The position numbers were made by a program, and so were the translations under genes. 49,868 nt of DNA from Rhodovarius sp. (lineage in GTDB: Bacteria > Pseudomonadota > Alphaproteobacteria > Acetobacterales > Acetobacteraceae). Shown piece by piece: positions 1 to 49,868 of the stretch. The notes beneath the pieces were generated by a model, which was given only the letters and a program-made list of their open reading frames with translations, made no database searches and was not told the DNA's origin. The stretch spans positions 1 through 49,868 of the forward strand of contig JANWYF010000213.1 of the NCBI GenBank assembly GCA_025057055.1, written 5' to 3'. Every line of letters begins with the position of its first letter. The first letter of the stretch is position 1.

Positions 1-4
1 CGCC

Positions 5-355
5 CTACTTGCAGGCGGTGACCATGATCTCGACCAGGTGGCGGGGGCTTGCCATGTTCGCCTGCACACAGGCGCGCGCCGGCTGCGCCCCGGCGGGCAG
101 CCACTTGATCCAGACCTCGTTCATCGCATCCCGGTCGCGGATGTCCTTGAGCCAGATCTGGGCCGAGAGCAGCCGCGTGTTGTCGGTGCCATGCGCCTCG
201 AGAGCGGCATCGATCTTGGCCAGCACCTCCTCGGTCTGGCCCTTGATGTCCTTGCTCAGGTCATCGGCGGTGATGCCGGCCAGGAAGACAAAGCCGTGAT
301 ATTCGACGCTGGTCGAGAGGATCTGGTTGGTGCCGTTGCGCTTGATGTGGGCCAT
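5..355 (-). CDS. RidA/YjgF/YER057c family protein (enamine/imine deaminase-like)
   Basis: A complete 116-residue protein of the single-domain RidA fold. Family members hydrolyse reactive enamine/imine intermediates released by PLP enzymes and act as cytosolic trimers. Visible hallmarks are the C-terminal PARACVQ segment with Arg94, the position of the substrate-carboxylate arginine in RidA, and the VEIMV strand with Glu109. Length is normal for the family. It lies 30 bp downstream of a Gfo/Idh/MocA oxidoreductase on the same strand, so the two are probably cotranscribed, suggesting a role in clearing intermediates of a small catabolic pathway. The family has several subtypes and this may not be RidA itself, so no gene symbol is given. 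Confidence 0.85.
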   Translation of the reverse strand: MAHIKRNGTNQILSTSVEYHGFVFLAGITADDLSKDIKGQTEEVLAKIDAALEAHGTDNTRLLSAQIWLKDIRDRDAMNEVWIKWLPAGAQPARACVQANMASPRHLVEIMVTACK

Positions 356-385
356 CGGGGCTGCTCCTTGCCGAATGGTCGGGCC

Positions 386-1360
386 TTAGGGGATGGCATG
401 CACGCTGCCGGAAGTTGCGGCCTGGATCATCGTCTCGAAGACGGAGACGCCGTGGATAGCCTCCTCCACGGGGAGGGGATAGGCGGGCCCGCCCGCCACC
501 GCCGCGGCAAAGGCCTCGAGCTCGGCGCGCTCGATGTCGGTGGGCGGGAAGTTGCGGGTCCATTCCTCGCCCTGGCGGGGGCGGAAGATCAACGTCTCGT
601 GACCGCGCATCTCCAGCAGCGCATCGGTGCCGAACAGCGCCACGCGCCAGTAGCGAGGCGCCAGCGCCAGGGTGGCGAAGGTCACGGTGGCCCCCGATTC
701 GAGGGTTGCCATCATCGCCGTGGTATCGTCGATCGTCTGGCTGACCCGGGCGCGGGAGATCACGCGCACATCGCGGAAACGCCCGCAGAGGTTGATGATC
801 ATGTCGACGATGTGGATGCCCATGCCGGCCATGCCGCCGAGCGGGCTTTCCTCCCGGTCGGCGCGCCACATCCCGGGCTTGTAGGCCAGGGCGCCGGGGC
901 CGCTGAAATGCCCCTCGACATGCAGCAGGGTGCCCAGGCTGCCTTCGGCCAGCAGGCGCTTCATCTCGGCCACCGCCGGCAGGAAGCGGCGGTTGTGGCC
1001 GAGAGCGAGCACCACGCCGGCACGCCGGCAGGCGGCCACCGCCGCCTCGGCCGTGGCCTTGCTCAGGGTGAAGGGCTTCTCGACGAAGACATGCTTGCCC
1101 GCGCGTGCGGCGGCGATCACCTGTTCGGCATGCAGGGAGTGGGGAGAGGCCAGCACCACCGCCTGCACCTCCGGATCGGCCAGCACCGCGGCATAGTCAG
1201 GGAGCAGGCGGATGCCCTTCTCGGCCGCGAAGTCCCGCGCCTTCTCGAGCGTGCCGGTGGTGCCGGCCACGAAGCGCAGCCGCGCACCCGGTTTGCCCTG
1301 CACCGAGTTGACCAGGGTGCGGCCCCAGGCACCCATGCCGACGATGGCGGCATTCAGCAT
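386..1360 (-). CDS. Gfo/Idh/MocA family NAD(P)-dependent oxidoreductase
   Basis: 324 residues. The N-terminal Rossmann domain has GMGAWG at residues 8-13 (GxGxxG) and the family EKP motif at residues 94-96 (VFVEKPF). The C-terminal alpha/beta domain carries a GIHIVDMI segment typical of the substrate-binding half. Family members oxidise or reduce sugars, inositols and related compounds in the cytosol; the substrate cannot be read from sequence. The ATG start is preceded by a purine-rich GGGGGAAG. Together with the RidA gene downstream it forms a two-gene minus-strand unit that may continue beyond the window edge. Confidence 0.88.
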   Translation of the reverse strand: MLNAAIVGMGAWGRTLVNSVQGKPGARLRFVAGTTGTLEKARDFAAEKGIRLLPDYAAVLADPEVQAVVLASPHSLHAEQVIAAARAGKHVFVEKPFTLSKATAEAAVAACRRAGVVLALGHNRRFLPAVAEMKRLLAEGSLGTLLHVEGHFSGPGALAYKPGMWRADREESPLGGMAGMGIHIVDMIINLCGRFRDVRVISRARVSQTIDDTTAMMATLESGATVTFATLALAPRYWRVALFGTDALLEMRGHETLIFRPRQGEEWTRNFPPTDIERAELEAFAAAVAGGPAYPLPVEEAIHGVSVFETMIQAATSGSVHAIP

Positions 1361-1459
1361 CGCTTCCCCCTCTCTCCTCTTGCCAATCAGGGCTTAGCCG
1401 CAGCCGCCGGCGCTGGCAAAGGCCCGGGCCGAAGCGCGGGCGTGGCAGCCGCCCGCCCG

Positions 1460-1885
1460 CTAGCGCGGTATGCCTTCGATCGCGATGCCGAAGGCGGCCA
1501 GCCCATCGGCCAAAAGCTCGCCCGCGCCTGGCAGGTCCAGCAGATATTCGGCCGCATCGCTGCGCGCGAGGCGCTGGCGCGCGGCGGCAAGGGCCGCGGG
1601 CCATTCCTCCGGCTCGTGATCCCCGCGCCCGACCAGGGCAAGGGCGATCAGCGCCGCCTGCTCCGGTTCGGAGAGCTCGTCGATCAGCGCCTCGAGCAGT
1701 TCGGTGCTGACCGATTCGCCCTCTATCTCCTCATCCTCCTCGTCGAACTCCTCCTCGAGGAAGCCCACGGGCTCCTCCTCGGCGCGCTCGGCATCCTCCT
1801 CGAGCGCGTTCAACAGGTCGGCCACGGTCGCGATGGTATCGAGCGCGATGCCGAGATCGGGCGGGGCGCCCGCGCGGTCGGACAT
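1460..1885 (-). CDS. DUF3775 domain-containing protein
   Basis: A 141-residue acidic protein starting MSDRAGAPPD. An upstream in-frame extension exists but is Arg/Gly-rich and unlike the rest, so the ATG at 1885 is preferred. The central part is very rich in Glu/Asp (about residues 30-65). It is followed by a helical C-terminal segment with LSEPEQAALIALALVGRG, EEWPAALAAAR and a closing YLLD...LADGLAAFGI block, which I recognise as the DUF3775 pattern found in alphaproteobacteria. Function is unknown. It stands alone between the oxidoreductase and the aldo/keto reductase, with 74-99 bp gaps on either side. Confidence 0.72.
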   Translation of the reverse strand: MSDRAGAPPDLGIALDTIATVADLLNALEEDAERAEEEPVGFLEEEFDEEDEEIEGESVSTELLEALIDELSEPEQAALIALALVGRGDHEPEEWPAALAAARQRLARSDAAEYLLDLPGAGELLADGLAAFGIAIEGIPR

Positions 1886-1959
1886 GGGATCACTCCTTCG
1901 GCTGACCTGGCCCAGGCTATTCCCGAAGCGGCCCCGCTGCGCAACCCCGCCACGGGGAC

Positions 1960-2778
1960 TTACTCCGCCTCCCAATCCGGCGCGAAATCGGGGTTCACCA
2001 TGCGCCGGTCCTTGGGCAGGGCGGCCAGGGCCTGCATCTCTTCCGGCGTCAGGCGCAGCGCGGCGGCGGCCAGGTTCTCCGCCTGCCGGGCGCGGCCGGA
2101 TGCCTTCGGGATCACCGCCACCGGCCCCTGCGCCAGCGCCCAGGCCAGCGCCACCTGGCCAGGGGTTGCGCCATGCGCCGCCGCGATGCGCCGGATCACC
2201 GGATCCTCCACCACCCGGCCCTTGGCGAGCGGCGTGTAGGAGGTGAGCACCATGCCATGCTGGGCGCAGAGGGCGATCAGCTTCTCTTGCCCCAGATAGA
2301 CGTGGTGCTCCACCTGGTTACAGGCCAGCGGCACAATGCCGAGCGCGAGTGCCCGGCGCAGCAGGCCGGGCGGGAAGTTCGCCACCCCCACCGCGCGCGC
2401 CAGCCCATCCCGCACCAGCCCGGCCAGCCCCTCGAGCGCCGAGGGCAGATCAAGCCGGGGCGAGGGCCAATGGATGAGGTAGAGGTCGAGGTAGGCGCAG
2501 CGCAGCCGGGCGAGGCTTTCCTCGCAGGCGCGGCGGATCGCGGCACCGTCGGTCCTGTCCCACCAGGCCTTGCTGGTCAGGAACAGCTCCCGGCGCGGCA
2601 GACCGGCAATCGCGCGGCCGATCTCGACCTCATTGCCGTACATCTCGGCGGTGTCGATGTGGCGATAGCCGAGTTCGAGCGCGCTCCGCACCGCCGCCTC
2701 GCACTCCGCCCCGCGCATGGGCCAAGTGCCGAGGCCGATCGCCGGCATCGCCATATGGGGGGTGGTCAGCATGCGCAT
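1960..2778 (-). CDS. Aldo/keto reductase (2,5-diketo-gluconate reductase-like)
   Basis: 272 residues forming the (beta/alpha)8 aldo/keto reductase fold. The catalytic tetrad is visible: Asp42 (HIDTAEMYGN), Tyr47, Lys70 (LFLTSKAWW) and His103 (LIHWP). The C-terminal NADPH-binding part contains VIPKASGRARQAENL. Such enzymes reduce aldehydes and ketones with NADPH in the cytosol; the closest subtype by pattern is the DkgA/DkgB group, but the substrate is not predictable. The start at 2778 is chosen because GGGAG lies about 8 bases upstream and the protein then begins just before the usual first strand (MPAIGLGTW). An in-frame extension upstream overlaps the WD40 gene and is not protein-like. Confidence 0.87.
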   Translation of the reverse strand: MRMLTTPHMAMPAIGLGTWPMRGAECEAAVRSALELGYRHIDTAEMYGNEVEIGRAIAGLPRRELFLTSKAWWDRTDGAAIRRACEESLARLRCAYLDLYLIHWPSPRLDLPSALEGLAGLVRDGLARAVGVANFPPGLLRRALALGIVPLACNQVEHHVYLGQEKLIALCAQHGMVLTSYTPLAKGRVVEDPVIRRIAAAHGATPGQVALAWALAQGPVAVIPKASGRARQAENLAAAALRLTPEEMQALAALPKDRRMVNPDFAPDWEAE

Positions 2779-2867
2779 GGCACTCGCTCCCTTCGCATCT
2801 CCGGCCGGCCGTCTGTGGGCCGCCGAAGAGGGCGGCGCGCCCCTGCCCGGTGCTCCATCGGGTGGCC

Positions 2868-3881
2868 TCAGCGCGGCGAGAAATCGACCACGGCGGCGAA
2901 GCCCTCCTCGGTGCCGAAGGCCAGCAGATGCCCCTGCGGATGCCAGGCCAGCGCGCTGACGCCGCCCCTGCCGGGCGGCGCGACCGGCAGGATCTTGCCG
3001 GAGGCGATCTCGGCCACCAGCACGAGCCCATCGGCAAAGCCCGCCGCCACCACCTCGTGCTCCGGGTGGCAGGCCACCTGGGTGCAGAGCACGCCATCCC
3101 CGCCGGCGATCTCGGTCGGCGCCTTGCCCATCGGCCCGCCGCCGAAGAAGGGCCAGAGCACGATCCCATCCGCGCCCGAGGTCGCCAGCCAGCGCCCCTT
3201 GGCGGTGAAGCACATGGATTTCGTCTTGGCCGGATAGCCGGTCATGCGCATGTGCTGGCCATCACTCAGGCGCCAGCCATGCAGGGCGTTCTCCTGCATC
3301 GCGGTGATCACATGGGTGCCGTCGGGGCTGAACAGGATAGCGCCGTGGCTGCCCTTCCACTCCAGGCGGCGCGGCTTGTCCTCCCGCGCGGCGGCGAACC
3401 AGATCGAGGCCCCGCCATAGTGGCTCGCCGCCACCCGCTTGCCCTTGGCATCGATCGCAACGCCCGCGACCGTGCTCGGGTGCGGCAGGGACTTGAGCGC
3501 CACCCCCTGCCCGTCCAGCAGATGCAGCATGCGCCCTGAGGCGGCAACGCGCAGCCCCTCCGGATGGGCGGCGACATGCTCGACCCACCGCCGGCCGTAA
3601 TCGGCCAGCACCGTGGTCAGCCCATCGCTGCTGGTGCAGAGCTTGCCGTCATCGCCGCCGGTGAGGAAGCCGCGCGCGCAGTCGGCCGCCACCGACAGCA
3701 CGGCGCCGCGATGCACCTGCAGCACCGCGCCATCGAGGCCGATGCGCAGCGTCCCGTCGCCCAGGCCGAAGCCTGGCGCGCCGGTCTCCCGGCAGAAGGC
3801 GATGCCCACCACCCAGGCGCCGAAGTCCGCCTGCCGCCCGCGCAGGTCAAGCAGATAGCGCGGCGCGTCGGTACCGCTCAC
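2868..3881 (-). CDS. WD40 repeat protein paired with a CobW GTPase
   Basis: 337 residues with repeated beta-propeller blades. Recurring patterns such as [27 protein letters not shown]-like turns and [11 protein letters not shown] fit about six to seven degenerate WD40 repeats. No signal peptide or membrane segment is visible, so it is probably cytosolic. Its start codon overlaps the stop of the upstream CobW-type GTPase by 4 bp (ATGA), implying translational coupling. WD40 proteins generally act as interaction platforms. The coupling suggests a partner or regulator of the metal chaperone, but no direct function can be assigned. Confidence 0.78.
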
Positions 3882-4894
3882 GCTGCCCCGCTCCAGCGCG
3901 CCATCTCGCGTTCGAAATCCGCCGCCGGCGCATCGGCCTGACAGGCCAGGAAGCCGCGACGCAGCCAGGGGCGGTTGAGGTCGCGCCCGATGAAGACGAG
4001 GCGCGAGACGCGCGGCTCTCCCTCCCGCCAGGGGCGGATGAAATCGCCATCGGCCAGCATATGCACCGCCTGGAAGGCGAAGACCCGGTCCTCTCCGCGG
4101 TAGGCGAGGATGCCCTTGCTGCGCAGCAGGTCCTGCCCCTTCACCGCCAAGACTTGGGTGATCCAGGCGTTGAAGCGTTCGGGATCGAGCGGCCCCTCGG
4201 CCTGAAAGGAGCAGGAGAGGATGTCGCTGTCGTGGCTGTGCCGGTCCTCGCCCGAGAGGAACTCCGGCATGCGTTCCAGGATCTTCTCCAGGTTGAAGGC
4301 CTGGCGGTCGAGCACGACCTCGATCGGGACGGCCGAGCGGGTGGTGCGGATCAGCTCCGCCCAGGGATTGATCGCGCGGATGCGCGCCTCGACCGCAGCG
4401 GCCTCCTCCTCGCTCACCAGATCCATCTTGTTGAGGATGATCAGGTCGGCGAAGGCGATCTGCTCCTCGGCCTCCCGCGAATCCGCGAGGCGCGCGGGCA
4501 GGTTGCGCGCATCGACGACGGTGACCACCGAATCGAGCCGGGCGGCGCGCTTGACCTCCTCGTCGGCGAAGAAGGTCTGGGCGACCGGCGCGGGGTCGGC
4601 GAGGCCGGTGGTCTCCACGATGATGCCGTCGAACTTCTCCCGCCGCTTCATCAGCCCGCCGATGATGCGGATCAGATCGCCGCGCACGGTGCAGCAGATG
4701 CAGCCGTTGTTCATCTCGAACACTTCCTCGTCGGCATCGACGACGAGGTCGTTGTCCACCCCGAGTTCGCCGAACTCGTTGATGATCACCGCGTAGCGGC
4801 GGCCGTGCTGTTCGGTCAGGATGCGGTTGAGCAAGGTGGTCTTGCCGGCGCCGAGATAGCCGGTGAGGACGGTGACAGGCACCTGTTCGGTCAT
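3878..4894 (-). CDS. CobW/COG0523 family GTP-binding metallochaperone
   Basis: 338 residues. The N-terminal G domain has a P-loop (GYLGAGKTT, residues 12-20), the metal-binding CxCC motif inside GCICC (residues 64-68) and the G4 motif NKMD. The C-terminal half matches the CobW_C domain (FQAVHML, RLVFIGR). Members couple GTP hydrolysis to delivery of Zn, Co or other metals to target enzymes in the cytosol. There is no histidine-rich tail, and no Zur-like operator is evident in the 90 bp upstream, so zinc specificity is unproven. The gene overlaps the following WD40 gene by 4 bp. Confidence 0.9.
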
Positions 4895-4984
4895 GGTCTC
4901 TCCTTCCGGAGCGCGAGAGCGGAGGCGCCCCGGCCTTGGCGCCCTAGATAATGCGCCGGGCCGCCTCGGCCCAGACCGGCCCCC

Positions 4985-6316
4985 TCAGCCGACCGAGGCG
5001 ATCGCCGCCTCCACCGCCGCGCCGAAGCGGTCGATGATCATGCCGATCTCTTCGGCGCTCACCGTGTAGGGAGGGGCGAGAATGACGTGATCGCCGAACC
5101 GCCCGTCGATGGTCCCGCCCATCGGATAGCAGCCGAGGCCCCGGGCATAGGCCTCCTGCCCGATCCGGGCATGCAGACGCAGGGCGGGGTCGAAGGGCGC
5201 CTTGGTCGCGCGGTCGCGCACGAGCTCGATCGCCCAGAACAGGCCGCGGCCGCGAATGTCACCCACCTGGGGGTGATTGCCCAGCCGTTCGGTCAGACCC
5301 TGCTCGAGCAGCGCGCCCATCCGGCGGACATTCTCAACCAGCCCCTCCTCCGCGATCACCTTCTGCACCGCGAGCGCGGCGGCACAGGCCACGGGGTGCG
5401 CCTGGTAGGTATGCCCGTGCATGAAGGCGCCGGAGCCCTCGCGGATCGGGGCGATCACCCTCTCCTGCGCGAGGATCCCGCCGATCGGCTGATAGCCGCC
5501 GCCCAGGCCCTTGGCGATCACCTGGATATCGGGGGCGATGCCTTCCTGCTCCCAGGCGTGGGTGCTGCCGCAGCGGCCCATGCCGCACATCACCTCATCG
5601 AGGATCAGCAGCGCACCGTGCCGGTCGCAGATCTCGCGCAGGCCGCGGAAATACCCCGGCACGGCGGCCACGCAGCCGAGCGTGGCGCCCACCACCGTCT
5701 CGGCACAGACGGCGGCGACGCTGTGGGGGCCAAGGCGCTGGAACTCCGCCTCCAGCTCATCGAGCAGGCGGGCGCAGTAGTCAGCCTCGCTCTCCCCCTC
5801 CTGCCGGTCGCGATAGGCGTAGCAGGGCGAGACATGGCTGAAGGCGGCCGAGAGCAGCGGCTGATAGGGCGCGCGCCGCATCGCATTGCCCCCGGCCGCC
5901 AGCGCGCCCAGCGTATTGCCGTGATAGGACTGGCGGCGGGCGATGAAGCGGCAACGCTCGGGCTGCCCGGCCTCGAGGAAATGCTGGCGGGCCAGCTTGA
6001 GCGCGGCCTCCATCCCTTCCGACCCGGACGAGACGAAATAGGCATAGGCCAGGCCGCCCGGGCGATGGCCGACCAGCAGTTCGGCCAAGGCTTCGGCGCT
6101 CTCGCAGCTGAAGAGCGAGGTATGGGCGTAGGTCAGGCGCCGCATCTGCTCGGCCATGGCAGCGAGCACGGCGGGATGCCCATGCCCCAGGCAGGCCACC
6201 GCGGCGCCGCCCGAGGCGTCCATCACCCGGTGGCCGTCGGCGGCGGTGAGCCAGATGCCCTCGCCGCGCACCGCGACGGGCGGGTCCTGGCGGAGGTTGC
6301 GGTGGATCAGCGGCAT
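4985..6316 (-). CDS. Class III PLP-dependent aminotransferase
   Basis: 443 residues, the normal length for class III (omega) transaminases. Visible are the PLP phosphate-binding SSGSEGMEAALK (about residues 96-107), the cofactor aspartate in LLILDEV (Asp240) and the Schiff-base lysine in IQVIAKGLGGG (Lys269). Enzymes of this class move amino groups between amines or omega-amino acids and keto acids in the cytosol; the substrate is not evident. It starts 4 bp after the nucleoside transporter stop and is the last gene of the long glmU-led unit. Annotation pipelines often call this subgroup aspartate aminotransferase family. Confidence 0.9.
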   Translation of the reverse strand: MPLIHRNLRQDPPVAVRGEGIWLTAADGHRVMDASGGAAVACLGHGHPAVLAAMAEQMRRLTYAHTSLFSCESAEALAELLVGHRPGGLAYAYFVSSGSEGMEAALKLARQHFLEAGQPERCRFIARRQSYHGNTLGALAAGGNAMRRAPYQPLLSAAFSHVSPCYAYRDRQEGESEADYCARLLDELEAEFQRLGPHSVAAVCAETVVGATLGCVAAVPGYFRGLREICDRHGALLILDEVMCGMGRCGSTHAWEQEGIAPDIQVIAKGLGGGYQPIGGILAQERVIAPIREGSGAFMHGHTYQAHPVACAAALAVQKVIAEEGLVENVRRMGALLEQGLTERLGNHPQVGDIRGRGLFWAIELVRDRATKAPFDPALRLHARIGQEAYARGLGCYPMGGTIDGRFGDHVILAPPYTVSAEEIGMIIDRFGAAVEAAIASVG

Positions 6317-6320
6317 CGCA

Positions 6321-7565
6321 TCATCCCGGAATCAGCACCCCCACGGTAGCACCGGTCATGCAGCAGGCGAGGGTGGCAGCCCACAGGCTGGGCCAGCCGA
6401 GGGCCAGGATCTCACCCCGTCGTTCGGGGCAGAGCGCGGTCAGCCCGCCCAGCATGATGCCGACCGAGCCGATATTGGTGAAGCCGCACAGCGCATAGGT
6501 CAGGATCAGCCGCGACCGCTCCGACAGACCCGCCCCGCCCGACCGCGCGAGGTCGAGGTAGGAGACGAACTCGTTGACGACGAGCTTCACGCCGAGGAAC
6601 TGGGCGATGACGGGCGCCTCCGCCCACGGCACCCCCATCAGCAGCGCGAGCGGCCGGAACAGCCAGGCCGCGACCTGCTGCAGCGTCACGCCAGCCAGCG
6701 GCAGGAGCGCGATGTTGACCAGCTCGACCAGCGCGACGAAGACGATCAGCATCGCCATGATGGAGAGCAGCAAGGACAGGCCGTCCTGCACGCCGGCCAC
6801 CAGCGCCTCCATGCTGCTGCCATGCCGCCGCGGTGCCGCCATGGCGGCCGGGTCGGGCAGGGCATCCGACGGGGCGGCGGGAGGTTTCATCAGCAGCGCC
6901 GCGAGCACCGCCGCCGGGGCCGAGATGAGGGAGGCCGCCAGCAACTGCCCCGCCGCATCCGGCACCACGGGCGCGATCAGCGTGGCATAGAGGACCAAGG
7001 TGTTGCCCGAGATGGTGGCGAGCCCGGCCACCATCACGGTGAAGAGCTCCGCGCGGGTCAGCCCGGCGATCCAGGCGCGGATCAGCAGCGGCGCCTCCAC
7101 CATGCCGACGAAGATGTTGGCCGCCACCGCAAAGCCCGCGGCCCCGCCCAGCCCGAAGCCGCGCGAGAGGCCGCGGGCGAGCAGCCCGACCAGGAAGGGC
7201 AGCACCCGCCAGTGATAGAGCAGGGCGGACAACGCCCCGACCAGCAGCACCAAGGGCAGCGCCTGGAAGAAGAGGATGAAGCTCGCGCCCGGCTGGACCT
7301 CCTGGAACGGCAGGGGGGCCCCGCCCAGATAGCCGAAGACGAGCGAGGTGCCCGCGACCGTCGCGCGCGCCAGGGCCTCCACCCCGCGCCCGATCAGGCC
7401 AAAGCCCGCCCGCAGCGGCGGCAGATGCAGCAGCAAGGCGGCAAGCCCCAGCAGGGCAGCCAGCCCAGCCAGGACGATGCGCGGGGCGATGCGCCGGCAG
7501 CCGCCCGAGACCCAGGCGATCAGGCACAGCCCGCAGAGCCCGGCGAGCGAGGCCGCCTGGCTCAC
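6321..7565 (-). CDS. Concentrative nucleoside transporter (NupC/CNT family)
   Basis: 414 residues, nearly all hydrophobic with about ten membrane segments, so an inner-membrane transporter. The C-terminal half has CNT hallmarks: the segments around [31 protein letters not shown] and LAPERRGEI-like [14 protein letters not shown] proteins import nucleosides by Na+ or H+ symport. The start is a GTG at 7565 that overlaps the rmuC stop by 4 bp (GTGA); no ATG lies nearby in frame, and upstream sequence is only the shadow of rmuC. Placement next to purH suggests a purine-salvage link, but that is inference. Confidence 0.88.
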
Positions 7566-8779
7566 GCCGACCCTCCGGGCAGCGCCTGCGGGGGCGGTTC
7601 GAACTCCACCGCCTCGATCCGCTCCCCCGCGCGCTTGATCTTCTCGCTCGAGGTCTCGATCTGCGAGATGTCCCTCTGTGCCTGGTCGAAATGCCGGCGC
7701 AGATTGGCCACGCGCTCCTCGAGGCGGTGCACATCCTCGAGCAGCAGCGCCACTTCCTTCTGGATGCGCTGCGCCTCGGCCCGCAGGCGGACATCGCGCA
7801 TCAACGCCCGCATGCTGGTCAGCATCGCCCACAAGGTGCTCGGCGAGACGACATGGACATTGCGCCGTGCCCCCTCGGTCAGCACCTCGGGCAATTCCTT
7901 GTGCAGGTCGGCATAGATCGCCTCGGAGGGGACGAAGACCAGCGCACCCTCCGCCGTCTCGCCGGGGATGATGTAGCGTTCGGCCACGTCGCGCAGGTGC
8001 TTCTGCACATCCAGCCGCAGCTGGCGCAGCGCCTGGGCGCGCGCCGCATCATCGGCGGCGTCGCGCAGCGCGATCCAGGCTTCGAGCGGGAACTTGCTGT
8101 CGATGGCGACCGGCCCCGGCGGATCGGGCAGGCGGATCAGGCAATCCACCCGCCGCCCGTTGGAGAGGCTGTGCTGGAAGGCGTAGCTGCCGGGCGGCAG
8201 GCGGTCCTGGATCAGGCTCTCGAGCTGGGTCTCGCCGAAGGCGCCGCGGCGCTGCTTGTTGTCCAGAATGGCCGAGAGCGCATTCACCTGCCCACCGAGC
8301 GCCTCGATATGGGCGCGCGCGGCATCGATCACGGCCAGGCGTTCCTGGATCGCGGCCGCGGATTGCAGGGTCTTTTCGGTCTGCTCCTGCAGCTGGCGGA
8401 CGACGCGTTCGCCCTGGCTGCCCAGGCTTGCCTCAAGACGCGCATTCTGCGCCGCGATCGCCTCGGTCAGCGCCTTCTCCTGCTGGGCCAGCCGGCCCAT
8501 CTGCTCGAGCAGGGCGGTGTTGAGGGCCCGCGTCTGCTCCATCATCTGGCTGGTCAGACGCTCTGTGGCGTCGGCCAACGCGCGGGAGAGTTCGCGCTCC
8601 TGCGCCGCCAGCCGCTCGGCCTGCTGCGCCTGGGCGCCGGCGAGCAGATCCAGCCGGGCCGCGATCTGCGCCACCGGATCGGCCCCCGATCGGCGCAGCA
8701 GCAGAAGCACGATGACGATGAGAAGCAGCGCCGAGAAGGCCGCCAGCCCCACCACCAGCACGGGTGCCTCGCCGCTCAA
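7562..8779 (-). CDS. rmuC: DNA recombination protein RmuC
   Basis: 405 residues. An N-terminal membrane anchor (about residues 7-28, [20 protein letters not shown]) is followed by a long coiled coil (about 35-140, rich in Gln/Glu/Ala/Leu heptads). The conserved RmuC nuclease-like domain comes next (about 160-330), with [18 protein letters not shown] and AIDSKFPLE. RmuC limits inverted-repeat-mediated rearrangement in E. coli. It overlaps purH upstream and the transporter downstream by 4 bp each. Confidence 0.92.
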
Positions 8780-10337
8780 TGCCGGAAATGCCGCATGCCG
8801 GTGAAGACCATCGCCATGCCGGCGGCATCGGCGGCCGCGATCACTTCGGCATCGCGCAGCGAACCGCCGGGCTGGATGACGGCCGTCGCACCGGCGGCGG
8901 CCGCAGCCTCCAGCCCATCGGCGAAGGGGAAGAAGGCGTCGGAGGCGACCACCGACCCTTCGGTCAACGGGGCCGAGAGGCCTGCCGCCCGCGCCGCCTC
9001 GGCCGCCTTCCAGGCCGCGATGCGGCAGGCATCCACCCGGCTCATCTGCCCCGCGCCGATGCCCACGGTGGCCCCGTCGCGCGCGTAGACGATCGCGTTG
9101 GACTTCACGTGCTTGGCCACCTGGAAGGCGAAGATCAGGTCGGCGAGCTCGCGCTCCGTCGGCGGGCGCCGCGTCACCACCCGCAGGGCAGCCGGGGCGA
9201 TGCGCCCCGCATCACGCGTCTGCAGCAGGAACCCGCCGGCAACCGAACGCAGGACCATCCCCGGCGCGGCGGGGTCGGGCATGCCGCCGGTCAACAGCAG
9301 GCGGAGGTTGCGCTTGCGGGCGAGGATGGCGAGCGCCGCCTCCTCGGCCTGCGGGGCGACCACGACCTCGGCGAAGATCGCGCCGATCCGCTCGGCAGTC
9401 TCGGCATCGAGGGGACGGTTGACCGCGATGATGCCGCCGAAGGCCGAGACCGGATCGCAGCGCAGCGCGCGATCCCAGGCCTCGGCCAGGCTCGCGCCGA
9501 CCGCGACACCGCAGGGATTGGCGTGCTTGACGATGACCACCGCCGGCTGGTCGAACTCGGCCACCAACTCGAAGGCGGCATCCGTGTCCTGGATGTTGTT
9601 GAAGGAGAGTTCCTTGCCCTGGACCTGCCGGGCGGTGGCGACCCCGAACCGGCTGCTGCCGTCCCGGTAGAAGGCCGCCTCCTGGTGCGGGTTCTCTCCG
9701 TAGCGCAGCCTCTGCACCAGCTCCCCGCTCAGGATGAGCCGGGCCGGGAAGGCCTCACCCTGCTGGGCGGCGAACCATTGCGCAATCGCCGCGTCATAGG
9801 CGGCCGTGCGGGCGAAGGCGGCGGCGGCGAAGGCGCGGCGCATCGCCGCCGTGGTGCCGCCGGCCTGCATGATCTGCTCCATCTGCGCAGCCTCGGTCAC
9901 CACCGCCACATCGGCGTGGTTCTTGGCCGCGCTGCGGATCAGGGCCGGGCCGCCGATGTCGATATTCTCGATGCATTCGGCGAAGTCCGCGCCACGCGCC
10001 ACCGTCGCCGCGAAGGGGTAGAGGTTGACCGCGACGAGATCGATCGGGGCGATTCCCTGCGCCGCGATCTCTGCCATATGCGCAGGATCCTCCCGCCGCG
10101 CCAGGATGCCACCGTGCAGCTGGGGCACCAGGGTCTTGACCCGACCGTCCAGGATCTCGGGAAAGCCGGTGTGCGCGCTCACCTCCTTGACCGGCAGGCC
10201 GGCCTGGCGCAGCGCCTCGGCGGTGCCGCCGGTTGCCAGGATCTCCGCCCCCTGCGCGACCAGCCAGCGGCCGAACTCGAGCAGGCCGCTCTTGTCGGAG
10301 AGCGAGATCAGGGCACGGCGGATGGGTTTGAGGTCGC

Positions 10338-10341
<4 letters not shown>
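8776..10341 (-). CDS. purH: Bifunctional AICAR transformylase / IMP cyclohydrolase
   Basis: 521 residues, the usual PurH length. The N-terminal MGS-like IMP cyclohydrolase domain begins with [13 protein letters not shown] and contains [12 protein letters not shown] and [11 protein letters not shown]. The C-terminal transformylase domain shows [13 protein letters not shown], the catalytic-region motif [11 protein letters not shown] and the closing IQPGGSLRD and MRHFRH. It catalyses the last two steps of purine synthesis, AICAR to FAICAR to IMP. The gene overlaps glmS upstream and rmuC downstream by 4 bp each. Confidence 0.98.
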
Positions 10342-12166
<1,825 letters not shown>

Positions 12167-12167
<1 letters not shown>

Positions 12168-13486
12168 CAGCCCGCCTCCGTCGCTCCGCCTTTCCTCTGC
12201 CGCGCGCCGCGGCCGGGCTTGATCACCTGCCGGCCGCGCGCGATCGCCAGGGCATCGGCCGGCACATCCTCGGTGATGGTGCTGCCGGCCGCCACCAGTG
12301 CGCCGTCGCCCACGCGCACCGGCGCGACCAGAGCGGTGTTGCTGCCGATGAAGGCCTGCGCGCCGATCTCGGTGCGGTGCTTGGCCTGCCCGTCGTAGTT
12401 GCAGGTGATGGTGCCCGCGCCGATGTTGCTGCCGGCGCCGATGCTGGCATCGCCCAGATAGGTGAGATGGTTGGCCTTGGCGCCGGGCCCGAGGGTTGCC
12501 GCCTTGATCTCGACGAAATTGCCGACATGCGCCCCCTCTCCGACCACCGTGCCGGGGCGCAGCCGGGCGAAGGGGCCGACGATGGCGCCCGCGCGCACCA
12601 CGCAGCCCTCGAGGTGGGAGAAGGCACGGATCAGCGCGCCCGATTCCACCCTCACGCCAGGGCCGAAGACGACATGGGGCTCGACCAGCACATCGGGGGC
12701 GAGCTGCGTGTCGTGGCTGAAATGCACCGTATCGGGGGCGATCAGCGTCGCCCCGCCCTCGAGCGCCGCCTGCCGCCAGCGCCGCTGCAGCAGGGCCTCG
12801 GCAGCGGCGAGTTCGGCGCGGCTGTTGATGCCGGCGAGCTCCTCAGCGGGGCCTTCGACCGCGCGGCAGCGCAGCCCCTCCGCCACGGCGAGGGCCACGA
12901 CATCGGTCAGGTAATACTCGCCGGCGGCATTGTCCGGGCGCAGCCGTGCGAGCCAGCCGAACAGCCGATCGGCGGCGGCGCAGAGCCCGCCCGCGTTGCA
13001 GAGGGGGATCGCGCGTTCCTCCTCCGTCGCATCCCGCCATTCGACGATCCGGCGCACATCGCCCGCCTCATCGGTCACCACGCGGCCATAGCGGCCGGGA
13101 TCGGCCGGGCGCATGGCAAGCAGCACGAGCTCGGCCGCCGACCGCGCGGCGATCAGGCGGCGCAGCGTCTCCTCTCCGATCAGGGGATTGTCACCGTAGA
13201 GGATCGCGACATCGCCCGGGTAGCCGGCCAGCAGAGGCGCTGCCATGCGGGCGGCATGGCCGGTGCCCAGCCGGTCCTGCTGCAGCGCCACCGCATGCGG
13301 TGCGGCCAGCCGGGCCACTTCCTCCATGCCCGGGCCGGTCACCACCACGATGCGGTCGAAGAGGCGCGCCGCCGTCTCGAGCAGATGGGCGAGCATCGGC
13401 CGGCCGCCCAGCGGGTGCAGCACCTTGGGCAGGGCGGAGCGCATGCGGGTGCCCAGGCCCGCGGCGAGGATGACGGCGGCTGGCAT
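12167..13486 (-). CDS. glmU: Bifunctional GlcNAc-1-P uridyltransferase / GlcN-1-P acetyltransferase
   Basis: 439 residues, slightly shorter than the E. coli enzyme (456). The N-terminal pyrophosphorylase domain has LAAGLGTRMRSALPKVLHP and the YGDNPLI segment. The C-terminal left-handed beta-helix shows hexapeptide repeats and the acetyltransferase active-site stretch NHLTYLGDASIGAGSNIGAG, including the catalytic His. It makes UDP-GlcNAc in two steps. It is the first gene of the long minus-strand chain. A 79-bp gap separates it from the CaiB gene upstream, so a promoter could lie there. Confidence 0.97.
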
Positions 13487-13565
13487 GGCTCATGGGTGCC
13501 CCAGGCAGGCGGTGCCGCGCAAGCGGGGCGGGGGAGGAGGTGGTCTGCGCCCGGGGCGCGGCGGC

Positions 13566-14774
13566 CTATTCCGCCTGGATCGCCACCCCATCGGCCAGCA
13601 TCGCCTCGATCTCGGCCTGGCTGCAGCCCGCCTCCGCCAGCACCTCCCGCGTATGCTCGCCCAGGCGGGGGGCGGGCAGATGCTCCTCCCGCATGCCTCC
13701 GGAGAAGCTGTTGGCGATGCGGGTGCGCCGGATCCGCCCCTCGGTCGGGTGCTCCACCGTCTCGATGAAGCCGACCGCCTTGAGGTGCGGGTCCTCAAGC
13801 AGCCCCTCGAGCGTGTTGTAGGGCCCGGCCGGCACATCGGCGGCGCGGAAGATCTCCAGCCATTCGGCCGTGGTCTTCTGCAGCAGCGCCTCGGCGCGCA
13901 GGGCGAAATATTCTTCGGTGTGGCGGGTGCGCGCCGCCACCGAGCAGAAGCGCGGATCCTCGATCAGCTCCGGCCGGCCGATGGCGCGGAAGAAGGCGAA
14001 GGCCTGCTCGTCGGTGTTGGCGGAGAGGCTGATGTAGCCATCCTTGGTCTTGAGCGGCTTGCCGAGCGGCGAGAGCAGCCGCGCATCCCCCGGCGGACCG
14101 GTCGGGGGGTCGAAGGTCATCGCGCCCATATGCTCGGTGAGCACGAAGGAGGCGATGTTCTCGAGCATCGGCACCTCGATCATCTCGCCCCGGCCGGTGC
14201 GCTCGCGCCGATAGAGGGCGAAGCCGATGCACTGCGCGGCGATCAGGCCCGTGATGTGGTCGGCCATCACCATCGGCACATAGCGCGGCTCGCCCAGGCT
14301 CATCTCGAACGTGGCGGACACCCCTCCGGCAGCCTGGATGACGGTGTCGTAGGCCGGTGCCTCGCTGTAGGGCCCGCCGAAGCCAAAGCCCAGGATCTGG
14401 CAGCCGATCAGGCGCGGGTGCGCCGCGCAGAGCGTGCCCATATCCATCCCGAGCCTGGCCAGGGAGGAGGGGCGGATGTTCGATACGAACACGTCGACCG
14501 TGCCGATCAGGGCGCGCAGCGCCGCACGCGCGCGGCCGTCGCGCAGATCGAGGCAGATCGCCCGCTTGTTGCGGTTGAAGTTGATGAACTTGCCGCTCAT
14601 CCCGGGGTTGCGACCCCCGCCGCCCAGCTGGCGCAGCAGATCACCCCCGGGCGCCTCCACCTTGATCACATCAGCGCCCTGATCGGCCAGGGTGCGGGTG
14701 CAGATCGGCCCGACCACGACGCTCGTCATGTCGAGCACCCGAATGCCGGCGAGCGGCCCACGGTTGCCGGCCAT
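13566..14774 (-). CDS. CaiB/BaiF family CoA-transferase
   Basis: 402 residues from the ATG at 14774. It is a class III CoA-transferase: LAGIRVLDMTSVVVGP at the N terminus, ADVIKVEAPGGD, NFNRNKRAICLDL, and MVMADHITGLIAAQ, which should contain the catalytic Asp region. These enzymes swap CoA between carboxylic acids. The ATG overlaps the stop of the MaoC-type gene by 1 bp (TGATG); a GTG nine bases further upstream is the alternative start. Paired with a hydratase and a Bug receptor, it probably activates the imported acid as a CoA thioester. The substrate is unknown; itaconate, mesaconate and methylsuccinate-like acids are precedents for CaiB-plus-MaoC pairs. Confidence 0.9.
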   Translation of the reverse strand: MAGNRGPLAGIRVLDMTSVVVGPICTRTLADQGADVIKVEAPGGDLLRQLGGGGRNPGMSGKFINFNRNKRAICLDLRDGRARAALRALIGTVDVFVSNIRPSSLARLGMDMGTLCAAHPRLIGCQILGFGFGGPYSEAPAYDTVIQAAGGVSATFEMSLGEPRYVPMVMADHITGLIAAQCIGFALYRRERTGRGEMIEVPMLENIASFVLTEHMGAMTFDPPTGPPGDARLLSPLGKPLKTKDGYISLSANTDEQAFAFFRAIGRPELIEDPRFCSVAARTRHTEEYFALRAEALLQKTTAEWLEIFRAADVPAGPYNTLEGLLEDPHLKAVGFIETVEHPTEGRIRRTRIANSFSGGMREEHLPAPRLGEHTREVLAEAGCSQAEIEAMLADGVAIQAE

Positions 14775-15607
14775 CACGCCCACTCCAGCACCAGGGAGAA
14801 GGCCAGCGCGCCGGCGTCATCGGCGGCCCAGACCTGCTGGCGCCCGCCTTGCTCCGCACCCGCAGCCAGCAAGATGGGGCGGCCGCAGAAGAGCGGGCGC
14901 ATGGCCCGCGCCTCGAAGCCGGCAAGCCGCCGCCCGCCGCCATGGGCCAGCGCAGTCTCGACCAGCAGCAGCGTGGTCAGCCCGCCATTGACCACCAGCG
15001 CCGGATAGCCCTCCTGCCCGCGCGCATAATCCGCATCGTAGTGGATGCGATGGCCGTTGAAGGTGATGGCGGAGTAGCGGAACAGCATCACCGGATCGGG
15101 TGTCACGACCCGCTGCCAGGCGACCGGTGCGGGGGCCGGTGTCGGTTCGGCAACCGGATTGCCCGTCGCAGCCTCGCGGTAGACCACATCCTGCTCCTCG
15201 ATCGCCACCAGCTCTCCCGCGCAGGCGATGCTGTGGCGGATGGTGACGAACACCATCCGACCGCTGCGCCCCTGCTTGGGGGTGATCGCCGCCACCTCGC
15301 TGCGTTTCGTCGCCTCCTGGCCCAGCCGCAGAGCGCCGCCCGGGAAGCGCACGCGCCGGCCGGCGAACATCCGCCGCGGCAGCTCGATCGGCGGCAGGAA
15401 ATCGCCCTTGCGCGGATGCCCGTCGGGGCCGAGCTCCGATTGCGGCGCGATCTCGGGGAAGTAGATCGGATACCAATGCGGCGGCAGCACCGCCGGCGGC
15501 TCCCCGGGCAAATCCAAGAGCGCCATCACCCGCCGCGCCTGGCCGGGGGCGATCTCGTCCCGCAGCTCGCGGCTGCGGCCGATCCAGGCCTCTGCGCTCG
15601 TGCTCAT
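14774..15607 (-). CDS. MaoC/HTD2-type double hot-dog dehydratase (mesaconyl-C4-CoA hydratase-like)
   Basis: 277 residues from the ATG at 15607; the upstream in-frame stretch is Arg-rich and rejected. The N-terminal hot-dog half contains PRKGDFLPPIELPRRMFAGR. The C-terminal half carries the hydratase-2-like motif RYSAITFNGHRIHYD, with the Asp/His positions expected for catalysis. The pattern fits the FAS1-like or HTD2 dehydratases that include mesaconyl-C4-CoA hydratase. It would hydrate an enoyl-CoA made by the coupled CaiB-type transferase. It starts 84 bp after the upstream amidohydrolase stop. Confidence 0.82.
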   Translation of the reverse strand: MSTSAEAWIGRSRELRDEIAPGQARRVMALLDLPGEPPAVLPPHWYPIYFPEIAPQSELGPDGHPRKGDFLPPIELPRRMFAGRRVRFPGGALRLGQEATKRSEVAAITPKQGRSGRMVFVTIRHSIACAGELVAIEEQDVVYREAATGNPVAEPTPAPAPVAWQRVVTPDPVMLFRYSAITFNGHRIHYDADYARGQEGYPALVVNGGLTTLLLVETALAHGGGRRLAGFEARAMRPLFCGRPILLAAGAEQGGRQQVWAADDAGALAFSLVLEWA

Positions 15608-15691
15608 CCGCCTCTGCCTCCTGCTCCGATGCGTTCTCACCTCTGGCCGCGGCACCGGGCGCCGCAGCGGGCGCGACCCGCCGCCCTGCCC

Positions 15692-16543
15692 TCAGGCGAA
15701 GCCGTAGAGCCGCGCCGGATTGTCGACCAGCACCCGCCGCAGGGTCGCCGCATCGGCGCAGGCGGGCAGCAGATCGAGCAGATCGGCCTCATCCGGATGC
15801 CAGCGCACATTGGGGTGCGGCCAGTCGCTGCCCCAGATCACCCGCTCGGGCGCGGCCTCGATCAGCGCGCGGGCGAAGGGGATGGCATCGCGGAAGGGCG
15901 GGCCGGCGGCCGAGATGCGATCCGCACCCGAGATCTTCACCCAGAACCCGCCCTCCTTCACCAGCCTCAGCAGCAGGCGGAAGGCAGGCTGATCGAGCCC
16001 CTGTTCGGCCGGCACGCGGCCCATGTGGTCGATCACCGCCGGGCAGGGCAGGCTCCAGAGCAGATCCTCGAAAGCGAGCAGCGCCGGCGCATCCATATGC
16101 AGCACGAGATGCCAGCCCATCGGCCCGATCCGCTCGGCGGTGCGGCGCAGCAGCGAGAGATCGGGCACGCCGCCGAGATGCCGGAGGAACCCGAAGCGCA
16201 CGCCGCGCACGCCCCCCTCGTGCAGGGCGCGCAGATCAGCATCCGTCGTGTTCTCGTCGACCAGCGCCACGCCGCGCCAGCGCCCGCCGCTGCCCGCGAT
16301 CGCCTCCAGCATGGCGCGGTTGTCGGCGCCATAGACCGTGGTTTGCACGATCACCGCCCGGTCAATGCCCAGCCGCTCATGCAGCGCAGCCAGATCGGCC
16401 GCCGTGCGCTCGGGCGGGCGGTAGGGCGCGCGGGGCGAGAGCGGAAAGCGCGCATAAGGCCCCCAGATATGCACATGCGCATCGCAAGCCCCGGGCGGTG
16501 GGCGGAAGGCCGGGCGGCGCGGAGCGGCTTCGGCAGCGGTCAT
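15692..16543 (-). CDS. Amidohydrolase (TIM-barrel, PDC lactonase-like), copy 1
   Basis: 283 residues. Amidohydrolase_2 family: metal-binding HxH in CDAHVHIWGPYARFPLS near residue 20, a barrel histidine in VIDHMGR and a terminal WGSDWPHPN with the catalytic Asp. The opening is characteristic of the LigI/2-pyrone-4,6-dicarboxylate lactonase group, which hydrolyses lactones of aromatic catabolism. The ATG overlaps the stop of the second amidohydrolase by 4 bp (ATGA). The two neighbours share layout and motifs (VIWGSDWPHP / LVWGTDWPHP) and look like diverged tandem duplicates. Confidence 0.85.
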   Translation of the reverse strand: MTAAEAAPRRPAFRPPPGACDAHVHIWGPYARFPLSPRAPYRPPERTAADLAALHERLGIDRAVIVQTTVYGADNRAMLEAIAGSGGRWRGVALVDENTTDADLRALHEGGVRGVRFGFLRHLGGVPDLSLLRRTAERIGPMGWHLVLHMDAPALLAFEDLLWSLPCPAVIDHMGRVPAEQGLDQPAFRLLLRLVKEGGFWVKISGADRISAAGPPFRDAIPFARALIEAAPERVIWGSDWPHPNVRWHPDEADLLDLLPACADAATLRRVLVDNPARLYGFA

Positions 16544-17397
16544 GGCAGCGGCGGAAAATCGTAGAGGCGGGCGGGCGTGTCGGTCAGGATGGCGCGGCGC
16601 AGCGCGGGATCGGGCGTCCAGTCGAGGAAGACGCGCAGCAGCCGCGCCGCATCGGGCCTCCCCCCCTCGGGCCGCGGGTGGGGCCAGTCGGTGCCCCAGA
16701 CCAGCGCCTGCGGGTTGGCGGCGATCAGCGCGTCGTGGAAAGGCTTGGCCTCCAGATAGTCGGGGGCGGTCGCGCCCAGGCGATAGGTGCCGGAGAGCTT
16801 GGCCATCCAGCGCCCCTCGCCCACCTCGCGCAGCAGCATCTGAAAGCCCGGGTGGTTCACGCCATGGCTGTGGTGCATCCGGCCCATGTGATCGACCACC
16901 ACCGGCACCGGCAGCCCGGCGATGCGCGGCGCGAAATCCGGCAGATCCCGCGCATCGATCCACAGCTGCAGATGCCAGCCCAGCTCGGCCATGGTCGGGA
17001 TCAGGTGCTCGATCTGCGCAAGGCGCACCCCGCCGTGATAGGCCATGGCCCCATCCCGCCGGTATTCGTTGACGCGCAGGCCGCGGATGCCGCCCGCATG
17101 CAGGGCCCGCAGCGTGGCGGGCGTGGCCTCCTCCCCGACCACCGCCACCCCGCGCAGCCGATCGGGCGCACGGCGCAGCGCATCCAGGGTGCAGGCATTG
17201 TCGCGGTCATAGGCCGAAGGCTGCACCACCACGCCGCGATCGAGCCCCAGCCGATCGAGCAGCGCGAGGTAGTCCTCGAGCGTCGCATCCTCGGGCGTGT
17301 AGGAGCGCGGTTCGGCATAGGGAAAACGGGCTGCCGGGCCGAAGATGTGGCAGTGGCAGTCGGTCGCACCGGGCGGGGTCTCGCGCATGGCGGTCAT
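16540..17397 (-). CDS. Amidohydrolase (TIM-barrel, PDC lactonase-like), copy 2
   Basis: 285 residues with the same plan as its downstream neighbour: HxH in TDCHCHIFGPAARFPYAEP, VVVDHMGRMHHSHG, and LVWGTDWPHPRPEGG before the C terminus. LigI-like metal-dependent hydrolases act on cyclic esters or amides in the cytosol. The ATG overlaps the stop of the Bug receptor gene by 4 bp, so uptake and hydrolysis genes are translationally linked. Substrate specificity of the two copies may differ; this cannot be read from sequence. Confidence 0.87.
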   Translation of the reverse strand: MTAMRETPPGATDCHCHIFGPAARFPYAEPRSYTPEDATLEDYLALLDRLGLDRGVVVQPSAYDRDNACTLDALRRAPDRLRGVAVVGEEATPATLRALHAGGIRGLRVNEYRRDGAMAYHGGVRLAQIEHLIPTMAELGWHLQLWIDARDLPDFAPRIAGLPVPVVVDHMGRMHHSHGVNHPGFQMLLREVGEGRWMAKLSGTYRLGATAPDYLEAKPFHDALIAANPQALVWGTDWPHPRPEGGRPDAARLLRVFLDWTPDPALRRAILTDTPARLYDFPPLP

Positions 17398-18365
17398 TCC
17401 GGACGGATGCCCGCGGCCTGCGCGGCGGCGCGGCTGCGCGCCAGATCCTCGGCGATGAAGGCGGCGAAACCCTCGGGTGTCGCGAGGGCGGGCGGCGCCG
17501 CCTCCCCGCCCAGGGCGGCCATGCGGGCGCGGAACTCCTCCTCGGCCACGATGGCGGCGAAGGCGCCGCTAAGCGTGGCCAGCACCGGCGCAGGCAACCC
17601 GGCCGGGCCGACCAGCCCAACATAGGAGGCGGCGGTGAAGCCGGGCACGCCGGCCTCCGCCATGGTCGGCACCTCGGCGGCGGCGGGAAGCCGCGCGGCG
17701 GCGGCCACCGCCAGCATCCGCCCGCGCCGGTCGCGATGGATCGGCAGGGCGGTCGAGAACTCGGTGAACAGGATCGGCACATTGCCGGCCAGGAAATCCG
17801 GCAGCGCCGCCCCGCCCCCGCGATAGGGTACATGCAGCAGCCGCGCGCCGGAGGCGGCCTTGAAGGCCTCGAGCGCCAGATGCGTGGCGCTGGCCACCCC
17901 GGCCGTGCCCACCCCCAGCGTATCGGGGGCGGCGCGGCTTGCGGCAATCAGCTGCCGCAGCTCCTGCCAGGGCGCGGTCGGCTGCACCATCAGGCAGTGC
18001 GGCACCTGCATGGCCATGCCGATGGGTTGCAGATCGCGCGCGGGGTCATAGGGCAGGCGCGCCTGCACCACCGGATTGACCGAGAGCGGGCCGTTCGAGC
18101 CGATCAGCAGGGTGTGCCCGTCGGCGCGGGCGCGGGCCACCACCTCCGCCCCCAGGCTGCCGCCGGCGCCGGGGCGGTTCTCCACCACCACCGGCTGGCC
18201 GAGCCTCTCCTGCAGGCGGGGGGCGAGGATGCGGGCCACGGTGTCGGCATTGCCGCCCGCGGCGAAGGGTACGATCAGGCGGATCGGCCGGTCCGGAAAG
18301 CCCTGGGCGCGCGGTCGGGCCAGCGGCAGACTGGCGGCGGCTGTGATCAGCAGGCGGCGTTGCAC
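17394..18365 (-). CDS. Bug/TctC-family tripartite tricarboxylate transporter receptor, copy 1
   Basis: 323 residues. It starts with a short signal sequence (MQRRLLITAAASLPLA) and then the family signature FPDRPIRLIVPFAAGGNADTVAR, followed by VVENRPGAGGS and the VPYRGGGAALPDFLAG segment. Bug proteins are periplasmic binding proteins for carboxylates. No TctA/TctB membrane genes are nearby, which is usual for orphan Bug receptors. First gene of the catabolic operon. The 175 bp upstream, between it and benE, must hold the promoter; no clear -35/-10 is visible. Confidence 0.93.
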   Translation of the reverse strand: MQRRLLITAAASLPLARPRAQGFPDRPIRLIVPFAAGGNADTVARILAPRLQERLGQPVVVENRPGAGGSLGAEVVARARADGHTLLIGSNGPLSVNPVVQARLPYDPARDLQPIGMAMQVPHCLMVQPTAPWQELRQLIAASRAAPDTLGVGTAGVASATHLALEAFKAASGARLLHVPYRGGGAALPDFLAGNVPILFTEFSTALPIHRDRRGRMLAVAAAARLPAAAEVPTMAEAGVPGFTAASYVGLVGPAGLPAPVLATLSGAFAAIVAEEEFRARMAALGGEAAPPALATPEGFAAFIAEDLARSRAAAQAAGIRPE

Positions 18366-18540
18366 GGCGTCTCCTCCCCCCTCCCCCGCTTTCGTTCCGG
18401 CTCTCCTCGACCGGGCGGGGCATGGCTGCGCACAGCGCGGGAGAGTGCCATGCGCCGCCCGCCTCGCGAAGGCTTGCTGCCGGCATGGCAGATACGACCG
18501 GGCACGGGGCGAAGACCCCGCCCCAGCGCCAGCGGCGACC

Positions 18541-19686
18541 TCAGCCCCGACCGCGCAGCAGCCGGGCCGCCGCCAGGCCGACCGACAGCCCCCAGAAGGC
18601 CGCTCCGATACCGCCCAGGCTGAGGCCCGAGGCCGTGATGACGAAGCACAGCACAGCGGGCAGGCGCAGCGTCTCGGCCTCCAGGCTGCCGCGCAAGGCA
18701 GAGACGAGCGAGGTCATCAGCGCAAGCCCCGCCACCGCCTGGATCAGCAGCGGCGGCGCGGCGGCGGCCAGCGCGGCTGCCGCCCCGGCCAGCAGGGCGA
18801 AGACCACATAGGTGAGCCCGGCCACCGCCCCGGCGATACAGCGCCGCGCCGGATCGGCCCCGGCCTCCGGCCCGGCGCAGAGCGCGGCGGTGATCGCCGC
18901 CAGATTGACCAGATGCCCGCCCAGGGCCGCGGAAGCCGCGCTGGCTGCGCCGGTGGCGAGGAAGATCGGACCCGGCTCGATGCGATAGCCATTGGCCGCC
19001 AGCACCGCGAGGCCCGGGACATTCTGCGAAGCCATGGTCACCAGGAAGAGCGGCAGACCGATGCCGATGAGTGCCGCGGCATCGAAGGCGGGCAGCACAA
19101 GCACGGGCGCGGGGCCGAACCCGGCGGCCCAACCCGGCGCCGGGGGCGCCGCGAGCAGGATCAGCACCACCGACAGCGCAACCGCCGCCGGCACCGCCCA
19201 CAGCCGGGCCAGCCGCAGCATGACCAGCCATAGCACCACCACCGGCAGGGCGAGCCAGGGGATCTCGGCCACCGCGCGGGCGGGTGCCAGGCAGAGATCG
19301 AGCAGCACCCCGGCCAGCATCGCGTGGGCGACCGGCCCCGGCACCGCCGCCACGGCGCGCGCCAGCGGCCGCCACAGCCCGGCCAGCCCCAGCAAGGCGG
19401 AGGCGAAGAGGAAAGCCCCGACCGCAGCCGGAAAACCACCCGACGGCGCCGCGCTGGCCGCGAGCAGCGCCGCCCCCGGCGTGGACCAGGCGATGGAGAC
19501 CGGCATGCGCAGCCTGAAGCTGAGAAGGACGCCAAGCAGCCCCATGGCGAGGGTGACGGCGAACAGGCCGGAGGCGGCCTGCTCCGGGCTTGCGCCCATC
19601 TGCGCAAGGCCCGCCAGCACCACCGCGAAGGTGGAGGTGAAGCCCACACAGGCCGCCAGCAGGCCGAGGAGGATCGGCGGGATCAC
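18541..19686 (-). CDS. BenE-type benzoate/H+ symporter
   Basis: 381 residues, highly hydrophobic with about 11-12 membrane segments. The N terminus (VIPPILLGLLAACVGFTSTFAVVL) and later segments such as GIGLPLFLVTMASQNVPG and ANGYRIEPGPIF fit the BenE family of aromatic-acid/proton symporters. The start is a GTG at 19686 overlapping the acylase stop by 4 bp (GTGA). The aromatic substrate is a family-level expectation; coupling to an acylase suggests import of an acid released from an amide, or vice versa. Confidence 0.85.
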   Translation of the reverse strand: MIPPILLGLLAACVGFTSTFAVVLAGLAQMGASPEQAASGLFAVTLAMGLLGVLLSFRLRMPVSIAWSTPGAALLAASAAPSGGFPAAVGAFLFASALLGLAGLWRPLARAVAAVPGPVAHAMLAGVLLDLCLAPARAVAEIPWLALPVVVLWLVMLRLARLWAVPAAVALSVVLILLAAPPAPGWAAGFGPAPVLVLPAFDAAALIGIGLPLFLVTMASQNVPGLAVLAANGYRIEPGPIFLATGAASAASAALGGHLVNLAAITAALCAGPEAGADPARRCIAGAVAGLTYVVFALLAGAAAALAAAAPPLLIQAVAGLALMTSLVSALRGSLEAETLRLPAVLCFVITASGLSLGGIGAAFWGLSVGLAAARLLRGRG

Positions 19687-21995
19687 GGCGCGAGCGTGAT
19701 CCGGCCGGTCACCCGCGCCGGCTCGCGCGCCAAGCGCAGCATGCGCCCCTCCGCCCACAGCGGCAGCAGATCCCCCCAATGCCGCGACAGGGGATGGCCC
19801 GACTGGCCGGTGGCGATGATGGCCAGAAGCCCATCCGGATCGGAGAGATCCGCAACGAGCCGAAGGCCCGCCCCATGCACATTGGCGAAGGGCATCGCCC
19901 CGCTGCCGCGAATGCCGCCGCGGTTGACCGTCTGCCCATCGCCGCCGGTCGGCGCCGAGAGGCGCGTGAGCGCCCCCAGCACCGGCACGAAGCGCAGGAG
20001 AGGGTGTTCGAAGCGCGCCACATGCGCCTCTCCCCAGCGCCAGCGGGTCATCTCCGCGCCATGGCGAGCGGAGAGTTCGGCGGTCGCCTCGGCCAGGGCG
20101 CGGGCGGCCAGCGCCTCGCAATCGGCTGCGCAAAAGGCCGGGGCGCGTCCGGCGAAGACGGCGGCCAGGAATTCGGGGCTGCCAGCCCCCTCCTCCACGC
20201 CCTGGGCGGCGAGCAGCAGGGCCTGGAAGCGCCGCGCCCAGGCCGACCACAGCAGCGGTTCGGGGCGGTCGGCTGCCATCTCGCCATCCCAGGCGGCGAG
20301 CATCGCCTGGGCAGGGCTGGCCGGCAGGCGGCGCAGCAGGGGCAGCGAGGCCTCGGCCAGCAGGGAGTGGTTGTCGCGTTGGATGGCAGCCAACAGCTGC
20401 GCATCCGGGCGCGGATGGGCATCGAGCAGCGCATGGATGCGCCGGAAACGCCAATCCCCCGGGAAATGCCGGCCGAGAAAGGCCGGATGGTCGGGCGGGG
20501 CGGGGCGGTTGTTGGCATTGACCAGCCGGCCGGAGGGCGGGTTCTCGATATGCGGCAGCGCCTCGAAGGGGAGGAAGCCTGCCCAGGAATGGCTGCCGTC
20601 ATGACCCGGTACGGGCAGGCTGCCGTCCCCGGCGCGGCGGATCGGCGTGCGGCCGGTCAGGAACATCGCAATGCCGCCTGCGGCATCGGCCACCAGCAGG
20701 TTCTGCGGCGGGCTGGTGATCCGCGCCGCCGCCGCCCGCGCCTCGGCGATGCTGCGGGCGCGGTTGAGCAGCCAGAGCCCCTCCGCCGCGCTGTCCCCAG
20801 GCGCCAGATGGGCCGCCGCGAGCGCCAGCACCACCCCGTCTGCCGCCGCGGCGGGATCGAGGTCGGAGATGATCACGCCATGCCGGCTTTCGCGGATGCG
20901 CAGCCGCTCGACGCGGCCGCCGCGGACGGAAAGCCGTGCCTCGCGCACCGCAAAGGGGCGCGGGCCCTCCTCGGTCAGGTAGTGATCGGGATCGACCAGC
21001 CGCTCGATGAAGATGTCCTGCGTGTCGGAATGGGTGGTGGTGAAGCCCCAGGCCAGGCTTTCGTTGCGGCCGATGACGATGAGCGGGACCCCCGGTGCGG
21101 TGGCGCCGGCGCGAAAGCGCCCCTCGGGCAGTTCGATGCGCACGAGATACCACAGGATCGGCGCCTGGAAGCCGAGATGCGGATCGGCCGCAAGCAGCGC
21201 GGCATCGCTGCCGCTGCGCTGCGGGGCGAGCGCGAAGGCGTTGGAGGCGGCCGGGGGCAGCCCGATATCCTCCGGAAACCGCGGCAGCGCGGCGAGCAGG
21301 GAGTGAAGACCGCGCAGGGCGGCGAGGCGGTCCGGATGGCCCGGGGTCGCATCCGCCGGGAAGAGCTGCGCCAAGCGTTCCGGCCCGAGTTGTTGCAGCA
21401 GGCGGGCGCGCTCCAGGTCCCCGCGCCAGTTGCCCGACAGCCACAGCCCCATCACCTGGCCCCAGAGCAGGGAATGCTCGATCCGCCACGGCTCCGGCGC
21501 GCCGAGGAGGAGGAATTCCGGCGCGATGCGACGCCCGCGTTCGGCGATGCGCGCATTCACCCCGGCGGCATAGGCCTCGAGGATCGCGCGCGGTTCGGGC
21601 GGCAGGCGGGCGGCACTCTCACGCGCGCGATCAGCCAGGCCCATCGCACGCATGAAGCGGTCGATGCGCAGCGCGCCCTCCCCTGCGATCTCGGCCAGGC
21701 GTCCTTCGGCGCCGCGGCGCATCGCCTCCATCTGGAACATGCGGTCGCGCGCATGCAGCCAGCCGAGCGCCATGGCGGCATCGGCCTCGGTGGCGGCACG
21801 GATGCGCGGGATGCCGGCGCCATCCAGCGTGATCTCCACCGGGGCGGACAGCCCAGGCAAGGCAAGGCGCTGATCGGCCGCGGGCAGGGTGGACCAGACC
21901 AGCACCAGCACCCCCCCGACGAGCAGGAGGAGCACGGCCGAGGCGGCGAAGAGGAGGCGCGGCAGGAGGCGGCGCCGACGGCGGCGGAAGGGCAT
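19683..21995 (-). CDS. Penicillin acylase-family Ntn-hydrolase (membrane-anchored)
   Basis: 770 residues. An Arg-rich start and one membrane segment (about residues 12-34) precede the alpha region. The predicted autocatalytic cleavage site lies at Ala-Ala-Ser251-Asn, where Ser251 would become the N-terminal nucleophile. It is followed by the family motif LLAADPHLGF and later NRGGIRGSGAMPFANVHG. Family members hydrolyse amide bonds (penicillins, acyl-homoserine lactones, N-acyl amino acids) outside the cytoplasm. The residue before Ser is Ala rather than the more usual Gly. The lead gene of a two-gene unit with the BenE-type transporter. Confidence 0.9.
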   Translation of the reverse strand: MPFRRRRRRLLPRLLFAASAVLLLLVGGVLVLVWSTLPAADQRLALPGLSAPVEITLDGAGIPRIRAATEADAAMALGWLHARDRMFQMEAMRRGAEGRLAEIAGEGALRIDRFMRAMGLADRARESAARLPPEPRAILEAYAAGVNARIAERGRRIAPEFLLLGAPEPWRIEHSLLWGQVMGLWLSGNWRGDLERARLLQQLGPERLAQLFPADATPGHPDRLAALRGLHSLLAALPRFPEDIGLPPAASNAFALAPQRSGSDAALLAADPHLGFQAPILWYLVRIELPEGRFRAGATAPGVPLIVIGRNESLAWGFTTTHSDTQDIFIERLVDPDHYLTEEGPRPFAVREARLSVRGGRVERLRIRESRHGVIISDLDPAAAADGVVLALAAAHLAPGDSAAEGLWLLNRARSIAEARAAAARITSPPQNLLVADAAGGIAMFLTGRTPIRRAGDGSLPVPGHDGSHSWAGFLPFEALPHIENPPSGRLVNANNRPAPPDHPAFLGRHFPGDWRFRRIHALLDAHPRPDAQLLAAIQRDNHSLLAEASLPLLRRLPASPAQAMLAAWDGEMAADRPEPLLWSAWARRFQALLLAAQGVEEGAGSPEFLAAVFAGRAPAFCAADCEALAARALAEATAELSARHGAEMTRWRWGEAHVARFEHPLLRFVPVLGALTRLSAPTGGDGQTVNRGGIRGSGAMPFANVHGAGLRLVADLSDPDGLLAIIATGQSGHPLSRHWGDLLPLWAEGRMLRLAREPARVTGRITLAP

Positions 21996-22251
21996 GCGGC
22001 GGGCTTAGACCGGTTTCGGCGCAGCGGGAAACCGCGCCCCCTTCACCGGCCGCGCATGGCCCGGCAGGCGTGGGCCGCGGCGCCCGGCGGTCTCAGTCGC
22101 CTCATCATCCGGCATGGCGGGGCGCGCAACGCTCAAGGAAGAGCCAGCAGGCGGTTGCGGCAGGCGAGTTTCTGGCGGAAGCTGCGAGGGTGGCAGTGCG
22201 ATGCGCCCGCACCGAGGCGGCATCCGCCCTGCCCGAGGGAGGAGAACGGCC

Positions 22252-23055
22252 ATGGATGCCCAGGCACCGCGCTACAGCACCGACTGGCCTTCCATCCGTG
22301 ATCAGGTGAGCAGCACGGAATGGCAGGCACGTTGCGATCTCGCCGCCTGTTACCGCCTGATGGACCTGTTCGGGATGACCGACCTGATCTACAACCACAT
22401 CACGCTGCGCATCCCGGGCACGGACCATCTGCTGATCAACCTCTACGGCCTGCTCTACCGGGAGATCACCGCAAGTTCGCTGGTCAAGATCGACGTCGAG
22501 GGCAACATCATCTGGAAGCCCGACACCGACTACGGCATCAACCGGTCGGGCTTCGTCATCCACGGCGCGATCCACAAGGCGCGGCCCGACGTGGCGGCGG
22601 TGATCCACACCCACACGCGGGCCGGCATGGCCGTCTCGGCCATGGCATGCGGCCTGCTGCCGCTGACGCAGACGGCCATGCGCTTCGTCGGCCACATCGG
22701 CTATCACGACTACGAGGGTCCGGCGATCGATCTGGCGGAGCGGGAGCGGATCGTGGCCGACCTCGGCCCGCATGATGCCATGATCATGCGCAACCATGGG
22801 CTTCTGACCTGCGGGGCCACGCTGCAGCAGGCCTTCAACACCATGTACCAGCTCGAACTCGCCTGCCGGGCGCAGGTCGATGCGATGGCCGCGCGCACCG
22901 AATTGATCGTGCCGCCGCAGGAGGTGCTGACCAAGACCGCCCATCTCTATCAGCCCGGCACGCGCAGGCCCTATGGCGTGCTGGAATGGCCGGCCATGCT
23001 GCGCCTGCTGGAGGCAGAGCAGAAGCGCTCCGGCTTTCCGCCCTACTGGAGCTGA
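22252..23055 (+). CDS. Class II aldolase/adducin family protein
   Basis: 267 residues. The fold signature includes LAACYRLMDLFGMTDLIYNHI, the zinc-site histidines H119 and H121 in VIHTHTRAGMAVSA, and a later MIMRNHGLLT containing another zinc ligand. Members are zinc-dependent aldolases, epimerases or decarboxylases of small sugars and hydroxy acids. The ATG at 22252 is chosen for the GGGAGGAGAA ribosome-binding site upstream. It is divergent from the acylase with 256 bp between, and is followed by a Bug receptor 26 bp downstream, suggesting a substrate delivered by that receptor. Confidence 0.9.
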   Translation: MDAQAPRYSTDWPSIRDQVSSTEWQARCDLAACYRLMDLFGMTDLIYNHITLRIPGTDHLLINLYGLLYREITASSLVKIDVEGNIIWKPDTDYGINRSGFVIHGAIHKARPDVAAVIHTHTRAGMAVSAMACGLLPLTQTAMRFVGHIGYHDYEGPAIDLAERERIVADLGPHDAMIMRNHGLLTCGATLQQAFNTMYQLELACRAQVDAMAARTELIVPPQEVLTKTAHLYQPGTRRPYGVLEWPAMLRLLEAEQKRSGFPPYWS

Positions 23056-23081
23056 TGGCCGCCAGGCGGAGGGCAGGGCAG

Positions 23082-24071
23082 ATGACGTCAGGGATTGCGC
23101 GCCGGGCGCTGATGGCCGGGGCGACGGCGCTGGCCCCGATCGTGGGCGCTGCCGGTCAGGGCAGCTGGCCAGACCGGCCGCTGCGCTTCATCGTCCCCTT
23201 CGCCGCCGGGGGCAATGCCGATGTGCTGGCGCGCCTCTATGGCGCCTATCTCGGCAACCGGCTGGGCCGGCCGGTGGTGGTGGAGAACCGCGCCGGTGCC
23301 GCCGGCGCGATCGGGACCGAGGCGGTGATCCGCTCCGCCCCGGACGGCTATACCTTCCTCATCGGCAGCCCGGGCTCCATCGTCAACGGCCCGCTGCTGA
23401 TGGCCAACCGCCGCTTCGATCCGATCACCGAGCTCACCTTCGTCGCCATGTTCGGGCAGGTGCCGATGGTGATCATCGTCCGGCCCGCGCTTCCGGTGCA
23501 CAGCCTGCCCGAACTCGTCGCCTATTCGCGTCGCCTCCCGGCGGGGGTGAGCATCGGCACCTCCGGCATCGGGGGGGCCAATCATCTGCCGCTCGAACTG
23601 TTCAAGGCCGCGACCGGGGCGAATCTCGTGCATGTGCCCTATCGCGGCGGCGGGGCGACGCTGCCCGATTTCCTCGCCGGCAGCCTGGATGGCATCCTGA
23701 TCGAACTCTCCACCGTGCTCGATCTGCACCGCGAGGGGCGCGGGCGCATCCTTGGCGTCGCCGCCCCTGCCCGCTCGCCGCAGCTGCCGGATGTGCCGAC
23801 CTTCATCGAGGCGGGCTATGAGGGCTTTCTGGCTTCCTCTTTCGTCGGGCTGTTCGCCCCCCTGGGCACGCCGGCTCCGATCCTGGCACGGCTGCAGGCG
23901 CTGGTGGGAGAGGCCGCCGCTGAGCCCGAGATCCGCCAACGCCTGATCGGCATGAGCGTGACGCCGCCGCGGCCGGAGGAGCTGACCACCGACCACCTCG
24001 CCCGCTTCCTGCAGGAGGAGCTGGCGAAAGCCCGCCGCGCGATCGAGATCGCAGGGCTGCGGCCAGAATAG
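23082..24071 (+). CDS. Bug/TctC-family tripartite tricarboxylate transporter receptor, copy 2
   Basis: 329 residues from the ATG at 23082, which has GGAGG about 10 bases upstream; an alternative ATG at 23055 overlaps the aldolase stop (TGATG). The N terminus has Arg-Arg then a hydrophobic stretch (RRALMAGATALAPIVGAAG), a possible Tat- or Sec-type signal. The family signature follows: WPDRPLRFIVPFAAGGNAD, VVVENRAGAAGAIG, VPYRGGGATLPDFLAG. A periplasmic carboxylate-binding receptor without adjacent membrane subunits, cotranscribed with the aldolase-family gene. Confidence 0.93.
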   Translation: MTSGIARRALMAGATALAPIVGAAGQGSWPDRPLRFIVPFAAGGNADVLARLYGAYLGNRLGRPVVVENRAGAAGAIGTEAVIRSAPDGYTFLIGSPGSIVNGPLLMANRRFDPITELTFVAMFGQVPMVIIVRPALPVHSLPELVAYSRRLPAGVSIGTSGIGGANHLPLELFKAATGANLVHVPYRGGGATLPDFLAGSLDGILIELSTVLDLHREGRGRILGVAAPARSPQLPDVPTFIEAGYEGFLASSFVGLFAPLGTPAPILARLQALVGEAAAEPEIRQRLIGMSVTPPRPEELTTDHLARFLQEELAKARRAIEIAGLRPE

Positions 24072-24103
24072 GCGGCAGGGCGCCCTCTCCGGGCGCGACG
24101 CAA

Positions 24104-24498
24104 CTACTCCGGCGCGGCGTGGGCCTTCAGATCCTCGAGCCGCACCATCAGCAGCGCCGCGCGATGGGTGGCCGACAGCCGCACCGGCGGTGCCACGCCG
24201 GCCTGCCGCGCCTCTTCCCAGCGCGCGGCACAGAGGCACCAGCAATCCCCGGGCTTGAGGCCCGGGAAGCCGTATTCCGGCCGCGGGGTTGAGAGGTCGT
24301 TGCCGACGCGGCGGGAGAAGGCGAGGAACTCCTCTGTCATCACCGCGCAGACCGTATGCAGGCCGGCGTCGTGCTCGTCGGTGTGACAGCAGCCGTCGCG
24401 GAACCAGCCGGTCAGCGGCGCGAAGGAGCAGGGGGCCAAGGGCCCGCCCAGCACATTGCGCGCGCCGGGCCCGCGAGGGTCGCGGCTGCCGTCGGGCA

Positions 24499-24499
<1 letters not shown>
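24104..24499 (-). CDS. DUF2237 family protein
   Basis: 131 residues that match the DUF2237 pattern strongly: ARNVLGGPLAPCSFAPLTGW, FRDGCCHTDEHDAGLHTVCAVMT, GNDLSTPRPEYGFPGLKPGD and CLCAARWEEA. Conserved cysteines (Cys-Cys in DGCC, CLC) suggest metal or redox chemistry but none is established. Its start overlaps the pckA stop by 1 bp (TGATG), so it is translated with pckA. It is convergent with the Bug receptor gene, 32 bp apart. Confidence 0.88.
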
Positions 24500-26094
<1,595 letters not shown>

Positions 26095-26218
26095 GTCACT
26101 CCTGGCAGCGGGTGGAACCGTTCTGGCGTCCGGTATGGGGCACCCTGCGGCGCCGATGTGGCGCCATTAGGGCGCGGCCACGGCTGCGGTCAACGCGACG
26201 ACCGCCCGGAAAACCTTG

Positions 26219-26233
26219 TTTGCGCTGCACAAA
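26219..26233. promoter_or_regulatory. Candidate operator palindrome upstream of pckA
   Basis: TTTGCGCTGCACAAA is a 15-bp inverted repeat about T with a single mismatched pair (positions 5 and 11). It lies in the 163-bp gap between the pckA start and the HAD stop, in a locally AT-richer stretch. The size and symmetry fit a dimeric repressor site, for example of LacI type. Assignment to pckA is by position only, since the HAD gene ends toward it. No defined -35/-10 could be read next to it. Confidence 0.4.
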
Positions 26234-26257
26234 ATCGAATCCGGAACGAAACCCCTC

Positions 26258-26842
26258 TCACAGCAGCGCGAGCAGGTCAGGCAGCGGCGGCACCGGCGAC
26301 TCTCCCACCCCGGCCCACAGCCCGCGCGGCAGGAAGGCAGCCCGCATCCCGGCAGCCAGCGCCGGCAGCACATCATTGTCCACCCGATCGCCGACATAGG
26401 TGATCGCCGCTGCCGGCGCGCCGCAGGCCTCTTGCACCCGCGCGAAAAAGCCGGGATCCGGCTTCTGCACCCCCCAGGCATCGGAGGTGGCGATGAAGGC
26501 GGCACCGAGCCCGAGGGCGGCAAGCGCCGCCGCCGCCTCGCGCGGCTGGTTGCCGGCGATGCCGATGCGTACGCCGCGCGCGGCAAGCCCCGCCAGGGCC
26601 GGCCGCACGTCCGGATAGAGATCGCCCGCCACCGGCAGATCGGCCTTAAGCCGGGCGCGGCGCAGCGCGGCGATGTCCCGACCGGGTGCTAAGCGCTGCA
26701 TGGTCGCGCGGTGGGAGAGGCCGCGGCGGATATCCTCACGCAGCGCAGCCCAGAGCGTCTCGAAAGGCACGCCGAGCTCGGCCGCCCAGCCGCGCCACAT
26801 GCGGGTCTCATCGACCAGCACGCCGCCGATGTCGAAGACCAC
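26258..26842 (-). CDS. HAD-superfamily hydrolase, subfamily IA
   Basis: About 194 residues. HAD motif I is VVFDIGGVLVDE, with the nucleophile Asp followed by Gly at +2 as in YihX-like members; motif III Lys lies in WGVQKPDPGFF, and motif IV in ITYVGDRVDND. Likely a cytosolic phosphatase of small phosphorylated metabolites. No ATG precedes motif I in frame. The start is uncertain: a GTG at 26842 directly before VFDIGG with GGGGAG upstream (spacing only 3), or a CTG at 26866 that would overlap the stop of the upstream hydrolase. The true protein may be eight residues longer. Confidence 0.75.
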   Translation of the reverse strand: MVFDIGGVLVDETRMWRGWAAELGVPFETLWAALREDIRRGLSHRATMQRLAPGRDIAALRRARLKADLPVAGDLYPDVRPALAGLAARGVRIGIAGNQPREAAAALAALGLGAAFIATSDAWGVQKPDPGFFARVQEACGAPAAAITYVGDRVDNDVLPALAAGMRAAFLPRGLWAGVGESPVPPLPDLLALL

Positions 26843-26862
26843 CCACTCCCCGGGGGCAGGCT

Positions 26863-28194
26863 TCAGGACAGGATCTCCAGCACGGCGATCCGACCCTCGG
26901 CCAGCGGGACGGCGCGGCCGATCACTCGCTCCTCGTTGAAGAGGCCGACCACCCGGCTGCCCAGCCGCTCCGCCGGCAGGGTGCGCGCGACCAGGGATTG
27001 GGACGGCACCCCCTCGCGCAGGGCGGGCCGTTCGCCATCCAGCAGCACAAGATCGCGCGGCGTGCCGAAATAGCCGCGCGGGCGCATCATGCGCAGAAGG
27101 GCAGGGGCGCCGCGTTCGCCCTCGGCCGGCGGCAGGGGCGGGCGGATGTGCAGCACATCGGCCGAGCGCGGAAAGGGCCCGCGGAAGAGGTGCAGGATCG
27201 GATGGCCTGGCGCGGCCACCTCCCATTCCAGGCGCCAGTCGGGACGCACCCGCACCGGTCCCCAGCGGCCATCGGCACCGGTCGTCACCTCCTGCAGGGC
27301 AGGGCCGATCCGCTGGCCGGATTCGTCGATGCGATAGACCGCCACCCGCGCCCCGGCCACCGGCCGGTTGGTCTGCACCCCGGCCTCCACGCCCGTGATC
27401 TGGCCATCGAGCAGCGGCGCCTCTTCGGGGGGGATGTCGAGCCGTTCCACCTCCCGCCCGACGATGAAGCGATACATCTCGGCAAAGGCGCGGGGGTGGA
27501 AGGCCACTTCGCGGTGGTCGAGGCCGGGCAGCAGCAGATTGGTCGCGCCGCGCAGCATCGGCCCGTCCTGGTTGATGCCGGTCGGCACGCCCGGCCGGCC
27601 GACGAAGCGCCCATCCGGCTGGGCGAAGAGGTCATTGTCGCTGCGCAGGGTCAGGAAGGCGGTGCCGGGCACCACATCTGTCTCTCCGCCGTTCAGCCGC
27701 CGCAGGAAGGGGCTGCGCGCGTTGAATTCGCTGCCCTCGTTGAACTCCCAGTCGAAGACGCCGCGGTTGGGCGTGCCGCACAGCACGGCATGCGAGACCA
27801 CCGCCGACCCGCCCCGGTGCACCACGAAATCCCGGATCGGATAGCCCCCGCGTGAGGAACCGACGAGGGCGATGCGCGCCGCCCCCGTCTCGGCCCGGAA
27901 GGCCTCGACGAAGGCGGCCAGGCGATCGGTCTGTTCGGTGGAGGAGGACCGGTGCGGCTGCGGCACGGCATCATTGGCTCGCGCCAGCGGGTCGGGCATG
28001 TTGACCGCCCGCAGCGCCGTCACGCCATGGACCTGAAAACGCCAGATCTGCGTCACCCAGAGCGCGGCGTGATCGCCATTGCCGTGGACGAAGAGGATCG
28101 CCGGCGAGGCCGGCTGCGCCCTGCCGGGACGGGCCAGCAGGGGGGCAGCCAGCAACCCGGGCAGCGCGCGGCGGGAGATGCGCAGTCCGGACAT
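26863..28194 (-). CDS. Exported alpha/beta hydrolase with C-terminal beta domain
   Basis: 443 residues. It opens with a twin-arginine-like signal (ISRRALPGLLAAPLLA). The alpha/beta-hydrolase core has an early HGNGDHAALW oxyanion-type loop and a nucleophile elbow GSSRG with Ser114. About residue 250 onward reads as a beta-sandwich or carboxypeptidase-regulatory-like domain (VAVYRIDESGQ, GADGRWGPVRV). Probably a periplasmic esterase or lipase-like enzyme; substrate unknown. It starts 1 bp after the fabI stop, so it belongs to the fabI operon. Confidence 0.75.
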   Translation of the reverse strand: MSGLRISRRALPGLLAAPLLARPGRAQPASPAILFVHGNGDHAALWVTQIWRFQVHGVTALRAVNMPDPLARANDAVPQPHRSSSTEQTDRLAAFVEAFRAETGAARIALVGSSRGGYPIRDFVVHRGGSAVVSHAVLCGTPNRGVFDWEFNEGSEFNARSPFLRRLNGGETDVVPGTAFLTLRSDNDLFAQPDGRFVGRPGVPTGINQDGPMLRGATNLLLPGLDHREVAFHPRAFAEMYRFIVGREVERLDIPPEEAPLLDGQITGVEAGVQTNRPVAGARVAVYRIDESGQRIGPALQEVTTGADGRWGPVRVRPDWRLEWEVAAPGHPILHLFRGPFPRSADVLHIRPPLPPAEGERGAPALLRMMRPRGYFGTPRDLVLLDGERPALREGVPSQSLVARTLPAERLGSRVVGLFNEERVIGRAVPLAEGRIAVLEILS

Positions 28195-28195
28195 C

Positions 28196-29038
28196 TCACT
28201 CCCTCTCGATGGTCAGATCGGGCGCGTCGGGATTCTTCATGCCGGTGATGTGATAGCCGCAATCGACGTGGTGGATCTCTCCCGTCACGCCGGTCGAGAG
28301 GGGGGAGAGCAGATACAGCCCGGCGCTGCCCACCTCCTCGAGCCCGACATTGCGCCGCATCGGGGAGTTGTACTGGTTCCATTTCAGGATGTAGCCGAAA
28401 TCCCCGATGCCGCTCGCCGCCAGGGTGCGGATCGGCCCGGCCGAGATCGCATTGACCCGGATGCCGCGCGGGCCGAGATCGGCCGCCATGTAGCGCACGC
28501 TCGCCTCGAGCGCGGCCTTGGCCACCCCCATCACGTTGTAGTGCGGCACCCAGCGTTCGGCGCCGAGATAGGTCAGGGTGAGCAGCGCCCCGCCCTCGCC
28601 CATCAGCGCCGCCGCGCGACGCCCGGCCGCGACAAAGGAGTAGCAGGAGATGTCCAGCGCCTGCAGGAACACCTCCCGCGGTGTGTCGAGGAAGCGGCCG
28701 CGCAAATAGTCCTTGTTGGCGAAGCCGATGGCATGGACCAGGAAGTCGAGCCTGCCCCAGCGCGCGGCCACCGCCTCGAAGGCCGCATCCAGCTCCGCCT
28801 CCAGCGCCACGTCGCAGGGCAGGACGAGGTCGCTGCCCAGGCTCGCGGCCAGCGGCCGGACGCGCTTGCCCAGCGCCTCCCCCTGGTAGGTGAAGGCGAG
28901 CTCGGCCCCCTGCGCGGCGCAGGCCTGGGCGATCGCCCAGGCGATGCTGCGGTGGTTGGCCACCCCCATGATCAGGCCCCGGCGGCCTTCCATCAGGCGG
29001 CCTTGCGGAATCACGGGCTGTTCGGCGGCATCGGGCAT
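28196..29038 (-). CDS. fabI: Enoyl-[acyl-carrier-protein] reductase (NADH)
   Basis: 280 residues from the ATG at 29038; longer in-frame extension is Arg-rich and not FabI-like. FabI hallmarks: [17 protein letters not shown] at the cofactor site, [20 protein letters not shown] containing Tyr157, Tyr167 and Lys174 (the YxxMxxxK arrangement), and [16 protein letters not shown]. It performs the last reduction of each fatty-acid elongation cycle and is the triclosan/isoniazid-type target class. It is divergent from pdxH across 80 bp and leads the fabI-hydrolase-HAD unit. Confidence 0.95.
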
Positions 29039-29118
29039 GGCGGCGGCGGTTCGGCTGGTTGAAGGCTCGCCAGCGTGGTGGCACATGCCCCCCGCGCGTG
29101 CAAGCCGAGGACGCCCGC

Positions 29119-29700
29119 ATGGCCGAGGACCCCTACGCCCTCTTCGCCGCTTGGCTCGAGGAGGCAAGCCGGTCGGAACCCAATGACCCCAATGCCATGT
29201 GCCTGGCCACCGCCACCCCCGACGGGCGGCCGAGCGCGCGCATGGTGCTGCTCAAGGGCGTCGATCAGCGCGGCTTCGTCTTCTACACCAACCTGGAGAG
29301 CCGCAAGGGGGAGGAGCTCGCCGCCAATCCCCGCGCCGCGCTGTGTTTCCATTGGAAGACACTGGCCCGCAGCGTGCGGGTGGAAGGGCCGGTCGAGCGC
29401 GTCAGCGACGCCGAGGCCGACGCCTATTTCGCGACCCGCCCCCGCACCTCGCGCATCGGGGCCTGGGCGTCGCGGCAGTCCCGCCCGCTCGAGAGCCGCT
29501 TCGCGCTGGAGAAGGCGGTGGCCGAATATTCCCTGAAGTTCGGCCTGGGCGAGGTGCCGCGCCCCCCGCACTGGTCGGGCTTTCGCGTACTGCCGCAGCG
29601 CATCGAGTTCTGGCGCGACATGCCCTTCCGCCTGCACGAGCGCAAGCTCTTCACCGCCCGCCCGGATGGCGGGTGGGATGTCTCCGCCCTCTATCCCTGA
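29119..29700 (+). CDS. pdxH: Pyridoxamine 5'-phosphate oxidase
   Basis: 193 residues from ATG 29119 ([13 protein letters not shown]). PdxH motifs: [19 protein letters not shown] with FMN contacts, [40 protein letters not shown] and the terminal [14 protein letters not shown]. It oxidises PNP/PMP to pyridoxal 5'-phosphate using FMN. Somewhat shorter than E. coli PdxH (218 residues) at the N terminus, as in many alphaproteobacteria. Its stop overlaps the next gene's start by 1 bp. Confidence 0.95.
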
Positions 29701-31157
29701 TGGCCGCGCCCCCCTGCCAGCGCGAGGTGGCCGCATTCCTCGCCGCGATCACCGGGCAGGGGGTGGTGGAGACCCACATCTCCCTCATCTTCCTGGGCGA
29801 GACCGAGGCGCTCAAGCTCAAGAAGGCAGTCGATCTCGGCTTCCTCGACTTCCGGAGCCTCGCCGAACGGGCGCGCCTGACTGCCCTTGAACAGGCGCTG
29901 AACGCCCCGCACGCACCCGGCCTCTATCTGGGCGTGGTGCCCATCATCCGCCGCCCCGACGGCAGCCTCGCCCTGGGGGGTGAGGGCGAAGTGCTGGACT
30001 GGGTGCTGCGCATGCGCCGGCTGCCGCCCGATGCCTTCCTCGATGCGCATGCCCCGCTCGATCCGGCGGGGCTCGATGCGCTGGCCGATGCGGTGGCGGC
30101 GCTGCACGCCGCGGCCGCGCCCCGCTCCGGCGATGGCGCGATGGATGCGATCATCGCCGGCAATCGCCGCGCCGCGCTCGAGGCCGGGCTCGATCCGGCC
30201 GCGGTCGAGGCCTGGCACGCCGCCGCCCTGGCAAGGCACGAGGCGCTCCGGCCCTGGCTTGCCGCCCGCGCCGCGGCGGGTTTCCTCCGCCGCTGCCATG
30301 GCGATCTGCACCTCGGCAACATCTGCCTGCTGGAGGGCCGGCCCACCCCCTTCGATGCGCTGGAGTTCGACGAGGCGCTGGCCAGCATCGATGTCGGCTA
30401 TGATCTCGCCTTCCTGCTGATGGACCTCGACCGCCGCTGGGGCCGGCCGGCGGCGAATCGCGTGCTCAACCGCTGGGTGGCGCGCAGCGGCGATGCTGCC
30501 ATGGTGCGTGGGCTGCCGCTGTGGCTGTCGCTGCGGGCGATGATCCGCGCCCATGTCGCAGCCCGGCGCGGCGCGGCCGAGGAAGCATCCGGGCTGCTCG
30601 CCCTCGCGGCACGCTATCTGGCGCCGCCGCCGCCGCGGCTTCTCGCGATCGGCGGGCTGCAGGGCAGCGGCAAATCCACCCTGGCGCGCGCGCTCGCCCC
30701 CTGGCTCGGCCCCGCGCCCGGCGCCCTGGTTCTGCGCAGTGACGAGATCCGCAAGCGCCGCGCCGGGGTGGCGCCGGAACAGCGCCTGCCGCCCGACCGC
30801 TACAGCGCCGAGGAGAGCGCGGCCGTGATGGCCGAACTGCGCCGCATGGCGGCCGAGGCGCTGGCCGCCGGCCATGCCGTCATCGCCGATGCGGTCTTCC
30901 TGCGCGAGGCCGAGCGCACAGCCATGGCCGCGCTGCATCCCTCCTTCCTCGGCATCTGGCTCGAGGCGCCGATCGAGCTCCTGCGCGCGCGCATCGCCGC
31001 ACGGCAATCTGACGCATCCGATGCCGATGCCGCGGTGCTGGAGGCGACGGCGGCGCGCGACCCCGGCCCGATCCTCTGGCAGCGCCTGCCGGCCGACGGT
31101 CAGGCGGAGGAGAGGCTGCGCAAGATGCTGGACTTGCCCGCGGTCGTTTCGCCATAA
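29700..31157 (+). CDS. Bifunctional APH-like / P-loop kinase fusion protein
   Basis: 485 residues. The N-terminal half resembles aminoglycoside-phosphotransferase folds: CHGDLHLGNICL with catalytic HGDLH at 200-204 and a later FDALEFDEALASIDVGYDLA. The C-terminal half is an AAA_33-type P-loop kinase with Walker A GGLQGSGKST (318-327). This two-kinase architecture is widespread in bacteria but its substrate is unknown. TGATG overlap with pdxH implies coupled translation. A gap of only 33 bp leads to the stress-protein gene. Confidence 0.87.
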   Translation: MAAPPCQREVAAFLAAITGQGVVETHISLIFLGETEALKLKKAVDLGFLDFRSLAERARLTALEQALNAPHAPGLYLGVVPIIRRPDGSLALGGEGEVLDWVLRMRRLPPDAFLDAHAPLDPAGLDALADAVAALHAAAAPRSGDGAMDAIIAGNRRAALEAGLDPAAVEAWHAAALARHEALRPWLAARAAAGFLRRCHGDLHLGNICLLEGRPTPFDALEFDEALASIDVGYDLAFLLMDLDRRWGRPAANRVLNRWVARSGDAAMVRGLPLWLSLRAMIRAHVAARRGAAEEASGLLALAARYLAPPPPRLLAIGGLQGSGKSTLARALAPWLGPAPGALVLRSDEIRKRRAGVAPEQRLPPDRYSAEESAAVMAELRRMAAEALAAGHAVIADAVFLREAERTAMAALHPSFLGIWLEAPIELLRARIAARQSDASDADAAVLEATAARDPGPILWQRLPADGQAEERLRKMLDLPAVVSP

Positions 31158-31190
31158 GTCGCCGCAACATCACAGTTGAGGGAGAAGGCG

Positions 31191-32069
31191 ATGGCGTTCC
31201 GCAGATTGCTGGTGCCCCTGACCGGCACCGCGGCGGGTGAGGCCGCACTCGCCACCGCGCTGATGACCGCGCGCATCTGGAACAGCCACATCCATTGCCT
31301 GCATGTGCGCATCGATGCGCGCGACGTGGCGCCCCTGGCCGGGGAGGGGCTGTCGGGGGCGATGATCGAGGAGATGATGGCCGCCACCGAGCGCGAGGCC
31401 GGCGAACGCGCCGCCCGGGTCAAGGCGCTGTTCGACCGCTTCGCCGGGTCGGTGGGCGACGTCACCCTGGCCGACAGCGCCGAGCATGCGAACAAGGCCG
31501 ATGGCGTCACCCTCTCATTCGAATCGATCCCGGGGCGGGAGGAGGACATCGTCGCGCAGCAGTCGCGCCTCTATGACCTCGTGGTGGTGCCGCACCCCGA
31601 GGCGGGGGACGACGTCTCCTCCTCCGATGCGCTGCATGCCGTGCTCTTCGACAGCGGGCGGCCGGTGCTGATCGCCCCGCCCACCCCGCCGGCCAGCATC
31701 GGCACTCGCGTCTGCTGCGCCTGGAACGGCACGGCCGAAAGCGCTGCCGCGATGGCCGCGGTGCTGCCCTGGCTGCATCATGCCAAGGCGCGGCGCGTGC
31801 TCTACGCCGACGAATACCAGCGCCGCGGCCCGAAGGTGGAGGGCATCCTGGCCTATCTCAAATGGCACGGCATCGAGGCCGAAGCGGTCCAGTTCAAGCC
31901 GTCGGGCAAGGATGTCGGGGCGGGGCTGTTGGCCGCCGCGCGGGAGTTCAACGCCGATCTGCTCAGCATGGGCGCCTACAGCCATTCGCGCATCCGCCAG
32001 CTGATCCTGGGCGGCGTGACCCGCCACGTGCTCGAACACGCCGAGATCCCTGTGCTGATGTGCCGCTGA
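31191..32069 (+). CDS. Universal stress protein (UspA family, two-domain length)
   Basis: 292 residues, about twice a single Usp domain. The C-terminal Usp motif LLSMGAYSHSRIRQLILGG followed by VTRHVLEHAEIPVLM fits the GX2GX9G(S/T) ATP-binding consensus. The N-terminal half (RRLLVPLTGTAAGEAALATAL) is a weaker Usp copy. Members bind ATP or AMP and help survival under stress. The ATG at 31191 has GGGAGAAGG upstream; an in-frame TTG at 31176 is rejected. Confidence 0.88.
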   Translation: MAFRRLLVPLTGTAAGEAALATALMTARIWNSHIHCLHVRIDARDVAPLAGEGLSGAMIEEMMAATEREAGERAARVKALFDRFAGSVGDVTLADSAEHANKADGVTLSFESIPGREEDIVAQQSRLYDLVVVPHPEAGDDVSSSDALHAVLFDSGRPVLIAPPTPPASIGTRVCCAWNGTAESAAAMAAVLPWLHHAKARRVLYADEYQRRGPKVEGILAYLKWHGIEAEAVQFKPSGKDVGAGLLAAAREFNADLLSMGAYSHSRIRQLILGGVTRHVLEHAEIPVLMCR

Positions 32070-32184
32070 GCCGATCATCACCGGCCCGAATGGGGCTGAT
32101 CCGGCCGGCGCGATGGCGCCGCCCGGCCCGCCGCACCATCTGCCGACGCGGCGGTCCTCTCTGAGGGCCGGGGGAGATCCTTCC

Positions 32185-32901
32185 ATGATCGACATCCGAC
32201 CTTTCGCAACCCTCGGCCGTGCCGATTTCGGCTGGCTCAAGGCACGGCACCATTTCAGCTTCGGCCATTACCGGGACCCCGCCCGCATGGGCTGGGGTCG
32301 GCTGCGCGTCTGGAACGACGACGAGATCGCGCCGGGCAGCGGCTTCGACCCCCACCCGCACCGCGACATGGAGATCATCACCTATGTCCGGCAGGGCGCG
32401 ATCACCCATCGCGACAGCATGGGCAACATCGGCCGCACCGCCGCCGGCGATGTGCAGGTGATGTCGGCGGGCAGCGGCATCGTGCACAGCGAATACAACC
32501 TGGAGCCCGAAGCGACGACGCTGTTTCAGATCTGGATCCTGCCTGACCGGCAGGGCGCACCGCCGGCCTGGGGTTCGCGCAGCTTCCCCAAGGCGGGGCG
32601 AGAGGCGCGCTTCGCCGTGCTGGCCAGCGGCCGGGCCGGCGATGCCGCGGGCAGCGAGGATGGCCCCCTGCCGATCAACGCCGATGCGGCGGTGATGGCC
32701 GCCACCCTCGCCCCGGGGCAGGAGCTGATCCAGCCGCTTGATCCCGCGCGCCTCGCCTATCTGGTGGCAGCGCGCGGGCGCGTCGTGGTCAACGGTTTGC
32801 CGGTCGGCCCCCGCGACGGCGCGGCGATCCGGGCAGAAGCCGAACTGCGCATCCGCGCCGAGGAGGAGGCCGAGCTCGTGATGGTGGAAGCGGCCGCCTG
32901 A
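32185..32901 (+). CDS. Pirin family protein (cupin, quercetinase-like)
   Basis: 238 residues. The metal site is clear: HPHRDMEIITYV supplies His57 and His59, and GSGIVHSEYN supplies His101 and Glu103, nearly the numbering of human pirin. Pirins bind iron; bacterial members have quercetin 2,3-dioxygenase activity or regulatory roles. The ATG at 32185 follows a GGGGGAG site. It is convergent with glcF (24 bp gap). Confidence 0.93.
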   Translation: MIDIRPFATLGRADFGWLKARHHFSFGHYRDPARMGWGRLRVWNDDEIAPGSGFDPHPHRDMEIITYVRQGAITHRDSMGNIGRTAAGDVQVMSAGSGIVHSEYNLEPEATTLFQIWILPDRQGAPPAWGSRSFPKAGREARFAVLASGRAGDAAGSEDGPLPINADAAVMAATLAPGQELIQPLDPARLAYLVAARGRVVVNGLPVGPRDGAAIRAEAELRIRAEEEAELVMVEAAA

Positions 32902-32925
32902 GGCCGCGGCAGCGGGGCGCTCCGC

Positions 32926-34215
32926 TCAGCCCAGGGCTGACGGCCGCGGCCCCCCTGCCATCCAATCGAGCAGCTGCACGGTGTGCACGACCGGCAGCCC
33001 CCCGCCGGCCAGCTGGGTGAGGCAGCCGATGTTGCCGGCCGCGATCACCTGCGCGCCGGTGCGGCGCAGCCTGGCCAGTTTGCGCGCGCGCAGCCGCTGC
33101 GCGATCTCGGGCTGCAGGATATTGTAGGTGCCGGCCGACCCGCAGCAGAGATGCCCCTCGGCCGGTTCCTTCACGATGAAGCCCGCACGCTCCAGCAGCC
33201 GCCGCGGCAGCGTCGTGATCTTCTGCCCATGCTGCAGCGAACAGGCGCTGTGATAGGCGATGGTGATGCCCGGCGCCTCCCGCGTCGGGCGATAGCCGAA
33301 CTTCTCCAGCACCTCGGTCACATCCATCGCCAGCGCCGCGACACGGGCGGCGGTCTCGGCCTCGGGTTCGGTGCGGAACATGAAGCCGTAATCCTTGACC
33401 GTGGTGCCGCAGCCCGAGGCATTGATCACCACCGCATCGAGCGAATCGAGGCCAAGGGCAGCCCAGGCCGCGATGTTGGCGCGCGCCGCCGCCATCGCCG
33501 GGGCATGCCGGCCCATATGGTGGGTCAGCGCACCGCAGCAGCCCGCCTCGCGGGGCACCACCACCTCGATCCCCATGCGGGTGAGCAGCCGGATGGTGGC
33601 GGCGTTGATCTCGGGATCGAGCACCTGTTGCGCGCAGCCGGCCAGCAGCGCAACCCGCCCGCGCCGTGCGCCCTCCGCCGCATGGGTCCCCACCACCGGC
33701 AGGGCTGCGGGCAGGCGTTCGGGGGCCAGCGCCAGCATGGCGCGCAGCCGCTCTGCCGTCTGGCCCCGGCCCGGGATCACGCCAGACAGCCGCTTGCCGA
33801 GGCGCGCCAGCCGCAGCGCCGCGCGGAAGCGGCCCGGATGCGGCAGCAGGAAGGCGAGCAGAAAGCGCAAAGCGCGATCCGGCAGCGGGCGGCGATAGGT
33901 CTCCTCGATATGGCGGCGCGCATGATCGACGAGATGCATGTAATGCACGCCCGAGGGGCAGGTGGTCATGCAGGAGAGGCAGGAGAGGCAGCGGTCGATG
34001 TGGCGCGCCTCGACCTCGGTCGCGGCGCGGCCGTTCTCCAGCATGTCCTTGATGAGGTAGATGCGCCCGCGGGGGCTGTCCAACTCATCGCCGAGTTCGA
34101 CGAAGGTCGGGCAGGTGGCGGTGCACATCCCGCAATGGACGCAGCTGCGCAGGATGCGGTTGCATTCGGCGATGTCGGCATCCTGCAGCTGCAGGGCGGT
34201 GAAGTTGGTCTGCAC
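32926..34215 (-). CDS. glcF: Glycolate oxidase iron-sulfur subunit
   Basis: 429 residues. Two N-terminal 4Fe-4S motifs: Cys25, 28, 31, 35 (CVHCGMCTATCP) and Cys76, 79, 82, 86 (CLSCLSCMTTCP). Two CCG domains follow (EAGCCGALTHHMG, HLCCGSAGTYN), which often bind haem or a further cluster. GlcF carries electrons from the GlcD/GlcE flavoprotein of glycolate oxidase to quinone at the inner membrane. glcD and glcE are not present in the window, so the locus is split. A related lactate-oxidase subunit cannot be fully excluded. Confidence 0.88.
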   Translation of the reverse strand: MQTNFTALQLQDADIAECNRILRSCVHCGMCTATCPTFVELGDELDSPRGRIYLIKDMLENGRAATEVEARHIDRCLSCLSCMTTCPSGVHYMHLVDHARRHIEETYRRPLPDRALRFLLAFLLPHPGRFRAALRLARLGKRLSGVIPGRGQTAERLRAMLALAPERLPAALPVVGTHAAEGARRGRVALLAGCAQQVLDPEINAATIRLLTRMGIEVVVPREAGCCGALTHHMGRHAPAMAAARANIAAWAALGLDSLDAVVINASGCGTTVKDYGFMFRTEPEAETAARVAALAMDVTEVLEKFGYRPTREAPGITIAYHSACSLQHGQKITTLPRRLLERAGFIVKEPAEGHLCCGSAGTYNILQPEIAQRLRARKLARLRRTGAQVIAAGNIGCLTQLAGGGLPVVHTVQLLDWMAGGPRPSALG

Positions 34216-34431
34216 GGCATTCCCCCGGGCTGTGCCCGTTAGATGCCGCCGATCGGCGCGCGGTCAAAGGGGCGCGGCGCCCTCCGCCGGCAGCCGGCCC
34301 GCCTCGGCGCAAGGCCCGAGGCGGCAGCGGCGCCCTGCCCTTGCGCGCCCCTCCTCCGCCGCCGCGCGCGGGGCAGCTGGGCACGACGCCTGCCCGCCGG
34401 GGCCGGCGGAACCGTTTCTGCGGCCGGCGCC

Positions 34432-35217
34432 TCAACGCGGCAGGCGGTCGAGCCGGACCAGCGTCGCATGGGCGCTGCCCCACCAGCGCGGGGCGAGTTC
34501 GATGCGCAGCGGCAGCGGCGGTGCATCCTCGCGCAGGGTGGCGACCCAGGCGGTGAGCTTGACGGGCTCGGGCGGGCGGGCGGGATCCTCATCCAGGCGG
34601 AAGCCGGCCAGCAGCCGGCTCTCGATCTCGCAGCGCAGGCCCCGCCCCTGCAGGCCCGTGCCCCAGTCATTGGGCACCACCTCGGCCGCCGCGGCGGTGC
34701 GCACCACCACGCGGGAGAGCCGCCGCGCGTCATAAAGCCGCGTCTCCGCCTCGCAGCGGTTGGTCGCGGTGATGATGCGCGTCAGCCCGACCACGGCGGT
34801 CAAGGCATCAACCGCGCCCAGCGCGCGGTCGGGCGGGATCTCCTCCCGCGCCTCGCTGCTGTTGCTGGGCAGCACGGCGCGCAGCACGGGCCGGCCCTCG
34901 GGGTCAAAGACCATATCGACCAGCCGGCGCTGGCCGCGGACATGCCCATCGACGCGATAGGCGAGCGGGCGCGGCGTATCGCCCTGCCACTCCCCCTCCA
35001 CCACCGTGCGCTGTTCGCTGTGCGCGAACCAGGCGGCGATGCCACGGGTGCGGCTGTGCACTTCGACCCGGTAGCGCGGACCATCGAGGGTGAAGGTCAC
35101 CTCGGCCTGCAGGGCGCGCAGCCCGCCGATGTGAAGGTCATAGACCGCCCGCCAGGTCTGGGCGGCGGCCGGGGCGGCCGCCGAGAGACAGAGCAGCAGG
35201 GCCAGCACGCGGTGCAT
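34432..35217 (-). CDS. DUF3108 domain-containing exported protein
   Basis: 261 residues. A clear signal peptide (MHRVLALLLCLSAAAPAAAQ, cleavage near residue 20) is followed by the DUF3108 pattern: YDLHIGGLRALQAEVTF, YRVEVHSRTRGIAAWF, RRLVDMVFD and PPDRALGAVDALTAV. Probably periplasmic; function unknown. It starts 79 bp after the methyltransferase stop, so it could be distal in the same transcript as the pterin-like cluster. The 216-bp gap to glcF is non-coding. Confidence 0.82.
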   Translation of the reverse strand: MHRVLALLLCLSAAAPAAAQTWRAVYDLHIGGLRALQAEVTFTLDGPRYRVEVHSRTRGIAAWFAHSEQRTVVEGEWQGDTPRPLAYRVDGHVRGQRRLVDMVFDPEGRPVLRAVLPSNSSEAREEIPPDRALGAVDALTAVVGLTRIITATNRCEAETRLYDARRLSRVVVRTAAAAEVVPNDWGTGLQGRGLRCEIESRLLAGFRLDEDPARPPEPVKLTAWVATLREDAPPLPLRIELAPRWWGSAHATLVRLDRLPR

Positions 35218-35296
35218 GCCGCAGATGTCGCATCGGCCGCGCCGTGCGCAAGGGATCGGGCAGCCCGAATGCCGGCGGGCGACGACCGCGGCCGCC

Positions 35297-36178
35297 TCAG
35301 CCCGGAACGCCGGGGGGCAGGGCCAGCAGATCGCAATGCGGCACCAGGATCGACAGCCGCCCGGCCGCGATCTGCGCCTGCCGCGCCGCGGCCCACTCCT
35401 GCAGCCGGCGGGACGCCCCGCGTTCCCAGCGCGCTGCCGCCTCGAGCATGCCCTCGGTCAGGGCCTGGGCCAGGGGGCGGTCGCCGCGGCGGATCCGCCA
35501 GGGGCTCGGCGCTGTCAGGACGCGGTAGCCATGGGCCGTGAAGGCGCGGGCGAGCACGGCGGGCGCGGCATCGCCCAGCGCCCGCCCGCCCAGGCCCTTG
35601 TCGCGCGCCTGATCGCGGGCGAAGCCGCGGCGCAGATAGGCATCGGCCGGATGCGGGGGGGTGAAGCGCGCCGGGCCTGCGGTGTTCAACGCCGCGTAGA
35701 AGGGCAGGCGGCGCGAGGCACAGGCGGCGGCCATCGCCTCCACCCAATCCGCGCTGACCAGATCGCACAGCGCGCTGCAGACCACCGCATCCGCCTGCGC
35801 AAGCGGCAAGCCGTGCGGGGCCAGGGCGAGGTTGGCGACCAGCCCCTCCACCCGCCAGGCCCCGCCGGGGGCATGCACCAGCAGGGTGCGCCGGTTCGGG
35901 AAGGTGGCGGGAATGCCCTGTTGCTCCGCCCGCTCGGCGATGGTGGAGAAGGCTGCCTCCAGCAGCGCGGCATCGGCATCGACCAGCAGCCAAGCCTGCG
36001 CCCGGCCGATCAGGGGTGCCAGCCAGCGCGTCAGTGCCCCCGTCCCGGCGCCGAGGTCGAGCAGCCGGGGCCTGAGCGGCAAGGCATCGCGCAGCGCCAG
36101 CGCCAGCCCGAGATCGCGCGCCCGGGCATCCTGTGCTTCGCGCAGCTCCAGCCATTCGGCAGAGAAGCTCTCGCTCAT
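35297..36178 (-). CDS. Class I SAM-dependent methyltransferase (cluster member)
   Basis: 293 residues. SAM-binding motif I is LLDLGAGTGALTRWL (Gly-rich loop 41-47) with an acidic residue in LLVDADAALLE. Later segments LVANLALAPHGLPL and DAVVCSALCDLVSADW fit motifs II-IV. The C terminus is unusual for small-molecule methyltransferases (AARQAQIAAGRLSILVPHCDLLAL). It overlaps the GT4 gene by 4 bp. As the last gene of the five-gene cluster it would methylate the product of the upstream enzymes. Confidence 0.82.
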   Translation of the reverse strand: MSESFSAEWLELREAQDARARDLGLALALRDALPLRPRLLDLGAGTGALTRWLAPLIGRAQAWLLVDADAALLEAAFSTIAERAEQQGIPATFPNRRTLLVHAPGGAWRVEGLVANLALAPHGLPLAQADAVVCSALCDLVSADWVEAMAAACASRRLPFYAALNTAGPARFTPPHPADAYLRRGFARDQARDKGLGGRALGDAAPAVLARAFTAHGYRVLTAPSPWRIRRGDRPLAQALTEGMLEAAARWERGASRRLQEWAAARQAQIAAGRLSILVPHCDLLALPPGVPG

Positions 36179-37206
36179 GCGACGCGTTCCAACTCGGCAG
36201 CGAAGAGGGCCGCGCGGTCCTCCCAGCGCGGCAGACGTTGCGCTGCGGCCCAGGCGGCATCGGCCATCCGGGCGCGCAGCGCGGAATCGAAAATGACCCG
36301 GCGCATGGCGCGCGAGAGGCTGGCGGCATCACCGGGCGGGGAGAGCACGCAGGCCTCTTTCGGCACCACCTCGGCGATCGCGCCACCGGCCGTGATCGCG
36401 CAGGGCAGGCCGCGGGCCAGCGCCTCGGCCGCGGCCATGCCATAGCCCTCCCAGTAGGTGGCCAGGGCGAACAGATCCGCCGTGTCATAGGCGGCGGCGA
36501 GCGCCGGGCCCGAGAGTTCACCGGCGAAGGTCACCCGCTGCGCGATGCCGAGCTCCTCCGCCAGTGCCTGGAGGCCGTCGGCATGCACCGGATCGCGCGC
36601 CGCCCCGACGATGGTCAGCCGCCAGTCGAGGTCGGTTAGCCGTGCCAGGGCGCGCAGCAGCACGTCATGGCCCTTGCGCGGCACCAGCGCGCCGACCGAG
36701 AGGATGCGGCAGACCCCATCGGCCGAGCCGCGGGCGCGCGGCGCCGGGTCGGTGCCCGGCTCGACCACCCCGATGCGGTCGGGATCGACCGCGAAATCCT
36801 TGGCCAGCCGCTCGGCCGTCAGGCGCGAGGTGGCAATGAGCCGGGGCAGCCGCGGCAGCATCGCCGCCTCGATCGCGCGCAGCCGCTCGGCATCGAGCCC
36901 CCTCTCGAGCGCCGTCGGGTGATGGATCAGCCCGACCGCGCGGCGGGCGATCAGCTCCCCCAGCAGCGGCCGGAAGGCGGGCAGGCCGAGGCCGTCCACC
37001 ACCGGCAGCCGCTCCGGCCCGAGGCGTTCCAGCGCGGCCCGCGCCGCGGCCTCGGCCGCGGGGTCGGGCAGCGGATGCCGCCCGGCGAGCTCCAGCACCT
37101 CCACGTCATGGCCGAGCGCGCGCAGCCCTGCCACCATCCGCTGGTCATAGAGGTAGCCGCCTGAGAGGGTCTCGAAGGGGGCGGGCACCAGCAGGGCGAT
37201 CTTCAC
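36175..37206 (-). CDS. Glycosyltransferase family 4 (GT-B fold)
   Basis: 343 residues. GT-B enzyme: N-terminal KIALLVPAPFETLSGGYLYDQ donor-side glycine loop; C-terminal VEPGTD (149-152), SVGALVPRKGHDVLLRA and the EX7E motif in YWEGYGMAAAEALARGLP (Glu253, Glu261). Retaining transferase using a nucleotide sugar. It overlaps the pterin-synthase-like gene and the methyltransferase by 4 bp each. Embedding between small-molecule enzymes argues for glycosylating a soluble metabolite rather than a cell-wall polymer. Confidence 0.88.
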   Translation of the reverse strand: MKIALLVPAPFETLSGGYLYDQRMVAGLRALGHDVEVLELAGRHPLPDPAAEAAARAALERLGPERLPVVDGLGLPAFRPLLGELIARRAVGLIHHPTALERGLDAERLRAIEAAMLPRLPRLIATSRLTAERLAKDFAVDPDRIGVVEPGTDPAPRARGSADGVCRILSVGALVPRKGHDVLLRALARLTDLDWRLTIVGAARDPVHADGLQALAEELGIAQRVTFAGELSGPALAAAYDTADLFALATYWEGYGMAAAEALARGLPCAITAGGAIAEVVPKEACVLSPPGDAASLSRAMRRVIFDSALRARMADAAWAAAQRLPRWEDRAALFAAELERVA

Positions 37207-37604
37207 GCCACCGGCCCCTCATAGGCGGCCCAGGCGAGGTGGCTTTCGCGCAGCGTGACCTTGATCGAGGCGACCCGCGCCCCGCCGGGCCCCATCCGGC
37301 CATCCTTGCAAGCCTCGGCGAGCAGGCCGTGGATATAGGCGCAGAGATATTCGGTCGTGGTGTTGCGCCCGGCGAAGATGGGCTCCTCATCCAGGTTGCG
37401 GTAGTCGAGCGTGGCCAGGATGTGGCGCAGCTGCTCGCGGGCGATGCCGATGTCGATCAGCAGATCCTGCTCATCGAGCGTGGGGGAGCGGAACTCGGCC
37501 TCGACGATGAAGGTCGCGCCGTGCAGGCGCTGCGCCGGGCCGAAGACGGCGCCGCGGAAGCTGTGGGCGACCATGATGTGATCGACGACGGTCAGGCTGA
37601 ACAT
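37203..37604 (-). CDS. Degenerate 6-pyruvoyl/6-carboxy-tetrahydropterin synthase-fold protein
   Basis: 133 residues, the PTPS/QueD length. The T-fold order is preserved: MVAHSF (His14), RLHGATFIVEAEF (His28), LIDIGIAREQLRHIL, ATLDYRNLDE, TTTEYLCAYIHGLLAEA, KVTLRESHLAW (Glu120). By comparison with QueD the third zinc histidine of the HGH motif is Ala30, the catalytic Cys position is Ala24 and the His of the LDH motif is Tyr68. Asp67 and Glu120 remain. It overlaps the MDR gene by 13 bp and the GT4 gene by 4 bp. The family fold is clear, but ordinary PTPS or QueD chemistry is unlikely. Confidence 0.8.
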   Translation of the reverse strand: MFSLTVVDHIMVAHSFRGAVFGPAQRLHGATFIVEAEFRSPTLDEQDLLIDIGIAREQLRHILATLDYRNLDEEPIFAGRNTTTEYLCAYIHGLLAEACKDGRMGPGGARVASIKVTLRESHLAWAAYEGPVA

Positions 37605-38569
37605 CCGGTGCTTTCCTGTTCGCAGGTGACGACGGGACAGAGGGCGGGTTCGGTCAGCAGCGCGCCGTAGCGCGCCGGCAGCTCGGCGAAGGGCACCACG
37701 GGGCCGAGCAGCATATCGAGCCTCTCATCGGCCAGCAGCTCGAGGGCCAGGGCCATGCGCTCGGCATGGCTGCGCCGGCCGCGCATGGCGGGGGCGATGC
37801 TGCCCACCTGGGTCGAGATCAGGCGGAGGCGCTTCTGGTGGAAGGCCTCGCCCAGGGGCAGGGCGGGGCAGTCGGTGCCGAACCAGCTCGCCTCGATGAT
37901 CCGGGCCTCGAAGGCGGCGCGGGAGAGGGCCAGGGCGAGCCCCGCTTCGGTCGCGCTCGCATGCAGGATCAGCTCCTGTTCCGCCGGCGCCTCCTCTGGC
38001 GCGGCGAAGCGGGCACCGAGCGTCTGCGCGATGGCGGCACGGCCGGGGTCGAGGTCGGTGACGGTGACCCGCATCCCCGGAATCTGGGCGAGCAGGAAAG
38101 CGGCGAGCAGCCCGACCACGCCCGCTCCGATGACCAGCGCGCGCTCGCCCGGAAGGGGTTGCGCATCCCAGAGCGCATTGAGCGCCGTCTCCATGTTGGC
38201 GGCGAGCACGGCGCGGCGTGTGGGCAGCGCCTCGGGCAGGGGGGTGCAGAGCGCTGCCGGGGCCAGGAAGCGTTCCTGATGCGGGGCGAGGACGAAGACG
38301 CGCCGACCCGCCAGCGCCCCGTCCTCGGCCAGACCGACGGCGCAGTAGCCGTATTTGACGGGGAAGGGGAAATCCCCCTCCTGCAGGGGAGCGCGCATCA
38401 GCGCATATTGGGAGGGGGGGATGCGCCCCTGCCAGACCAGACGCTCCGTCCCGCGGGAGATCCCGCTGGCCAGCAGCCGCACCGTCACCTCATCCGGCCC
38501 GCGCGGGGGCAGCGGCGTCTCGCGCAGCTCCGCCCGGCCGGGGCCGGTGATCCAGAGCGCCTTCGGCAT
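37592..38569 (-). CDS. Medium-chain dehydrogenase/reductase without visible zinc ligands (BchC-like N terminus)
   Basis: 325 residues. The Rossmann motif is GAGVVGLLAAFLL, preceded by AANMETALNALWD. The N-terminal segment ASGISRGTERLVWQG resembles that of BchC and related MDR proteins. Neither the catalytic Cys/His-Glu zinc set nor the four-cysteine structural lobe is seen, so it is probably a zinc-independent NAD(P)-dependent oxidoreductase despite the usual family name. The ATG at 38569 overlaps the RibD-like stop by 1 bp (TGATG); a GTG three bases upstream is the alternative start. Confidence 0.85.
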   Translation of the reverse strand: MPKALWITGPGRAELRETPLPPRGPDEVTVRLLASGISRGTERLVWQGRIPPSQYALMRAPLQEGDFPFPVKYGYCAVGLAEDGALAGRRVFVLAPHQERFLAPAALCTPLPEALPTRRAVLAANMETALNALWDAQPLPGERALVIGAGVVGLLAAFLLAQIPGMRVTVTDLDPGRAAIAQTLGARFAAPEEAPAEQELILHASATEAGLALALSRAAFEARIIEASWFGTDCPALPLGEAFHQKRLRLISTQVGSIAPAMRGRRSHAERMALALELLADERLDMLLGPVVPFAELPARYGALLTEPALCPVVTCEQESTGCSA

Positions 38570-39324
38570 CACGCCCCCGCCAGGGCCGGTCGCGCCCGGC
38601 CCACCGCAATGTCGAGCAGCAGGTCGGGGGCGATCTCGTGCACGCTCCAGGACAGGCGCAGCCCATCGGCGATGCGCTCTGCCTCCGGCAGGGCGAAGGC
38701 CGGCCGGCCGCTGCCCAGGATGAGCGGTGCGACGGTCACATGCAGCCGATCGAGCAGCCCTGCCATCAGGAAGCGCGAGACGGTCACGCCGCCCCCCTCG
38801 ACAAAGATGCGCCGGAGCCCGCGCGCGGCCAGGGCATGCAGCAGGGCGGAGAGGTCAAGCCCCTCCGGGCCTTCGGGCAGGGCCAGCACCTCTGCCCGGC
38901 CGTGCCGGCGCGCCGCGGTCGCACCGCGCCCGACCACGAGCAGGGTGGGCGGGCCCTCGCGGAAGACGCGAAAGCCGCTGCCGAGCCGTGCCTTGGGGTC
39001 GAGCACCACCCGCACCGGGCTCGGCCCCTCCACCAGGCGGGTGGTCAGCTGCGGATCATCGGCGGCGATGGTGCCCGCCCCCACCACCACGGCGTGGCAG
39101 AGCGCGCGCAGCCGATGGGTATGGAGCACATCGCCGGGCCCGCCGATCCAGCGCGACGCTCCGTTGCGCGTGGCGATGCGCCCATCCAGGGTCTGCGCCA
39201 GGCGGCCGATGACGATGCAGCCATCGGCCCCGATCGGCGGGGCGAAGAGAGGCGCAAACAGCGGGCCGGGTGGTGCCTCGCCCGCCAGGATCGCCCGCCA
39301 GGAAGGGTCATCGCCGCCATCCAT
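38569..39324 (-). CDS. RibD C-terminal reductase-domain protein (no deaminase domain)
   Basis: 251 residues from ATG 39324; the in-frame upstream stretch is Arg/Ser/Pro-rich and rejected. Dihydrofolate-reductase-like RibD_C fold: RLAQTLDGRIATRNGASRWI, HTHRLRALCHAVVVGAGTI, ADDPQLTTR, RRIFVEGGGVTVSRFL and VTVAPLILGSGRP. RibD reductases reduce ribosyl-aminopyrimidines with NADPH. The deaminase half of true RibD is absent, so this is a paralog for another pyrimidine- or pterin-like substrate. First gene of the five-gene cluster, 58 bp downstream of the FlgN-like gene's end. Confidence 0.85.
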   Translation of the reverse strand: MDGGDDPSWRAILAGEAPPGPLFAPLFAPPIGADGCIVIGRLAQTLDGRIATRNGASRWIGGPGDVLHTHRLRALCHAVVVGAGTIAADDPQLTTRLVEGPSPVRVVLDPKARLGSGFRVFREGPPTLLVVGRGATAARRHGRAEVLALPEGPEGLDLSALLHALAARGLRRIFVEGGGVTVSRFLMAGLLDRLHVTVAPLILGSGRPAFALPEAERIADGLRLSWSVHEIAPDLLLDIAVGRARPALAGA

Positions 39325-39382
39325 CGGGCGGCGTATGCCCGGCGATTGCGGCAGGCGGAAGGCCGGATGCTCACCCGCCCCG

Positions 39383-39787
39383 CTAGATGCGGGCCGAGAC
39401 GGCGAGCGCCGGCGTCTGGCGCGATGTCCGCCTTCCGCCCTGGGCGCCATAGCCGGGGGGGCGGGCATGCGGCAGAGCCGCACCGGCGATGGTCTCGATC
39501 ACGCGCGACTGCAGGGCGATGGCGTGTTCGAGCAGCCGCCGGTTCTCCGCCCCCAGGGCGGAGAGGCGGGCGTGCAAGGCGGCGGTCGCCGCACGCGCCG
39601 CCTCGCCCTCGGCCCGCACGCCCTGGCGCGCCGCGGCAGCAAAGGCCTGGGCGAAGGCGTCGGTGGCCTGCATCTTGGCGGTGGCAAGAGCGGCCGCGCG
39701 CGTCAGATCAAAGGCGGCCAGGGCCTGGTTCTCGGCCTCCAGCGCAGCGGCCAGCCGCTCTCCGGCGGCGATCACGGCCTCCATCAT
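39383..39787 (-). CDS. FlgN-like flagellar protein (putative export chaperone)
   Basis: 134 residues, mostly alpha-helical and Ala-rich with coiled-coil potential (ERLAAALEAENQALAAFDLT...LHARLSALGAENRRLLEHAIAL), ending in a disordered tail. The pattern and position after flgI and the rod-binding gene fit alphaproteobacterial FlgN-like proteins, chaperones for hook-associated proteins. The ATG at 39787 overlaps the upstream stop by 4 bp. Similarity to FlgN is by pattern and context, not by a strict motif. Confidence 0.6.
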   Translation of the reverse strand: MMEAVIAAGERLAAALEAENQALAAFDLTRAAALATAKMQATDAFAQAFAAAARQGVRAEGEAARAATAALHARLSALGAENRRLLEHAIALQSRVIETIAGAALPHARPPGYGAQGGRRTSRQTPALAVSARI

Positions 39788-40116
39788 GGGCTCACCTCCT
39801 GCGGGACGGATGGGGGTTGGCGTTGCAGCTGCGCCAGCAGCAGGGCAGCGATGCCGATGCCGCCGCGCGCGGCCATGCGTTCGGCGAAGGCTTCGGTCAG
39901 CATGGGGCGCCAATGCTCCTCGGCCGCACCGCCGCCGAAGGGGCCGCGGGCCTGGCCGATCCCGGCGAAGACCGGGGAGAGCAGCTGGGCCAGCACCTGC
40001 GCCTCGAAGCGCTGGGCCAGGGCGCGCTGGAGCGCGGGGTTCTGCTGAGCGCGCGGGGCGGAGGGCAGGGGCGGCGTGGCAGGCGGGATGGGGGCAGCGG
40101 GCAGTGGCATCGGCAT
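39784..40116 (-). CDS. Rod-binding protein (FlgJ N-terminal domain type)
   Basis: 110 residues: a Pro-rich start, then a FlgJ-like domain with ALAQRFEAQVLAQLLSPVFAGI, GGGAAEEHWRPMLTEAFAERMAARGGIGIA. This matches the rod-binding half of FlgJ (EAVFLNQMLKSM...FRSMLDEQYAKSIA-type pattern). The muramidase domain of enteric FlgJ is absent, as is usual in alphaproteobacteria. Assists rod assembly in the periplasm. Overlaps flgI by 1 bp (TGATG) and the FlgN-like gene by 4 bp. Confidence 0.82.
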   Translation of the reverse strand: MPMPLPAAPIPPATPPLPSAPRAQQNPALQRALAQRFEAQVLAQLLSPVFAGIGQARGPFGGGAAEEHWRPMLTEAFAERMAARGGIGIAALLLAQLQRQPPSVPQEVSP

Positions 40117-41258
40117 CAGCGTAGCTCCAGCTCGGCCTGCAGGGCACCGGCGGCCTTGATCGCCTGCAGGATGGTGATGAGGTCGCGCGGGCCCACGCCC
40201 AGGCTGTTCAACCCGCGCACCAGCTCGGCCAGCGTCACACCGCCCTCGAGCACGCCCAGCCGCCGCTCGCGCTGGTCGTCCACCTCGATCTGGGTGCGCG
40301 GGACCACCACCGTCTCTCCGCCGGCGAGCGGGTTGGGCTGGCTGACCTGGGGCGTCTCGGTGATGCGGATGGTGAGGTTGCCCTGGGCGATCGCCACCGT
40401 GGAGACGCGCACATGGGCCCCCATGACGATGGTGCCGGAGGCCTCCTCGATGACGATCCGCGCCGGCTGGTCCGGGCTGATGCGCAGCTGCTCGATATCG
40501 GCAAGCAGCGCCACCGGATCGCGCCCGCGCAGCGCGATGACGACCGTGCGCGGGTCGGTGGCCCGAGCCGTGCCGGCGCCCGCGGCCCGGTTGACGGCAT
40601 CGGCCACGCGGCGGGCAGTGGTCAGGTCGGGGTTGCGCAGCGACAGCCGGAGCTCCTCCCGCCGGCCGAGCTGGTAGGGCACGGCCCGTTCGACGATGGC
40701 GCCGGAGGCGATGCGGCCCGAGGTGGGCACACCGCGCTGGATGCTGCCGGCCGCCCCCCGCGCGGCGATGGCGCCGGTCGCCACCGGCCCCTGGGCCACC
40801 GCATAGACCTCTCCGTCGGCGCCCAGCAGCGGCGTCACGAGCAGCGTCCCACCGGTGAGGTTGGTCGCATCGCCGAGCGCCGAGACCGCGACGTCGATGC
40901 GGCTGCCGGGCTGGGCGAAGGCCGGCAGATGGGCGGTGACCATGACCGCCGCCACATTGCGGGTATCGAGCCGCAGCTCGTGATCACGCGTGTTGACGCC
41001 GAGCCTCTCGAGCATGCCGATCAGGGTCTGGCGGGTGAAGACGGCATTGCGCAGCCGATCCCCGGTGCCCGGCAGGCCGACCACCAGGCCATAGCCCACC
41101 AGCTGGTTGTCGCGGATGCCCTCGATGTCCGCGATGTCCTTGATGCGCACGGGCTGCGCCGCAGCCCCTGCCGCCGCCGAGGCGAGCAGCAGCAGCACCG
41201 CCAGCGGCCGGGCGGCGCCCCAGAGTTTCAGGGAGAAGTAAAGCTTCGCGCGCAACAT
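40116..41258 (-). CDS. flgI: Flagellar P-ring protein FlgI
   Basis: 380 residues with a signal peptide (about residues 15-35, PLAVLLLLASAAAGAAA). Highly typical FlgI body: RIKDIADIEGIRDNQLVGYG, LVVGLPGTGD, LTGGTLLVTPLLGADGEVYA, GRIASGAIVER, NPDLTTARRVADAVN and the terminal GVTLAELVRGLNSLGVGPRD. Forms the peptidoglycan-embedded ring around the rod. The start at 41258 is placed at the first Met of a leader with a normal signal; upstream in-frame sequence is the divergent promoter region. A consensus sigma-54 promoter lies about 65-80 bp upstream. Confidence 0.97.
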   Translation of the reverse strand: MLRAKLYFSLKLWGAARPLAVLLLLASAAAGAAAQPVRIKDIADIEGIRDNQLVGYGLVVGLPGTGDRLRNAVFTRQTLIGMLERLGVNTRDHELRLDTRNVAAVMVTAHLPAFAQPGSRIDVAVSALGDATNLTGGTLLVTPLLGADGEVYAVAQGPVATGAIAARGAAGSIQRGVPTSGRIASGAIVERAVPYQLGRREELRLSLRNPDLTTARRVADAVNRAAGAGTARATDPRTVVIALRGRDPVALLADIEQLRISPDQPARIVIEEASGTIVMGAHVRVSTVAIAQGNLTIRITETPQVSQPNPLAGGETVVVPRTQIEVDDQRERRLGVLEGGVTLAELVRGLNSLGVGPRDLITILQAIKAAGALQAELELR

Positions 41259-41322
41259 CCTCTTCCCCGTGGCGGACGGGCGGCACCGGGCAGCACCCCA
41301 GCCGACCCGCGGAGGGGAGAGG

Positions 41323-41337
41323 GCAAGCAGCGTGCCA
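41323..41337 (-). promoter_or_regulatory. Sigma-54 (-24/-12) promoter upstream of flgI
   Basis: On the minus strand TGGCAC (41332-41337), five bases GCTGC, then TTGC (41323-41326) match the sigma-54 consensus TGGCAC-N5-TTGC in full. Initiation would fall near 41312, giving a 5' leader of about 54 bases before the flgI ATG. Sigma-54 promoters drive middle and late flagellar genes in Caulobacter-type hierarchies. Match and spacing are directly visible; activity is inference. Confidence 0.85.
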
Positions 41338-41357
41338 GAGACAGCCCCCTTCCCGCC

Positions 41358-41407
41358 CGGCAGGCCTTGCCCGGAGGCGGCAAGCCGAAGGCCCCGCCCG
41401 GCAAGCC
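41358..41407. repeat. Three phased CGGCARGCC repeats upstream of the flgI promoter
   Basis: CGGCAGGCC at 41358-41366, CGGCAAGCC at 41378-41386 and CGGCAAGCC at 41399-41407. Start-to-start spacing is 20 and 21 bp, close to two helical turns, so all lie on one face of the helix. They sit about 45-95 bp upstream of the predicted flgI start point, in the range for an enhancer-binding activator. They could also act on fliX, which starts at 41474. Confidence 0.5.
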
Positions 41408-41473
41408 AAGCCCGCCGCGGGGGGCGGCCATCGCCGCCCCTGGCGCCGGAGGAGAGAGAGGGAGCATTCCGCC

Positions 41474-41911
41474 ATGGCCATCGGACTGGACCCGGAGCGA
41501 CGTCTGGCCGCACTCGCCTTCCAGAAGACGGCCCGCCTGGGACCGACCGGCGGCTTCAGCCTGCCGGCGGCCCAGGGCGTGGCGGGCAGAGCGCCGCCAG
41601 CCGCGACAGCCCCGGTGGCGGCACTCCCGCCGCTTGCCGCCGCCATGCCCGGGGCGCGGGATCTCGCGGCGCGGCGGCGGGCGGCCGGCCTGCTCGCCGG
41701 GCTGTCGGCCCTGCAGATCCGACTGCTCGGCGGGGCGGGGGATGCGCGCGCCCTCTCCCGCCTGCCCGATCTGCTGGAGGGCGAAGACGGCGAAGACCCC
41801 GAACTGGCCGAACTGCTCCAGGCGCTCGCGCTGCGGGCGCGCATCGAATGGCTGCGGCGCGAAGGCCCCCCCGCCGCCGCGGATCACGCACCCGGCCAGG
41901 AAGAGTTCTGA
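41474..41911 (+). CDS. fliX: Flagellar assembly regulator FliX
   Basis: 145 residues. A Pro/Ala-rich N-terminal half is followed by a helical C-terminal block, RRRAAGLLAGLSALQIRLLGG and LSRLPDLLEGE...ELLQALALRARIEW, which fits FliX. In Caulobacter FliX couples class II flagellar assembly to FlbD/sigma-54 transcription. The divergent arrangement with flgI is the conserved one. Start ATG 41474 with GGGAG about 10 bases upstream. No flbD is in the window. Confidence 0.78.
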   Translation: MAIGLDPERRLAALAFQKTARLGPTGGFSLPAAQGVAGRAPPAATAPVAALPPLAAAMPGARDLAARRRAAGLLAGLSALQIRLLGGAGDARALSRLPDLLEGEDGEDPELAELLQALALRARIEWLRREGPPAAADHAPGQEEF

Positions 41912-42038
41912 AAGTTTTGTGGAATCAGGGCTTTCGCCCGAAACCCCCTTGGCGGGGCAGGACCCGCACACTATGGTGCCCGCGCCGGATGATGGCTGAG
42001 TGTCTTGCTCGGTTGTCGGTGGAGGCACAGGTCCAGGA

Positions 42039-42455
42039 ATGATTATCACGCTCCCGCCGGATTATCGTCCCTCGGAAGACGAAGAGTTCATGAACCCGCG
42101 GCAGCTCGAATATTTCCGTCAGAAGCTGCTGCGCTGGCGCCATGAGCTGCTGCGCGAGGCCGGAGAGACGCTGCACAGCCTCTCGGAAGGCGGCATCGCC
42201 GAGGCCGACCTGACCGACCGTGCGAGCGTCGAGACCGATCGCGCCCTCGAGCTGCGCACGCGCGACCGCGCGCGCAAGCTCATCGCCAAGATCGACCAGG
42301 CCCTGGAGCGGATCGAAAACGGCACCTACGGCTACTGCGAGGAGACCGGCGAGCCGATCGGCCTCAAGCGGCTTGAGGCCCGGCCGATCGCCACCCTCTC
42401 GATCGAGGCGCAAGAGCGCCACGAGCGGATGGAGCGCATCCACCGCGACGATTGA
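42039..42455 (+). CDS. dksA: DksA-family RNA polymerase-binding regulator, single-cysteine type
   Basis: 138 residues from ATG 42039. Coiled-coil arms surround the tip motif DLTDRA (DxxDxA, 57-62). The C-terminal finger retains only Cys100 of the four zinc cysteines; the other positions are Thr103, Ser121 and Ala124, at exactly the E. coli spacing (YGYCEETGEPIG, ATLSIEAQ). Single-cysteine DksA proteins occur in alphaproteobacteria and work without zinc. With ppGpp it modulates RNA polymerase in the stringent response. 127 bp separate it from fliX, with room for its own promoter; a GAATC (GANTC methylation site type) lies at 41922-41926. Confidence 0.92.
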   Translation: MIITLPPDYRPSEDEEFMNPRQLEYFRQKLLRWRHELLREAGETLHSLSEGGIAEADLTDRASVETDRALELRTRDRARKLIAKIDQALERIENGTYGYCEETGEPIGLKRLEARPIATLSIEAQERHERMERIHRDD

Positions 42456-42550
42456 CCCCTCCACCCCGCAGCACCCCGCCTTCTGCCCCGCGGCGGAGGG
42501 CGGCGCTGCAGGGCCCAGGACCGCCGCGACGCGCCGGCGCGGCCCCTTCC

Positions 42551-43258
42551 TCAATAGACCGGCGCATCATCCAGTTCGGGCGGAACCTGCGCATCGGCGC
42601 GCTGAAGCAGGGCGGGGTCATTCTCCTCCACCCGCCCCACGCGAGGATGGATCGGCCAGATCGCCAGGCGCTCAGACGGATAGGGGCGCAGGACGGAGGC
42701 CGGATCCCCCGGCGCCTCGCCCAGCCAGACCGCCCAGTCCTGCCGCGGCAGAATGGCCGGCATCCGCTCATGGATCCGCGCCTGGCGACCTTCCGAGGCG
42801 GTGGTGACGATGGCGAAGCTGCGCAGCCATGCGCCATCGGGCTGCCGCCAGCCCTCCCACAGCCCGGCCACCGCCATCGGCTCGCCGCTGCAGAGTGCCA
42901 CCGCGAAGGGCTGCTTGCCCCCGCCGGGCCGTCGCTGCCACTCGTAGAAGCCATCCATCGGCACCAGGCAGCGCCGGCGGGCGAAGGCGTCGCGGAAGCT
43001 CGGCTTGGCCGCCAGGCTCTCGGCCCGCGCGTTGATCAGCCGGGCCGCCCCCGAGGCATCCTTGGCCCAGTGCGGCACCAGCCCCCAGCTCAGCAGATCG
43101 AGATGCCGCGCCCCGGTCTCCGGATGCCGCCGCAGCACCGGTGCGGCCTGGGTGGGGGCGATGTTCCAGGAGGGGGCATAGTTCGGCAGGGGACCGGCCA
43201 CGGCGAAATGCCGCGCCAGCTCGGCCGGTTCGCGCTGCAGGAAATAGCGCCCACACAT
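42551..43258 (-). CDS. SOS response-associated peptidase (SRAP/YedK/HMCES family)
   Basis: 235 residues beginning MCGRYF; Cys2 becomes the catalytic N-terminal residue after Met removal and forms a thiazolidine crosslink with abasic sites in single-stranded DNA. Other conserved parts: SWNIAPTQ, LSWGLVPHWAKD, INARAE, CLVPMDGFYEWQ and HERMPAIL with the active-site His. Convergent with dksA, and downstream of the rpsA terminator on the same strand, so it has its own promoter or is read at low level. Confidence 0.95.
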   Translation of the reverse strand: MCGRYFLQREPAELARHFAVAGPLPNYAPSWNIAPTQAAPVLRRHPETGARHLDLLSWGLVPHWAKDASGAARLINARAESLAAKPSFRDAFARRRCLVPMDGFYEWQRRPGGGKQPFAVALCSGEPMAVAGLWEGWRQPDGAWLRSFAIVTTASEGRQARIHERMPAILPRQDWAVWLGEAPGDPASVLRPYPSERLAIWPIHPRVGRVEENDPALLQRADAQVPPELDDAPVY

Positions 43259-43292
43259 GGCCAGAGAGGCTGCCCTCCAGGGGGCGGAGACG

Positions 43293-43322
43293 AAAAGCCC
43301 CGGGGGGCCGACCCCCCGGGGC
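43293..43322 (-). terminator. Rho-independent terminator of rpsA
   Basis: On the minus strand an 11-bp perfect stem (GCCCCGGGGGG / CCCCCCGGGGC, 43312-43322 with 43297-43307) encloses a 4-base loop and is followed by TTTT (43293-43296). It lies 28 bp beyond the rpsA stop codon. This is the only textbook intrinsic terminator I could see in the window. Confidence 0.9.
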
Positions 43323-43350
43323 GGTGCTGCGCGCGCGGCCGGTCGGGCGC

Positions 43351-45063
43351 CTATTCCTCGCCGCCGGCCAATTCGCGCCGGCGCCGGATCGCCGCCCCCA
43401 GAATGTCGCCCAGCGAGGCGCCGCTGTCGGCGGAGCCGAACTCCTTCATCGCCTGGCGCTCCTCCTGCAGCTCCTTGTCCTTGATCGAGAGGGTCAGGCG
43501 ACGGGCGGCGCGATCGATCTGCATGACGCGGGCGTCCACCTTCTCGCCGACGGCGAATTTCTCCGGCCGCTGGTCCTGGCGGTCGCGGGCCAGTTCGGAG
43601 CGGCGGATGAAGCCGGTCAGGATGTCCTCCACCCGCACCTCGATGCCGTTGGGCTCGATCTTGGAGACGACGCCGGTCACGATGTCGCCCTTGCGGATGC
43701 GATCGAGCACCTCGGCCGCCGGGTCGGCCTGCAGCTGCTTGATGCCGAGCGAGATGCGCTCCTTCTCGACGTCGACATCGAGCACCTTGGCCTTGACCAC
43801 CTGGCCCTTCTGGTACTCGGCCAGCGCCTCTTCGCCCGGCCTGTCCCAGGAGAGGTCGGAGATATGCACCATCCCGTCGATATCCGGGCCCACGGCGATG
43901 AACAGGCCGAACTCGGTGATGTTGCGGATCTCGCCCTCGATGACGGAACCCGGCGGGTGCTTCTCGAGGAACTGCTCCCACGGATTGCCCTGCGCCTGCT
44001 TGAGGCCGAGCGAGATGCGCCGCTTGGGCTCGTCGACGTCGAGGATGACCACCTCCACCTCCTGGCTGGTGGAGACGATCTTGCCCGGGTGCACGTTCTT
44101 CTTGGTCCAGGACATCTCCGAGACGTGGACCAGCCCCTCCACCCCCGGCTCCAGCTCGACGAAGGCGCCGTAGTCGGTGATGTTGGTCACCCGGCCGGTG
44201 AACTTGGCCCCGACCGGATATTTGAGCGTGACGCCCTCCCACGGGTCGGTCATGAGCTGCTTCATGCCGAGCGAGATGCGCTGGGTGTCCTGGTTGAAGC
44301 GGATGACCTGGACCTTGACCTTCTGGCCGATCTCGAGCGCCTCGGAGGGGTGGTTGATCCGCCGCCAGGCGATGTCGGTGACGTGCAGCAGGCCATCCAC
44401 CCCGCCCAGATCGACGAAGGCGCCGTAGTCGGTGATGTTCTTGACCACACCCTCCAGGATCGCGCCCTCGCGCAGCCCCTGGATCAGTTCGCTGCGCTGT
44501 TCGGCGCGGGTCTCCTCCAGCACCGCGCGGCGCGAGACCACGATATTGCCGCGCGCCCGGTCCATCTTGAGGATCTGGAAGGGCTGCACCTGGCCCATCA
44601 GCGGCCCGACATCGCGCACCGGCCGGATATCCACCTGGCTGCCGGGCAGGAAGGCGACCGCCCCGCCGAGATCGACCGTGAAGCCGCCCTTGACGCGGCC
44701 GAAGATCACGCCGTTGACGCGCTGGCCGGCGGCGGCCGCCTTCTCGAGCGCGGTCCAGACCTCCTCGCGCCGCGCCTTCTCGCGGCTGAGGACGATGGTG
44801 CCGTCCTTGTCCTCGTAGCGCTCGATGAAGAGCTCCACCACATCGCCCACCTTCACCTCGGGCTTCTGGCCCGGCGGGGCGAATTCCTTGAGCGGCACGC
44901 GGCCCTCGCTCTTGAGGCCCACATCCACCACCGCCACGTCGCCATCGATGCGGACCACGCGGCCCGTGACGACGGAGCCGGCAAAGCCCGTATCGGGGCC
45001 CAGAGTCTCCTCGAGCAGAGCGGCGAAATCCTCGGTGCCGGTGTGGGTTTCGGCTTGTGCCAT
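43351..45063 (-). CDS. rpsA: 30S ribosomal protein S1
   Basis: 570 residues with six S1 (OB-fold) repeats, each ending in patterns such as DYGAFVDLGGVDGLLHVTDI and DYGAFVELEPGVEGLVHVSE. Length and repeat number match RpsA. Binds mRNA on the 30S subunit during initiation. The gene follows cmk with a 233-bp gap. In that leader a perfect 8-bp inverted repeat sits at 45202-45219 (CCCCCGGC/GCCGGGGG), with no proven role; the rpsA promoter should also lie there. An intrinsic terminator follows the gene. Confidence 0.98.
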   Translation of the reverse strand: MAQAETHTGTEDFAALLEETLGPDTGFAGSVVTGRVVRIDGDVAVVDVGLKSEGRVPLKEFAPPGQKPEVKVGDVVELFIERYEDKDGTIVLSREKARREEVWTALEKAAAAGQRVNGVIFGRVKGGFTVDLGGAVAFLPGSQVDIRPVRDVGPLMGQVQPFQILKMDRARGNIVVSRRAVLEETRAEQRSELIQGLREGAILEGVVKNITDYGAFVDLGGVDGLLHVTDIAWRRINHPSEALEIGQKVKVQVIRFNQDTQRISLGMKQLMTDPWEGVTLKYPVGAKFTGRVTNITDYGAFVELEPGVEGLVHVSEMSWTKKNVHPGKIVSTSQEVEVVILDVDEPKRRISLGLKQAQGNPWEQFLEKHPPGSVIEGEIRNITEFGLFIAVGPDIDGMVHISDLSWDRPGEEALAEYQKGQVVKAKVLDVDVEKERISLGIKQLQADPAAEVLDRIRKGDIVTGVVSKIEPNGIEVRVEDILTGFIRRSELARDRQDQRPEKFAVGEKVDARVMQIDRAARRLTLSIKDKELQEERQAMKEFGSADSGASLGDILGAAIRRRRELAGGEE

Positions 45064-45296
45064 GCGGTCGGGTTGTCCTGTTGCGGGGCGGGCGGAAGGC
45101 CCTCTGCCCCATGGGGTCCTGCGCCCCCGCCTGAGGCGGGCACGTCTTGCCGGGCGGCATGCCCGGCCGGGTGGGTGGCGCTTGTCGGAGCACCTACGCC
45201 GCCCCCGGCTCGCCGGGGGGTCAAATGCGGCCGGGCGGCCCGGTCACCCGGCCGCCCGTCAGCGTGGGCGGCAAAAACACCCTGCGTCGCGCGGCG

Positions 45297-45935
45297 TCAA
45301 GCGGAATCGCTGAGCCCGGGCAGCCTTGCCCGCAGCAGCGCGAGCGCGGCGGCGAAGGCGGCATCGGGATCGAGGTCGGAGGTATCGAGCAGCAGCGCAT
45401 CCTCGGCCTGGCGCAAGGGGGCCACGCTGCGCCCGGCATCCTGCGCATCGCGCCGCAGCAGATCGGCCAGCACCGCCGCCGGGTCGGCCGCTATGCCGCG
45501 CCCGGCCAGCTCGCGCTGGCGGCGGGCGGCGCGCACCTCCGGCCGGGCGGTAACAAAGAGCTTGGCATCGGCATCGGGGAAGACGACCGTGCCGATATCC
45601 CGCCCGTCCAGCACCGCGCCGCGTTCGCGCCCGAAGCGGCGCTGGAACTCGAGCAGCGCGGCGCGCACCGCCGGTATCGCCGCCACCGCGCTGGCCGCCT
45701 GCGCCGCCGCCTCGTCGCGCAGATCCGGCCGGTCGAGGTCGGCCGGGGTGAGTGCCCGCGCCGCCGCCTCGGCCGCCACCGGGTCGGCCGGGTCGGCGCC
45801 CGCATCCAGCACGCGCCGCCCCACCGCGCGATAGAGCAGGCCGGTGTCGAGATAGGGCAGGCCGAAATGCTGGGCGAGCCGCCGCGCCAGCGTCCCCTTG
45901 CCCGCCGCGGCCGGGCCGTCCACCGCGATGATCAT
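45297..45935 (-). CDS. cmk: Cytidylate kinase
   Basis: 212 residues. P-loop GPAAAGKGT (7-15), [15 protein letters not shown], the CMP-binding [21 protein letters not shown], and the LID segment [14 protein letters not shown]. Phosphorylates CMP and dCMP with ATP. Overlaps aroA by 4 bp (ATGA). The order aroA-cmk-rpsA is conserved in many proteobacteria. Confidence 0.97.
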
Positions 45936-47281
45936 GCCGCCGCCACCACCGGCGCCCCGGCCGCCTCGGCAAGGAGGTCGGCAAAGCCGGGGAAGGAGGT
46001 ATCGATGAAGCTCCCGTCGTCCACCGTCATGCCCTGCCTTGCCGCCAGGCCCAGCACCAGACCCGACATCGCCAGCCGATGGTCCATGCGCGTGGCCACC
46101 ACGCCCCCGCCCGGGATCGCTCCGCCGCTGCCGTGCACGATCAGGTCATCGCCGTCGATCTCGGCCCGGATGCCCGCGGCCCGCAGCAGCTCGGCGGTGC
46201 CGAGGAGGCGGTCGCTTTCCTTCACCCTGAGCTCGGCCAGCCCGCGGAAGCGCGAGGTGCCGGCGGCGGCGGCGGCGGCCACCGCCAGGATCGGGTATTC
46301 GTCGATCATCGCCGGCGCGCGCTCGGCCGGCACATCCACCGCCCGCAGGGGCGAGGCCGCAACCGCGAGGTCGCCCACCGGCTCGCCGCCCGCCACGCGC
46401 GGGGCGAGCACCGTGATGTCGGCCCCCATCTCCTGCAGGGTGGCAATCGCCCCGGCGCGCAGCGGGTTGAGGCCGACGTGACGGATGAGCAGGCGGCTGC
46501 CCGGCACCAGCAGCGCTGCGACCAGCAGGAAGGCGGCCGAGGAGGGATCGCCCGGCACCACCACCGGTGCGGCGGAGAGTTCCGGCTGGCCGAGAAGCTC
46601 GATGACGCGGCCCCGCCCCTCTTCGCCGACATGGAGGCGGGCGCCGAAATGGCGCAGCATGTTCTCGGTGTGGTCGCGCGTGGGCTCGGGTTCGATGACG
46701 CGCGTCACGCCGCGGGCGCAGAGCCCGGCCAGCAGGCAGGCGGATTTGACCTGGGCGGAGGGCACCGGCACGCGGTAGTCGAGCGGCAGCGGATCCCCGA
46801 CCCCCTGCACCGCGAGCGGCAACCGCCCCCCGGCGCGGGTCCAGAAGCGAGCGCCGGTGGCCGAGAGCGGCTCGGTCACCCGGCCCATGGGGCGGCGGCG
46901 CAGGCTGGCATCCCCGGTCATGACGGCAAACAGCGCATGCCCGGCCAGCAGGCCGCAGATCAGCCGCGCCGCCGTGCCGGAATTGCCCATGTCGAGCACA
47001 TCGCCCGGCTCGGTCAGCGCACCGATGCCGCGCCCGGCCACCCGCCAATGCCCGGGCCCCAGACGTTCGACCTGGGCGCCGAGGAGGCGCATGGCAGCCG
47101 CGGTGCGCAGCACATCCTCGCCCTCCAGCAGCCCCGTGATGTCGGTGCTGCCAATGGCCAGCGCGCCGAACATCAGGGCCCGGTGCGAGATGGACTTATC
47201 CCCCGGCACAGAGACTTCGCCCCGAAGGGGCCGGTCAGGCGGGCGGGCGCGCAAGGGGCGTGCAGGCGCAGGGTGGCTCAT
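45932..47281 (-). CDS. aroA: 3-phosphoshikimate 1-carboxyvinyltransferase (EPSP synthase)
   Basis: 449 residues from ATG 47281. EPSPS motifs: [12 protein letters not shown] with Lys29, [46 protein letters not shown] and [10 protein letters not shown]. Layout resembles class II (Agrobacterium CP4-like) enzymes. The residue that is Ala100 in CP4 and confers glyphosate insensitivity is Gly102 here. Joins shikimate-3-phosphate and PEP on the way to chorismate. Divergent from the TIGR02300 gene with 94 bp between. Confidence 0.96.
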
Positions 47282-47375
47282 GCCGGAAGGCGAGGTTGGT
47301 CGGTCATGCCGTCTGGTTTGACAGGGGGCCGGCTGCGTGGCAATGCGCCGCACCTTTCCATCCGTGTAGGTCGGC

Positions 47376-47699
47376 ATGGCGAAGCCCGAGCTTGGATCCA
47401 AGCGCACCTGCGTCTCCTGCGGCGCGCGTTTCTATGACCTGATGCGCAACCCGGCGGTGTGCCCCAAATGCGGCACGGAACAGCCGGCGGAACAGCCTCG
47501 GCTGCGGCGGGCCGCCGCCCCGGCTGACGACAAGCTCAAGACGGCGGCCGCCGGGGCCCCGGATGTCGAGGCGGCGGACGTTGACCTGGTCGATGTGGAC
47601 GCCGACGATGCGGCGCTCGAGCCCGATGACCTCGAGGACGGCGACGAGGTGATCGAGGAGGAGATCGCCGTCGAGGGCGAGCGCGACGAGGAGGCCTGA
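47376..47699 (+). CDS. TIGR02300-type zinc-ribbon protein with acidic tail
   Basis: 107 residues. Two CxxC knuckles lie in CVSCGARFYDLMRNPAVCPKCG (residues about 12-33), a pattern shared by the TIGR02300 family of alphaproteobacteria. The rest is disordered and strongly acidic (DVDLVDVDADDAALEPDDLEDGDE, EEEIAVEGERDEEA), which suggests a nucleic-acid or protein contact. Function is unknown. Divergent from aroA, its usual place. Confidence 0.85.
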   Translation: MAKPELGSKRTCVSCGARFYDLMRNPAVCPKCGTEQPAEQPRLRRAAAPADDKLKTAAAGAPDVEAADVDLVDVDADDAALEPDDLEDGDEVIEEEIAVEGERDEEA

Positions 47700-48233
47700 G
47701 CCCGTCGGGTCACGGCCAAGAGCGGGGGTCGTGCGCTGCGCCGCCGTCTGCCTTGGCGGCGCCGGGGCCGTGCTGCCCTCCCCCAGCCCCGCAGCGGCCG
47801 TTCGGGCGCGGCCGCACCGTCTTTCAGAGCGCGTTCTCCCGGCGGCCGGCCGCCGACGGCAGCGCACTGGATCCCAGCTGAGGGGGGAAACCTGGCCGGC
47901 TGGCGGTGCCATGGCCCATTGAGCCTTGCCGCGGCGCGTGACGCCTGGCGGGCTGCACGGGCTGGGTGGTCACCTCGCCTGCGCCGCGGCAGGCCTGCTG
48001 CCGCAGCAGGTCGCTCCCGCCGCGGTCCCGGCGATGTCGGCGCCCCTGTCGGCAGGGCGCCGGCGGGCGACCCCGCGGCTCGGGGCGGCCGGGCCATGCG
48101 GGCCGGGACGGAGACGGCCGCGGCGGATCGGGCCCACTCCCCAGCGCGCCTGGCGGTCGCCTCTGTCCGCTGCCACGCATCCGGGCTGTTCCGGCCGGCG
48201 CAGATCGGCCCTGCCGGCCGGCTGCGGTCCTCT
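47700..48233. other. 534-bp non-coding stretch
   Basis: No open frame here has family-like composition; all are Arg/Pro/Gly-rich reading frames of GC-rich DNA. No tRNA cloverleaf, RNase P, tmRNA or SRP core sequence is recognisable. It holds inverted repeats, including GCGGCAG-N5-CTGCCGC at 47986-48004 and the longer one at 48191-48221. It may contain an unknown structured RNA, or simply be intergenic. Confidence 0.5.
48191..48221. repeat. Inverted repeat beyond the small secreted-protein gene
   Basis: CCGGCCGGC (48191-48199), 13 bases, then GCCGGCCGG (48213-48221): a perfect 9-bp stem. It lies just past the stop of the minus-strand gene at 48234 and could form a hairpin in that mRNA, but lacks a following U-run, so it is not called a terminator. 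Confidence 0.5.
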
Positions 48234-48545
48234 CTAGGGTGCGCGGTAGGTCAGGCCGAAGCGCTGCAGGAACTCCTCGAGCCGCAGGCGGTCCGCCCCG
48301 ATCAGGCAGGGCTGGCCATCCGCCACGTCGTGGCGGAAGCGATAGACGATGATGTGCTCCCCCTCGATCGCCATACGGCAGAAGCCGGCCTCGGGTGTCG
48401 GGACATCGCCCGGGCAGCGAGCCACGTCGTAATGGCGCACATGGGGTTCGAACTCGGCATAGGGCACCCAGCAGCGGCTCTCCTGCGCGAGGGTAGCGCT
48501 CGGGAGGAGGAGGGCGAGGGCGGCGGCCGCGACGGAGCGGATCAT
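48234..48545 (-). CDS. Small secreted cysteine-containing protein, unknown family
   Basis: 103 residues. A clear signal peptide (MIRSVAAAALALLLPSATLA, about 20 residues) leads to a mature region of about 83 residues with four cysteines (SRCWVPY, ARCPGD, GFCRMA, QPCLIG), which could make two disulfides in the periplasm. ATG 48545 has GGAGG 5 bases upstream. I do not recognise the family. It is divergent from the CtrA-like gene; the TGAGA-box array between them could control both. Confidence 0.6.
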   Translation of the reverse strand: MIRSVAAAALALLLPSATLAQESRCWVPYAEFEPHVRHYDVARCPGDVPTPEAGFCRMAIEGEHIIVYRFRHDVADGQPCLIGADRLRLEEFLQRFGLTYRAP

Positions 48546-48632
48546 GCTGCCTCCAGGGGTTTTTGCGGCGCGGAGGCTACACCCGGGGGCGGGGGGGCCG
48601 GAAGGTCGGGCCCGGCAAAAGGCTGCGGCGCG

Positions 48633-48686
48633 TGAGACATCCGCGCGCTTTGAGATACGAAACCTCTTATGTCTCAATCTTGAGAT
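48633..48686. promoter_or_regulatory. TGAGA-box array between the secreted protein and ctrA-like gene
   Basis: An AT-richer patch with four copies of a TGAGA(C/T)-type element: TGAGACAT (48633-48640), TTGAGAT (48650-48656), the inverse ATGTCTCA (48669-48676) and TTGAGAT (48680-48686). The first and third form a perfect 8-bp inverted repeat. TCTCAA-TC-TTGAGA (48672-48685) is a compact perfect palindrome. It lies 81-134 bp upstream of the ctrA-like ATG. Likely promoter or operator region; the binding protein is unknown. Confidence 0.5.
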
Positions 48687-48766
48687 GTTGATGGCGCGTA
48701 AAAGCGATGGACAGCACACGCTTTGGTTGTATCATGGGCTCAGCGGCAACCAGCAAGGTTTCCCCC

Positions 48767-49498
48767 ATGCGCATCCTCCTCGCCGAAGATGACCGGACGA
48801 TCGCCAAGGGCATCACCCATGTCCTGAAACAGGCCCGGATGGTCGTGGATACCGCCGAGACCGGGGCCGAAGCGCTCGAGCTCGCCAAGCTCTACGACTA
48901 TGATGCCATCATCCTCGATGTCATGCTGCCCGACATCGAGGGGTTCGAGGTGGTCCGCCGTCTGCGCCACGCGCGGCGCGATGCGCCTGTCCTCATGCTC
49001 TCCGCCCAGTCGCGGCCCCAGGCCAAGGTGCGCGGCCTGCAGGCCGGTGCCGACGACTATCTCGCCAAACCCTTCGATCCCGAGGAACTGATCGCCCGCC
49101 TGCAGGCCATCATCCGCCGTTCCCGCGGATTGAGCCATTCCCGCATCGACATCCACGGCATCACCATGGACCTCGCCGCGCGGGAGGCGCTGGTCAATGG
49201 CCGGCCGATCAACCTCACCGGGAAGGAATACGCGATCCTCGAGCTCCTGGTGCTGCGCCGTGGCGCGGTGCTGTCCAAGGAAAACTTCCTCGACCACCTC
49301 TACGGCGGCATCGACGAACCCGACGCCAAGATCATCGACGTCTTCATCTGCAAGCTGCGCAAGAAGCTCGCCCAGGCCGGGGTCGAAAACCTGATCGGCA
49401 CGGTCTGGGGCCGCGGCTACATCGTGCGCGATACGCCGCCCGCGCGCCAGACCACGCCCGCCGCCGCGCGGCCGATGGTCGAAAGCCGCGTCGCATAA
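48767..49498 (+). CDS. ctrA: CtrA-type response regulator (OmpR/PhoB family)
   Basis: 243 residues from ATG 48767 (MRILLAEDD). Receiver domain: acidic pair Asp8/Asp9, phosphoacceptor Asp51 (ILDVMLPD) and Lys101 (LAKPF). The winged-helix output domain contains LTGKEYAILELLVLRRG and KIIDVFICKLRKKL and ends in VWGRGYIVRD, extremely close to Caulobacter CtrA in the DNA-contact region. CtrA controls cell cycle and flagellar genes in alphaproteobacteria. A CtrA paralog cannot be excluded, as the receiver is more diverged than the output domain. The C-terminal tail is Pro/Ala-rich. Confidence 0.85.
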   Translation: MRILLAEDDRTIAKGITHVLKQARMVVDTAETGAEALELAKLYDYDAIILDVMLPDIEGFEVVRRLRHARRDAPVLMLSAQSRPQAKVRGLQAGADDYLAKPFDPEELIARLQAIIRRSRGLSHSRIDIHGITMDLAAREALVNGRPINLTGKEYAILELLVLRRGAVLSKENFLDHLYGGIDEPDAKIIDVFICKLRKKLAQAGVENLIGTVWGRGYIVRDTPPARQTTPAAARPMVESRVA

Positions 49499-49868
49499 CC
49501 GACCGCCCTCCAGCTGCCGCGCCCGAGCCCCGCGGCGGGGGGCGCCATCCCGCTGGCCCGCCGCTGCGCCGCCGGCTCCAGCCGACCAGGCCGGGGCAAG
49601 CCGGCGGCCCCGCAGCGGCATCACAGCGCAAGATGGGCACCTTCCGCCTGCTGCCGGGCCCCTGGCAGGCTCCCCGCCACCCTGCTGCCCCGCCCCCTGC
49701 CCAGCCGATCCGTCCCGCCCCGCATCACGCCGCCCCCGGCCGCCGCCTCGCCCACCGGTCCAAGGCGCGCCGTCATCCGGCACGCCCGCTTGGCCGTGCG
49801 GGTCAAGGGGAGCCCTTCCCCCGTGCCGCCGGCCGCAGCTCCCGCCCGCCAGCTACCCCCAGCCCGGG
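49499..49868. other. Non-coding end of window downstream of ctrA-like gene
   Basis: 370 bp with no frame that resembles a protein family. A short GC hairpin (CCCCGC-GG-CGGGG) occurs about 30 bases after the stop, without a U-run. The stretch may be intergenic, or the end of a gene that starts past the window. Confidence 0.45.

Follow-up and report, generated by a model that had tools for sequence, protein, structure and literature searches.

Which compound is made by five minus-strand genes that overlap end to end in Rhodovarius sp. (GCA_025057055.1)? They lie in a stretch of 49,868 nucleotides (contig JANWYF010000213.1), here called the window, and code for a reductase (RED), a dehydrogenase (MDR), a PTPS-fold protein, a glycosyltransferase and a methyltransferase (Table 1). 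The original prediction was a unit making a reduced, glycosylated and methylated pterin- or lumazine-like compound. Titles and abstract openings in the open-licence literature showed no work on the function of the cluster. The five genes are a real and widely conserved cluster, which probably diverts an early vitamin B2 building block to a pterin-like molecule that carries sugar and methyl groups. These genes may also provide the pterin for folate in a few genomes of very small size.

Table 1. Positions of the cluster genes and of two motifs in the window, with the evidence for each assignment.
Feature	Position	Strand	Evidence
RED, stand-alone RibD_C-type reductase	38569..39324	-	PF01872, 142 bits
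MDR, zinc-less medium-chain dehydrogenase/reductase, BchC-like and polyol-dehydrogenase-like	37592..38569	-	TIGR01202, 52.7 bits; MDR fold; ligand positions
PTPS-IV, T-fold protein, metal and catalytic site both degenerate	37203..37604	-	PF01242, 80 bits; 3d7j; motif
FGPAQ codons (PTPS-IV signature)	37530..37544	-	Sequence; signature named in PMC5445326
HGA codons where zinc-binding HGH would stand (PTPS-IV)	37515..37523	-	Sequence and family alignment
GT4-type glycosyltransferase, GTG start, EX7E motif EGYGMAAAE	36175..37206	-	PF00534, 106.5 bits
Class I SAM-dependent methyltransferase	35297..36178	-	DLGAGTG motif; alignment; AlphaFold model; Foldseek matches

Consecutive genes in the window overlap by 1, 13, 4 and 4 bp, as originally described, so the five are predicted to be translated as one unit. 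These overlaps are not due to chance, since they recur in relatives: among Acetobacteraceae-like loci, RED/MDR overlap in 50 of 52, glycosyltransferase/methyltransferase in 48 of 55, PTPS/glycosyltransferase in 26 of 58, and MDR/PTPS in only 11 of 57. The locus search yielded at least 80 loci. All five genes occur together in 51 of 58 Acetobacteraceae-like loci, with five of the seven incomplete ones stopping at a contig edge. The alphaproteobacterial sample has the full set in 30 of its 44 loci. The possibility that the genes stand apart in most related genomes was checked and does not hold. Three small genomes carry a single run of creatininase, MDR, PTPS, glycosyltransferase, methyltransferase, RED and GCH II (GTP cyclohydrolase II) genes on mixed strands. 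Four loci (L065, L072, L091 and L093) have the PTPS gene with no match to the partner families. Of 41 Acetobacteraceae-like loci, 27 have a gene of the FlgI family within 4.5 kb upstream; a flagellar link was rejected, as distant loci have other neighbours, and we regard FlgI as an inherited position.

The RibD_C, PTPS and Glycos_transf_1 matches of the window proteins exceed the Pfam cut-offs, and the best Pfam matches of the MDR and the methyltransferase are below theirs. The methyltransferase falls outside assigned families, with the N-terminus WLxLREPxDxxAR in the alignment. Its AlphaFold model (mean pLDDT 96.2) retrieves class I methyltransferases by Foldseek, all of them generic.

The PTPS-fold protein reads FGPAQRLHGA and belongs by sequence to PTPS-IV, a published but unsolved subfamily. 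In the family alignment, F21 is found in 80 of 80 members, G22 and A24 in 145, P23 in 144 and Q25 in 142 of 147, two of which have gaps. The motifs of the better-known subfamilies are missing from the window protein: AQRLHGA stands in place of CxxxHGH (PTPS-I/QueD), Gly takes the Cys position and HGA the end of CxxxxxHGH (PTPS-II, biopterin synthesis), and QRLHGA replaces ExxHGH (PTPS-III, folate). Compared with QueD, C27 and the zinc ligand H33 are both Ala and H71 is Tyr. This Cys, this His and one zinc ligand are replaced across the family, the third ligand being Ala in 144 of 147 members, with two gaps and one His in a weak sister sequence (L198). The proposal that the protein acts on dihydroneopterin triphosphate as PTPS or QueD does is thus not supported. 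A Glu is kept in 148 of 148 members, and we take it to be the pterin anchor. A queuosine role was rejected as well, since the only PTPS-fold gene found in this genome lacks these QueD residues.

The original prediction pointed out that the window contains no first-step enzyme such as a GTP cyclohydrolase. GCH II was not found there either. The cyclohydrolase linked to the cluster elsewhere is most likely GCH II, not GCH I. Of the 44 alphaproteobacterial loci, 17 have an intact GCH II (at least 100 bits) close to the cluster; each of these copies keeps Cys54, Cys65, Cys67 and Tyr105 of E. coli RibA, and RED is also present in all 17. In the control comparison the count is 18 of 44, including one degenerate match (L127), against 0 of 40 control regions at 60 bits or more. 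The control regions, 19.9 kb long on average (18.4 kb for the cluster loci), were set by hand, non-randomly, at round coordinates, and come from 30 of the genomes that also supplied the loci. The models for GCH II, CDP-alcohol phosphotransferase, cytochrome b561 and FolE did not come from the 44 loci, while those for creatininase, YceI and response regulator derive from the neighbourhoods under test and are biased towards them. Creatininase genes are near the cluster in 8 of 44 loci against 1 of 40 controls, with a model built from such loci. The proximity of GCH II could also reflect riboflavin genes as such, because the cluster-adjacent copy in alphaproteobacteria may be the only working one.

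Actinobacteria have GCH II in 12 of 22 loci, with the three Cys kept in 12 of 12. Seven of these copies have Met105, and their loci all carry a creatininase and no RED match of at least 50 bits; four have Tyr105, and their loci all carry RED and no creatininase; the remaining one has Leu105. RED is therefore not an obligatory local partner, as it is absent from the Met105-type loci and from 9 of 44 alphaproteobacterial loci, some of them near contig ends. For the window the GCH II link is indirect, since searches of the window and of the 58 Acetobacteraceae-like loci, each 3.6-20.4 kb long, turned up no GCH II and no creatininase. The genome itself has GCH II on contig C245, a separate RibBA copy that has lost its zinc Cys residues, and four creatininase genes outside the window. 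One of these, on contig C44, scores 297 bits against the model of cluster-linked creatininases, and the others 183, 165 and 71.

These counts bear on a route through GCH I, in which dihydroneopterin triphosphate would be made elsewhere, the PTPS would act on it and the other enzymes would reduce, glycosylate and methylate the product. FolE is present in the window's genome and, by Pfam, in 39 of 43 PTPS-IV-bearing alphaproteobacterial genomes (of 45, the least complete, G053 and G064, being left out), and the anchoring Glu suits a pterin. Decorated pterins are also known, as cyanobacterial pterin glycosides, and 2'-O-methylmonapterin has been proposed in Agrobacterium (PMC13259868). However, FolE is not enriched near the cluster (1 of 44 loci against 1 of 40 controls, with a neighbourhood model resting on one sequence), in contrast to GCH II, and tblastn agrees, giving one match (L141) among the neighbourhoods gathered at that stage. 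We therefore rejected GCH I as the cluster-linked first enzyme. The four genomes without FolE also lack FolE2 matches, the QueD residues are replaced family-wide and RED would have no expected role, which makes this route unlikely.

RED consists of the reductase domain, with no N-terminal deaminase domain found, and falls short of the RibD equivalog (TIGR00326, 110 bits against a cut-off of 156). Its best PDB match (6p8c) is the reductase of 2,5-diamino-6-ribosylamino-4(3H)-pyrimidinone 5'-phosphate (DARoPP), and the residues aligned to Arg184, Asp200, Leu204 and Arg207 of E. coli RibD are kept in 106-107 of 108 family members. It is the second RibD_C gene of the genome. Such a relative of DARoPP reductases, together with the GCH II linkage in other genomes, could suggest that the unit serves the production of riboflavin or of secreted flavins. 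We consider this very improbable, since another locus of the genome, on contig C233, serves riboflavin, with the housekeeping RibD, RibBA and, read by eye, a riboflavin-synthase-like ORF. Riboflavin synthesis also requires no MDR, PTPS, glycosyltransferase or methyltransferase.

The MDR gives a full-length MDR fold (mean pLDDT 93.4) that matches MDR dehydrogenases. Its description as zinc-less is confirmed: in an alignment with E. coli IdnD, none of 127 members matches at positions 40, 65, 66, 93, 96, 107 or 153. All 127 have other residues in place of Cys40, His65 and Glu66, with some uncertainty in the alignment near Cys40, and likewise for Cys93, Cys96 and Cys107. These residues presumably bind the catalytic and structural zinc in IdnD. 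At Cys99, 80 of 127 members have a Cys in the same column, the window protein not among them. We name no substrate from the fold search because sorbitol, xylitol, idonate and other dehydrogenases were tied.

Taken together, we lean towards a branch that leaves riboflavin synthesis at DARoPP and leads to a glycosylated, methylated aminopyrimidine or pteridine. The five genes are conserved, GCH II is linked to them in other lineages, RED keeps pocket residues of RibD_C and has a DARoPP reductase as its best structural relative, the Glu is kept, and creatininases of the BrbF family recur. From this we infer the substrate, the enzymatic steps and their order, the ring closure and the final product. 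GCH II would open GTP to give DARoPP, joined by a deformylase of the creatininase family wherever the cyclohydrolase goes no further than the formyl stage; in the window's organism both would be provided by the genes encoded away from the cluster. RED would then reduce the ribosyl group and the MDR oxidise or rearrange the side chain. PTPS-IV may grip the 2-amino-4-oxo-pyrimidine ring through its Glu and, having lost the usual zinc site, most likely carries out an isomerisation or ring closure, before the glycosyltransferase and the methyltransferase decorate the product. Of the original prediction, the conserved unit thus stands, plausibly acting on a GTP-derived compound of the 2-amino-4-oxopyrimidine type, and dihydroneopterin triphosphate as the PTPS substrate does not.

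The DARoPP branch leaves unexplained the recurrent membrane-type neighbours, namely CDP-alcohol phosphotransferase, cytochrome b561, YceI and a flippase-like protein. They could indicate a lipid-linked or exported envelope compound with the pyrimidine or pterin as head group. Within the alphaproteobacterial sample, CDP-alcohol phosphatidyltransferase (13 of 44 loci), cytochrome b561 (9 of 44) and YceI (12 of 44, with a model from these same loci) are each found against 0 of 40 controls. The flippase-like protein has 0 matches in these 44 loci; among distant loci it occurs in 6 of 22, and among plasmid loci in 5 of 13. Sulfatase-family and FkbM genes occur near the cluster as well, without clear enrichment in that sample (5 of 44 and 6 of 44, each against 1 of 40). 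Neither the window nor the 58 Acetobacteraceae-like loci yielded a match to any of these families, and the families differ by lineage, so they may serve tailoring or transport and not the core. An envelope compound seems to us rather improbable.

A more specific version of the DARoPP branch would be a pterin route free of GCH I, running from GCH II and the deformylase through DARoPP to RED, MDR and PTPS-IV. Such a route is possible because FolE and FolE2 were not found in three small, AT-rich genomes that carry all of the cluster together with FolB, FolK and FolP. RED would reduce C1' of the ribosyl group and the polyol-dehydrogenase-like MDR oxidise C2', giving together a 1-deoxy-ribulosyl intermediate of the kind that arises in GCH I through an Amadori rearrangement. 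PTPS-IV, which has the T-fold but not the usual zinc site, would close the ring to 7,8-dihydroneopterin phosphate, to be glycosylated and methylated and, in some small AT-rich alphaproteobacterial genomes, also to feed FolB, FolK and FolP. We offer this version only tentatively.

Cofactor F420 synthesis, to which a single sentence in PMC5041015 assigns PTPS-IV from unpublished work with no data given, is hardly credible here. CofE (PF01996) was not found in the window's genome by a search that was positive in three archaeal controls, and F420 was rejected on this result.

PTPS-IV has been listed for years as a subfamily, without a demonstrated function in the literature covered. If DARoPP feeds the cluster, alpha- and gammaproteobacteria and actinobacteria would have a hidden branch of riboflavin and pterin metabolism, on chromosomes and plasmids, and proteins of these loci labelled "6-carboxytetrahydropterin synthase" or "zinc-binding alcohol dehydrogenase" would carry the wrong name. 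The pterin route free of GCH I, if true, would fill a folate pathway hole in some small genomes.

Among known systems, bacteriochlorophyllide dehydrogenase (BchC) is the top-scoring NCBIfam model for the MDR, yet far under the equivalog cut-off of 291 bits, and HpnZ follows with 38.4 bits. The closest solved structure to PTPS-IV is that of SCO6650 from Streptomyces coelicolor (3d7j, E 7.8e-46), an actinobacterial protein that aligns over residues 1-130 and has the same degenerate site. SCO6650 is said to have neither PTPS activity nor zinc, and the nearby GCH II, SCO6655, reportedly stops at the formyl stage. The PTPS-IV of COG0720 (cluster node 62, 561 sequences) in PMC5445326 (2017) has the same FGPAQ and, as neighbours, PF00925 and PF01872, an earlier hint at GCH II. 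RibD_C adjoins it in the window as well, and GCH II, which is on another contig here, is near the cluster in many relatives, although that paper labels PF00925 as GTP cyclohydrolase I/FolE2. Its passages on PTPS-IV do not name the MDR, the glycosyltransferase, the methyltransferase, the creatininase or a pathway. Finally, PMC9478397 describes BrbF (SMc02977), a formamidase of the creatininase family that deformylates the cyclohydrolase intermediate to DARoPP. The role of BrbF was shown for riboflavin synthesis, and genes of its family recur in the extended cluster as candidate deformylases.

The five minus-strand genes of the PTPS-IV cluster encode a RibD_C-type reductase (RED), a zinc-less dehydrogenase (MDR), a PTPS-fold protein, a GT4 glycosyltransferase (GT) and a SAM methyltransferase (MT), and their predicted positions and overlaps (1, 13, 4 and 4 bp) are borne out by the sequence. 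RibD_C, PTPS and glycosyltransferase group 1 score above the Pfam cut-offs and MDR and MT below, although the latter two have confident predicted folds. The window makes up the whole of contig C112, part of a 3.07-Mb draft assembly (251 contigs, completeness 97.5%). Upstream of RED and on its strand lie genes for FlgI, a rod-binding-domain protein and a short protein of unassigned family, the last gene ending 58 bp from the RED start; a DUF3108 gene follows MT after a gap of 79 bp. A FlgI-family gene is also found upstream of the cluster in 27 of 41 Acetobacteraceae-like loci among the matches listed.

Scanning the PTPS protein against the species-genome collection gave at least 80 loci. Among the matches listed, we grouped 58 (L002-L058 and L081) as Acetobacteraceae-like, and 51 of these contain all five families; in five of the misses (L011, L019, L037, L047, L048) the contig ends at the expected RED site, and the remaining two (L056, L057) are without MT. 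The other 22 loci listed (Chromatiaceae, actinobacteria and others) have all five in 8 cases and MDR-PTPS-GT-MT in 12. Within the Acetobacteraceae-like matches listed, RED and MDR overlap in 50/52 loci and GT and MT in 48/55, the MDR/PTPS overlap being rarer (only 11/57). Of 385 alphaproteobacterial genomes, 45 matched a PTPS-IV profile, every one with E < 1e-44, as did 16 of 396 genomes from the phylum of Nocardiopsis G385 (10 at E < 1e-32, 6 weaker). In an alphaproteobacterial sample of 44 loci, excluding the window's own genome, a threshold of 100 bits recovered PTPS in 44, MDR in 43, GT in 42, MT in 38 and RED in 35, with the complete set in 30. Plasmids also carry the family (20 of 72,556 records match the PTPS protein), and 6 of the 13 plasmid regions read have all five genes. 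The PTPS gene has no partner-family matches in two Streptomyces plasmid loci (L091, L093) and likewise in contig loci L065 and L072. Two small genes, antitoxin-like and PIN-domain toxin-like by eye, separate PTPS from GT in L033, L042 and L049, similar spacing being seen in other Roseomonas MAG loci, and on Methylosinus and Neorhizobium plasmids (L090, L099) the core adjoins an mdoH-type membrane glucosyltransferase.

The solved structure nearest to the window PTPS is 3d7j (SCO6650). Across 148 aligned rows, numbered after E. coli QueD, the zinc ligands H16 and H31 are kept in 146, with 2 gaps. The H33 position has Ala in 145 rows and His in 1, C27 is Ala in 146 and H71 is Tyr in 139; 85 rows retain D70, and all 148 retain E110. 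Since H33, C27 and H71 are replaced family-wide, PTPS-IV is not a canonical PTPS or QueD, although a pterin- or pyrimidine-type ring plausibly still binds to it. The window protein carries FGPAQ, the signature given for PTPS-IV in PMC5445326. That paper lists PF00925 and PF01872 among the neighbours of PTPS-IV and labels PF00925 GTP cyclohydrolase I, contrary to Pfam's own description of it as GTP cyclohydrolase II (GCH II). PMC5041015 puts PTPS-IV under F420, citing unpublished work; no CofE was found in the window's genome. A sister protein in L198 has FGPATRLHGH, keeping all three zinc-ligand His with the catalytic Cys absent; RED, MDR and GT matches lie in the same locus. PTPS matches about as weak come from five further actinobacterial genomes.

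Of 44 alphaproteobacterial loci, 18 have GCH II (at least 60 bits) close to the cluster, against none of 40 control regions drawn from 30 of those genomes; FolE (GCH I) occurs in 1/44 vs 1/40. The original prediction of a coupled metabolite cluster stands, whereas its entry point is probably wrong, as GCH II and not FolE is enriched. Seventeen of the 18 score at least 100 bits, retain the E. coli RibA residues Cys54, Cys65, Cys67 and Tyr105 and are accompanied by RED; the eighteenth (L127) is degenerate. GCH II is present in 12 of 22 actinobacterial loci. Seven have Met105, with a creatininase (216-255 bits) in each and RED in none, and four have Tyr105, with RED in each and creatininase in none, an absence that is weak for L197, whose contig has just 3.8 kb. 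In the last, L077, position 105 is Leu, RED is absent and the creatininase match is borderline (52 bits). Tyr105 GCH II and creatininase do not exclude each other, since five alphaproteobacterial loci (L118, L124, L144, L146, L147) have both. In SCO6655, Tyr to Met reportedly halts GCH II at the formyl compound. BrbF, a creatininase-family deformylase, strips this formyl group to give the riboflavin precursor DARoPP (PMC9478397). The two lineages thus seem to have separate ways of making DARoPP, suggesting that the branch starts from this compound. Since the species are related, none of these counts represents independent events.

Among the matches listed, neither GCH II nor creatininase was found in the window or the 58 Acetobacteraceae-like loci, nor were other lineages' accessory families, except one GT2 match and response-regulator matches. 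The window's genome encodes GCH II and creatininases elsewhere (see table), the C44 creatininase scoring 297 bits with the cluster-linked model vs 183, 165 and 71 for the others. RED is its second RibD_C gene; equivalents of E. coli RibD Arg184, Asp200, Leu204 and Arg207 are conserved in 106-107 of the 108 aligned rows. RED-specific constant residues include Gln155, His179 and His181. PMC9478397 describes the GTP-opening enzyme of S. meliloti as not yet found; a stand-alone GCH II like the intact one of the window's genome might be it. The OmpR-type family is near the cluster in 10/44 alphaproteobacterial loci vs 1/40 controls, as scored by a model derived from loci of this kind.

Features of the window, its genome and locus L198
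Feature	Location	Coordinates	Remark
PTPS-IV cluster	window	35297-39324	minus strand
Flagellar run (FlgI, rod-binding protein)	window	39383-41258	same strand, precedes cluster
Response-regulator match	window	48692-49495	
GCH II, long, separate	contig C245 (L082)	1417-3444	intact residues
RibBA	contig C233 (L083)	1477-2604	beside RibD; GCH II domain without zinc Cys
OmpR-type response regulator	window's genome (L200)	4727-5512	overlaps long GCH II frame, opposite strand
Creatininases	window's genome		four; C44 copy most like cluster-linked ones
FolE	contig C1		
FolK	contig C238		
Sister PTPS protein	L198 (genome G467)	7547-7984	

By chemical inference throughout, RED would reduce DARoPP at C1', as archaeal and fungal reductases do, MDR would oxidize C2' and PTPS-IV would close the ring. 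Sorbitol, xylitol and arabinitol dehydrogenases are among the folds nearest to MDR, but they do not define the substrate. Also against this mechanism, RED is not nearby in the Met105-type actinobacterial loci or in 9/44 alphaproteobacterial loci, and it does not account for the membrane-type neighbours of some lineages (CDP-alcohol phosphotransferase 13/44, YceI 12/44, cytochrome b561 9/44).

FolE is present in 39 of 43 PTPS-IV-bearing alphaproteobacterial genomes searched; neither FolE nor FolE2 was found in G161, G229, G259 and G337, all with FolK. G161, G259 and G337 have 1.4-1.6 Mb, cluster loci of 26-28% G+C, adjacent FolP, FolB and FolK, and the order creatininase-MDR-PTPS-GT-MT-RED-GCH II. 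As FolB uses dihydroneopterin, these three have a folate hole and must draw their pterin from something besides GCH I. The cluster is a natural candidate for this, though the genomes are 94-98% complete and two belong to one genus. In the window's genome, which has FolE, folate synthesis does not require the cluster. The interest of the locus lies in the extended cluster, the GCH II/creatininase logic and the folate hole, the window being a core-only member of a published, functionally unsolved gene neighbourhood.
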